Shown here: positions 1 to 41,910 of the stretch, in pieces
Layout: every line of letters begins with the position of its first letter
Position numbering within the stretch: position 1 is the first letter of the stretch
Source: Thermomicrobiaceae bacterium
GTDB taxonomy: Bacteria; Chloroflexota; Chloroflexia; Thermomicrobiales; Thermomicrobiaceae
Length of the DNA stretch: 41,910 nt
Direction of reading: 5' to 3'
NCBI GenBank assembly: GCA_007133615.1
Contig: SLMJ01000279.1
Coordinates: 1 to 41,910, forward strand
Made by a program: the position numbers and the translations under genes
Notes under the pieces: model-generated
Told to the model about the DNA's origin: nothing
Database searches by the model: none
What the model saw: only the letters and a program-made list of their open reading frames with translations

Positions 1-636
1 GAGGAGTACCAGCCGATTCTGGAGCTGATGCAGGCGGTGGATGATTACATTCCGACGCCGGAGCGAGCAGTTGATCAGCCGTTCCTGATGCCGATTGAAG
101 ACGTATTCGGGATCAAGGGTCGTGGCACGGTGGTGACGGGTCGCGTTGAGCGTGGCGTTGTCAAGCCGGGCGAGACGATCGAGATCGTAGGTATTGATGC
201 GACACGGTCGACGGTGGTGACTGGTGTCGAGATGTTCCAGAAGACGCTGGAGCAGGGCGAGGCTGGAGACAACGTCGGATGTCTGTTGCGGGGAATTGAC
301 CGTGAGGACATTGGGCGAGGTCAGGTGCTGGCCAAGCCGGGATCGATCACCCCGCACACGAAGTTCGCGGCCGAGGTGTACGTGCTGGGCAAGGATGAAG
401 GTGGACGACACACGCCGTTCTTCCCGGGCTACCGGCCGCAGTTCTACCTGCGGACGACAGACGTCACGGGATCGATCCAGTTGCCCGAAGGTGTCGAGAT
501 GGTGATGCCTGGCGACAACGTGGAGATGACGGTTGAGCTGATTCAGCCGATCGCGATCGAAGAGGGACTGCGGTTCGCGATTCGCGAAGGTGGCCGGACA
601 GTTGGCGCCGGTGTCGTGACCTCGATTATTCAGTAG
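1..636 (+). CDS. tuf: Elongation factor Tu, 3' part (5' end outside the window)
   Basis: The reading frame is open from base 1 and gives 211 residues matching the second half of EF-Tu, which delivers aminoacyl-tRNA to the ribosome as a GTP complex. The GTPase domain with its P-loop is cut off by the window edge. Visible are the linker into domain 2 ([21 protein letters not shown]) and domain 3, ending [14 protein letters not shown], the usual EF-Tu C-terminus. It lies 16 bp upstream of rpsJ, the common str-S10 junction, so it is probably co-transcribed with the ribosomal genes. Identity is certain; only the true start is unknown. Confidence 0.97.
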
Positions 637-652
637 ACGGGATACTTGGGAA

Positions 653-973
653 ATGTCAGCGCGGCGACCAACGCAGAAGATCCGCATACGACTGAAGGCA
701 TACGATCACCGTATCCTGGACCAGTCGGCGGCGAAGATTGTCGAAACGGCGGAAAGCACCGGGGCCAAGGTTTCTGGCCCGGTGCCCCTGCCGACCCGGG
801 TCGAGAAGTTTGCGGTCGTGCGGTCTCCGTTCGTCCACAAGGACTCGCAGGAGCACTTCGAGATCCGGACGCACAAACGATTGATCGACGTGCTCGAGCC
901 GAGCCACGGGACGATTCGCGCGCTGATGCGCCTGAATCTTCCGGCCGGTGTCGACATCGAGATCAAGCTTTAG
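653..973 (+). CDS. rpsJ: 30S ribosomal protein S10
   Basis: The 106-residue product matches S10, a small-subunit head protein that also acts as NusE with NusB in antitermination. The family signature around [20 protein letters not shown] and the end [11 protein letters not shown] are intact, and the length is normal. The ATG at 653 follows the sequence ACTTGGGAA; no strong ribosome binding site is seen. It opens the S10 operon after tuf. A 117 bp gap with a small hairpin separates it from rplC, longer than most spacers in this cluster. Confidence 0.98.
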
Positions 974-1038
974 AGAGTTTCGCAGGGAGAGCAGGTGCGC
1001 CTGTTCTCGGAATGAACCAGGTAGATCACGCTCTGTGA

Positions 1039-1069
1039 GCGATAGCGGGACGAGCGAGCCTTCTATCGC
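1039..1069 (+). promoter_or_regulatory. Hairpin in the rpsJ-rplC spacer
   Basis: GCGATAG at 1039-1045 and CTATCGC at 1063-1069 form a perfect 7-bp stem with a 17-nt loop, ending about 10 bases before the rplC ribosome binding site (AGGAGAG). It could be a leader or processing structure within the operon. No T-run follows, so it is not a canonical terminator. A regulatory role is inferred. Confidence 0.35.
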
Positions 1070-1090
1070 GTCCTGGTCAGGAGAGAGCCA

Positions 1091-1744
1091 ATGATTGAAG
1101 GCCTTTGGGGCAAGAAACTGGGCATGACCCAGATATTTGACGAGTCTGGCGGGGTGATCCCCGTCACGGCGATCGAGCTTGGCCCCTGCGTTATTACGCA
1201 GGTCAAGACGCAGGATCGCGACGGTTACGAGGCACTGCAGATCGGTATCGGGCAGAAGAAACGCCTCACCAAGCCGGAGCGCGGTCACCGTCGGAAAGCG
1301 GGCGCAAGCTCGCGGACTCTGCGCGAGGTCAAGGTGCAGGGCGCCGATGATTATGAGGTTGGCCAGGTGCTGAAATGCGACATTTTCGAGGCCGGCCAGA
1401 AAGTTGATGTTACCGGTACCAGCAAGGGTAAGGGCTTCGCCGGAACGGTGAAGCGCCATGGCTTTGCAGGGGGACCGAAGACCCATGGTCAGTCCGACCG
1501 GCTGCGAGCGCCTGGCGCGATCGGCGCAGCGGCATCACCGTCTCGTGTCTTCAAAGGGATGCGCATGGCGGGACGAATGGGTAATGAACGAAAGACTGTC
1601 CAGAATCTCGAAGTTGTCCGCGTTGATCCGGAACGAAACCTGCTTCTGGTGCGAGGCTCGGTTCCGGGCGCTGATAACGGACTGGTGCTCGTCAAACATG
1701 CGGTGAAGCCGCGTGAGCGAGCAGCGGCCGCTGCGGCGTCGTAG
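1091..1744 (+). CDS. rplC: 50S ribosomal protein L3
   Basis: The 217-residue product is L3, which binds 23S rRNA near the peptidyl transferase centre and starts large-subunit assembly. It begins [20 protein letters not shown] and carries the central L3 signature [19 protein letters not shown], whose Gln is the methylation site in E. coli L3. The tail ends in an alanine-rich stretch ([10 protein letters not shown]), a mild local extension. The ATG has an AGGAGAG ribosome binding site. It is followed after 17 bp by rplD, the usual S10 operon order. Confidence 0.98.
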
Positions 1745-1761
1745 GTAAGGGGGAACGAGCA

Positions 1762-2391
1762 GTGGAAGCCAAGGTTTTCGATCTTAAAGGCAAAGAAGCC
1801 GGAACGGTGGATCTGGACGATTCCGTGTTCGGAATCGAACCAAACGGTCCGGTGATGCATCAGGCGCTGGTTCGCCAGCGTGCCAATGCCCGCCAGGGAA
1901 CACAGAGCGCCAAGACCCGGTCAGAGGTGCGCGGCGGTGGCCGCAAGCCATGGCGTCAGAAGGGTACTGGCCGAGCCCGGCAGGGCAGCATTCGCTCCCC
2001 ACAGTGGCGGGGCGGTGGTGTGGTCTTTCCGCCAAAGCCGCGGAAGTACACCAAGGACATGCCGAAGAAGATGCGCCGGCTTGCCATCCGATCTGCGCTC
2101 TCTGCGAAACAGCAGAGTGGTGAATTGGTCGTCGTGGACAGCATGGACGATATTGAGCCGAAGACGCGGGCAATGCGCGAAGCGCTCGCCAGCCTGCCGA
2201 ACGGCGATGCGCGCTCAACGCTGATTCTGATCGGCGAGCAGAAAGACAATGTCTATCGCGGCGCGAACAATCTTGAGAACACGAAGGTGCTCCCGGCGCA
2301 GTATGTGAACATGCTCGACATGCTTTCCCACAAGCGGGTGCTTGTCACGCGTGACGCGCTGGATGTTATTCACCGGCTCTGGGCGCAGTAA
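1762..2391 (+). CDS. rplD: 50S ribosomal protein L4
   Basis: The 209-residue product is L4 (uL4), which lines the nascent-peptide exit tunnel. The long basic loop that enters the tunnel is visible at about residues 45-95 (GGGRKPWRQKGTGRARQGS, then SPQWRGGGVVFPP). In E. coli L4 represses its own operon; nothing here shows whether that holds. The start is GTG, preceded by AAGGGGGAACGAGCA. Length and order between rplC and rplW are typical. Confidence 0.98.
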   Translation: MEAKVFDLKGKEAGTVDLDDSVFGIEPNGPVMHQALVRQRANARQGTQSAKTRSEVRGGGRKPWRQKGTGRARQGSIRSPQWRGGGVVFPPKPRKYTKDMPKKMRRLAIRSALSAKQQSGELVVVDSMDDIEPKTRAMREALASLPNGDARSTLILIGEQKDNVYRGANNLENTKVLPAQYVNMLDMLSHKRVLVTRDALDVIHRLWAQ

Positions 2392-2411
2392 GCAGGAGAA
2401 AGGGTAGCAAC

Positions 2412-2717
2412 GTGCAACACCAGGATGTCTTGCGGCGCCCCGTGATCACGGAGAAGAACACCCGCCTCATGGAGCAGGGTCAGTACATGTTCGAAGTGGC
2501 GCGGGACGCGAACAAGATTCAGATTAAAGAGGCGATCGAGGAGACCTTCGGCGTCGCTGTGCGAAAGGTCAACGTCATCAACATGCGCGGCAAGCGCCGA
2601 CGACGTGCTCGTCGCCAGGGCCGCACGGCCAGCACTGGCTGGACCGCGGCCTGGAAGAAAGCGATTGTCAGCCTGGAAGAAGGCGAAACGATCGACCTGT
2701 TCGGCGATTTCTACTAG
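2412..2717 (+). CDS. rplW: 50S ribosomal protein L23
   Basis: The 101-residue product is L23 (uL23), which sits at the tunnel exit and is the docking site for trigger factor and SRP. It begins with the L23 motif VLRRPVITEKNTRLME, has the KIQIKEAIEETFGVAV helix, and a basic loop GKRRRRARRQGRT. The start is GTG with AGGAGAAAGGG upstream. It lies between rplD and rplB as in most bacteria. Confidence 0.98.
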   Translation: MQHQDVLRRPVITEKNTRLMEQGQYMFEVARDANKIQIKEAIEETFGVAVRKVNVINMRGKRRRRARRQGRTASTGWTAAWKKAIVSLEEGETIDLFGDFY

Positions 2718-2748
2718 CCCGGGTGATCGGCACTAACAGGAGGTAATC

Positions 2749-3579
2749 ATGCCCGTACGAAAATACAGGCCGACATCACCGGGTCGTCGGAACATGTCGG
2801 TCTCGACATACGAAGAGATTACGAAGAAGGAACCGGAAAAGAGCCTGGTTGAGCCGCTCAAGAAGAACAGTGGTCGTAACAACCAGGGCCGGATCTCCGT
2901 TCGTCATCGCGGTGGTGGCAACAAGCGTTTCTACCGGAAGATTGACTTCAAGCGGAACAAGTTCGGTGTGCCGGCGCGCGTTGCAGCCATCGAATACGAC
3001 CCGAACCGGTCGGCGAACATTGCGCTGCTTCACTACAAGGATGGTGAGAAGCGCTACATTCTGGCGCCGCTCGGTCTGAAGGTTGGCGACGAAGTCATGT
3101 CCGGAACGGACGCTCCGATTCGTGTCGGCAATGCCATGCCGCTGAACAACCTGCCGCTCGGTACCGAGGTACACAACATCGAGCTCCATGCCGGGCGCGG
3201 TGGGCAACTGGTTCGGTCGGCTGGCGCCACTGCTCAGCTAATGGCGCGATACAACAACTATGCGCAGCTGCGTATGCCATCTGGAGAGTTCCGGCTGGTG
3301 CGAGTCGAGTGTATGGCAACGATCGGCCAGGTCGGAAACGTTGATCACGAGAACGTTCGGATCGGTAAGGCGGGTCGCTCTCGACATATGGGTCGGCGAC
3401 CAACCGTCCGCGGTTCGGTTATGAATCCGTCGGACCACCCGCACGGTGGTGGTGAAGGCCGGGCGCCGATTGGTGGCCAGCCGAAGACCCCGTGGGGCAA
3501 GCCGACGCTCGGTTATCGAACGCGTAGAAACAAGGACACTGATAAGTACATCGTTCGTCGCCGGCGCAAGCGGCGGTAG
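2749..3579 (+). CDS. rplB: 50S ribosomal protein L2
   Basis: The 276-residue product is L2, a primary 23S rRNA binding protein needed for subunit joining and peptidyl transferase activity. The N-terminal [14 protein letters not shown] block and the C-terminal [18 protein letters not shown] segment, with its functionally important histidines, are intact. The ATG is preceded by a near-perfect AGGAGGT ribosome binding site at 7-nt spacing. Length is normal for the family. Confidence 0.99.
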
Positions 3580-3609
3580 GCCGATTACCAGGCGAGATGG
3601 AGGAAGACA

Positions 3610-3897
3610 TTGGGTAGATCATCCAAAAAAGGCCCGTATATCGACGAGAAGCTGCGTGCCAAGGTCGAAACTATGAACCGCAGTGGATCCGGTCGCCAGG
3701 TCATCCGGACCTGGGCACGGGCATCGACCATCTTCCCGGATATGATCGGCCACACGATTGCGGTCCATGACGGCCGGCGGCATGTCCCCATCTTCATTAC
3801 GGAGCAGATGGTTGGGCACAAACTTGGAGAGTTCGCGCCGACGCGGACCTATCGTGGCCATGGTCGAGACGCCGAGCGCGCGTCGCGTCGCCGGTAA
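3610..3897 (+). CDS. rpsS: 30S ribosomal protein S19 (TTG start)
   Basis: The 95-residue product is S19, a protein of the 30S head close to the tRNA sites. The conserved start [14 protein letters not shown] and the signature [20 protein letters not shown] with [14 protein letters not shown] are present. The only start that keeps the conserved N-terminus is TTG at 3610, with ATGGAGGAAGACA upstream supplying GGAGG. It lies between rplB and rplV as expected. Confidence 0.97.
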
Positions 3898-3939
3898 CGG
3901 CACGAGACAGCAATCGGTCCAGGGGAGACGAGAACAGCG

Positions 3940-4284
3940 ATGGAAGTTATTGCGAAGTCAAAAGGCATCCCGGTTTCGGCCCAGAAGGCACGACTGGTCG
4001 TCGACGCCGTTCGAGGCAAGAAGCTGGACGACGCGCTGGCAACGCTGCAGTTCCTGCCGCAGAAGTCAGCACGGGATGTCTACAAAGTTGTGAAGTCTGC
4101 GGCGTCAAACGCCGAGCAGAACTTCGATCTGGATCCGGATGACCTCTACGTGAAGCAGATCTTTGCGGACGAAGGTCCGAGCTTCCGGCGCTTCCGGGCC
4201 CGGGCTCGCGGCCGGGTCGCCCGCCGGATAAAGCAATCAGCGCACGTGACGGTCATTCTGGACGAGATCGAGGAGGGAGCTTAG
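3940..4284 (+). CDS. rplV: 50S ribosomal protein L22
   Basis: The 114-residue product is L22 (uL22), whose beta-hairpin lines the exit tunnel beside L4. It shows the family features [20 protein letters not shown], the [19 protein letters not shown] segment, and the basic hairpin [13 protein letters not shown] near residues 87-99. The ATG follows GGGGAGACGAGAACAGCG. The stop lies one base before the rpsC start, implying translational coupling. Confidence 0.98.
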
Positions 4285-4285
4285 T

Positions 4286-4963
4286 TTGGGACGTAAAGTA
4301 CAACCGATCGGGTTCCGCCTCGGTATCGTCCATGATTGGGAATCCAAGTGGTACGCCGAGCGGAACTACACTGAACAGCTGCACGAGGACATCGCGATTC
4401 GCGATCTGATCAGTGCCGAGCTCGTTCGTGCCGGGATCTCCCGAATCGACATCGAGCGTGCAGCGAACCGGATTGAAGTCACGGTTCACACATCGAAGCC
4501 CGGCATCGTGATCGGCAAGCAGGGGTCCAACGTGGAGCGCCTGCGCCAGATGCTGGAGCACAAGGTGGGTAAGAAGATCCACCTCAAGATTGAAGAGATC
4601 AAGGAAGCGGAACTCGATGCCCATTTGGTGGCCGAGAGTATCGCCGAGCAGATCACCCGGCGCGTTTCCTATCGTCGCGCGATGAAATATGCGGCTTCCC
4701 AGACGATGCGCCGCGGCGCCCAGGGCGTCAAGATCAAGGTCAGCGGGCGCCTCGGTGGTGCTGAGATGTCCCGGTCGGTGACGGAGATGTCGGGACGCGT
4801 CCCGCTGCACACGCTCCGGGCGGACATCGATTACTCGGTGGTCCACGCGCACACGACCTATGGCCGGATCGGCGTCAAAGTCTGGATCTATCGGGGAGAT
4901 GTGCTTCCCGAGGTCGGCACTGCCGATGACGTGGCCGAACTGCTTTCGTCGACGACCGAGTAG
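4286..4963 (+). CDS. rpsC: 30S ribosomal protein S3 (TTG start)
   Basis: The 225-residue product is S3, which forms part of the mRNA entry channel and helicase. An N-terminal [20 protein letters not shown] block is followed by a KH domain with the GxxG loop [10 protein letters not shown], and a C-terminal S3 domain with [20 protein letters not shown]. The start is TTG at 4286, one base after the rplV stop, with GAGGAGGGAGC just upstream as ribosome binding site. Length is usual. Confidence 0.98.
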
Positions 4964-4998
4964 CGGTTGGCTCGTAAAGGAAGATTGGATAGTCGATC

Positions 4999-5418
4999 AT
5001 GCTAATGCCAAAGCGAGTGAAGCACCGCAAAGTCATGCGTGGACGGACCCGCGGAAATGCTCCGGGGGGAACCGAGGTCGCATTCGGCGATTACGGCATT
5101 CAGGCACTGGAGCCCGCGTGGATCACGTCCCGTCAGATTGAGGCTGGCCGACGAGCGATTACGAACGCTGTCCGCCGTGGTGGTAAGGTCTGGATCCGCA
5201 TTTTCCCGGATAAGCCGATCACGCAGAAGCCGGCTGAAACGCGGATGGGCAAAGGCAAGGGCAACCCGGAATACTGGGTGGCTGTGGTCAAGCCTGGACG
5301 CATCATGTACGAGCTAAGCGGTGTGCGTGAGGACCTCGCAGAAGAGGCGCTGAGTCGCGCGATTCAGAAGATGCCGGTCAAGTGCCGCATCGTCAAGCGT
5401 GAAGGCGCCGGTTCATAG
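4999..5418 (+). CDS. rplP: 50S ribosomal protein L16
   Basis: The 139-residue product is L16 (uL16), which organises the A-site region of the large subunit. It has the classic start [19 protein letters not shown] and the signature [20 protein letters not shown] followed by [13 protein letters not shown]. The ATG at 4999 gives the conserved N-terminus exactly. AAAGGAAG lies upstream at a rather long distance. Order after rpsC is standard. Confidence 0.98.
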
Positions 5419-5458
5419 CGGTTCCCGCGCGGCGTGAGATTTCGGGAGAGTAGATTCG

Positions 5459-5677
5459 ATGGATGCAGCGGAACTGAGAGCGCTCACAAACGAAGAACTG
5501 GAAGAGCGCGTTGTTGAACTCAAGACTGAATGGCGTGATCTGCGGTTTGATGAGGCGGTTGGTAGTCTGACGAACCCGATGCGGATTCGTGAGATCAAGC
5601 GCGAGATCGCCCGGATCAAGACCATTCAGACCGAGCGCGAAATGGCCAGGGAGATCGAAGAGCAGCTGACATCCTGA
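5459..5677 (+). CDS. rpmC: 50S ribosomal protein L29
   Basis: The 72-residue product is L29 (uL29), a two-helix protein at the tunnel exit next to L23. The motif ELRALTNEELEERVVELKTE and the second helix RIREIKREIARIKTIQTE match the family. The ATG at 5459 is preceded by CGGGAGAGTAGATTCG. It lies between rplP and rpsQ as usual. Confidence 0.96.
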   Translation: MDAAELRALTNEELEERVVELKTEWRDLRFDEAVGSLTNPMRIREIKREIARIKTIQTEREMAREIEEQLTS

Positions 5678-5732
5678 TCTGATCAGATGTCCAGCGCCCA
5701 TTCGAGATCGTAGGGAATAGGCGACAGATACG

Positions 5733-6017
5733 ATGGAAGCTTCAGTAAGTGAACAGTCTGCGCCAAAGAATCGGTTGATCAAGGTCGGCCGGGTGGTGTC
5801 AGACAAGATGGACAAGACAGTGGTGGTTGCGGTCGATTACCGTCGCCAGCACCCGATTTACAAGAAAGCGCTGCGGCGTACGAGTCGCTTCAAGGCGCAC
5901 GATGAGCAGAACCAGTATCAGGTTGGTGACATTGTACGCATCGAAGAGACTCGTCCACTGAGCAAGACCAAGAAGTGGATCGTCCGCGAGCTCATCGAGC
6001 GGCCGGCTCGGGTCTAG
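5733..6017 (+). CDS. rpsQ: 30S ribosomal protein S17
   Basis: The 94-residue product is S17, an OB-fold protein binding 16S rRNA early in assembly. The family pattern [18 protein letters not shown], then [19 protein letters not shown] and the end [20 protein letters not shown], is clear. It carries a short N-terminal lead ([17 protein letters not shown]) beyond the common start. The ATG follows GGGAATAGGCGACAGATACG. It is the last gene of the classical S10 set. Confidence 0.97.
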
Positions 6018-6035
6018 CAGACAGGGAGATTCGCG

Positions 6036-6407
6036 ATGATTCAACAGGAAAGTCGGCTCAAGGTAGCGGATAACTCAGGGGCGCGTGAACTGCTCTGCAT
6101 TCGGGTGCTGGGTGGATCCGGCCGGAAATATGCCAGCGTGGGTGACGTGATCGTTGCCACGGTCAAGCATGCGCAGCCGAACTCCGCTGTTCGCAAGGGC
6201 GAGGTTGTCCGGGCGGTTGTCGTCCGTACTGCTCAGGGGTACACCCGCAACGATGGCACGAACATCAAGTTCGATGACAATGCGGCAGTGCTGATCAACC
6301 CGGCGAACAATATGCCCCGCGGGACCCGGATTTTCGGCCCGATTGCGCGGGAGCTTCGTGAGAACCAGTTCATGCGCATTGTCTCCCTGGCGCCGGAAGT
6401 ACTCTAG
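6036..6407 (+). CDS. rplN: 50S ribosomal protein L14
   Basis: The 123-residue product is L14 (uL14), an interface protein contacting the 30S subunit. It starts [20 protein letters not shown] and contains the signature [20 protein letters not shown]. The end, [19 protein letters not shown], is typical. The ATG has CAGGGAGATTCGCG upstream. It opens the spc-type gene set, only 18 bp after rpsQ, so S10 and spc genes are probably one transcript. Confidence 0.98.
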
Positions 6408-6430
6408 GAAGACGCAGGGAGGAAAGAACA

Positions 6431-6757
6431 GTGGCTGAGAAGATTGTAACTGGTGATCAGATTCTGGTCGTTCGCGGCAAAGACCGTGGAGCACGGGCAA
6501 CTGTCCGCCAGAACATGCCGAGTCGGGATATGGTCATCGTTGAGGGCGTCAACGTCGCCAAGAAGCACCAGCGGGCGATTCCGCGGGTTCGCCAGGCGGG
6601 AATCATTGACATGGAAATGCCGATGCACGTTTCCAAAGTCATGCTGGTGTGCCCGTCGTGCGATCACCCGACGCGGGTTGGTTTTCGAGTTGATGGCGAC
6701 ACCAAGGTCCGGTATTGCAAAAAGTGTGATGCCGTGATCGGGCGACCGTCGTCCTAG
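6431..6757 (+). CDS. rplX: 50S ribosomal protein L24
   Basis: The 108-residue product is L24 (uL24), an assembly initiator. An N-terminal KOW motif (GDQILVVRGKDRGARATVR) is followed by VIVEGVNVAKKHQR and a C-terminal segment with two CxxC pairs (CPSC and CKKC), a pattern seen in many bacterial L24 proteins. The start is GTG, with AGGGAGGAAAGAACA providing GGAGG upstream. It lies 23 bp after rplN. Confidence 0.98.
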   Translation: MAEKIVTGDQILVVRGKDRGARATVRQNMPSRDMVIVEGVNVAKKHQRAIPRVRQAGIIDMEMPMHVSKVMLVCPSCDHPTRVGFRVDGDTKVRYCKKCDAVIGRPSS

Positions 6758-6788
6758 CGACACCGCGACATAGGGGTGAGTGAAGATT

Positions 6789-7334
6789 ATGCAAGCACGA
6801 ATGCTGACACAGTACCGCGAAGATGTTCGGCCGCAACTTCTGGAGGAGTTCCAGTTCCGGAACCCGTATGAAGTGCCGCGGCTGGAGAAGATCGTGGTCA
6901 ATATCGGGCTCGGAGAGGCGATCCAGAACGCGCGAGCGCTGGATGCGGCAATAGATGACCTGGCGACGATTACCGGCCAGAAGCCGGTCGTAACGCGAGC
7001 GAAGAAGTCTGTGGCCGGATTCCGCCTGCGTGAGGGAATGCCGATCGGGGCAAAGGTGACCCTGCGGGGTGGCCGGATGTATGAGTTTCTTGATCGACTG
7101 ATCGGAACCGCGCTGCCGCGTATTCGCGACTTCCGCGGGCTGTCTCCGTGGTCGTTCGATGGACGGGGTAACTACACGCTCGGGCTCAACGAGCAGATCG
7201 TGTTCCCGGAGATTGATTACGACAGCATTGATCGTACACGCGGCATGGAGATTACGATCGTAACGACGGCAAGTAATGATGAGGAAGGCCGCCGGTTGCT
7301 GACGCTTCTCGGTATGCCTTTCCAGGAATCCTGA
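6789..7334 (+). CDS. rplE: 50S ribosomal protein L5
   Basis: L5 binds 5S rRNA and contacts P-site tRNA. The core motifs [34 protein letters not shown] and [19 protein letters not shown] are present. The frame is open from a GTG at 6780, but AGGGGTGA at 6772-6779 would touch that codon. The same site sits about 9 nt before the ATG at 6789, which is therefore chosen (181 residues). A further ATG at 6801 would also keep the whole domain. Confidence 0.95.
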
Positions 7335-7349
7335 CGACCAGGAGGACGA

Positions 7350-7535
7350 GTGGCGAAGAAATCACAGATCGCGAAGTCAAAGCGACCCGCGAAGTTTGCA
7401 GTTCGCAACCACAACCGATGCCGCGTCTGTGGGCGACCACGGGCGTACATCCGCAAGTTCGGCGTGTGCCGGATCTGCTTCCGCGAGCTTGCGAACGATG
7501 GGAAACTGCCCGGCGTAACGAAGTCGAGTTGGTAA
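7350..7535 (+). CDS. rpsN: 30S ribosomal protein S14, zinc type
   Basis: The 61-residue product is the short, zinc-binding form of S14 (often called rpsZ). The ligand pattern C-x2-C-x12-C-x2-C is complete (CRVC and CRIC), and the end [18 protein letters not shown] is typical. Start is GTG with ACCAGGAGGACGA upstream, a strong site. It follows rplE by 15 bp. Zinc-type S14 is the ancestral form common in Chloroflexota, Actinomycetota and Bacillota. Confidence 0.97.
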
Positions 7536-7569
7536 GTCCAGGGCTCGCTGAGTGGAGTGACGTACAGAA

Positions 7570-7968
7570 ATGACAGTAAACGACCCGATTGCCGATATGC
7601 TGACGAGAATCCGGAATGCCGGTATGGCCCGCAACCAGCAGACGACAATGCCGTCGTCCAAGTTGCTGGTTAACATCGCCGAGGTTCTCAAGCAAGAGGG
7701 CTACATCCGGGATTACCGGGTGGAAGACCGCAAGCCGGCGCCGATTCTCACGGTCGATCTCAAGTATGGCCGGGATCGCAAACACACGATTCGCGAACTG
7801 AAGCGTGTGTCCAAGCCAGGGCTGCGCATCTATGCCGGCAAGGATGAATTGCCGCGTGTCAAGAACGGCCTGGGAACCGCGATCATCAGCACGCCGCAGG
7901 GCGTATTGTCCGGACAGGAAGCCCGTCGCCGCGGTATTGGTGGCGAAGTGCTCTGCACGGTCTACTAA
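7570..7968 (+). CDS. rpsH: 30S ribosomal protein S8
   Basis: The 132-residue product is S8, a central-domain 16S rRNA binding protein that in E. coli represses the spc operon. The start [19 protein letters not shown] and the end [20 protein letters not shown] are textbook S8. The ATG at 7570 lies after GAGTGACGTACAGAA, a weak ribosome binding site. Order rpsN-rpsH-rplF is standard. Confidence 0.98.
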
Positions 7969-8032
7969 ACAGGCCCGGAGCCTGGAGCCGGATTCTGTCA
8001 GGCCGCCGGGCACCGATTGACGGAGGAAGTAG

Positions 8033-8575
8033 ATGTCTCGAATTGGATTCAAGCCAATCCCGGTCCCCGATGGTGTTGAAGTCACCGTCGAGCCCGGCAA
8101 GGTGCACGTCAAGGGGCCAAAGGGCGAGTTGAGTCAGGTGATCAACCCTGACATGATGGTGAACCGGGAAAACGGCACCATCGAAGTCCAGCGGCCGTCC
8201 GAAAAACGAAAGTTCCAGCAGCTGCACGGCCTGACCCGAACGCTGATCGCCAACATGATCGAAGGCGTCACGCAGGGCTTCAAGAAGGACCTCGAGATCC
8301 AGGGTGTCGGCTATCGCGCTGCGCTGGAGGGCAAGACACTCGTACTGAACGTTGGCTTCTCCCATCCGGTACGTGTCGAGCCGGAACCGGGCATCGAGTT
8401 TTCACTGGAGAACCCGACCCGAGTGACGGTTTCCGGCATCGACAAGCAACTGGTAGGTGAGCAGGCTGCGCGGATTCGCCGTATCCGACCGCCCGAGCCG
8501 TACAAGGGCAAGGGAATCCGGTATCTCGGCGAATACGTCCGCCGCAAGGCTGGTAAGGCCGGCAAGGTCGGATAA
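8033..8575 (+). CDS. rplF: 50S ribosomal protein L6
   Basis: The 180-residue product is L6 (uL6), two related alpha/beta repeats near the factor-binding site. It begins SRIGFKPIPVPDGVEVTVEP and ends with the L6 signature PEPYKGKGIRYLGEYVRRKA. The ATG has CGGAGGAAGTAG upstream. A 132 bp spacer with a hairpin follows before rplR, wider than neighbouring spacers. Confidence 0.98.
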   Translation: MSRIGFKPIPVPDGVEVTVEPGKVHVKGPKGELSQVINPDMMVNRENGTIEVQRPSEKRKFQQLHGLTRTLIANMIEGVTQGFKKDLEIQGVGYRAALEGKTLVLNVGFSHPVRVEPEPGIEFSLENPTRVTVSGIDKQLVGEQAARIRRIRPPEPYKGKGIRYLGEYVRRKAGKAGKVG

Positions 8576-8630
8576 ACCGACGCATTGATTACCGTCAACA
8601 GCGCCCGCAAGGTGCAGGTGCGCCAGGATC

Positions 8631-8670
8631 CGGCTCACAATGTTCCTGAATAGCAGGTGTTCATGAGCCG
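8631..8670 (+). promoter_or_regulatory. Hairpin in the rplF-rplR spacer
   Basis: CGGCTCA at 8631-8637 pairs perfectly with TGAGCCG at 8664-8670, and an inner CCTG/CAGG pair (8645-8648 with 8654-8657) can close a 5-nt loop. There is no T-run. It may be a leader or processing element in the 132 bp gap. Function is inferred only from position. Confidence 0.35.
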
Positions 8671-8707
8671 CGCGGGCCGTTGCGAGAAGAAGGGATGAAT
8701 CGCCAGG

Positions 8708-9091
8708 ATGCGATATCAGTACAAGAAGTCGCTGTCGCCGAGAAAGCGTCGGCATCTTCGAGTCCGAGCACGTATTAGCGGTACGCCTGAGCGACCGCGG
8801 CTGAATGTGTTCCGCAGTAATCAGCACACCTATGCACAGGTGATTGATGATACGGCGGGGCACACGATTGCAGCGGCATCAACGCTCGAGCCGGCCGTGC
8901 GGGAACTGTTCACCACTAGCGAGAACGGACATCGCCGGATCGATGAAGCCTCCGTTGTTGGCAGAATTGTTGCCGAACGAGCGAAAGAGCACGGCGTTTC
9001 CAGCGTTATTTTTGATCGTGGTGGCTACAAGTTCCACGGCCGGGTCAAGGCTGTGGCGGAAGCCGCACGAGAAGCAGGACTCGACTTTTAG
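8708..9091 (+). CDS. rplR: 50S ribosomal protein L18
   Basis: The 127-residue product is L18 (uL18), which binds 5S rRNA in the central protuberance with L5. The basic N-terminus ([19 protein letters not shown]), [18 protein letters not shown] and the end [20 protein letters not shown] fit the family. A short insertion near residues 60-77 ([12 protein letters not shown]) makes it slightly longer than the usual 115-120 residues. The ATG at 8708 has GCCAGG upstream. Confidence 0.97.
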
Positions 9092-9135
9092 GTTCGCGGA
9101 CCGAGCGAGAGACGGAAAGGCAGACGATTACAGTT

Positions 9136-9675
9136 ATGGCTACAGATACTCGCGATCGCCGTCCGCGGTCTGAAGAGGGCGGCGAACTGCAGGAGCACGT
9201 TGTACAGATCAACCGAGTCGCCAAGGTTATGCAGGGTGGCCGCCGGTTCAACTTCAGCACGATGGTTGTTGTTGGTGATGGACACGGCCGCGTCGGAGCA
9301 GGACTGGGTAAGGCGAACGAAGTCCCCGACTCGATTCGCAAGGGCGTGGATGCGGCCAAGAAGAACATGATCAATGTTCCGCTCGAAGGCCGGACCATTC
9401 CGCATGAGGTGGAAGTCAAGTTCGGCGGTGCCCGGGTCATGATGCGCCCGGCCGCACCCGGCACTGGCCTCGTTGCTGGTGGTGGTGTGCGTGCAGTCGT
9501 CGAGGCGGCTGGCATTCAGGACATCCTTGCCAAGTCTCTGGGCAGCGCCAACCCGGTCAACGTCACCAAGGCGGCAATCAAGGCTCTGAGTGAGCTTGAA
9601 TCCGCAGATGACGTTGCTCGCCGCCGTGGGGTCTCAGTTGAGAAGCTGCGGCCGAAGCGGAAAGAGGAGTCCTGA
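9136..9675 (+). CDS. rpsE: 30S ribosomal protein S5
   Basis: The 179-residue product is S5, involved in decoding accuracy and mRNA entry. The S5 signature [20 protein letters not shown] continues into [17 protein letters not shown], and the C-terminal domain with [21 protein letters not shown] is complete. The ATG at 9136 lies after GAAAGGCAGACGATTACAGTT. rpmD begins 2 bases after its stop, indicating coupling. Confidence 0.98.
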
Positions 9676-9677
9676 GA

Positions 9678-9902
9678 ATGGCTGATACGCTCAAGCTGAA
9701 GTATTTCCGGAGCGCGGTTGGCCGCAGCTGGGACCAGAAGGCGACTGTAAAGTCTCTCGGGTTCACGAAGCTGCATCAGACAGTGGAGCGCCCGGACAAC
9801 CCGTCGATTCGCGGGATGGTCTACAAGGTTCGCCATCTCGTGCGGATCGAGAACGAAGATGTCCCCGATGACGGGATGAAGCGAGACGACGCGGCGGAAT
9901 AA
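9678..9902 (+). CDS. rpmD: 50S ribosomal protein L30
   Basis: The 74-residue product is L30 (uL30). The motif LKYFRSAVGRSWDQKATVKS followed by LGFTKLHQTVERPDNPSIRG is diagnostic. It is about 14 residues longer than the common 60-residue form because of an acidic tail (NEDVPDDGMKRDDAAE). Its ribosome binding site (AGGAGTCC) lies inside the end of rpsE. Confidence 0.96.
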   Translation: MADTLKLKYFRSAVGRSWDQKATVKSLGFTKLHQTVERPDNPSIRGMVYKVRHLVRIENEDVPDDGMKRDDAAE

Positions 9903-9948
9903 CGGGACGGTGCCTGGCGCCGATCCGTTGCACAGGGAGAGATAACCA

Positions 9949-10389
9949 ATGGAATTGAACGATCTGAAACCTGCCGCCGGTTCCCGGAAGTCACGCAAGC
10001 GTGTTGGCCGAGGGAAGGCAACCGGCCAGGGTAAGACCGCCGGCCGAGGCATGAAGGGCCAGCTGGCCCGGAGCAAGGTGCGTGTCGGTTTCGAGGGTGG
10101 CCAGAACCCCATTTTCAAGCGGATGCCATTCCGGCGCGGGTTCACCAACATCTTCAAGACCGAGTACGAAGTTGTCAACGTCAAGCAACTTGCCCGGCTC
10201 GATGTCGATGGTCCGATTACGCCAGAGGTACTGGTTGAAAAAGGCGTAACACGAGGCCCGGAATACCTGGTGAAGATCCTTGGCGAAGGCGAAATCGATA
10301 AAGCCGTAACCGTTCAGGCGCACAAGTTCTCCGAGAGTGCTCGTTCGAAGATTGAGGCTGCCGGAGGAACGGCGGAGGTAATCGAGTAA
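9949..10389 (+). CDS. rplO: 50S ribosomal protein L15
   Basis: The 146-residue product is L15 (uL15), a late assembly protein. The Gly/Lys/Arg-rich N-terminus ([19 protein letters not shown]), then [19 protein letters not shown], is characteristic. The ATG has CAGGGAGAGATAACCA upstream. Its TAA shares one base with the secY ATG (TAATG), so secY translation is probably coupled. Confidence 0.98.
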
Positions 10390-11687
10390 TGCTGCAGGCG
10401 GCCATCAACGCAGTCAAAATCCCTGACCTGCGCGCCAAGATCCTGTTCACGCTCGGAATCCTGTTGCTCTTCCGTTTTGTGGCAACGATTCCGGTTCCGG
10501 GCGTTAACCGGGATGCACTGGCCCAGCTGCTTCAGGACAATCAACTTCTTGGAATGCTGAATCTGTTTTCCGGAAGCACGCTGACGAACTTCTCCGTGGT
10601 GGCGATGGGTGTGTACCCCTACATTACGGCGTCCATTATCATGCAGTTGATGACGCCGATCGTCCCACGGCTCAGCGAGCTTTCCCGGGAAGGGAATCAG
10701 GGCCGCCAGCAGATCAATAAGTACACGAACTACCTGACCGTTCCGCTCGCGTTTCTGCAGAGCTTCGGTCAGGCAGCGATCATGTCGCAGGCTGGCGTGC
10801 TCGCCAACTTCGGACTCTTTGACTCAGATACTGCGCTCCGGAGTCTTGCGATTCTCATCACGCTGACCGCCGGAACCATGTTCCTGGTCTGGCTCGGTCA
10901 GTTGATTACCGAGGGCGGTATCGGGAACGGTATCTCGATCATTATCTTCGGCGGGATCGTTTCCGGTCTCCCCGGAGCGGTCGGGACGCTCGCTGGTGGC
11001 GACACACTGCAGCAGAACCTGATCGGTACCGTTGCATTCCTCTCCATCGGACTGGTCACGATCATCGGTATCGTGATGCTGAACGAAGGTCAGCGCCGTA
11101 TTCCGGTGCAGCACGCGAAGCGGGTTCGCCGCGGGCGCGTCTACGGAGGTGGCAGCACCTACGTCCCACTGAAGGTGAACTCTGCGGGCATGATCCCGCT
11201 CATCTTTGCAGTCAGTATCATGGTATTCCCCGGAATGGTTGCGGAGTTCCTGCAGACATCGGATACGGACTGGGTCGTGAACATCGCGAGCTCGATGGGG
11301 ACGATCTTCGATCCTCAGAACATCGTGTATCAGGTGATCTACTTCCTGATGGTGGTCGGCTTCACCTACTTCTACACGATGGTGCTGTTCCAGCAACAGC
11401 ACATCGCGGACAACCTGCAGCGTCAGGGTGCGTTCATTCCCGGGGTTCGCCCGGGCCGCAATACCGACGCCTACCTGACCCGCGTGCTGATGCGGATCAC
11501 CCTGGTTGGCGCTCTGGCTCTGGGAACAGTTGCGATTCTGCCGTTCATCGTATCCGAGATCACTGGAATCACCGCGCTGTTCCTCGGCGGTACGTCGCTA
11601 CTGATTGTGGTGGGCGTGGCCGTTGACACTATGCGACAACTCGAGGCGCAGCTGATGATGCGCAACTACGAAGGCTTTATCCGGTAG
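10389..11687 (+). CDS. secY: Preprotein translocase subunit SecY
   Basis: The 432-residue product is SecY, the channel of the Sec translocon in the inner membrane. About ten hydrophobic segments are visible. Family blocks include the first membrane segment with FRFVATIPVPGVN, the periplasmic GVYPYITASIIMQLMTPIVP, the plug region LFSGSTLTNFSVVAMG, and the cytoplasmic loop RRIPVQHAKRVRRGRVYGGG. The C-terminal end (MMRNYEGFIR) is typical. The start overlaps rplO by one base. Confidence 0.98.
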   Translation: MLQAAINAVKIPDLRAKILFTLGILLLFRFVATIPVPGVNRDALAQLLQDNQLLGMLNLFSGSTLTNFSVVAMGVYPYITASIIMQLMTPIVPRLSELSREGNQGRQQINKYTNYLTVPLAFLQSFGQAAIMSQAGVLANFGLFDSDTALRSLAILITLTAGTMFLVWLGQLITEGGIGNGISIIIFGGIVSGLPGAVGTLAGGDTLQQNLIGTVAFLSIGLVTIIGIVMLNEGQRRIPVQHAKRVRRGRVYGGGSTYVPLKVNSAGMIPLIFAVSIMVFPGMVAEFLQTSDTDWVVNIASSMGTIFDPQNIVYQVIYFLMVVGFTYFYTMVLFQQQHIADNLQRQGAFIPGVRPGRNTDAYLTRVLMRITLVGALALGTVAILPFIVSEITGITALFLGGTSLLIVVGVAVDTMRQLEAQLMMRNYEGFIR

Positions 11688-11702
11688 GGAAGGGGCACGT
11701 TC

Positions 11703-12389
11703 GTGGCTGAACATGCCGTGAACTACGTGATTATCGTTGGACCGCAGGGGGCTGGGAAAGGCACCCAGGCCGCTGCGGTTGCGCCCCGGCTCGGACTCGA
11801 GCACGTGGCGACGGGAGACCTGTTTCGGGCAATCCTGAAATCGGAATCTGAACTTGGCGATGAAGTTCGTCACTACTATGACCAGGGCGCACTGGTTCCG
11901 GACGATCTGACGATCCGGGTGCTGTTTGCTCACATCGAGCAACTGCAGGAGGAAAAGCGCGGAACGACCGGCGTCCTGCTGGATGGCTTCCCGCGAAACG
12001 CAGCTCAAGCGAAGTCGCTCGACGATGCGCTGGCGGAACGCGGAGAAGCGATCTCCGCTGTGGTGCTGGTCGATGTGCCGCGTCCCGAGCTGATGAAACG
12101 ACTCACCGGGCGTCTGGTCTGCTCGAATTGCGGTGCGACCTATCATCGCGAGTTCAACCCGCCGAAGTCGGCCGAAACGTGTGATCAGTGTGGCGGCGAA
12201 CTCTTCCAGCGCAGTGACGACACACCAGAGGCCGTCGAAAAGCGGCTCGAGATCTACTATGAGCAGACCGAACCGATTCTCGAACACTACCGGGAACAGG
12301 GTGTTCTGCTCGAGATCGACGGAAATCGGGAGATCGATTCCGTCACCGCGGATATCCTGGACTCATTGAAAGACCGGGTTAGCGCCTGA
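11703..12389 (+). CDS. adk: Adenylate kinase with zinc-finger lid
   Basis: Adenylate kinase interconverts ATP, AMP and ADP in the cytosol. The 228-residue product has the P-loop GPQGAGKG (about 13-20), the AMP-binding ATGDLFRAI and LLDGFPRNAAQA motifs, and a long lid with four cysteines (C140, C143, C160, C163; C-x2-C-x16-C-x2-C), the zinc-type lid usual in Gram-positive and Chloroflexota enzymes. Start is GTG with AGGGAAGGGGCAC upstream. It overlaps map by one base. Confidence 0.97.
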   Translation: MAEHAVNYVIIVGPQGAGKGTQAAAVAPRLGLEHVATGDLFRAILKSESELGDEVRHYYDQGALVPDDLTIRVLFAHIEQLQEEKRGTTGVLLDGFPRNAAQAKSLDDALAERGEAISAVVLVDVPRPELMKRLTGRLVCSNCGATYHREFNPPKSAETCDQCGGELFQRSDDTPEAVEKRLEIYYEQTEPILEHYREQGVLLEIDGNREIDSVTADILDSLKDRVSA

Positions 12390-13153
12390 TGCAGGTAACG
12401 CTGAAGTCGTCACGGGAAATCGAGCGGATGCGAGCAGCCGGCCAGATCGTGGCCGAGGTGCATGAGATCCTGCGCGATAACACCCGCCCCGGCGTGACGA
12501 CGGGCGAGCTTAATGAACTGGCTCATCAACACATCGTCAGGAGCAATGGAACGCCATCGTTCCTTGGATACCACGGATTCCCGGGAAGCATCTGCACGTC
12601 AGTCAATGACCAGATCGTGCACGGGATTCCCGGAGATCGTGTATTGAACGACGGTGACATTGTCTCAATCGATGTGGGCGTTATCTACGATGGCTATCAC
12701 GGAGACGCGGCCCGAACGCTGGCTGTCGGAGACGTCACAAGCGAGGTTGCGGATCTGATCCGGGTAACCGAGGAGTCATTCTGGGCCGGAATCAAGCACG
12801 CCGTCGACGGGAATCGACTCGGCGACATCGGCGCGGCGATTCAGGCACACGCGGAATCAAATGGCTTCCATGTTGTGCAGGAGTACGTGGGACACGGGAT
12901 CGGGCGAGAGATGCACGAAGCACCGCAGGTCCCGAACTATGGCGAGCCCGGCACCGGAAGGAAACTGCGTCAGGGTATGACGCTCGCGATCGAACCGATG
13001 TTGAACATCGGTTCAGCGGGAACCCGCCAACTGGACGACGGTTGGACGGTGGTCACCGAAAGTGGTGGCTATTCGGCACATTACGAGAACACGGTCTGCG
13101 TGACTGCCGGAGAGCCAGACGTGCTCACGCTACTGGCCACTCATGTGGTATAG
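12389..13153 (+). CDS. map: Methionine aminopeptidase, type I
   Basis: This enzyme removes the initiator methionine from new proteins. The 254-residue product has the five metal ligands in their usual contexts: Asp in SIDVGVIYDGYHGD and DAART, His in GHGIGREMHEAP, Glu in AIEPM and Glu in HYENTV. There is no N-terminal zinc finger or SH3 extension, as in bacterial type Ia. The ATG shares one base with the adk TGA. A 171 bp gap follows, where infA is usually found. Confidence 0.97.
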   Translation: MQVTLKSSREIERMRAAGQIVAEVHEILRDNTRPGVTTGELNELAHQHIVRSNGTPSFLGYHGFPGSICTSVNDQIVHGIPGDRVLNDGDIVSIDVGVIYDGYHGDAARTLAVGDVTSEVADLIRVTEESFWAGIKHAVDGNRLGDIGAAIQAHAESNGFHVVQEYVGHGIGREMHEAPQVPNYGEPGTGRKLRQGMTLAIEPMLNIGSAGTRQLDDGWTVVTESGGYSAHYENTVCVTAGEPDVLTLLATHVV

Positions 13154-13324
13154 TTAGCGTTTGTGGCGTATGGCAAGTCCTGCGCCAATTTTGCGTGTCT
13201 TGTGCTCGCGCGTTGATATTACACGATGGATTGAGCAGGACACGTACCGAAACAGGTAACGAAAGACGAAAGCCCGCAGAGCATCTGAGCGTGCAGGGCG
13301 ATCTGGATAACAGGGAGACGATCA
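13154..13324 (+). other. map-rpmJ spacer without infA
   Basis: Translation initiation factor IF-1 (infA, about 72 codons) normally sits here, but no frame of that length is open in these 171 bases. The spacer can fold: GTGTC and TGCTC (13195-13207) pair with GAGCA and GACAC (13233-13243) with a small internal bulge. A weak promoter-like pair (TTGCGT 13191-13196, GATATT 13215-13220) is present but not convincing. Confidence 0.5.
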
Positions 13325-13438
13325 ATGAAAGTGCAAGCTTCCGTCAAACGGCGGTGTGATAGCTGCCAGATCATCAAGCGCAAAGGTGTCGTGCGGGTGA
13401 TCTGCTCGAATCCGAAGCACAAGCAGCGGCAAGGCTAG
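13325..13438 (+). CDS. rpmJ: 50S ribosomal protein L36
   Basis: This 37-residue ORF starts at the ATG at 13325 with CAGGGAGACGATCA upstream. It begins [20 protein letters not shown] and ends [11 protein letters not shown], the zinc-binding C+ form of L36 with ligands C11, C14, C27 and H32. L36 helps fold 23S rRNA at the base of the L7/L12 stalk. It is 13 bp upstream of rpsM, the standard order. Confidence 0.97.
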
Positions 13439-13451
13439 AAAGGCAGGCACC

Positions 13452-13826
13452 GTGGCACGTATCGCAGGAGTTGACCTTCCGCGGGACAAGCGAGTTCTGG
13501 TTGGCCTGACCTACATCTATGGTGTTGGCCACACCACCAGCAAGCAGTTGCTGGACCGAACCGGTATCACTGAAGACACGCGGGTTCGTGATCTCACCGA
13601 CGACGAAATCGCCCGGCTCAGAGAGGTGCTGGAGCGCGAAATGGTCGTCGAGGGTGATCTTCGCCGCGAGAAGAACATGAGCATCAAGCGGCTGATGGAT
13701 ATCGGCTGCTATCGGGGTCTGCGACATCGCCGCGGCCTGCCAGCTCGTGGTCAGCGGACCAAGACCAATGCTCGCACCCGTAAGGGACCGAAGCAGACCA
13801 TTGGCGGGAAGAAAAAGGGGCGCTAG
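13452..13826 (+). CDS. rpsM: 30S ribosomal protein S13
   Basis: The 124-residue product is S13, which forms intersubunit bridges and contacts P-site tRNA. It starts [20 protein letters not shown], has [12 protein letters not shown], and the basic tail with [20 protein letters not shown]. The start is GTG, preceded by GAAAGGCAGGCACC. After the stop, an 84 bp spacer contains short palindromes (CCAGGCCTGG at 13840-13849 and GGCCC/GGGCC at 13848-13863). Confidence 0.98.
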
Positions 13827-13910
13827 CCAGCGGCTGGTGCCAGGCCTGGCCCCGTATCGGGCCGGATGTAGTGGATTCACGACACAGGATTTGGCTGGAG
13901 AGGCAAAAGC

Positions 13911-14315
13911 ATGGCGGATCGACGACGTGGTGGACAGCGAGGACGTGTACGGCGAAGAGACAGGAAGAATATTCCTCGTGGGCGTGCCTATATTCAGGCG
14001 ACGTTCAACAACACCATCATAACCCTGTCTGATCAGGCCGGTAACGTCGTTGCCTGGTCCAGTGCCGGCGCAAGCGGATTCAAAGGCTCCCGCAAGAGCA
14101 CCCCGTATGCCGCTCAGGTAGCGGCAGAGGGCGCAGCTCGTAAGGCGATGGAGCACGGAATGCGCTCGGTTGAAGTTCTCGTCAAGGGCCCGGGTTCGGG
14201 TCGTGAAATGGCGATTCGTTCATTGCAATCCGCCGGACTGCAGGTGTCCTCAATCAGTGATGTGACACCGATTCCGCACAACGGTTGCCGGCCGCCGAAG
14301 CGCCGCCGCGTTTAG
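13911..14315 (+). CDS. rpsK: 30S ribosomal protein S11
   Basis: The 134-residue product is S11, part of the mRNA exit platform. After a basic N-terminus it shows [20 protein letters not shown], then [19 protein letters not shown] and the conserved end [18 protein letters not shown]. The ATG at 13911 is preceded by TGGAGAGGCAAAAGC. rpsD, which usually follows, is missing and a 159 bp structured gap leads to rpoA. Confidence 0.98.
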
Positions 14316-14382
14316 TGGCGATGTGCAATCGCGCACCAGTCAAACCGATTGCGGGCAGGTCCTGATTCAATTCGACGATCGT

Positions 14383-14448
14383 GCGCCAGCAATAGTCTGG
14401 CCCCTCAGCCTGAGTGTTAGCGCTGAGCGGTGCAGATGTGACTGGCGC
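14383..14448 (+). promoter_or_regulatory. Possible alternative-structure leader before rpoA
   Basis: GCCAG (14385-14389) can pair locally with CTGGC (14397-14401). A longer copy, GCGCCAG (14383-14389), can instead pair with CTGGCGC (14442-14448), enclosing a CTCAGC/GCTGAG hairpin (14404-14409 with 14422-14427). The two folds exclude each other. They lie where rpsD is normally found and end about 11 bases before the AGGAGG site of rpoA. A regulatory switch is an inference. Confidence 0.35.
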
Positions 14449-14474
14449 CCCCAGGACAGAGGAGGCGGATTCGC

Positions 14475-15461
14475 TTGTTGGAAATAGCTCAACCGAAGGT
14501 ACAGGAAACAGAATCCGGACATAACTACGGCCGGTTCATTATCGATCCGCTCGAGCCGGGTTACGGGATTACCATCGGGAACGCGCTGCGCCGGATTCTG
14601 CTGCGCTCGCTTCCGGGTGCAGCGATAACCCGGGTACGCATCGCCGATGTCTGGCACGAGTTTTCCTCGGTGGAAGGCGTTCGCGAGGACGTCACCGAGA
14701 TCGTGCTCAATCTCAAACGCGTGCGACTGCGGATCGAATCCGAGACATTCCAGGAAGCGCGGGCGAGCCTGTTCTTTCAGGGAAGCGGTCCGGTAACAGC
14801 GGGCGATATTGATTGGCCCGGCGAACTGGAAGTTGTCAACCCGGATCAGGTCATCGCACACCTTGACAACGATTCCTCCCGGATCGAAATGGACCTGGTC
14901 GTCTCTCGTGGGCGTGGGTATCAGCCGGCGGAGTCACAGGAGATCTTCACCATCGGTGAGATCCCGGTTGATGCGATCTTCACGCCGATCGAGAAGGTCA
15001 ACTACGTGGTGGAACACACCCGGGTTGGCCAGATGACTGACTATGACCGGTTGATCGTTGAGATCATCACAGACGGGACGATTGAGCCGTCAGACGCGCT
15101 GTCGGAAGCGGCTCAGATTCTGGTCAACCACGGCAAGCTCATTGCCGATTTCAATCGTGATGCCGTGGAGGCACCGGAGGAAACCGCTGCTGCGCTGCCG
15201 GAGGTTGATAACCGGCCGTTGTCCGAACTCGGCCTGTCGCCGCGAGTGTTGAACGCGCTTCGCAGCCGGCAGATCGAGCGAGTCGGTCAGGTTATGGCGA
15301 TGGAGCCGGATCAGTTGCTCTCGATCCGGAACTTCGGTCCGCGATCGCTGCAGGAGTTGCGAGATCAACTCGCCGAGCACGGCTACCAGTTTGATGCGCT
15401 CGACGCTGTTGTCGGCGACGCTGGTGGATCAGGTTCATCGAATGATGGGAATGAGGAGTAA
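14475..15461 (+). CDS. rpoA: RNA polymerase alpha subunit (TTG start)
   Basis: The 328-residue product is RpoA, which nucleates RNA polymerase assembly and contacts UP elements and activators. The N-terminal domain (about 1-230) has FIIDPLEPGYGITIGNALRR and LLRSLPGAAITRVRI. The C-terminal domain (about 245-305) has LSELGLSPRVLNALRSRQIE and LLSIRNFGPRSLQELRDQL. The frame starts TTG TTG at 14475/14478 with GAGGAGGCGG upstream; the first gives the usual MLEI start. The tail is Gly/Ser/Asn-rich. rplQ follows after 6 bp. Confidence 0.98.
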   Translation: MLEIAQPKVQETESGHNYGRFIIDPLEPGYGITIGNALRRILLRSLPGAAITRVRIADVWHEFSSVEGVREDVTEIVLNLKRVRLRIESETFQEARASLFFQGSGPVTAGDIDWPGELEVVNPDQVIAHLDNDSSRIEMDLVVSRGRGYQPAESQEIFTIGEIPVDAIFTPIEKVNYVVEHTRVGQMTDYDRLIVEIITDGTIEPSDALSEAAQILVNHGKLIADFNRDAVEAPEETAAALPEVDNRPLSELGLSPRVLNALRSRQIERVGQVMAMEPDQLLSIRNFGPRSLQELRDQLAEHGYQFDALDAVVGDAGGSGSSNDGNEE

Positions 15462-15467
15462 GCCGCG

Positions 15468-15821
15468 ATGAGGCATCGGGTTAGAGGCCGCAAGCTCGGC
15501 CGCGACGCGACACAACGTAAGGCGTTGATGCGCAACCTGGCAGTTTCGCTGATCCTGCATGAGCGTATTCGCACCACCGAGTCGAAGGCCAAAGAGCTTC
15601 GTCCGTATGTGGAAAAGCTGGTGACCATGGCGCGGGAAGACTCCCAGCATCACCGCAACCTGGTGATGTCACGGTTGTCTGATGACCGGGCAGTTGAAAA
15701 GCTGTTCGACGTGATTGGCCCGCGGTTTGAAGATCAGCCGGGTGGATACACGCGTATCTACAAGCTGGGTAACCGGCGAGGCGACAATGCCGAGATGTCG
15801 CTGATCGAGTTCATCGCCTAG
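15468..15821 (+). CDS. rplQ: 50S ribosomal protein L17
   Basis: The 117-residue product is L17 (bL17). It starts [20 protein letters not shown] and keeps [20 protein letters not shown] and the end [20 protein letters not shown], all family hallmarks. GAGTAAGCCGCG precedes the ATG, and the gene is coupled closely to rpoA, the normal end of the alpha operon. Confidence 0.98.
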
Positions 15822-15837
15822 GTTCGGCGAGTGTGGC

Positions 15838-16671
15838 GTGGTTAGCGAGCGGCACGTCCGCATCGATCTTGGTTATGACGGACGGCACTACTATGGCTCG
15901 CAAAGGCAACCGAACGTTCGAACAGTTCAGGAAGAACTCGAACGGACGATTGCTGGCATCACGCAACAGGAACCGAGACTGGCCTTCGCAGGACGCACCG
16001 ACCGCGGCGTTCACGCAATTGGCCAGGTCGCATCCGGATCAGTGTCATGGACAGGTGATCTGGAACGTTTGCGACACGCGATCGATTCGCGGTCACCGGA
16101 AGACCTCAGGGTTTACCGGGTAAGCGACGCTGAAGACGGCTTTCATGCCAGGTTCAGCGCGTCCCGGCGAGAGTACCGCTACCGGGTCCTACGCAGTGAT
16201 CTTGCCCCGGTATTGCTGCGAGGCCTGATGTGGCCGGTTCGGAAATCGATAGATCTGAACCGTCTGAACGACGCAAGTAAACGACTCGTCGGCGAACGAG
16301 ATTTCCGGTCGTTTACAGGCGCCGGACAGGGAGCCGGAAGCGCGACAACGAACACGAAGCGATCGCTTGATGTCGCCGAGTGGCGACGACTGGACAACTT
16401 GATTGAACCAGGTGGCGAACTCTACGAGTTCCGTGTTCGGGCAAATGCATTTCTACCTCATATGGTGCGGAATCTGGCAGGAGCCCTGATCGAAATCGGA
16501 ACCGGAGAGCGCCCGGCAGAGTGGATCGATGAATTGCTCGAACGCCGGGATCGAACAATAGCGCCACCGCCCGCTCCGCCAGAAGGTTTGATTCTGTGGA
16601 GCGTTGAATATCACGATGAAGTCGGTACGAACGAGAAACCGGGACACGTCGCCGGTCAGGAGCAGGAGTAA
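15838..16671 (+). CDS. truA: tRNA pseudouridine synthase A
   Basis: TruA makes pseudouridine at positions 38-40 of tRNA anticodon arms. The 277-residue product starts at GTG 15838 with RIDLGYDGRHYYGSQRQP. The catalytic motif AGRTDRGVHAIGQV puts the nucleophilic Asp at about residue 55. HARFSASRREYRYRV and the C-terminal FLPHMVRNLAGALIEIGTG are typical TruA blocks. There is no clear ribosome binding site. It lies 16 bp after rplQ and 6 bp before rplM, an arrangement common in Gram-positive-like genomes. Confidence 0.95.
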   Translation: MVSERHVRIDLGYDGRHYYGSQRQPNVRTVQEELERTIAGITQQEPRLAFAGRTDRGVHAIGQVASGSVSWTGDLERLRHAIDSRSPEDLRVYRVSDAEDGFHARFSASRREYRYRVLRSDLAPVLLRGLMWPVRKSIDLNRLNDASKRLVGERDFRSFTGAGQGAGSATTNTKRSLDVAEWRRLDNLIEPGGELYEFRVRANAFLPHMVRNLAGALIEIGTGERPAEWIDELLERRDRTIAPPPAPPEGLILWSVEYHDEVGTNEKPGHVAGQEQE

Positions 16672-16677
16672 CCGAGC

Positions 16678-17136
16678 ATGAGTACGAAAACGTATTCACC
16701 AAAGCCGTCAGACATTCAGCGTGAATGGTTCATTGTGGACGCTGAAGGTCAGACCCTGGGCCGGCTGGCAACGGAAGTCGCCCGGGTTCTGCGTGGCAAG
16801 CACAAGCCCACCTATGCACCGCATATGGACATGGGAGACTGTGTGATCATCATCAACGCGGACAAGATCCGTGTGACGGGCAACAAAGAGCGTGACAAGC
16901 TGTACTACCGGCATACGCAGTATCCAGGCGGGTTGCGCTGGCTGAACTATGATCAGATGAAGAACCGCCACCCAACCTACCCGGTTGAGAAGGCGGTGCG
17001 CGGTATGCTGCCGAAGAACAACCTGGGCAGCCAGATGTTCAAGAAGCTGCGCGTTTACACCGGACCGGATCATCCGCACGAAGCACAGCAGCCGAAGCCA
17101 CTGCCGATTCGTGGTATCAAGGGCAAGGAGAGCTAA
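16678..17136 (+). CDS. rplM: 50S ribosomal protein L13
   Basis: The 152-residue product is L13 (uL13), an early large-subunit assembly protein. It has [39 protein letters not shown], the [12 protein letters not shown] block and the end [20 protein letters not shown]. The ATG follows AGGAGCAGGAGTAACCGAGC, a good ribosome binding site inside the truA end. rpsI follows after 3 bp. Confidence 0.98.
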
Positions 17137-17139
17137 CAG

Positions 17140-17577
17140 GTGGAAGCAGGAACCGCTACTCAGGAAACAACCAACCAGCAGTCTGGCAACCGCTACTACT
17201 ACGGAGTCGGTCGCCGGAAGTCGAGCGTCGCCCGGGTCCGCCTTTTCCCCGGCCAGGGCAACATCATGGTGAACAACCGCTCGCTGCAGGAGTATTTTGG
17301 TAACCGGGACGTCTACCAGACGATCATCGCGGAGCCGCTGCGCCTGATGAACCTGGTCGATCGGTTCGATATGCAGATCCGCGTTACCGGCGGTGGACTG
17401 TCGGGTCAGGCCGAGGCAATCCGACACGCCATCTCCCGCGCGCTGACCGAATTCGACGCCGAGTTCCGCCCGGCGCTGAAGCAGGCCGGCCTGCTGACTC
17501 GTGATGCACGGGTCAAGGAGCGCAAGAAGGTCGGACTCAAGCGTGCGCGTAAGGCTCCGCAGTACACCAAGCGCTAG
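17140..17577 (+). CDS. rpsI: 30S ribosomal protein S9
   Basis: The 145-residue product is S9, whose C-terminal tail reaches the P-site tRNA anticodon. After a local N-terminal extension (about 17 residues, Gln/Thr-rich) it shows [20 protein letters not shown], then [18 protein letters not shown] and the invariant end [18 protein letters not shown]. The start is GTG. It closes the + strand cluster: its TAG overlaps the TAG of the convergent minus-strand gene in the shared tetramer CTAG (17574-17577). Confidence 0.98.
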
Positions 17578-18452
17578 CGATCGATTCGCGAACGCAATCC
17601 CCGCTTTCGCGGGTTGGTGGTGAATTGACTGCGCGCGTCGCCGGTTGCAGACCGGCAGTAGCCAAGCATATCCCGCAGCGCTCGTTGAGCTGACGGGAGC
17701 CAGTACCAGGGAATGCGCAACGGGCTGATCTCAAGTGTGATCAGTCCGTTGTATTCTGTCTGGGACAGTCTCGCCAGGAACCGCTCGATTTGCAGATCGC
17801 CGGTGCCGGGCGGGCGATGGGCGTGTAAAAGCGTGTTGAGCAACCCATTGGAATACGCTTTTCCTCCAACGTCGCTCAAGTGAACATTGTCGAGCGACGA
17901 GTGTGGGTTCTCCGCGTACCCCAACAGATCCCATCCACTCGCTGCGGCGTGAGACGTATCGAACGTGGCCCCGAAACCGAACTCCTGGGACAACACCCGC
18001 CACCGCATCATCGTCAGCCATTCCTCGCGGCTCGAAAGCTCGCCCGGCGGGTCCGGATTTTCGATGCTGATTTGTGCCCTGCTCTTGCTGAGTATCTCCG
18101 CAGCTTCCTGGACGGTCTCGAGCCAGCGGCTGCCGTAGGCCGAGGTCGTGTCCTCAGGTAGATGGACGACGAGCGAGCGGCAGTTTTCGAGCTTTCGCAC
18201 GAGCCGGGCAGAATCCAGAATGTCATCCAGCAACTGGGATGGATGAACGTCGCGCAGACGCATGACGGTGTGGACGGACGCAATCGGAAGTTTGAATCCC
18301 TCTTCGAGAAATCGCAGTCGGGTCGAACCCTGCTTCAGCAGTCGCGGTGTGAGCATCACCTCTATGGCGTCGGCACCGGCGAAACTACCGATCTCGAAGA
18401 TCGCGGGGAGCGAGTAGGTCGGCAACGATCCGCTGGAGAAACTGAAACGCAC
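17574..18452 (-). CDS. Xylose-isomerase-like TIM barrel protein (sugar isomerase/epimerase or AP endonuclease 2 family)
   Basis: The 292-residue product has the metal-site pattern of the AP endonuclease family 2 / xylose isomerase-like barrel: Glu in [10 protein letters not shown], Asp and His in [14 protein letters not shown], His in NVHLSDVGG and Glu in LITLEISP. Substrates in this family range from sugars and inositol derivatives to damaged DNA, and nothing here decides between them. The start is GTG at 18452 with AGCAAGGAACTC upstream. It is 139 bp downstream of the P1 peptidase gene. Its stop overlaps that of rpsI. Confidence 0.8.
17600..17613. terminator. Small hairpin beyond rpsI, inside the convergent gene
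   Basis: CCCGC (17600-17604) and GCGGG (17609-17613) form a 5-bp stem with a TTTC loop, 22 bases after the rpsI stop. It lies in the last codons of the minus-strand gene. It lacks a T-run, so it is only a weak candidate for ending the long ribosomal transcript. Confidence 0.3.
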
Positions 18453-18591
18453 GAGTTCCTTGCTCCATTCAGCCGAAAACGCTCGTTCATCACGGATTTC
18501 TGGAGTCGCGCAGCATAGCTCTGTATGTGCTCAGTGTACCACCGACCCGGCGTCTCCGGGTATGGGATCTGAATGACCGCCGCTGCTGATT
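18453..18591. other. Spacer between P1 peptidase and TIM barrel genes
   Basis: This 139 bp stretch is read as the upstream region of the minus-strand TIM barrel gene. It contains a 6-bp hairpin (ACCCGG 18545-18550 with CCGGGT 18556-18561) just after the P1 peptidase gene. That hairpin could be a weak terminator. No convincing promoter was found. Confidence 0.3.
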
Positions 18592-19503
18592 CTACTGTCG
18601 GACTGTCGAAACGATTGCGTGAATCGCAGCCTGTTGGGCAGCCGTGGTGAGTTGCATCAACTCCTGCGGTGTACACGTTCCCTCACCTGTGGACAACGCG
18701 AAAACCGTGTCTCCGTCAGCCGGAGTGTGAGCCGGCCGGATTGCGACGGCGACACCAGCCTGGCCGGAGACGGCGATTCTGTTGAGGCTGTCCTGATCGA
18801 GCGGTCTGCTTACTGTGATGGCTCCGATGACGGTATTCGATGATTCACTGGCCGGAGGACTGGCGTCGAGTAGCACATCTACCGACGAGCGATCCCCACG
18901 TCCCGGCGTGGTCACCGGCTTCCCGGTCTCCGGAGAAACGACGTCGCCGAACGCGTTGTTTACAAATACTGCCGTCACCAGACCGGCGCTGCAGTTGACT
19001 TGAGCGATTCCAACCCCGGTGGGTATGGCGTGCTCGCGCCCCAGGATCTTGCTGACTGACGCACCCCGCCCGCCTCCGATGCTGCCGCCCGACCACTCTT
19101 CGGACGCTGTGCTTGCGGCTTCGTATCCCGCGCTTGCGGCTGGCCACGTGATGTTGTTCGAGACGAGATCGAAGATAACGGCACCGGCGACGATCGGGAC
19201 CGGTGCGACCGGAGTGGGGTAGCCACGTCCCTGCTCCTGCAGCAAGGCCATGACGCCGTCAGCGCATGCAAGACCGAAGGCACTCCCTCCAGTGAGTACC
19301 GCTGCATCGAGCCTCCCGACTGACTTCCCCGCAGAGAGCAAGTCAGTCTCACGTGTTCCCGGTGCGCCTCCGCGCACATCGACGGCCGCTGGAACAAGCG
19401 CGTCAGCCACGACGACCGTGCAGCCTGTTTTCGCCGTATCGTGGGTCCAGTGGCCGAGGCGAAAGCCAGGGACATGGAACTGTCCGCCGATGGCAACCGT
19501 CAT
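18592..19503 (-). CDS. P1 family peptidase (DmpA/BapA-like, S58)
   Basis: The 303-residue product matches the P1 family of self-cleaving aminopeptidases (L-aminopeptidase/D-esterase type). Visible blocks are PGFRLGHWT, AAVLTGGSAFGLACADGVM, the Gly-rich GSIGGGRGASVSKILG, and the region SSNTVIGAITVSRPLDQ. In that family the residue after Asn becomes the N-terminal nucleophile; here it would be Thr224. The end AHTPADGDTVFALSTGEG is also typical. The ATG overlaps the stop of the upstream MBL-fold gene (ATGA), so the two are coupled. The substrate is not predictable. Confidence 0.88.
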   Translation of the reverse strand: MTVAIGGQFHVPGFRLGHWTHDTAKTGCTVVVADALVPAAVDVRGGAPGTRETDLLSAGKSVGRLDAAVLTGGSAFGLACADGVMALLQEQGRGYPTPVAPVPIVAGAVIFDLVSNNITWPAASAGYEAASTASEEWSGGSIGGGRGASVSKILGREHAIPTGVGIAQVNCSAGLVTAVFVNNAFGDVVSPETGKPVTTPGRGDRSSVDVLLDASPPASESSNTVIGAITVSRPLDQDSLNRIAVSGQAGVAVAIRPAHTPADGDTVFALSTGEGTCTPQELMQLTTAAQQAAIHAIVSTVRQ

Positions 19504-20297
19504 GTTTGCGTCTCCGATTCATCCAGGTTGATCGTCAGTCCCGGTTCTGCGAGTCGCACGCTTCTACCGGCGCCAGATTTCGCCTCTTCGCGATAGCGAT
19601 CAAGCCCGGCAGTGGCCCACAGGTGGGTTAGCACGAAGTGACGCACTTCCGCATCACGGGCCAGTTGGCCAGCTTCGAACGCGGACAGGTGCGGCCGGTC
19701 TACCATGTCCACAACGTCCACGTGCGATGGATAGGTGCCCTCGCAGATCAGAATGTCGGCGTTGCGCGAGAAGTGCAGAAGGTCATCCTGAGGCCCGGTA
19801 TCGGCCAGGTACACAACCGACTGGCCCCCGTGCTCGATTCTCATTGCCCAGCACGGAACCGGATGATTGGTTCGCATGAACTCTACGCTGGCTTGCTCGG
19901 CTGTTAGCTCGCGCGTTGGATCGTATTCAACGATCTCGAACACGTCTTCGAAGAATCCATCGGTACCTTCGCTCCCCATGGCCCAGGCATTCGCGACACC
20001 ATTGAGGAAGGCGCGACCACCTGGCGGCATCGACAGAACCGGGCGAACCAGCTTCATGCCGGGTGCATACTTCAATCCGTATCGAAACGGCACCAGATCC
20101 AGCGTGTGATCCGAATGAACATGTGAGATCAGGATCCGGTCGATGCGGTCGAGCTCGGTGTGCTTCCGAAGCTCCTGCAGAATGTTCGGGCCACAGTCGA
20201 TTAACCAGGTCGTTCCACCGAATTCGAGCAGATAGCCTGCCGACCCCTGACCTGGATTGGGACACGCCGCTGCGCCACCCAGGACCGTGAGCTTCAT
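19500..20297 (-). CDS. Metallo-beta-lactamase-fold hydrolase (RNase Z/phosphodiesterase-like)
   Basis: The 265-residue product carries the metal motif HVHSDH (about residues 59-64), with further ligand regions VVYLADTG and LTHLWA. The N-terminus MKLTVLGGAAACPNPGQGSA and overall layout suggest the RNase Z/PQQB-like branch acting on phosphodiesters or similar esters, but the substrate is unknown. The frame is open further upstream, but ATG 20297 starts the conserved domain, has GAGGAAGAGG upstream and lies 4 bp after the phosphatase stop. It overlaps the P1 peptidase start by 4 bp. Confidence 0.85.
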   Translation of the reverse strand: MKLTVLGGAAACPNPGQGSAGYLLEFGGTTWLIDCGPNILQELRKHTELDRIDRILISHVHSDHTLDLVPFRYGLKYAPGMKLVRPVLSMPPGGRAFLNGVANAWAMGSEGTDGFFEDVFEIVEYDPTRELTAEQASVEFMRTNHPVPCWAMRIEHGGQSVVYLADTGPQDDLLHFSRNADILICEGTYPSHVDVVDMVDRPHLSAFEAGQLARDAEVRHFVLTHLWATAGLDRYREEAKSGAGRSVRLAEPGLTINLDESETQT

Positions 20298-20301
20298 TGG
20301 T

Positions 20302-20961
20302 TCAGACCTCTTCCTCTTCCGACTCCTGGAGCTGAACGAGATGTTCGGTGTCGTTAAGCGCAACAACTTCTGGCGCTTCGTTCCCGTCTATCACCACACG
20401 CGAGATTGAAGCGTTGCTGACGAGATACCGGACGGCGTCGTTCGGATCGCCGGTCGCCAGGTGAGCGATTGCTGTGGCGATCACGATCAAGTGGGCAACA
20501 ACGACGGTCCGGCCTCCATTGTTCTGATCAACGATGTTCTGGAGAACATCCGTAACGCGGAAATGAAGCTCGCTGCGGGATTCGCCGTTCGGGAACGACT
20601 GGTCCAGCCCGTTGGGATCGATCATGCTGAGATAGAGGTCAGTGTGTTTGTCCTGCAGGTCGTCGAAGGAGACCCCCTCGAGATCACCGAAATTGAACTC
20701 GATCAGCCGCGGGTCGGTCACGGGCGTGATTCCGACGGCTGAGCCGATCTCCCGGGCAGTGCTCAATGCGCGCTGCAGCGGACTGGACACGACCTGATCA
20801 ACGAGTCCGAGCCCGGCAATACGACGGGCAGCCAGCGTTGCTTCGCGCTCACCGAGCGGTCCGAGCGGAATGTCTGTTCGACCGTGCAGGAGACCATTCT
20901 GGTTGCTGTTTGTCGTCCCGTGCCGGACAAAGATGAGTTCGGTCTTCACATTGCTGTTCAC
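20302..20961 (-). CDS. Histidine phosphatase family protein (phosphoglycerate mutase-like)
   Basis: The 219-residue product has the catalytic FVRHGTTNSNQNGLLHGRTD motif (RHG at about 13-15), SSPLQRALSTAREI, the acidic FNFGDLEG block, and a second His in VVVAH. Members include cofactor-dependent mutases, CobC and broad phosphatases, and the substrate cannot be read here. The tail is acidic (ESEEEEV). The GTG start overlaps the nth stop as GTGA; a GTG four codons later (20949) is possible. It sits in a coupled run nth-phosphatase-MBL-peptidase. Confidence 0.88.
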   Translation of the reverse strand: MNSNVKTELIFVRHGTTNSNQNGLLHGRTDIPLGPLGEREATLAARRIAGLGLVDQVVSSPLQRALSTAREIGSAVGITPVTDPRLIEFNFGDLEGVSFDDLQDKHTDLYLSMIDPNGLDQSFPNGESRSELHFRVTDVLQNIVDQNNGGRTVVVAHLIVIATAIAHLATGDPNDAVRYLVSNASISRVVIDGNEAPEVVALNDTEHLVQLQESEEEEV

Positions 20962-21695
20962 GCTGGCTCCTGCGAGTCCGTTCCGTTGATCGCGCTCGCG
21001 TAGTCACACAGATCGTTCAGGATGCAGCGGCCGCACTTCGGATTACGGGCCGTGCAAACTGTCCTGCCATGGTGAATCAGGTGCACATGGAAGCGGTACG
21101 AATCCCGCGGTGGAACCAGTTCCACCAGCACCCGATGCGATCGATCTGCGTCGACCTTCGGTCCGATCAGACCAATTCGTCGTGAGACACGATACACGTG
21201 TGTGTCGACCGGCACAACCGGTTTCCCAACTGCAAACAGTAATACGCAGGCTGCGGTTTTGGGCCCTACCCCTGAAAAACTCGTCAGCCAGTCCATCGCC
21301 TCATCTTCGCTCATGGCGTCGAGACGTTCCAGCAGGGTGTCGTTCGGAGCCTCATCACCTGGCGAAAGAATCTCGATGAGCACGTTCTGGATTCGAGGAC
21401 CCTTCTGGGCCGCGAGACCACCGGGACGAATGGCATCGATGACCTCTTCCGGATCTGCGGATGCTACCTCGCTCCAGTCAGGAAATCGTTCTCGCAGTGC
21501 CGCAAACGCCCGCTCGGTGTTCACATCAGATGTGTTCTGGGAGAGGATTGTGGCAACGAGTGTGTCAACGGGTTTGCGATCGGGCGTCCACGGTTCAGGC
21601 GACCATTCGCGATCGAGCCGATTCAGTATATCCTCGACTCGCCGCCTGTTTGTATGAATTGCGACATCAGACTGTTGAACTGGCTGGCTACTCAT
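20958..21695 (-). CDS. nth: Endonuclease III (DNA glycosylase/AP lyase)
   Basis: The 245-residue product repairs oxidised pyrimidines. It has the helix-hairpin-helix FSGVGPKTAACVLLFAVGK with catalytic Lys (about 146), the catalytic Asp in VPVDTHVYRVSRRIG (about 164) and a 4Fe-4S cluster motif C-x6-C-x2-C-x5-C (214, 221, 224, 230). The frame is open upstream to 21815, but that would overlap malQ, and the extra 40 residues look unlike the family. ATG 21695 lacks a ribosome binding site but has TACAAT 6 bases before it, so the mRNA may be leaderless. Confidence 0.92.
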   Translation of the reverse strand: MSSQPVQQSDVAIHTNRRRVEDILNRLDREWSPEPWTPDRKPVDTLVATILSQNTSDVNTERAFAALRERFPDWSEVASADPEEVIDAIRPGGLAAQKGPRIQNVLIEILSPGDEAPNDTLLERLDAMSEDEAMDWLTSFSGVGPKTAACVLLFAVGKPVVPVDTHVYRVSRRIGLIGPKVDADRSHRVLVELVPPRDSYRFHVHLIHHGRTVCTARNPKCGRCILNDLCDYASAINGTDSQEPA

Positions 21696-21701
21696 ACGAT
21701 G

Positions 21702-21707
21702 ATTGTA
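21702..21707 (-). promoter_or_regulatory. Candidate -10 box for a leaderless nth transcript
   Basis: On the minus strand TACAAT lies 6 bases before the nth ATG and matches TATAAT at 5 of 6 positions. That spacing would place the transcription start at or next to the ATG. No good -35 box is seen and there is no ribosome binding site. Confidence 0.4.
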
Positions 21708-21813
21708 CTCACTCTCGCCGGTACAGACGACAGGATTGTGCTGGCTACAGGATTGCGAACAGGGCTCGGGACGATGGTGCGCAGACAACCACGGTGCGAG
21801 GAAATGGGCATTC

Positions 21814-23319
21814 ATGTTTCAACGAAGTAGCGGGCTCCTCTGTCACATAACATCGTTGCCGGGTGCACACGGCATCGGGGACATGGGACCAGAGTCTTAC
21901 AGATTCGTCGATTTTCTCGCCGGTGCGAACCAGCACCTCTGGCAGGTTCTACCGCTGGGACCAGCTGGCGGTGGAGACTCTCCGTACGATTCGCGTTCAT
22001 CGTTCGCCGGCAACCCGCTGATGATTTCAATGAATGATCTGGTCGACCTGGACCTGCTTCCAGCTGTCGAAGTGCCTGAGACGACCGGGTTCAGCACCGG
22101 GCGGATTCAGTTTCGCCGAGTCGAGCAATGGAAAGGTCGACGATTGCGCCTCGCCTTCGAGGCGTTCCGGGAGACGTCGTCGTCAGAATTGAATCAAGAA
22201 TTCGCGGCGTTTCTCGATCGATCTGTCGACTGGCTCCACGACTACGCGCTGTACCAGGCCATCAGCGAAAAGTACGGCGGGAAAGCCTGGTATCGCTGGC
22301 CGGATGACCTCCGATCGCGTGAGAAAGACGCGATGCATCGCGCCCACCGAGACCTTGCGGACGAGGTTCTCTTTCATCAGTTCGAGCAGTACCTGTTTGA
22401 CCGGCAATGGCACCAGCTGAAGAGATACGCCAACCAGCGTGACGTGATGATCATGGGTGATATCCCGATCTACGTCGCGCTGGATAGTGCGGATGTCTGG
22501 GCAAACCAGGATCAGTTTCTGCTCGAAGCCGACGGGCAACCTTCGGTGCAGGCGGGCGTTCCGCCGGACCTCTTTGCGGCAGATGGCCAACTCTGGGGAA
22601 ACCCTGTCTATGACTGGAGCAAGATGGAAGCGGATGGTTTCAGCTGGTGGACGCAGCGGCTGCAGCGTGTGCTGGATCTGACGGATATCGTTCGTATTGA
22701 TCACTTTCGCGGGTTCGCCGCTGGTTGGCAGGTTCCGCGTGGAGAGCGCACCGCGCGGAATGGAGAGTGGGTCGAGGGGCCGGGCTACCGGTTCTTTGAG
22801 GCGATCGCCGGTTCGATCGGCACATTGCCAATCATCGTCGAAGATCTCGGCGTGATCACCCCTGACGTGGAAGCGCTTCGGGATGGACTGGGGTACCCGG
22901 GTATGAAGGTGCTGCAGTTTGCGTTCGGAGACGACGCAGATAATCCGTATCTGCCCCATAATGCGGTCGCGAACTCAATGGTCTACACCGGCACTCACGA
23001 TAACGACACGACGCTGGGCTGGTACCGATCAATTACGCGGCAGGAGCGCGACCACGTCCGCCGTTACCTCAATGTGGAGGGTTCGGAGATCCATGTGGAT
23101 TTCATCCGGACGGCCTGGGCCAGCGTCAGCGTGCTCGCCTGCGCCCCCGTCCAGGATGTGCTTGGACTCGGAACTGATGCACGAATGAACGTGCCCGGGA
23201 AAGCAAAGGGAAACTGGGGTTGGCGACTTGACTCGATAGCGTCTCTGGATCCGCACCAGGCGTTCCTGCAGGACATCACGAATCTTTATGGGCGCAACCG
23301 CTCTCCAGTCGAGGGCTAA
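21814..23319 (+). CDS. malQ: 4-alpha-glucanotransferase (amylomaltase, GH77)
   Basis: MalQ transfers alpha-1,4-glucan chains in maltodextrin and glycogen metabolism. The 501-residue product has the GH77 start SSGLLCHITSLPGAHGIGDM, the PLGPAGGGDSPYDSRSSFAGN block, nucleophile Asp296 in VRIDHFRGF, acid/base Glu343 in VEDLG and Asp396 in GTHDNDT. These are close to the numbers of the Thermus enzyme (293, 340, 395). The start is ATG 21814; an in-frame upstream ATG at 21703 would add 37 unrelated residues. Its TAA overlaps the stop of the convergent sortase within a hairpin. Confidence 0.96.
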   Translation: MFQRSSGLLCHITSLPGAHGIGDMGPESYRFVDFLAGANQHLWQVLPLGPAGGGDSPYDSRSSFAGNPLMISMNDLVDLDLLPAVEVPETTGFSTGRIQFRRVEQWKGRRLRLAFEAFRETSSSELNQEFAAFLDRSVDWLHDYALYQAISEKYGGKAWYRWPDDLRSREKDAMHRAHRDLADEVLFHQFEQYLFDRQWHQLKRYANQRDVMIMGDIPIYVALDSADVWANQDQFLLEADGQPSVQAGVPPDLFAADGQLWGNPVYDWSKMEADGFSWWTQRLQRVLDLTDIVRIDHFRGFAAGWQVPRGERTARNGEWVEGPGYRFFEAIAGSIGTLPIIVEDLGVITPDVEALRDGLGYPGMKVLQFAFGDDADNPYLPHNAVANSMVYTGTHDNDTTLGWYRSITRQERDHVRRYLNVEGSEIHVDFIRTAWASVSVLACAPVQDVLGLGTDARMNVPGKAKGNWGWRLDSIASLDPHQAFLQDITNLYGRNRSPVEG

Positions 23320-23330
23320 TCCTCGACTGG
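23305..23330. terminator. Bidirectional hairpin over the malQ and sortase stops
   Basis: CCAGTCGAGG (23305-23314) and CCTCGACTGG (23321-23330) form a perfect 10-bp stem with the 6-nt loop GCTAAT, which holds both overlapping stop codons. It is probably a shared terminator for the two converging genes, although no strong T-run follows on either side. Confidence 0.65.
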
Positions 23331-24191
23331 AATTGCGTAGACGACGACGGTTTCCGAGTACCGGCCCCTTGAGCTATCCCACGTTCCGCCGCAGGTTAGC
23401 AAAGACAGGACGGGTACGCCCTCCCGCCTGAACAGGCGGTCTGTCGGAAGATTGCCGGAGTCGTAGGCATCCTTGTTGGTAACTCTGAACTCCTGGCGTG
23501 AACCGTCGTCATATCCCACGGTGATGGTGGCGTCGAGCTCGATGTATTGCAGATCGAAGAAGACAGATCGACCGTTGTAATCATCGAGGTGCCCTGCGAT
23601 GACGGATGATCCATCCTGTCCCGGAGATGGACCGTGTCGATACCATCCGACTGTGTTGAAGTCGTCCGGAACCTCCATCGCCCTGTTCTGATCGATGCTG
23701 ACGCCTGAGATATCAGCCGAGATCGAAAGCGAGGGGATCTCCAGCGATACCGGATCAGGATACTCCTCGTTCTGCAGCGCACTCACCGAGGCTGATTGCC
23801 AGCCAACCACACTGCGATTCTGCTGATTCGCGGATGAAGATCTCTCGCGATTTCGATCAGACACATCCGGATCGGATTCACTGTCCTCTGAGGATGCTCC
23901 GTCATCGTTGCCACGGTTGATGTACTGCTCACAGAACAGAGATACCCGAACACATTTCAGCAGATCTCTGGCCTGTTGCGGGTCCGAAACCTCGGTGACT
24001 GGTGATGAGATGTAGTGATCGGGGAGATAGGGAAAGGCGAAGTCGGAACGTGTCGAAGAGCCATCCCGCTCGGTCACTGTGGACCAGGAGCGGTCCGGGA
24101 TCGTCGGGTTTTCACCCGCCACGGTGGAGGGCAACGTAAACGTGATCGCAAGGATCACTGCTCCGACTACCTGTGCCACGTTCCGGATCAT
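23316..24191 (-). CDS. Sortase (class F-like), secreted or membrane-anchored
   Basis: Sortases attach proteins covalently to the cell surface. The 291-residue product has an N-terminal signal/anchor (about 5-25), a low-complexity Ser/Asp/Asn linker (90-127) and a C-terminal sortase domain. Catalytic residues fit: His201 in VIAGHLDDYNG, Cys267 in LSLLTCGGTWD and Arg277 in RGRYSETVVVYA. The start could be ATG 24191 (GGTGGTGAGA upstream) or GTG 24200. It lies 99 bp downstream of a DUF4397 protein with a C-terminal anchor, a likely substrate. Confidence 0.88.
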   Translation of the reverse strand: MIRNVAQVVGAVILAITFTLPSTVAGENPTIPDRSWSTVTERDGSSTRSDFAFPYLPDHYISSPVTEVSDPQQARDLLKCVRVSLFCEQYINRGNDDGASSEDSESDPDVSDRNRERSSSANQQNRSVVGWQSASVSALQNEEYPDPVSLEIPSLSISADISGVSIDQNRAMEVPDDFNTVGWYRHGPSPGQDGSSVIAGHLDDYNGRSVFFDLQYIELDATITVGYDDGSRQEFRVTNKDAYDSGNLPTDRLFRREGVPVLSLLTCGGTWDSSRGRYSETVVVYAIPVED

Positions 24192-24232
24192 TCTCACCAC
24201 CAGTGTCTAATCGCTCAAGTTACAAGGCCTGA

Positions 24233-24266
24233 CGTAAGCGTTACGAATGATATCGCAACGCTTACG
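24233..24266. promoter_or_regulatory. 10-bp inverted repeat between the DUF4397 and sortase genes
   Basis: CGTAAGCGTT (24233-24242) and AACGCTTACG (24257-24266) are a perfect inverted repeat with a 14-nt spacer that can pair further (CGA/TCG). It lies 24 bases after the DUF4397 stop and upstream of the sortase start. It could be a terminator or attenuator for the first gene or an operator for the second. No T-run is present. Confidence 0.5.
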
Positions 24267-24290
24267 CCGATGGGAAAGGAAGACGGTCTG

Positions 24291-25097
24291 TCAGGCAAAC
24301 TGTCGTCGGATTGCGACGGCCGAGCCAGCGGTGATGACCACGATACCCAGACCAGCAGCGAGCAGCAGTGTCAGCGACGCGCCTTCACTCGCTGTTGTGC
24401 CGACGCCGGCCGGGACCTCGGTCGGAGCATCATGCAGACCAGTGATTGTCTGGACGAGCAGGTCGAGGCTTCCGTCGTCGAGCGAGCCGATTGCATACAC
24501 GATGTAGTGGGTGCCTTCAGCCAGATCGAAGTCGGCCGGGCCGAGGACTGGCTCTTCGTCACCAGTTGCACTCACGGCAACGTTGTAGCTTGCGGCCGGA
24601 ACGTCGAGCGATGCCTCTTCGCCGTTCACGAAGTTGTCGATCGTGACTTCGCCATCGATCCAGACATCAACTGCCGGAGCGGCTGCTGCGTGTCGGACGG
24701 TCAGACGAGTCTCACCAGCTTCGATGGTCGTCACATCGTTGCCGAAGACGGCCAGTGAAGGAGTTCCATCTTCCGTCAGATGGGCAACGATCGAAGCGTT
24801 GATGCCCGCCTGGACGTCAGCGGAGCCGGCGATCGCTGGATCACTGTCAGCTGGTTCGCCAGCTGCGCGGATTTCGATGTCATAGGTTCCTTCTTCGAGT
24901 TCCAGCGGATCCGTAATCGCGCCCGGCTCGAAGCTCTCAAGTGTCAGGTCGCCGTTGACATAAACGTCTACGGTCAAGCCAGGTACACCATGAACGACCG
25001 TAACAGTGCCGGTGTCCGATTGCGCGCTGGCTACGCCAGCGACACTAAATGTGAGGATCAGGCCGAGGGCCGTGATCAGTCGAATTGCTCGACTCAT
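24291..25097 (-). CDS. Secreted DUF4397 protein with C-terminal membrane anchor
   Basis: The 268-residue product has a signal peptide (about 1-26, ending VAGVASAQ), two DUF4397-type beta repeats beginning VTVVHGVPGLTVDVYVNGD and LTVRHAAAAPAVDVWIDGE, and a C-terminal tail made of a Gly/Thr/Ser linker, a hydrophobic helix (LTLLLAAGLGIVVITAG) and RRQFA. This resembles a cell-wall sorting signal, but no LPxTG is present; PAGVG just before the helix is a possible variant. DUF4397 has no known function. ATG 25097 has GGAGG at 7-nt spacing. Confidence 0.85.
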   Translation of the reverse strand: MSRAIRLITALGLILTFSVAGVASAQSDTGTVTVVHGVPGLTVDVYVNGDLTLESFEPGAITDPLELEEGTYDIEIRAAGEPADSDPAIAGSADVQAGINASIVAHLTEDGTPSLAVFGNDVTTIEAGETRLTVRHAAAAPAVDVWIDGEVTIDNFVNGEEASLDVPAASYNVAVSATGDEEPVLGPADFDLAEGTHYIVYAIGSLDDGSLDLLVQTITGLHDAPTEVPAGVGTTASEGASLTLLLAAGLGIVVITAGSAVAIRRQFA

Positions 25098-25130
25098 GTA
25101 ACTTCCTCCATGCATGCGTCTGTCGATCCA

Positions 25131-25146
25131 CCAGGTTCAAACCTGG
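25131..25146. repeat. Palindrome 1 upstream of the DUF4397 gene
   Basis: CCAGGTT (25131-25137) and AACCTGG (25140-25146) are perfect inverted arms with a 2-base centre, 34 bp upstream of the DUF4397 start. It is the first of five palindromes in the 401 bp divergent gap 25098-25498 and shares the half-site AACCTG/CAGGTT with the second. Confidence 0.6.
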
Positions 25147-25178
25147 ACTGTGACTTCGACAGAGCGACGAAACGAACA

Positions 25179-25197
25179 GTAACCTGCGCCAGGTTAC
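25179..25197. repeat. Palindrome 2 upstream of the DUF4397 gene
   Basis: GTAACCTG (25179-25186) and CAGGTTAC (25190-25197) are perfect 8-bp arms around CGC. The arms carry the half-site of palindrome 1 in the opposite orientation. Size and spacing fit either a protein operator or a short RNA hairpin. Confidence 0.6.
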
Positions 25198-25201
25198 CGG
25201 T

Positions 25202-25222
25202 GAGGCGAACCGTGTTCGCCTC
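25202..25222. repeat. Palindrome 3 upstream of the DUF4397 gene
   Basis: GAGGCGAAC (25202-25210) and GTTCGCCTC (25214-25222) are perfect 9-bp arms around CGT, only 4 bases from palindrome 2. Its arms differ from those of palindromes 1 and 2, so the series is not one repeated operator. Confidence 0.6.
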
Positions 25223-25253
25223 GAGAGGCCGCTCAAAGAACTCGGCGGGCAGA

Positions 25254-25265
25254 AGAGACGTCTCT
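25254..25265. repeat. Palindrome 4 upstream of the DUF4397 gene
   Basis: AGAGAC (25254-25259) and GTCTCT (25260-25265) form a 12-base palindrome without a spacer. The flanks GGCAGA on the left and GCC on the right can extend the pairing if a few bases bulge. Confidence 0.5.
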
Positions 25266-25281
25266 GCCTGTTGAAAGGACT

Positions 25282-25297
25282 GGTTCGGGCCCGAACC
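25282..25297. repeat. Palindrome 5 upstream of the DUF4397 gene
   Basis: GGTTCGGG (25282-25289) and CCCGAACC (25290-25297) are perfect 8-bp arms without a spacer. An AT-rich patch (25303-25327) with another small dyad, CTTAT/ATAAG (25312-25316 with 25323-25327), follows and may hold the promoter of the minus-strand gene. The rest of the gap up to the rhodanese gene shows no clear feature. Confidence 0.6.
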
Positions 25298-25498
25298 CTG
25301 CCTACCAAATTCTTATTAGGCTATAAGCAGGAAGTGTGCCACCCATCCTGATCAGTGTCGCCCAGTTTCCGAAAATCGCCACTCTCATCAACGGACCGGA
25401 TTCGCATTGCACTCGTTTCTTTCCACAATCGTTTTGATGGCACAATCAACGAATGCTCGGGCAACGCGTGATTCCTGACCCGAAAGTGAGTAGCGCTA

Positions 25499-25837
25499 AT
25501 GAGTAAATACGAGGACATACCGGAAGTTACGCCTGCGGTTGCGGCCGAGCAATGGGGCAACGGCTCGGCGATCATCGTTGATGTCAGGGAGCATGAGGAG
25601 CTGGCTCAGGCTCGAATCGACGGTGTGTTGCACATTCCACTGGGCGAACTTCATCTCAAGATTGAATCGATACCGCAGGACACAGACGTGTACATGCTCT
25701 GTCATGTGGGGCAGCGTTCCGCAATGGCGACCGACTTTCTTCGCCAGGTCGGTCACACACGCGTCTGGAACATTCGGGGTGGGATCATCGGATGGGCGCG
25801 GTCCGGACTTCCGATCAAAATGCCGGGGGAAGATTAA
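25499..25837 (+). CDS. Single-domain rhodanese-like sulfurtransferase
   Basis: The 112-residue product is a stand-alone rhodanese domain that moves sulfane sulfur to acceptors. It has the VDVREHEELAQARIDGVLHIPLG segment in two conserved parts (VDVRE and HIPLG) and the active-site loop CHVGQRSA with Cys68, followed by NIRGGIIGWARSGLP. No signal peptide is seen, so it is cytosolic. The ATG has only a weak site (AAGTGAG). Its TAA overlaps the TAA of the convergent ABC permease within GATTAATC (25832-25839). Confidence 0.92.
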   Translation: MSKYEDIPEVTPAVAAEQWGNGSAIIVDVREHEELAQARIDGVLHIPLGELHLKIESIPQDTDVYMLCHVGQRSAMATDFLRQVGHTRVWNIRGGIIGWARSGLPIKMPGED

Positions 25838-26577
25838 TCCAGATCCATCTGCTGAAGTCTGAGCCAGGTCAGGATGATGAAGACTCCCGAGGCTGTAATC
25901 AGCACAATTACCGACGCGCCGGAACTCGACAACTGGCTCCCGGCAACCGAACCGTCAGCCAGCACGTTGGCGTAGACTGACGTGACATAATGCTGAATGC
26001 TTAGCAGTCTCAACCCGGGGATGAACTGCGCCAGCAGGCTTTCCCAGATAAGCACGTACAGCAGCCCTGCCATCAATACCCTGGTGATCAGCAGGCTGAG
26101 CAGGGTAAATGCTGCGGCATAGGCGCCGATCGCCAGCACAATCGAGATCATCATTGCCAGAAGGAGTTCACCGTCGAAATTCGACGAAACGCCACCAAGT
26201 AGTGCCCAGGCCGCGAATACCAGTACGATGGCGATCAGGATCCCGATCGAAATCGTAGCCGCGTACTTCTCCAGAACGATTCTGATCCTGCTCCATGGCT
26301 TCAGCGCGAGATAGAGCAGGGTGCGGTCGGATATCTCGTTGCCAAGTGCGGATGACGCCAGAATCAGCGCGATCAGGGGGAGCAGTGTCGGAATCGTCAG
26401 ATCCTGAAATCCCTGTCCCAGCATATTTCGCACCTGAAGGTCGGTGCCCACCGCGATAATCTCGATGATTCCGAGCAACAACGGAACCGCCGCCAGCAGC
26501 GCGACTACCCGGATACTGCGACCCTCCAGAAACTGACGGGCTGTCAGCCAGAATACCGGAATCCGGTCGACACTCAT
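25834..26577 (-). CDS. ABC-2 type transporter permease (last gene of a four-gene operon)
   Basis: The 247-residue product is an integral membrane protein with about six hydrophobic segments and the ABC-2 permease feature SSALGNEISDRTLLYLALKP before the second membrane pair. It should form the channel for the ATPase encoded just upstream, whose stop overlaps its ATG (ATGA). The transported molecule is unknown; related permeases occur in drug exporters and NosY-like systems. Confidence 0.85.
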   Translation of the reverse strand: MSVDRIPVFWLTARQFLEGRSIRVVALLAAVPLLLGIIEIIAVGTDLQVRNMLGQGFQDLTIPTLLPLIALILASSALGNEISDRTLLYLALKPWSRIRIVLEKYAATISIGILIAIVLVFAAWALLGGVSSNFDGELLLAMMISIVLAIGAYAAAFTLLSLLITRVLMAGLLYVLIWESLLAQFIPGLRLLSIQHYVTSVYANVLADGSVAGSQLSSSGASVIVLITASGVFIILTWLRLQQMDLD

Positions 26578-27569
26578 CGCACGGCCTCCGTGACATAAGA
26601 GAAAACAGACGCGAGCGAGTCATCGAGGCTGCGCACCTCGTACAGCCGCACGTTTAACGTCTGGGCGAGCTGCGGGAGGTTGGTGTAGAGACGCCGAACG
26701 TCTTTGCTCTCAATGATTAGTCCGCCATCTCGCGTTGGGTCCAGTCGAACCGATATGGCCTGATCCATCTCGATCAGGCTTGCGCCCAGACGCCGTGGAG
26801 CATCGCAAACGATGAGGATCTGGCGGGCATGCTCGTCGATCTGATCGCGAATTGCCCGAAAGCTCCCAGACGCTGCCAGATGGCCGTTGACTATGACGAG
26901 CACCTGCTCCGCAAAGCGCTGCACCTCGTGGAGAAGGTGGGATGAGACGATCACGACGCGACCCTCGTTCCCGAGATCCCGGATCAATTCGATTGCCCGG
27001 ACTCGCTGCCGTGGGTCCAGTCCCGAGAGTGGCTCATCCATGAATACAATCGCCGGATCGTGAACCAGGGCCGCAGCCATCTTGATCCGCTGCCGCATCC
27101 CCTTTGAATACTCACCGATCCGCCGGTCAGCGGCGTCTCGCATTTCCACGAGTTCAAGCGCACGCAGAATCTTCCGGTCAACGTCGGAACAGTGCTGCAT
27201 AACTGCGTTGAGTCGCAGAAACTCGTATCCGGTCAGAAACGGGTAAATCATCTCCTGTTCGGGAACCATGCCGACGTTCTCATAAATATCCGAGCTGAGC
27301 CGCACGACGCGGTCGTTGATCGTTACTGTTCCGGTTGAGGGCCCGGTCAGGCCGGCCAGCATCTTCAGCATCGTCGTCTTTCCGGAGCCGTTCGGACCGA
27401 GCAACGCTGTCACTCCGGGGCCAACTGCGAAGCTGACCTGAGACACGGCGACGACGTCTCCGTACCATTTGGATACGTTGTTGGCTTTGACGGATGGCAT
27501 CGACGCCTTCGGGGTCGTCTCACGGTGCTGCTCTGGAGGCGTGATCGTTTCCGTCTCGGCGGTCGTCAT
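26574..27569 (-). CDS. ABC transporter ATP-binding protein
   Basis: The 331-residue product has Walker A GPNGSGKT (about 58-65), a Q-loop region MVPEQEMIYPFLTG, signature YSKGMRQR (154-161), Walker B AIVFMDEP (173-180) and the switch His in VIVSSHLLHEV. About 90 residues after the ATPase core form a C-terminal domain of the type seen in ABC-2 exporters. ATG 27569 has GGGAGGACTGATCC upstream; ATG at residue 24 is an alternative. It lies 3 bp after the upstream permease gene. Confidence 0.93.
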   Translation of the reverse strand: MTTAETETITPPEQHRETTPKASMPSVKANNVSKWYGDVVAVSQVSFAVGPGVTALLGPNGSGKTTMLKMLAGLTGPSTGTVTINDRVVRLSSDIYENVGMVPEQEMIYPFLTGYEFLRLNAVMQHCSDVDRKILRALELVEMRDAADRRIGEYSKGMRQRIKMAAALVHDPAIVFMDEPLSGLDPRQRVRAIELIRDLGNEGRVVIVSSHLLHEVQRFAEQVLVIVNGHLAASGSFRAIRDQIDEHARQILIVCDAPRRLGASLIEMDQAISVRLDPTRDGGLIIESKDVRRLYTNLPQLAQTLNVRLYEVRSLDDSLASVFSYVTEAVR

Positions 27570-27572
27570 GGA

Positions 27573-28487
27573 TCAGTCCTCCCTCAGGTACCGGCGGTAG
27601 ACCAGTCCGCTCGACACGGCAACGAAACCGGCAATTGATACCAGGAACCATGCCGGGTCAATGTCAGCACGCGTGGCAAGCGCACCCGACGGCGCGTCTC
27701 CGAAGACCAGGTAGATCAACCCTTCCGGTACATCCATTGGAGACGCGAGTCCGAATACGAAACTCCAGTCCAGATCGATCGATTCATACAGGCCGTTTGC
27801 GATCGCCGTCCCAGCCAGGAAGAAGCCGATGATGATTGCAGATGCGATACCTTTCCGCACGGTCATCGAGGCAATTGCCAGCCCCACTCCCGCGTAGAAC
27901 ACCGACAGCAATAGCGACATCGCCAGGATTCGCGGGAATTGATCCCAGTTGCTCGTCAGATAGCTGAAGGGAGCATCCTGCAGAAAGGTGTTGCCCAGGA
28001 ACAGGATCAGGGCGGGTAACAGCGTGATCGAGAGCATCAGGCTGCCCAGCGCAAGCAGTTTCGCGGCGAGATAATCCCACCGCGTCAACCCTCTGGAGTA
28101 ATAGAGGGGAAGCACGTTCTCTCGGCGATCGTCACAGAGCATCTCCGGCGAGGCGGCCGCCGCGAAGACCAGCAGGATCATCGACAGGGTACTAAACAGG
28201 TCAGATGCGCCGAATTCGATAGCGCTTATGCCAAGAATGGCCGGAACCGAGATGAACCCGATCACGGGAATGAATGCCGCACCGTAGAGAATGATCGGCA
28301 GAATCTTGGATGTCCATTTGCGGCGAATCCCGAGGGCGCGACGCCAGGAGTGAAAGATCACGGCCCCATAGCTGCGAGCGCGACCCTCTCGCGTTCCGGC
28401 ATATCGCGTATAGCGACGACGGTAGACCTGGCCGTCAGTGGAGGACTCCGCTCCTTCGTGAGGCGGTTGTTCTACTCGCTCTGTCAA
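27573..28487 (-). CDS. ABC-2 type transporter permease (TTG start)
   Basis: The 304-residue product has a long basic cytosolic N-terminus (about 1-60, RRRYTRYAGTREGRARS) followed by about six membrane segments. EMLCDDRRENVLPLYYSRGL resembles the cytosolic loop of ABC-2 permeases that meets the ATPase. The TTG start overlaps the stop of the upstream ATPase (TTGA). It is the partner of the ATPase at 28484-29455, or both permeases may pair as a heterodimer. The cargo is unknown. Confidence 0.83.
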   Translation of the reverse strand: MTERVEQPPHEGAESSTDGQVYRRRYTRYAGTREGRARSYGAVIFHSWRRALGIRRKWTSKILPIILYGAAFIPVIGFISVPAILGISAIEFGASDLFSTLSMILLVFAAAASPEMLCDDRRENVLPLYYSRGLTRWDYLAAKLLALGSLMLSITLLPALILFLGNTFLQDAPFSYLTSNWDQFPRILAMSLLLSVFYAGVGLAIASMTVRKGIASAIIIGFFLAGTAIANGLYESIDLDWSFVFGLASPMDVPEGLIYLVFGDAPSGALATRADIDPAWFLVSIAGFVAVSSGLVYRRYLRED

Positions 28488-29455
28488 TCCGGGACCTCTG
28501 CCTGATGCGATTCCACTACACCGATGTAGAACTCTTCGAGACTCGTCCGCCGGGCGGCCAGAGATCGAAGCGCGATTCCCGAATCGACAGCGGCATCGCG
28601 AATGGCGTCGAACACCGCATCATCCCCGTAGCTGATGCTGATCAACCCGTTCTGGTTCTGAATCTCGATCCCCCGGGCCGACATTGCTTTTTCGAACGAC
28701 GCAAAGTCACCGTCGATCTCCAGCGTAATTTCCTGCTGCGTGTCCATCAGATCGGACAGATATCCGGAACCGATTAGCTTTCCTCCGTCGATCATCATGA
28801 CGTAGTCACAGACGCGCTCGATATCCTCCAGCACGTGTGAACTCAGGACGATCGCGATTCCGAGTTCGTCATAGATGCGGCGGATCAGGGTGAGCATCTC
28901 GTCATGACCCGACGGGTCCAGCCCGTTGGTCGGTTCATCCAGGAACACGAGGTCCGGATCGTGGACAAGCGCCTGGGCGAGCTTCACCCGCTGTTTCATA
29001 CCGGTCGAGAACTCGCGAATCATCCGGTACCGCTCTTCATCCAGTCCACACAGGTAGAGCATGTCCGCGGCACGCAGCCGGGCATCGGTTGCGGGCAATC
29101 CGCTTACTTCTGCCATGTGGCGGACGAAATCGAAGGCTGTGGTATCGGTGGCGAGGCAGTCGGACTCCGGCATGTAGCCGATCCGGCGACGGACCTCCAT
29201 CGGTTCCTGTTCAACGTCCCGATTGAAGACACGAAGTTCGCCGCTGGTTGGCTGGCTGAGGCCGAGCATAAGTCTCAGGAATGTTGACTTGCCGGCACCG
29301 TTCGGCCCAAGCAGCCCGATAGACGAACGCGGGAGCTCTACTGAAACCTGATCGAGCGCGATCGTGCTGCCATAGTGTTTGGAAAGACTATCTGCCGAGA
29401 TCAGGGCTTGCCGGGTCTCGTGCTGCGTTGTATCGGCGGTATGCGTTGCGGTCAC
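28484..29455 (-). CDS. ABC transporter ATP-binding protein (first gene of the operon)
   Basis: The 323-residue product has Walker A GPNGAGKS (50-57), the Q-loop area YMPESDCLATDTTAFDFV, signature STGMKQR (150-156), Walker B DLVFLDEP (168-175) and switch His in VLSSHVLEDIERV. A C-terminal domain of about 90 residues follows, as in ABC-2/CcmA-like subunits. The start is GTG 29455 with CAGGGGGCTCG upstream. It heads a tight run of ATPase-permease-ATPase-permease on the minus strand. Confidence 0.93.
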   Translation of the reverse strand: MTATHTADTTQHETRQALISADSLSKHYGSTIALDQVSVELPRSSIGLLGPNGAGKSTFLRLMLGLSQPTSGELRVFNRDVEQEPMEVRRRIGYMPESDCLATDTTAFDFVRHMAEVSGLPATDARLRAADMLYLCGLDEERYRMIREFSTGMKQRVKLAQALVHDPDLVFLDEPTNGLDPSGHDEMLTLIRRIYDELGIAIVLSSHVLEDIERVCDYVMMIDGGKLIGSGYLSDLMDTQQEITLEIDGDFASFEKAMSARGIEIQNQNGLISISYGDDAVFDAIRDAAVDSGIALRSLAARRTSLEEFYIGVVESHQAEVPD

Positions 29456-29578
29456 CGAGCCCCCTGCAGTGTGCCGTTCGACGCACTGTTAGCCATCTGC
29501 GAACCTGCGTTGCGAGTGTACATGACAAACCAGTTAGCTGTCTGTTACAGAATTACTGTCCGGAAAAGAGCGCACCGC

Positions 29579-29584
29579 TATACT
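29579..29584 (+). promoter_or_regulatory. Candidate -10 box of the htpX promoter
   Basis: TATACT matches the TATAAT consensus at 5 of 6 positions and lies 36 bases before the htpX GTG. The -35 position (CTGTCC, 17-bp spacer) is poor at 3 of 6. The 165 bp region between htpX and the divergent ABC operon should hold promoters for both. Confidence 0.4.
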
Positions 29585-29620
29585 TGAGCTTGTAAACGAG
29601 TCAATCAGGAAGGCGGAACG

Positions 29621-30532
29621 GTGTCTGGAGGAACGTCAAGAACAGCAAGCTGGGGATGGGATGCCGGGCTCTCGTTCCGGATGTTTGGCGTCATGTTTCT
29701 GCTGGTGGCGCTGTACCTCGGGTTCATGGCGGTCCTTATTGTTAGTGGATTCGAATTCACCTTCATCGCGTTCATCGCGATCATCATTCTCGGCGTTCAG
29801 TATTTCTTCTCGGACAGGTTGGCCCTCTGGAGCGTCGGCGCGAAAGAGGTAAGCCCGGAGGAAGCCCCCGAGCTCCACGCGATGGTGGAACGGCTGGCTC
29901 AGATCGCCGATTTACCCAAACCGAAGGTTGCCGTCGCTGATACCAACGTCCCGAACGCGTTTGCGACCGGGCGCAACCCGAGCAACGCTGCTGTCGCGGT
30001 CACCAGAGGGCTGATGTCTCGCTTGAACCGGGAAGAGCTCGAAGGGGTGATCGCGCACGAACTCGCGCACATCCGGAATCGCGACGTCATGGTCATGACG
30101 CTGGCCAGCTTCTTCGCAATCGTCGCGCAGATGATCATGCGAATGATGTTCTTCACTGGCGCCGGCCGCAATCGCGGCGGTGGTGGTGGCGGTGCAATCA
30201 TGCTGGTCTGGCTGGCATCGCTTCTGGTCTGGGTCATCAGCTACTTCCTGATTCGGGCGCTTTCCCGCTATCGTGAGTTTGCGGCCGACCGCGGAGCGGC
30301 GCTGATCACCGGGTCCCCACAAGCCTTGATGTCTGCATTGATGAAGATTAGCGGCATGATGGACCGGGTTCCGAAGCAGGACCTCCGGGAAGTAAGCGAC
30401 ATGAACGCGTTCTTCATTATCCCGGCGGCGGCCGGTGAGGGCGGGTTTTCGGAACTGTTTTCAACGCACCCGTCCCTTGACCGTCGCCTGGAGAATCTGC
30501 GCCAGTTGCAGCGCGAGATGGAGGGTATGTGA
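29621..30532 (+). CDS. htpX: Zinc metalloprotease HtpX
   Basis: HtpX is an inner-membrane M48 protease that removes damaged membrane proteins. The 303-residue product has two N-terminal membrane segments (about 20-65), the zinc motif HELAH (146-150), a second hydrophobic pair around a Gly-rich loop (160-215) and the third ligand Glu219 in YREFAADRGA. The GTG start follows AATCAGGAAGGCGGAACG. It overlaps pspAB by 4 bp, a pairing that places it in the membrane-stress module. Confidence 0.95.
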   Translation: MSGGTSRTASWGWDAGLSFRMFGVMFLLVALYLGFMAVLIVSGFEFTFIAFIAIIILGVQYFFSDRLALWSVGAKEVSPEEAPELHAMVERLAQIADLPKPKVAVADTNVPNAFATGRNPSNAAVAVTRGLMSRLNREELEGVIAHELAHIRNRDVMVMTLASFFAIVAQMIMRMMFFTGAGRNRGGGGGGAIMLVWLASLLVWVISYFLIRALSRYREFAADRGAALITGSPQALMSALMKISGMMDRVPKQDLREVSDMNAFFIIPAAAGEGGFSELFSTHPSLDRRLENLRQLQREMEGM

Positions 30533-31101
30533 GGCGCTTCTTCGACGCACTCCTTGGCCGAAACAACCCGGAGCCACCGAAATCGGAACGCATCTTCGCC
30601 ATGGCCACGGCCCATGTGACCTTAGAGACATCGCTGAACCTGGAGCCTGACCGAAAGGCTGCCATCACGTTCCGACCGGTCTCATCGGGCTATTTCGAAC
30701 AGGCGTCCGAGGAGCTCCATCAATTGCTGGAGCTCAGCACCCGGCACACCGGCGCCTCGTTCCACACCACAACTGATAACTACGGCTTCGACTGGATCAT
30801 TCTGGATGATTCGGATTTTGAGGACATGGTCGCCACGATTCACGTCGTGTCGACCACGCTCATGGAGCACCAGTTCGGCGACCGGCTCCTGGCAGCGCTG
30901 TTCAGGTTTCGGGATCGAAATGACCGTGCAGTGTACTGGTTCTACAACTTCCGGCGTGGGCAGTTCTATCCGTTTATCCCGACCGGTAAGCAGGACAGAG
31001 ACAGCGCCGAGGAGATGCGACTCGCCAACCTCATGAGTGGCGAGATGCCGGTTGATCAGGATCTGGAGCGCTGGTATCCGATGTGGGAGATTCCGTTCTG
31101 A
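30529..31101 (+). CDS. pspAB: PspA-associated protein PspAB
   Basis: The 190-residue product matches the PspAB family found beside PspA and HtpX in Chloroflexota, Actinomycetota and haloarchaea. It starts MRRFFDALLGRNNP, has DNYGFDWIILDDSDFEDMV in the middle and ends RWYPMWEIPF. It has no signal or membrane segment. The biochemical role is unknown; context suggests membrane-stress response. The GTG start overlaps the htpX stop (GTGA), with GGAGG just upstream. A strong terminator follows. Confidence 0.85.
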   Translation: MRRFFDALLGRNNPEPPKSERIFAMATAHVTLETSLNLEPDRKAAITFRPVSSGYFEQASEELHQLLELSTRHTGASFHTTTDNYGFDWIILDDSDFEDMVATIHVVSTTLMEHQFGDRLLAALFRFRDRNDRAVYWFYNFRRGQFYPFIPTGKQDRDSAEEMRLANLMSGEMPVDQDLERWYPMWEIPF

Positions 31102-31126
31102 CACTTGGAGTGTAATGAGTGAATCA

Positions 31127-31161
31127 AAACGCCCCCGCCCGATTTCGGGTAGGGGGCGTTT
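31127..31161. terminator. Bidirectional intrinsic terminator between pspAB and pspAA
   Basis: AAACGCCCCC (31127-31136) pairs perfectly with GGGGGCGTTT (31152-31161), and CCCGA/TCGGG (31138-31142 with 31145-31149) extends the stem to a small loop. The A-tract on one side and T-tract on the other let it work for both converging genes. Confidence 0.9.
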
Positions 31162-31186
31162 CATGTAAGGCAATTCGCGGGGGGCC

Positions 31187-31471
31187 CTAGAGATCGGTGG
31201 GTACAACTCCGTCGCCGACAAAGAGCTTCCTGGCTTCCTCGAACGAGGTGTCCGGTGGTGGCAGCACAATGGCCGATTCCAGCAACTCTTCGGGATCGAG
31301 GGGTTTCCCGTTCTGGCGGACCAGCTCGATCATCTGATTGAACAGGGTGAAGTACTCATCCTTCTTGTCGTTCGCGACCGCCGAAACGATCTTCTCATCG
31401 AGCTCACTCAGATCATCGAGATGAGCACTGGGGACGCGATACTGACCTTCAGTTGAGATCCGAATGATCAT
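31187..31471 (-). CDS. pspAA: PspA-associated protein PspAA
   Basis: The 94-residue product matches the small PspAA family. It starts MIIRISTEGQYRVPSAHLDD, continues with LSELDEKIVSAV, and has LDPEELLESAIVLPPPDTSF before a short acidic end. It is soluble, and its role as a PspA partner is inferred from constant linkage. The ATG overlaps the pspA stop (ATGA), so the two are made together. Confidence 0.87.
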   Translation of the reverse strand: MIIRISTEGQYRVPSAHLDDLSELDEKIVSAVANDKKDEYFTLFNQMIELVRQNGKPLDPEELLESAIVLPPPDTSFEEARKLFVGDGVVPTDL

Positions 31472-32208
31472 CCCTGATTCCCTTCTCCGAGCTGCTTGTT
31501 CTCTTCGCCCTGTCCAAGTTCCTTGCGCATTGCCTCAAGCTCTGCATCGACGCTGCTCTGCATCGTGATTTGCCCGAGTTCTCGCTCGATCGGATCCTGA
31601 CCGGAAGAACTGAAATCTTCCAGCGTCCCGGACTCGATCAGTTCGTCAATTGCACCGGCACGGGCCTGCATGTCCGTCGTCTTTTCCTCTGCACGGTCGA
31701 TCGCCATTCCGACGTCGGCCATTTCCTCCGAGATTCCGCTGACCGCCTCACCGATGCGCACCTGCGCTTCGGCGGCAGAGTACTGCGCCTTGACCGTTTC
31801 CTTGCGGCTTCGGAACGACTCGAGCTTCGTGCGCAGCCGCTGCTCGGCCTGTTCGAGCTTCGCCTGGTCCTGCTCGAGGGTTGCGATCTGCTGGTCCAGG
31901 CCGTCGACCTGCTGCTGAAGCTGGCCCCGGCGCTCGAGCGCCTGCCGGGCAAGGTCTTCCCGGCCGTGACCCATCGCCTGGCGAGCCTGGTCACTGAGCC
32001 GATCGATGCTCTCCTGCAGTTTGTTCTGCTGGAGTTCGAGCCGCCGCTTGGAGGTCGTCACGTCGACGATCCCGCGCTTGACGTCCTGGAGCATCTGCAG
32101 TTGCTTCTCGTATGAATAGTCAAGCATTTCGCGCGGATCCTCGGCCTGCCCGAGAAGCGAGTTCACTTTGACTTTGATCAGCGTAGTCATTCTCGAAAGT
32201 ACGCCCAT
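31468..32208 (-). CDS. pspA: PspA/IM30 family phage shock protein
   Basis: PspA binds stressed inner membrane and forms ESCRT-III-like assemblies. The 246-residue product starts MGVLSRMTTLIKVKVNSLLG, an amphipathic helix, then QAEDPREMLDYSYEKQLQML, and is largely coiled coil to about residue 180, rich in Gln, Glu, Arg and Ala. The frame is open upstream to 32274, but ATG 32208 matches the conserved N-terminus. The ribosome binding site is weak. A palindromic -10 region lies about 66 bases upstream. Confidence 0.93.
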   Translation of the reverse strand: MGVLSRMTTLIKVKVNSLLGQAEDPREMLDYSYEKQLQMLQDVKRGIVDVTTSKRRLELQQNKLQESIDRLSDQARQAMGHGREDLARQALERRGQLQQQVDGLDQQIATLEQDQAKLEQAEQRLRTKLESFRSRKETVKAQYSAAEAQVRIGEAVSGISEEMADVGMAIDRAEEKTTDMQARAGAIDELIESGTLEDFSSSGQDPIERELGQITMQSSVDAELEAMRKELGQGEENKQLGEGNQG

Positions 32209-32271
32209 GATCAGTCCAATCCACCGTACATCGGTTATCAGCAACGGAAACCCGGCTCTACGTTTGCAGTT

Positions 32272-32285
32272 CACATTATAATGTG
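32272..32285. promoter_or_regulatory. Palindromic divergent -10 region of pspA and the WecG-like gene
   Basis: CACATTATAATGTG is a perfect 14-base palindrome. It supplies a consensus TATAAT on the + strand (32277-32282) and another on the minus strand (plus-strand ATTATA, 32275-32280). Both genes read away from it, with leaders of about 48 and 66 bases. The -35 positions are poor on both sides, so an activator or alternative sigma factor may be involved. Confidence 0.5.
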
Positions 32286-32329
32286 CCGATGCGTGTGAAT
32301 GTAAGCGGTTGCGGATTCGGAGTCACACA

Positions 32330-33097
32330 TTGAGTGATCAGCTGGCGAGCACGGATATCCTCGGCGTCCGGATCAGCGCGCTGAATATGGGACTGGCCGT
32401 CGATACGATCGAGTCGTGGATCGAGAATGACGAGCACCAGTACGTCTGCATCTGCACAGTTCACACGATCATGGAATGCCAGCGAAGTGCCTCGCTGCGT
32501 CAGACGGTCAACGCGGCGGGACTGCGCACTCCAGACGGCATGCCGCTGGTCTGGCTGTCACGTCGAGCCGGGCATCACCACGTCAGCCGGGTGTACGGTC
32601 CGGATCTGATGCTGGAGTTGTGCCAGCGATCGGGAACCACCGGGCATCGCCACTTCTTCTATGGCGGTGGGCCGGGAGTCGCCGAACGACTGGTTGACCG
32701 GCTAACCGAGCAGTCTCCGGATCTCGAGGTCGCCGGTATCCATACGCCCGGAATGCTGGCGAATGGAGAACTGGAGGCCCGGAAAACGATAGATAAGATC
32801 AACGCCAGTAGGCCCGATATCGTGTGGGTCGGACTCGGGGCTCCCAAGCAGGATTGGTGGGTCGCCAACCATCGAGCACTGCTTGATGCACCGGTGCTCA
32901 TTGCGGTCGGGGCGGCTTTTGATTTTCACAGTGGTGCGATCAAGCAGGCACCAGGGTGGATGCAGCGCAATGGGCTGGAATGGCTCTTCAGACTGTCGCA
33001 GGATCCACGACGTCTCTGGCGACGCTACATTCTCGATAACTCACGGTTTGTGATCCGGCTCGGCCTCTCAACCCTCCGGAAGCGACTTCCGTTCTGA
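32330..33097 (+). CDS. WecG/TagA/CpsF family glycosyltransferase (TTG start)
   Basis: This family (GT26) transfers N-acetylmannosamine-type sugars to lipid-linked intermediates in surface polymer synthesis. The 255-residue product has the family blocks YVCICTVHTIMECQ, RTPDGMPLVWLSRRAG, HFFYGGGPGVAERLV, PDIVWVGLGAPKQDWW and GLEWLFRLSQDPRRLWRRY. TTG 32330 has CGGAG at 8-nt spacing, better than the earlier TTG at 32309. The last 30 bp overlap the end of the convergent GT2 gene. Confidence 0.88.
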   Translation: MSDQLASTDILGVRISALNMGLAVDTIESWIENDEHQYVCICTVHTIMECQRSASLRQTVNAAGLRTPDGMPLVWLSRRAGHHHVSRVYGPDLMLELCQRSGTTGHRHFFYGGGPGVAERLVDRLTEQSPDLEVAGIHTPGMLANGELEARKTIDKINASRPDIVWVGLGAPKQDWWVANHRALLDAPVLIAVGAAFDFHSGAIKQAPGWMQRNGLEWLFRLSQDPRRLWRRYILDNSRFVIRLGLSTLRKRLPF

Positions 33098-34021
33098 TTC
33101 TTCGGGTTGTTCCAGGCGTTGATACTCGTCGTAGGTCAATCCACTCAATCCGGCCAGCACACCGGCTCCACGGGCAATGCGGACGATCGCCCGCCTCCAG
33201 TGATCATCCCGTCGAATGAGACTGAACGCTGCCTGCAGGATTCCGATCGGAAACTGCGCCAGACCGCGTCCCGCCCTGAGCCCCAGCCTGAGCCGACGCT
33301 GTTCGAGGATGCGATCGCATCGGGCAAGGGTGATTCCCTGCCGGTATGCTCGGGCAATCAGCCAGCGCATCGACAGACGTGATGCAGGTATGTCTTCGTA
33401 CACCAGACCGGCCGGCTCCCAGATGATAGTGCCACCGCGTTTTTTCAGTGATTGATAGAGAAGCGTGTCGGATCCTCCGGTCAGCCCGAACGCTGGATGG
33501 AATGGTTCACTGAGTCCGGCGATCGCCTCCAGTCGAAGGACCGAATTTGCGGTAGAGGCGTAGTCGAGTTTCGCGCCATCCGGGAATGTTGCCCGGTGAA
33601 ACAGCCGGGTTGTCAGAGCCCAGCGGGGAGCAGTTGACGGAAGGATCGGCTCGACTGGCCCACTCACCGCGTCCGCGCCACGAACGCGCAATCGCTGGTA
33701 CATGGTCTTCAGCCAAAACGGTGACGCGAACTCGTCGTCGTCGATGAATGCCAGCGCGAAGACGCCACGCTCTCGTGCGATCGAAATGGCGCGGTTACGG
33801 GCCGCTGAAATACCCGGGGTGGGCTCGACAGCGTACTCGATGGGGATCCTTGTCGTTTTCGTGATCTCGTCGACGATGTCCGTAGCGGACCCATCCGGAT
33901 CATTGTCCACGACGATGATGCCGCAGCGATCCCCGATTTCTTGCTGATCGAGGAGACTCTTCAAGAGTTTCTGCAACCCCGCAGGGCGCCGAAACGTGGC
34001 AATGCAAACGGCGATCTCCAT
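33068..34021 (-). CDS. GT2 family glycosyltransferase
   Basis: The 317-residue product has a GT-A fold start IAVCIATFRRPAGLQKLLKS, nucleotide-binding VVDNDPDGS, the DxD-type FIDDDEFASP and GGSDTLLYQSLKKRGG in the acceptor region. It is soluble apart from a weak hydrophobic C-terminal stretch. Sugar and acceptor are unknown; neighbours suggest a cell-surface polymer or glycolipid. The ATG has no strong ribosome binding site. It is 31 bp downstream of otsB, probably in one operon, and overlaps the WecG-like gene by 30 bp at its end. Confidence 0.87.
   Translation of the reverse strand: MEIAVCIATFRRPAGLQKLLKSLLDQQEIGDRCGIIVVDNDPDGSATDIVDEITKTTRIPIEYAVEPTPGISAARNRAISIARERGVFALAFIDDDEFASPFWLKTMYQRLRVRGADAVSGPVEPILPSTAPRWALTTRLFHRATFPDGAKLDYASTANSVLRLEAIAGLSEPFHPAFGLTGGSDTLLYQSLKKRGGTIIWEPAGLVYEDIPASRLSMRWLIARAYRQGITLARCDRILEQRRLRLGLRAGRGLAQFPIGILQAAFSLIRRDDHWRRAIVRIARGAGVLAGLSGLTYDEYQRLEQPEESERKSLPEG
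33077..33091. terminator. Hairpin in the overlapping 3' ends of the WecG-like and GT2 genes
   Basis: CGGAAG (33077-33082) and CTTCCG (33086-33091) pair around CGA, inside the 30-bp coding overlap. It may act as a shared terminator like the one at malQ/sortase. There is no T-run, so the call is tentative. Confidence 0.35.
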
Positions 34022-34052
34022 GGGACGGCAACTCTTTCAGCGTGAATCTGGT

Positions 34053-34844
34053 TCAGTCACGACCGCTTTCGAGTAGTTCGATCACCCCGTCAACTCCGTC
34101 AACCATCGCGTCAGCGTTCTGTCGCACACTCTCCGGCGTCGCCTCTCCGCTAACACCGATCGCATAGAAATGTCCGCCGGACCGGGTCCTCAGGTCACGT
34201 AGCGACTTGAACGCGTCGACATCGGTGACATCATCGCCGAGATAGAGCAGCGCGGCCAATCGGTACTTACGAATCAGGTCGACGACGGCAGTCCCCTTAG
34301 TGAGCTCAACCGGTGGTCTGATCTCGACCACTTTCTGACCATGCGTAACGCAAAGGCCACTCGCCTCGGCGTGCCGGGTCACTTCTTCGAGCAACAATCG
34401 CTCCGTCTGCTCGTCACCTTCCAGCGCGCGGTAGTGAATCGATGCGGTGAGAACCTTGTTTTCAACATAGAGCCGATCGTCTTCCGCCGGAAGCTGGAGC
34501 GCATCCAGCAGCGCAGTGATTTTCGGTGCGTACTCGAGTGCCAGTGGAGACTGCTCCAGATTGCCATCGCGCCAGATCTCCATTCCGTGGTTCCCGGAAT
34601 AGACGAGTTCATCGAGTCCAACGAGTGCGTGAGCTTCCTCGGCTGATCTCCCGGACACTGCTCCCACCAATGCAAACTGACGGGTGACCCGAGCCAGGGC
34701 ATTTCGTGCCTTGTCCTCAACAATCGCCTCGTCGGGATGCCCGGCAATCCGGCTGATCGTGCCGTCAATGTCGGTGAGGACCCCGGCGGGCGACTGCTGC
34801 ATGACAAGTGAAAGGAGTTCCTGCGCATTCCCGTTGGATTTCAT
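34053..34844 (-). CDS. otsB: Trehalose-6-phosphate phosphatase
   Basis: OtsB removes phosphate from trehalose-6-phosphate. The 263-residue product is a HAD enzyme with the nucleophile motif LTDIDGTIS (Asp25, Asp27), VSGRSAEEAHALVG, YSGNHGMEIW, HGQKVVEIRPP with KGTAV, and LYLGDDVTDVDAF. The frame opens at TTG 34859, but ATG 34844 has AAGG upstream and is chosen. No OtsA (trehalose-phosphate synthase) is in the window, so the substrate must come from elsewhere. Confidence 0.92.
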   Translation of the reverse strand: MKSNGNAQELLSLVMQQSPAGVLTDIDGTISRIAGHPDEAIVEDKARNALARVTRQFALVGAVSGRSAEEAHALVGLDELVYSGNHGMEIWRDGNLEQSPLALEYAPKITALLDALQLPAEDDRLYVENKVLTASIHYRALEGDEQTERLLLEEVTRHAEASGLCVTHGQKVVEIRPPVELTKGTAVVDLIRKYRLAALLYLGDDVTDVDAFKSLRDLRTRSGGHFYAIGVSGEATPESVRQNADAMVDGVDGVIELLESGRD

Positions 34845-34945
34845 CGCTGCCTTATCCAAATTCGCGAATCTGGCCGATTCCTGTTGTGATTGCCACGGAT
34901 TTGCTGGTTCAATTCACTGTTGACCAACTCACCACCCGGGGACAC

Positions 34946-34960
34946 TAGCGCTTTGCGCTA
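34946..34960. repeat. Small dyad between otsB and the MFS gene
   Basis: TAGCGC (34946-34951) and GCGCTA (34955-34960) are inverted around TTT. It lies 8 bases before a TACAGT -10-like box (34969-34974) upstream of the MFS gene, a position where a repressor could act. Evidence is positional only. Confidence 0.3.
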
Positions 34961-34982
34961 AGCCCCTGTACAGTGTGATGCG

Positions 34983-36287
34983 GTGCGGATGAATTGGCAA
35001 TGCTATGGAGCGAACCCGAGCGTGCGACACCGCCTGACCAGAATACGGGAGTTTCTTGGACAGGTCCGCCACTTCAAGCCGGACATCAAACTCTTCCTGA
35101 TCTACAACCTCTTCTCCAACGCGGGCATCGGTGCGTTTCTCCTGATCTATAACCTGTACCTGGTCGAGAACGGATTCACCGAAAGCTTCATTGGTGTCTA
35201 CAACGCAACCACGACCACAGCGCTTGCAATTGTCGCGATGCTGATGGGGCCGTTGATCGGCCGGTTCGGCGGCTGGCGTTGTATCACCTACGGGACCATG
35301 GTTTTTGTCGTCTCGTCCGCGATGCTGGCATTGCTCGGGAGTGCTGCTCCCATTCTGATGGTTTCGATCATTGCCGGCGCAGGAACCGCGTTTCTCATTA
35401 CTCCGATCATGCCGTTCATTCTGGAGTGGGAACGGCCGGAGTATCGCGGAATTGCCGCCGCGTTCGCGTTTTCGATCAACTCGCTTTCTCTGACGCTGGG
35501 TAGCTTCATCGGCGGATGGTCTCCGAGGCTATTCGCGACGATTCTGGATATCGAGATCCAGAGCGTTGTGAGCTACCGGCTGGCACTTCTGCTCGGTCTT
35601 GCCGTCGCGGCAGCAGGACTCATCCCGATGTACCGGATGGTAGAGTCGCGCGAGCATGGCGGAGAAGAAGAGGGCACGTTCGCAGCCATTCCCGAGTTGC
35701 CGCCGACCCGGCAGGAAGTTCGCCGGGACATCATGGTGTTCGCGGGAGCAACGGGGATTCTGGCGCTCGGAATCGGCTCAGTTATGCCGTTTTACAATGT
35801 CTATCTGAATTCGCTGGGTGCGCGGCCGAGCTGGATCGGGATGATCTTCGCGATGGCCGGAATCGTGGCTGCGATCTTCGGATTGCTGGTGCCGATGCTG
35901 TCGCGACGGTATGGTGAGCTGAACACGTTGCTTTGGGTACGGCTGGCACCGGTACCGGTGTTTCTCCTGATGATCGCCTTGCCCCATCTAGCCATCGCCG
36001 CCGTTGCGCACGTCGCCCGAACCGCGACAACGAGCATGAGCTGGCCGCTTGACTCCAGTGTCATGGGAACGGTGCTTCCGCCGCGGGCGAGAGCGAACGG
36101 GTTCAGTATTCGGAGTGGGCTCTGGAACCTGGGCTACGCTATCGCAAGTCTCGCCGCCGGTGTGGTGATCGTTGCCTGGGGCTATGCGCCGACATTCTTT
36201 GCCTTTGCGCTGTTCTCGGCCACTAGCACCGTGCTGTTCCTCCTGCACTTTCGTCGACACCCAAGGTTGACGCAACCGCCTCGGTAG
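34983..36287 (+). CDS. Major facilitator superfamily transporter
   Basis: The 434-residue product has about twelve hydrophobic segments in two halves, split by a cytosolic loop near residues 220-245 (ESREHGGEEEGTFAAIPELP). The first half has NLYLVENGFTESFIGVYNAT and LMGPLIGRFGGWR, an MFS motif-A-like loop. The second has GARPSWIGMIFAMAGIVAAI. The substrate is unknown. The start is taken as GTG 34983, which lacks a ribosome binding site but follows TACAGT by 8 bases; ATG 34989 and GTG 35022 are alternatives. Confidence 0.85.
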   Translation: MRMNWQCYGANPSVRHRLTRIREFLGQVRHFKPDIKLFLIYNLFSNAGIGAFLLIYNLYLVENGFTESFIGVYNATTTTALAIVAMLMGPLIGRFGGWRCITYGTMVFVVSSAMLALLGSAAPILMVSIIAGAGTAFLITPIMPFILEWERPEYRGIAAAFAFSINSLSLTLGSFIGGWSPRLFATILDIEIQSVVSYRLALLLGLAVAAAGLIPMYRMVESREHGGEEEGTFAAIPELPPTRQEVRRDIMVFAGATGILALGIGSVMPFYNVYLNSLGARPSWIGMIFAMAGIVAAIFGLLVPMLSRRYGELNTLLWVRLAPVPVFLLMIALPHLAIAAVAHVARTATTSMSWPLDSSVMGTVLPPRARANGFSIRSGLWNLGYAIASLAAGVVIVAWGYAPTFFAFALFSATSTVLFLLHFRRHPRLTQPPR

Positions 36288-36372
36288 AGCGAGCCAGAGG
36301 CACGCGTGACGTTTTGCTAGCAGTAGTGGGAGCTGGTACCGTGCGCGCTTGAGTCGGCAGTTCGTTGCATGG

Positions 36373-36402
36373 GTGTCAATCTCTCTGCATCGCGACTATA
36401 AT
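36373..36402 (+). promoter_or_regulatory. Promoter of the TetR-carotenoid region
   Basis: A consensus TATAAT (36397-36402) is preceded by GTGTCA (36373-36378, 4 of 6 matches to TTGACA) with an 18-bp spacer. It is the best sigma-70-like pair seen in the window. It would give the tetR-family transcript a leader of roughly 120 bases. Confidence 0.6.
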
Positions 36403-36419
36403 TCCCTAAGGAGTGTTCG

Positions 36420-36527
36420 GTGTCGCGGTGTGGCGGCCCGAAACTTGCTCTACGTTTAGTGGGCAGGGGCGCCGCGTTGGCGCGTGCCCAACGCGGGGTG
36501 ACAGATGTCGAGCGTAGGAAGTTGTGA
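36420..36527 (+). CDS. Possible 35-codon leader peptide upstream of the TetR gene
   Basis: A GTG at 36420 has a perfect AAGGAG six bases before it and opens 35 codons ending in TGA at 36525-36527, one base before the TetR ATG at 36529. The predicted peptide is basic and Ala/Arg-rich, with no known match. Such spacing suggests translational coupling. However, the promoter at 36373-36402 would start transcription almost at the AAGGAG, so either that start or this ORF may be wrong. Confidence 0.3.
   Translation: MSRCGGPKLALRLVGRGAALARAQRGVTDVERRKL
36472..36496 (+). promoter_or_regulatory. Hairpin in the TetR leader
   Basis: CCGCGTTGG (36472-36480) and CCAACGCGG (36488-36496) form a perfect 9-bp stem with a 7-nt loop. 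It lies inside the possible leader ORF and overlaps GGGGTGA, the only ribosome binding site for the alternative ATG at 36505. It could control access to the start region. Confidence 0.5.
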
Positions 36528-36528
36528 A

Positions 36529-37116
36529 ATGTCGCGACAGGTGAAGGAATCAGCTCGTGATCGTGTCATTGCCGTAGCGGAACAACTGTTCAGCGATCGA
36601 GGTTACAAGGCGGTAACACTCCGGGATATTGCGGACGAACTGGGCATTCGTCAGGCATCTTTGTATCACCATTTCCCGAATGGAAAAGAAGAACTGTTTA
36701 TTGAGGTCACCGAGCGCGCGATGCTTCGACATGCTGAGGGAATGCGAGCGACGATCGCTGATGCTCCCGAGGACCTGGAATCGCAGTTGCAGGCGATTGC
36801 TCGCTGGATGCTCTCCCAGCCCCCGGTAGACATGGCACGGATGGTGCGTTCAGATATGGTGGAGATCGACGAAGTGCAGCGTCACAGGCTTATGCAGACT
36901 GCGCTAAGAAGCCTGCTTTTGCCAATCGAAGCGGTGTTCGATCGGGGAATCGACCGCGAAGGTTTGCGAGACGTTGGGCATAGTCGGTTGTTGGCCAGTT
37001 CGTTTCTGTCGATAATCGAAGCGATCCAGGTTTCGGTTCGCTTTAGCAGTCGCCAGCCAGAGGATATGGCGGATGAAATGATCAGTGTCGTAATGAACGG
37101 ACTTCGTGCTCGCTAG
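36529..37116 (+). CDS. TetR/AcrR family transcriptional regulator
   Basis: The 195-residue product has an N-terminal TetR helix-turn-helix (ARDRVIAVAEQLFSDRGYKA, then TLRDIADELGIRQASLYHHF) followed by an all-helical ligand-binding domain with no close signature. ATG 36529 has AGGAAG at 7 nt; an in-frame ATG at 36505 would add 8 residues. It is upstream of and co-directional with the carotenoid genes, with a 139 bp gap holding dyads that could be its operators. The inducer is unknown. Confidence 0.9.
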   Translation: MSRQVKESARDRVIAVAEQLFSDRGYKAVTLRDIADELGIRQASLYHHFPNGKEELFIEVTERAMLRHAEGMRATIADAPEDLESQLQAIARWMLSQPPVDMARMVRSDMVEIDEVQRHRLMQTALRSLLLPIEAVFDRGIDREGLRDVGHSRLLASSFLSIIEAIQVSVRFSSRQPEDMADEMISVVMNGLRAR

Positions 37117-37149
37117 AGTTTCTCTTTTTTTCGGAGTGAAACCTACCGA

Positions 37150-37162
37150 TACTTAGTTAGTA
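37150..37162. promoter_or_regulatory. Possible second TetR operator (weak dyad)
   Basis: TACT (37150-37153) and AGTA (37159-37162) are inverted around 5 bases. The same TACT...AGTA core occurs in the stronger dyad at 37173-37192, about 26 bases away centre to centre. Confidence 0.3.
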
Positions 37163-37172
37163 CGTGTTCGCA

Positions 37173-37192
37173 AGTTACTGAACTGAGTAACT
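37173..37192. promoter_or_regulatory. Candidate TetR operator upstream of crtB
   Basis: AGTTACT (37173-37179) and AGTAACT (37186-37192) are perfect 7-bp arms with a 6-base centre, a size typical of TetR-family sites. It lies 63 bases upstream of the crtB ATG and just downstream of the regulator gene, so it could control the carotenoid genes. Confidence 0.5.
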
Positions 37193-37255
37193 GGAACATC
37201 GTCTTCTTTATTAACTTCGGGTAACAGCACGCAAATCACGGAACAGGCAGCCACC

Positions 37256-38308
37256 ATGGAAACTCCGGGCAAAACATTCTGGATGTCTCCCACACGAGCC
37301 TTGCGGGGTGCCAACGGCATCGTTGCCGGTGCGCGACAGACTGGCAACATTTCATGGACTGCCACCCGCTCGTTCGTCGATGACTTTTTCGCACCGCGAA
37401 CTGACACGGAACAGGTGATGGCCACCCACGCTCGCACCTTCCGGTTTGCAACCCGATTCCTTCCCACGGATTATCGCGATCCAACTCTCAGGCTCTACGC
37501 GTTCTTCCGAACCCTGGACGATCTGGTTGACGATTCGCCCAGCGATCCCGACAGCAGGCTGAAGGTCACTGCGGAAGTCGATGCCTGGGCTGAGTGGTTT
37601 CAATCCGGCAGGCAGTCGCCTGCACCCCGACCGTTGATGGGTCGGGATATTTCACTGATTTGCAGCACTTATGACATCCCGTCCCGCACATTCCTCGATT
37701 TTCTGGATGGGATGCGAGCCGACCTGCATTCCGAGACGCCTGCAACGCGCGCCGACGTCGAGCATTACAGCTATCAGGTTGCCTCAACGGTCGGCATCAC
37801 GATGGCGCATGTGTTTCGGGCGACTGGCAGCAGCGCAATCTCCGCCGCAACCCGTCTTGGAATTGCCATGCAGCTTACGAACATTCTCCGCGACGTCGGC
37901 GGAGATCTCGCCCGCGAGCGGGTGTATCTCCCACTCTCGTTGCTCGAAAAGCACAATCTGTCGGTTGAGGACGTTCGGACAAACTGGATCGATGGAGTGG
38001 GCCCGGATGAACGCCTGCGCGGGGCGATTCAGGAGATGATCTTCTGGGCAGACGAACACTACGCCGCCGGAATTTCCGGCATTCGACTCCTGCCCGAAGA
38101 CGTGCGAATGCCGATTCTCATATCCGCGCGTCTCTATCAGCGGATCCTCAGGCAACTGGAGCGGAATGATTGTGATTCCCTCCGGAAGCGGGCGGCAACC
38201 ACTGGCTGGCAGAAACTGAGTGAAACCATGCGCGCCGCAATTGATGTCGAGCGTCCCGACTCAGGAATCCATTCCGAGGTGAAGGAGACGCGCGTCGATG
38301 CACGCTAA
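37256..38308 (+). CDS. crtB: Phytoene/squalene synthase family protein (probable phytoene synthase)
   Basis: The enzyme condenses two prenyl diphosphates head to head, the first committed step of carotenoid synthesis. The 350-residue product has both Asp-rich motifs: DDLVDD (88-93) in YAFFRTLDDLVDDSPSDP and DVGGD (213-217) in LTNILRDVGGDLARERVYLP. It has about 40 extra N-terminal residues compared with common CrtB. The start is ATG 37256 with a poor ribosome binding site; ATG 37283 is possible. It overlaps the following hydrolase gene by 11 bp. Squalene synthase is less likely given the neighbours. Confidence 0.92.
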   Translation: METPGKTFWMSPTRALRGANGIVAGARQTGNISWTATRSFVDDFFAPRTDTEQVMATHARTFRFATRFLPTDYRDPTLRLYAFFRTLDDLVDDSPSDPDSRLKVTAEVDAWAEWFQSGRQSPAPRPLMGRDISLICSTYDIPSRTFLDFLDGMRADLHSETPATRADVEHYSYQVASTVGITMAHVFRATGSSAISAATRLGIAMQLTNILRDVGGDLARERVYLPLSLLEKHNLSVEDVRTNWIDGVGPDERLRGAIQEMIFWADEHYAAGISGIRLLPEDVRMPILISARLYQRILRQLERNDCDSLRKRAATTGWQKLSETMRAAIDVERPDSGIHSEVKETRVDAR

Positions 38309-39116
38309 CTGGTTCGATTCCGACCGACATCGTCCATTCGATGAAGGGAGCGGTGAACGCTCGGCATTGCTGATCCATGGCTTCATGGGAACGCCGGCTG
38401 AAATGAGACCGCTCGCGAAATCACTCCGTTCGATTGGATATCGCTCGGTTGGACCGTTGTTGCCCGGATTCGGAGAGCGGATTAGCGAGCTCCCGGAAGT
38501 CGGGAGGTCTGACTGGCTGTCGGAGGCATCGTCGCAGTGGGACGATGTCCACGGTAACGGTGCTCCCAGTGTGCTAATCGGGTTCTCGATGGGAGGGGCC
38601 ATCGCGATTCATCTCGCCCACCGGCGGCCACCCGACCGTCTCATTCTCGTCGCGCCGCTCTGGAAGCTTCTTGGTGGTGACCCGAAACTCCGCCTGCTAC
38701 CGCTCGTGAAGCGGTTCGTATCGAGCGTGAAGCCGTTTGCCGGTGCAGATCTGAGCGATCCGGAGATTCGCCGGTTTTTCAACGAGGCAATGCCGGACCT
38801 CGATCTGGATGACCCGGTTGTGCAGCAGCACCTGCGCACCGAGGTGGAACTGCCGACCTCCACGCTGGATGAGTTGCGACAAATGGCTGATCAGTCCGGC
38901 GAGCTGATTGCGGACATAACGGTACCAACGCTCATTCTGCAGGGAGTGAACGATCAGTCAGTTCGTGCAAGCGATACTCGGGAGCTCTCCCGACGAATGG
39001 GGCGCAACGTCCGGCTCGTCGAATTGCCGGGTGATCACATGCTCGTGTCATCGGAGAAGGAAACCTGGCAGTTCGTGCAGGAGACGGTAATCGACTTCGT
39101 GCGAGGAGACGACTGA
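38298..39116 (+). CDS. Alpha/beta hydrolase (carboxylesterase-like)
   Basis: The 272-residue product has the oxyanion region LLIHGFMGTP, nucleophile elbow GFSMGG (Ser97), Asp219 in LILQGVNDQSV and His247 in ELPGDHMLV, with a cap segment near 120-200. It resembles small carboxylesterases/lipases and lacks a signal peptide. Placed between crtB and the glycosyltransferase and overlapping both genes, it probably acts on a carotenoid ester, an acyl donor or a precursor; this is inference. The ribosome binding site GAAGGAG lies within crtB. Confidence 0.88.
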   Translation: MHANWFDSDRHRPFDEGSGERSALLIHGFMGTPAEMRPLAKSLRSIGYRSVGPLLPGFGERISELPEVGRSDWLSEASSQWDDVHGNGAPSVLIGFSMGGAIAIHLAHRRPPDRLILVAPLWKLLGGDPKLRLLPLVKRFVSSVKPFAGADLSDPEIRRFFNEAMPDLDLDDPVVQQHLRTEVELPTSTLDELRQMADQSGELIADITVPTLILQGVNDQSVRASDTRELSRRMGRNVRLVELPGDHMLVSSEKETWQFVQETVIDFVRGDD

Positions 39117-40258
39117 TGGCTCGTGCGGTTCTGACGGTTATCGCCGTAATTCAGACGATTCTAGCAATTCAGTTTGCGCGACGAGTGTGGCGAACGATCA
39201 GAGGAAAGCGTATTTCCGCCGAACCAGCCGCTGCCCGGACCGGGTCTGTTTCGGTCATCGTTCCAGTGCTTAATGAAGTTCACCGAGTTGGGCAATGTCT
39301 GGAATCACTTCTCGAGCAAGGCGCTCCTGTAGAAGAAATCCTTGTTGTGGACGGTGGTTCAACGGATGGGACAGATCTGCTGGTCAGTCGGTATGCGGAA
39401 CGCGATCAGAGGGTGCGCCTTGTCCGCACCGGACCCATTCCGGATGGCTGGAACGGGAAAGCGTTCGGTCTCCAGGCAGGGCTGGATCATTCATCCGCGG
39501 AGGCGAAGTGGATTCTGACGGTCGATGCCGACGTTCAGGTGCGCTCGTGCGGCATCAATCGAACCGTGGCCTTTGCGGAATCCGAACGTGTTCCGGTTTT
39601 GAGCGTTGCGACTACTCAGATTGCCAACTCACCCGGGTTGAGCGCAGTTCATCCGTCGTTGCTAAGCACGCTGGTATATCGATTCGGCGTGCCGGGACAT
39701 GTCGCGCGCACGCTGGACGACGTTCAGGCCAACGGTCAGTTTGCCCTCTACGATCGCATTGCACTCCTTCGAGTCAACGGGTTTGAGGTTGCTCGGGACT
39801 CGATCTGTGAAGACATCACGATAGCCCGGCACCTGTTTCTCTCCGGCTATCAGGTCGGATTTTACGAAGGCGATGATGTCGCCGTCACAGAGATGTATCC
39901 AGACGCCGTCAGTTGCCTGCAGACCTGGCCCCGGTCACTCGCCCTGCGCGATCGGTTCATGCCGAATGCCGGTGCAACCGGATTACTCTCACTGGCCTTC
40001 CTGCAGGTGATGCCGCTGATTGCGACGTTGCTTCTCCCGCGCTCGATTCAGCCGGGCTATTTCACCATGGTCAATCGAATTCTCTTCGGCGTTCGGCTCG
40101 GTATCGCGTTCGGCACGCGTCGGGCCTATGAGCGACCGTTTCGCACGTACTGGCTGTCACCACTGTTCGACCCGGTGACGCTCGTTTTCTACGTTTCGAA
40201 TCTGTTGCGCCGAACCCACGTCTGGCGTGGCCGCCAGCTTGTTTCCAGGGAGTCATAA
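39116..40258 (+). CDS. Membrane GT2 glycosyltransferase, probable carotenoid glycosyltransferase
   Basis: The 380-residue product has an N-terminal membrane helix (about 3-20), a GT2 domain with SVIVPVLNE, VVDGGSTDGT (Asp79), GWNGKAFGLQAG, TVDADVQ (Asp137, Asp139) and the catalytic-type ED at 232-233 (ICEDITIARHL), then two to three C-terminal hydrophobic segments. The GWNGK loop and topology match CrtQ/CruC-like transferases that add sugars to carotenoids. The ATG shares one base with the hydrolase stop (TGATG). The donor sugar is unknown. Confidence 0.85.
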   Translation: MARAVLTVIAVIQTILAIQFARRVWRTIRGKRISAEPAAARTGSVSVIVPVLNEVHRVGQCLESLLEQGAPVEEILVVDGGSTDGTDLLVSRYAERDQRVRLVRTGPIPDGWNGKAFGLQAGLDHSSAEAKWILTVDADVQVRSCGINRTVAFAESERVPVLSVATTQIANSPGLSAVHPSLLSTLVYRFGVPGHVARTLDDVQANGQFALYDRIALLRVNGFEVARDSICEDITIARHLFLSGYQVGFYEGDDVAVTEMYPDAVSCLQTWPRSLALRDRFMPNAGATGLLSLAFLQVMPLIATLLLPRSIQPGYFTMVNRILFGVRLGIAFGTRRAYERPFRTYWLSPLFDPVTLVFYVSNLLRRTHVWRGRQLVSRES

Positions 40259-40261
40259 ACG

Positions 40262-41884
40262 ATGCCATTCGGACTCAGTGACAAAGCGTCCAACCGATGG
40301 ACCGCGGGATTGATCATCGCCCACATTGCGGCGCTGGTATTCGGCCTTCTCGGCCTTCTCATCGCGGTTCCGAACCCACACCTCTGGGCAGACAGCGAGA
40401 TGGGTGTGCGCGTGTACTCCTGGGGAATGCAGTACGCCGGCGGATCGCACATCGTCTTCGCTACGGCGGCCATGCTGCTGGTTGGAGTGCGTTACCTCGG
40501 CTTACGGCGGACGTCGATCTTCTTCGCAATTACATGCGTGATTTCTCTCAGTGCCGAACTCATCGGCACAACGACGGGCTTCCCGTTTGGTGAGTACCGG
40601 TACACGTCCGGACTGGGTTATCAGATCCTCGGCGAAGTTCCGTTTACGATACCGCTGTCCTGGTTCTACATGGGACTTGCGTCGTACGTCCTGGCGATCG
40701 TGCTGATCGGCACTGGCCCGGGCTGGAAGCGGCCGCTCGCCTCAGTCTTCCTCGGATCAATACTCCTGACGATCTGGGATCTCGTGCTCGACCCTGCAAT
40801 GGCGCACCAGCAGCTGGACGTCCGATTCTGGGTCTGGGAACAGGGTGGGATCTACTTTGATATGCCGGCTCAGAACTTCCTGGGATGGATTCTCACGGGC
40901 TTCCTGTTTATCGGACTCAGCCGCATCGTCTGGGGTAGTGACCCGCCGTTGACCAGTGGGCTGGTCCGGGTGTCGTTCATCATCTATCTGGCGAACCTGA
41001 TCTTCGCAATGGTGATCAGTGCGGCAGTCGGTCTCTGGTGGCCGGTGCTCATTACGGTGATCATCGGTGTGATTCCGGCTGCAATTGCACTACTTGCCGC
41101 AGAAGGCTGGCCGGACGGTGAAGCGACCGATGCGCACCTGCGGGATGACGACACGGTTCAACGTGTTTCTCGCGGTGTGATGACGCTCGGTGCAAGGCTA
41201 TTTCTCTGGCGGAATTCGTCAGCGGTTCGGCAGGATGGACTTGAGAACATTCCGGCGTCAGGGCCGGCGATTCTCGTATCGCGGCATTATCACCACCTGC
41301 TCGATGGCTGCGTGCTGCAGACCAGTGTCCCGCGGCCAATCCATATCATCGCCGCGATCGACTGGGCGGAGACCGGCCAGAAACGCCGCTTTCTGGAGAC
41401 TGCCTGCCGAATGGCCCGGTGGCCGATGGTTGTCAGACCGGATTCACAAGGTGCGGAGCGGTTCTCCGACACCGAGCGCGCAGCGCTGCTTCGTGTTGCG
41501 TTTCGTGAGTCGGTCGAATTGCTGACGAGCGGAAGAATTCTAGTCATTTTCCCGGAAGGCTATCCAACGGTCGACCCGCACGGCTCGCGCAAGACCAGGG
41601 AGGATGAACTTCTGCCGTTCGATCCTGGCTTTGTGTCGATCGTCCGGGCGGCCGAGCGTCGTTCCGGGTTCCACATTCCGCTGATTCCGGTTGGGTTCAA
41701 CTACTCCAGAGCATCGGATGCCGGCTGGGACATCCAGATGCGAGTCGGCGCCCCGATCTATCTGGACACCTATTCATCAGAATCATCGCTGATCACAGAT
41801 CTGACTTCCCGGGTGCAGTCTCTTTCAGAGCCTGAACCAGTAGCGGTCCGCGGTGACGTTCAACATGTCACGGAGACATCATGA
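40262..41884 (+). CDS. cruF: CruF-type carotenoid hydratase fused to a PlsC-like acyltransferase
   Basis: The 540-residue product joins two families. Residues about 1-280 form a membrane domain of seven to eight segments matching the DUF422/CruF carotenoid 1',2'-hydratase family, with TTGFPFGEYRYTSGLGYQIL, WDLVLDPAMA and WVWEQGGIYFDMPAQNFLGW. Residues about 310-520 form a soluble acyltransferase with SRHYHHLLDG (342-348) and FPEGYPTVDPHG (430-441). The ATG is 4 bp after the glycosyltransferase gene. The likely outcome is hydration and acylation of the carotenoid or its sugar. The first acyltransferase motif departs from HX4D. Confidence 0.88.
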   Translation: MPFGLSDKASNRWTAGLIIAHIAALVFGLLGLLIAVPNPHLWADSEMGVRVYSWGMQYAGGSHIVFATAAMLLVGVRYLGLRRTSIFFAITCVISLSAELIGTTTGFPFGEYRYTSGLGYQILGEVPFTIPLSWFYMGLASYVLAIVLIGTGPGWKRPLASVFLGSILLTIWDLVLDPAMAHQQLDVRFWVWEQGGIYFDMPAQNFLGWILTGFLFIGLSRIVWGSDPPLTSGLVRVSFIIYLANLIFAMVISAAVGLWWPVLITVIIGVIPAAIALLAAEGWPDGEATDAHLRDDDTVQRVSRGVMTLGARLFLWRNSSAVRQDGLENIPASGPAILVSRHYHHLLDGCVLQTSVPRPIHIIAAIDWAETGQKRRFLETACRMARWPMVVRPDSQGAERFSDTERAALLRVAFRESVELLTSGRILVIFPEGYPTVDPHGSRKTREDELLPFDPGFVSIVRAAERRSGFHIPLIPVGFNYSRASDAGWDIQMRVGAPIYLDTYSSESSLITDLTSRVQSLSEPEPVAVRGDVQHVTETS

Positions 41885-41910
41885 CAGTAGTTACTGAAAC
41901 ACCAGCGACA
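41881..41910 (+). CDS. Start of a further gene in the carotenoid run (cut by the window end)
   Basis: An ATG at 41881 overlaps the CruF fusion stop as ATGA and opens MTVVTETPAT before the sequence ends. GGAG six bases upstream serves as ribosome binding site. Ten residues cannot identify it. A phytoene desaturase (crtI) would fit because none is present in the window, but this is a guess from context. Confidence 0.6.
   Translation, partial: MTVVTETPAT

Follow-up and report, generated by a model that had tools for sequence, protein, structure and literature searches.

A CruF–acyltransferase fusion protein of the T. roseum trd_1162 type, a probable carotenoid-tailoring enzyme, in a Thermomicrobiaceae carotenoid cluster

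The window analysed here, a 41,910-nucleotide stretch of Thermomicrobiaceae DNA, carries near its end a single gene that joins a CruF membrane domain to a PlsC-type acyltransferase. With a probability of about 0.82, its product is a bifunctional carotenoid-tailoring enzyme of the Thermomicrobium roseum trd_1162 type that serves the synthesis of an acylated carotenoid glycoside; the reactions, their order, the acyl donor and the pigment are predictions. This is the best explanation because both domains score above their cut-offs, the cluster is conserved, key residues are invariant, amino-acid change is constrained, the acyltransferase fold resembles those of PlsC and PatA, the genome encodes a separate PlsC, and both the pigments of T. 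roseum and the cyclase searches agree with it. Counted against it are the NCBIfam scores of the CruF half and of the neighbouring glycosyltransferase, which lie below the equivalog cut-offs, and the HX5D instead of HX4D spacing in the acyltransferase. The features are collected in Table 1.

Table 1. Features of the carotenoid cluster and of the fusion protein (positions in the window)
Feature	Position	Strand	Evidence
TetR-family regulator, cluster head	36505..37116	+	PF00440; position kept in L030, L031, L032, L035
Phytoene synthase crtB	37256..38308	+	PF00494 E=4.6e-64
Alpha/beta hydrolase	38298..39116	+	domain search; cluster position kept in Thermomicrobiales
GT2 glycosyltransferase	39116..40258	+	closest NCBIfam model CruG, 256 bits, short of its cut-off of 600 bits
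cruF-acyltransferase fusion gene, 540 aa	40262..41884	+	single open frame; two Pfam domains; full length kept in relatives
CruF / PF04240 membrane domain, residues 17-277, eight predicted long helices	40310..41092	+	PF04240 E=4.4e-64; NF045693 278 bits (below equivalog cut-off); pLDDT mostly 80-96
Linker, residues 278-320	41093..41221	+	low-confidence 284-295, then helix 298-318 (model); alignable among same-genus proteins
PlsC-type acyltransferase domain, residues 321-523	41222..41830	+	PF01553 E=5.1e-14; invariant columns; Foldseek best match PlsC 5kym
Next gene start (ATGACAGTAGTT...), cut by contig end, probably crtI	41882..41910	+	same-genus synteny

Results and Discussion

Domain architecture and the CruF half

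The first-pass annotation had described an uninterrupted frame of 540 codons that places a DUF422/CruF domain and a PlsC-like acyltransferase in the same protein, next to a GT2 gene, and each part of this description is borne out. The frame runs from its ATG to its stop codon with zero in-frame stops, is preceded immediately 5' of the start by a ribosome-binding-like CAGGGAG, and begins 3 nt after the GT2 gene. The domain search proposed at that stage matched both families within the single 540-residue product: PF04240 at residues 63-272 with 216.7 bits (gathering cut-off 25 bits) and PF01553 at residues 323-479 with 52.6 bits (cut-off 23 bits). The first of these matches excludes an N-terminal half unrelated to DUF422. 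In the AlphaFold model (mean pLDDT 83.6, pTM 0.74), the eight long helices of the CruF half are followed by a short loose linker and then by an alpha/beta domain.

As judged from its sequence, the N-terminal half is a member of the CruF / PF04240 family, and hydration of a psi-end is predicted for it. The closest NCBIfam model is that of CruF (NF045693), with a score under the equivalog cut-off of 400 bits. A cyanobacterial CruF reaches 423 bits with the same model, and the other fused and split Chloroflexota members reach 149-276 bits; since the model was trained on the cyanobacterial enzyme, a score below its cut-off weakens strict equivalence, not family membership. Cyanobacterial CruF proteins (from Pseudanabaena and others) are about 39-47% identical to this half and, unlike the fusion protein, are devoid of an acyltransferase half. 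Five catalytic-type residues of the CruF half (E99, D173, D177, N205 and W209) are invariant in the alignment of 19 fused proteins. A PDB sequence search with this half returned zero matches, and a Foldseek fold search gave no credible PDB match.

The acyltransferase half

The C-terminal half is assigned as a PlsC-type (LPLAT) acyltransferase on the basis of PF01553 and the predicted PlsC fold. In Foldseek searches with the predicted structure, the best match is PlsC (5kym, E=4.5e-6, probability 1.00), followed by a weaker match to PatA, an enzyme that acylates a mannose (PMC4792965). The predicted fold is like that of both proteins, from which this half differs in its HX5D motif, HX4D being the usual PlsC-type spacing, and in being carried on a CruF membrane domain. 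Motif I reads RHYHHLLDG, in which H342 and D348 define the HX5D spacing, and this HxHHxxD form is kept in fused and split homologues alike. An FPEG-type motif III is also present (FPEGYP, residues 430-435). The catalytic-type residues H342, H344, H345, D348, F430, E432 and P476 are invariant in the 19 fused proteins.

Membership of the PlsC superfamily, together with PlsC itself as the best structural match, would also suit an ordinary phospholipid (lysophosphatidate) acyltransferase that became tethered to CruF by chance and plays no role in carotenoid acylation. This reading is improbable, at roughly one chance in ten by our estimate, since the genome contains one other PF01553 protein, which has the standard HX4D motif and, at 111 bits, twice the score; these two properties identify it, by sequence, as the natural PlsC and phospholipid enzyme. 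In the carotenoid clusters of the relatives, moreover, the acyltransferase is either fused with or next to CruF and GT2, and acylated carotenoid glycosides are made by T. roseum (PMC2615216), both of which argue for carotenoid tailoring.

Somewhat less probable still is that one of the halves is catalytically inactive and does no more than anchor the other in the membrane or scaffold it. The deviation of motif I from HX4D points in this direction, as does the faster divergence of the acyltransferase half within the genus (63-64% identity, vs 77-86% for the CruF half). However, neither half shows any variation in its motif residues, and SalA and fungal GPATs are published cases of the HX5D spacing (PMC8319176, PMC4207751).

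Conservation among relatives

The whole fusion architecture is found in two same-genus genomes with 74% and 70% identity, and in other Chloroflexota, isolates included, with about 39-48% (41-48% within the same family and order). The nearest named relatives are Thermomicrobiaceae and Sphaerobacteraceae MAGs, which places the window in the Thermomicrobium/Sphaerobacter lineage of Chloroflexota. Full-length unbroken homologues also occur in Ktedonobacterales and in one Herpetosiphonaceae MAG, and the isolates that carry the full-length fusion include Thermogemmatispora species, Ktedonosporobacter rubrisoli and Thermalbibacter longus. Both Pfam domains were recovered in all ten further proteins tested. 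In a survey of 251 sampled Chloroflexota genomes at a threshold of E up to 1e-25, matches were obtained in 24, several of which encode the fusion. The first-pass annotation had called for a survey of this kind. The fusion is regular in carotenoid clusters of the Thermomicrobiaceae type and of Ktedonobacterales.

The continuous linker, alignable in the two same-genus genomes (G002 and G003), excludes a frameshift or missing stop joining two genes. Loss of a stop codon or a frameshift in metagenome assembly is accordingly rejected as the origin of the fusion and has next to no probability: although errors are possible in a source genome of 412 contigs, the same stop-free full-length frame recurs in independent genomes, isolates of Thermogemmatispora, Ktedonosporobacter and Thermalbibacter among them, is present in a two-contig genome (G005), and is reported for T. 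roseum (PMC2615216).

In the same-genus comparison, dN/dS is about 0.07-0.11 in the CruF half, and silent sites are saturated in the acyltransferase half; judged from these alignments, amino-acid change in the fusion protein is constrained relative to silent change. As a separate observation, Thermogemmatispora-like Ktedonobacteria carry a second CruF-acyltransferase fusion (L127-L131, L144, L145), 34% identical to the product of 40262-41884.

Fused and split forms

A family within the same order carries separate yet adjacent CruF and acyltransferase genes, which overlap, lie a few bases apart or, in three genomes, share a reading frame. The concatenated tree of CruF and acyltransferase needs three changes between the fused and split states; nevertheless, a single fused clade is not rejected by the AU test (p 0.131), and there may have been one fusion event or more. 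In three members of the order (L005, L008 and L034), the CruF and acyltransferase frames are in phase, with one stop codon between them, and from their sequences these pairs look as if they had recently split or were about to fuse. It is conceivable, though rather doubtful, that the two genes were joined or re-split more than once in Chloroflexota, that their joining channels hydration, glycosylation and acylation together with the GT2 enzyme, and that the HX5D acyltransferase is specialised for carotenoid sugars.

Gene cluster and genome context

The cluster runs in the order tetR, crtB, alpha/beta hydrolase, GT2 and cruF-acyltransferase fusion, and in the fused loci examined GT2 lies directly upstream of the fusion. 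Only the first 29 nt of the following gene lie on this contig. In two same-genus loci (L115 and L116), the fusion is followed directly by crtI and then by ispH, and another contig of the same genome (C13 of G000) opens with a 5'-cut crtI and then ispH; this synteny suggests that the cut gene is probably crtI. The alpha/beta hydrolase between crtB and GT2 is conserved in the clusters of Thermomicrobiales, and none was seen in those of Ktedonobacterales; its role is possibly in acyl transfer or turnover. In Thermalbibacter longus (L012 / L030), the GT2 upstream of the fusion extends over two overlapping frames, which reflects a frameshift or a sequencing error.

Lycopene cyclases were sought in the genome with two models. 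On checking, the two best candidates among the PF05834 matches were FAD oxidoreductases that resemble geranylgeranyl reductase or FixC, and PF18916 gave zero matches. These searches fit pigments that probably have linear carotenoid ends.

Proposed function and known systems

In the proposed scheme, the N-terminal CruF domain would hydrate the C1',2' double bond of a psi-end. The GT2 enzyme encoded just upstream would attach a sugar to a carotenoid hydroxyl (1' or 2'), and the C-terminal PlsC-fold domain would use acyl-CoA or acyl-ACP to place a fatty acyl group on this sugar. The end pigment would be an acylated carotenoid glycoside, probably linear-ended. Such a route had been suggested from the sequence at the outset, and the domain, cluster and structure evidence supports it as likely, the reactions themselves being those we infer. 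No biochemistry for any fused member was found in the literature.

The closest known system is trd_1162 of T. roseum, described by Wu et al. in 2009 as a 1,1' hydroxylase whose C-terminal domain is an acyltransferase; this domain was presumed to place acyl groups on the sugars that the adjacent glycosyltransferase attaches (PMC2615216). The carotenoids of this organism are very hydrophobic, and saponification releases a polar glycoside; Salinibacter performs the two steps with separate proteins (PMC2615216). By its published description, trd_1162 matches the present protein in domains and their order, in its neighbours (crtB, GT2 and crtI), in proposed function and in bacterial lineage, and differs in genus. 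Here too, CruF precedes the acyltransferase within a single protein, and the gene has GT2, crtB and, by same-genus synteny, crtI as neighbours. The CruF, CruC/CruG and CruD proteins of Salinibacter, Herpetosiphon and Chloroflexus have the same three predicted activities and lead to carotenoid glycoside esters of the salinixanthin type; in these systems, which also make a cyclic end, hydratase and acyltransferase are listed as separate genes.

The first-pass assertion of separate proteins in known pathways is consequently wrong: the same fusion, neighbourhood and proposed function were published for trd_1162 in 2009 (PMC2615216), and the function that the first pass proposed repeats the published one. 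The fusion type has been known since then and is common in relatives of T. roseum, so that the claim of novelty fails.

Conclusions

The additions made here are modest, namely the wide spread of the fusion, the split-but-adjacent genes of sister lineages and the HX5D (HxHHxxD) motif, and the finding does not overturn current views. Carotenoid glycoside esters are believed to make membranes stronger, and a hydratase/acyltransferase encoded by a single gene could be of use in pigment engineering. For the biology of the group, a little-noticed annotation from 2009 is confirmed and extended: fused hydratase-acyltransferases are regular members of the carotenoid clusters of Thermomicrobiales and Ktedonobacterales.
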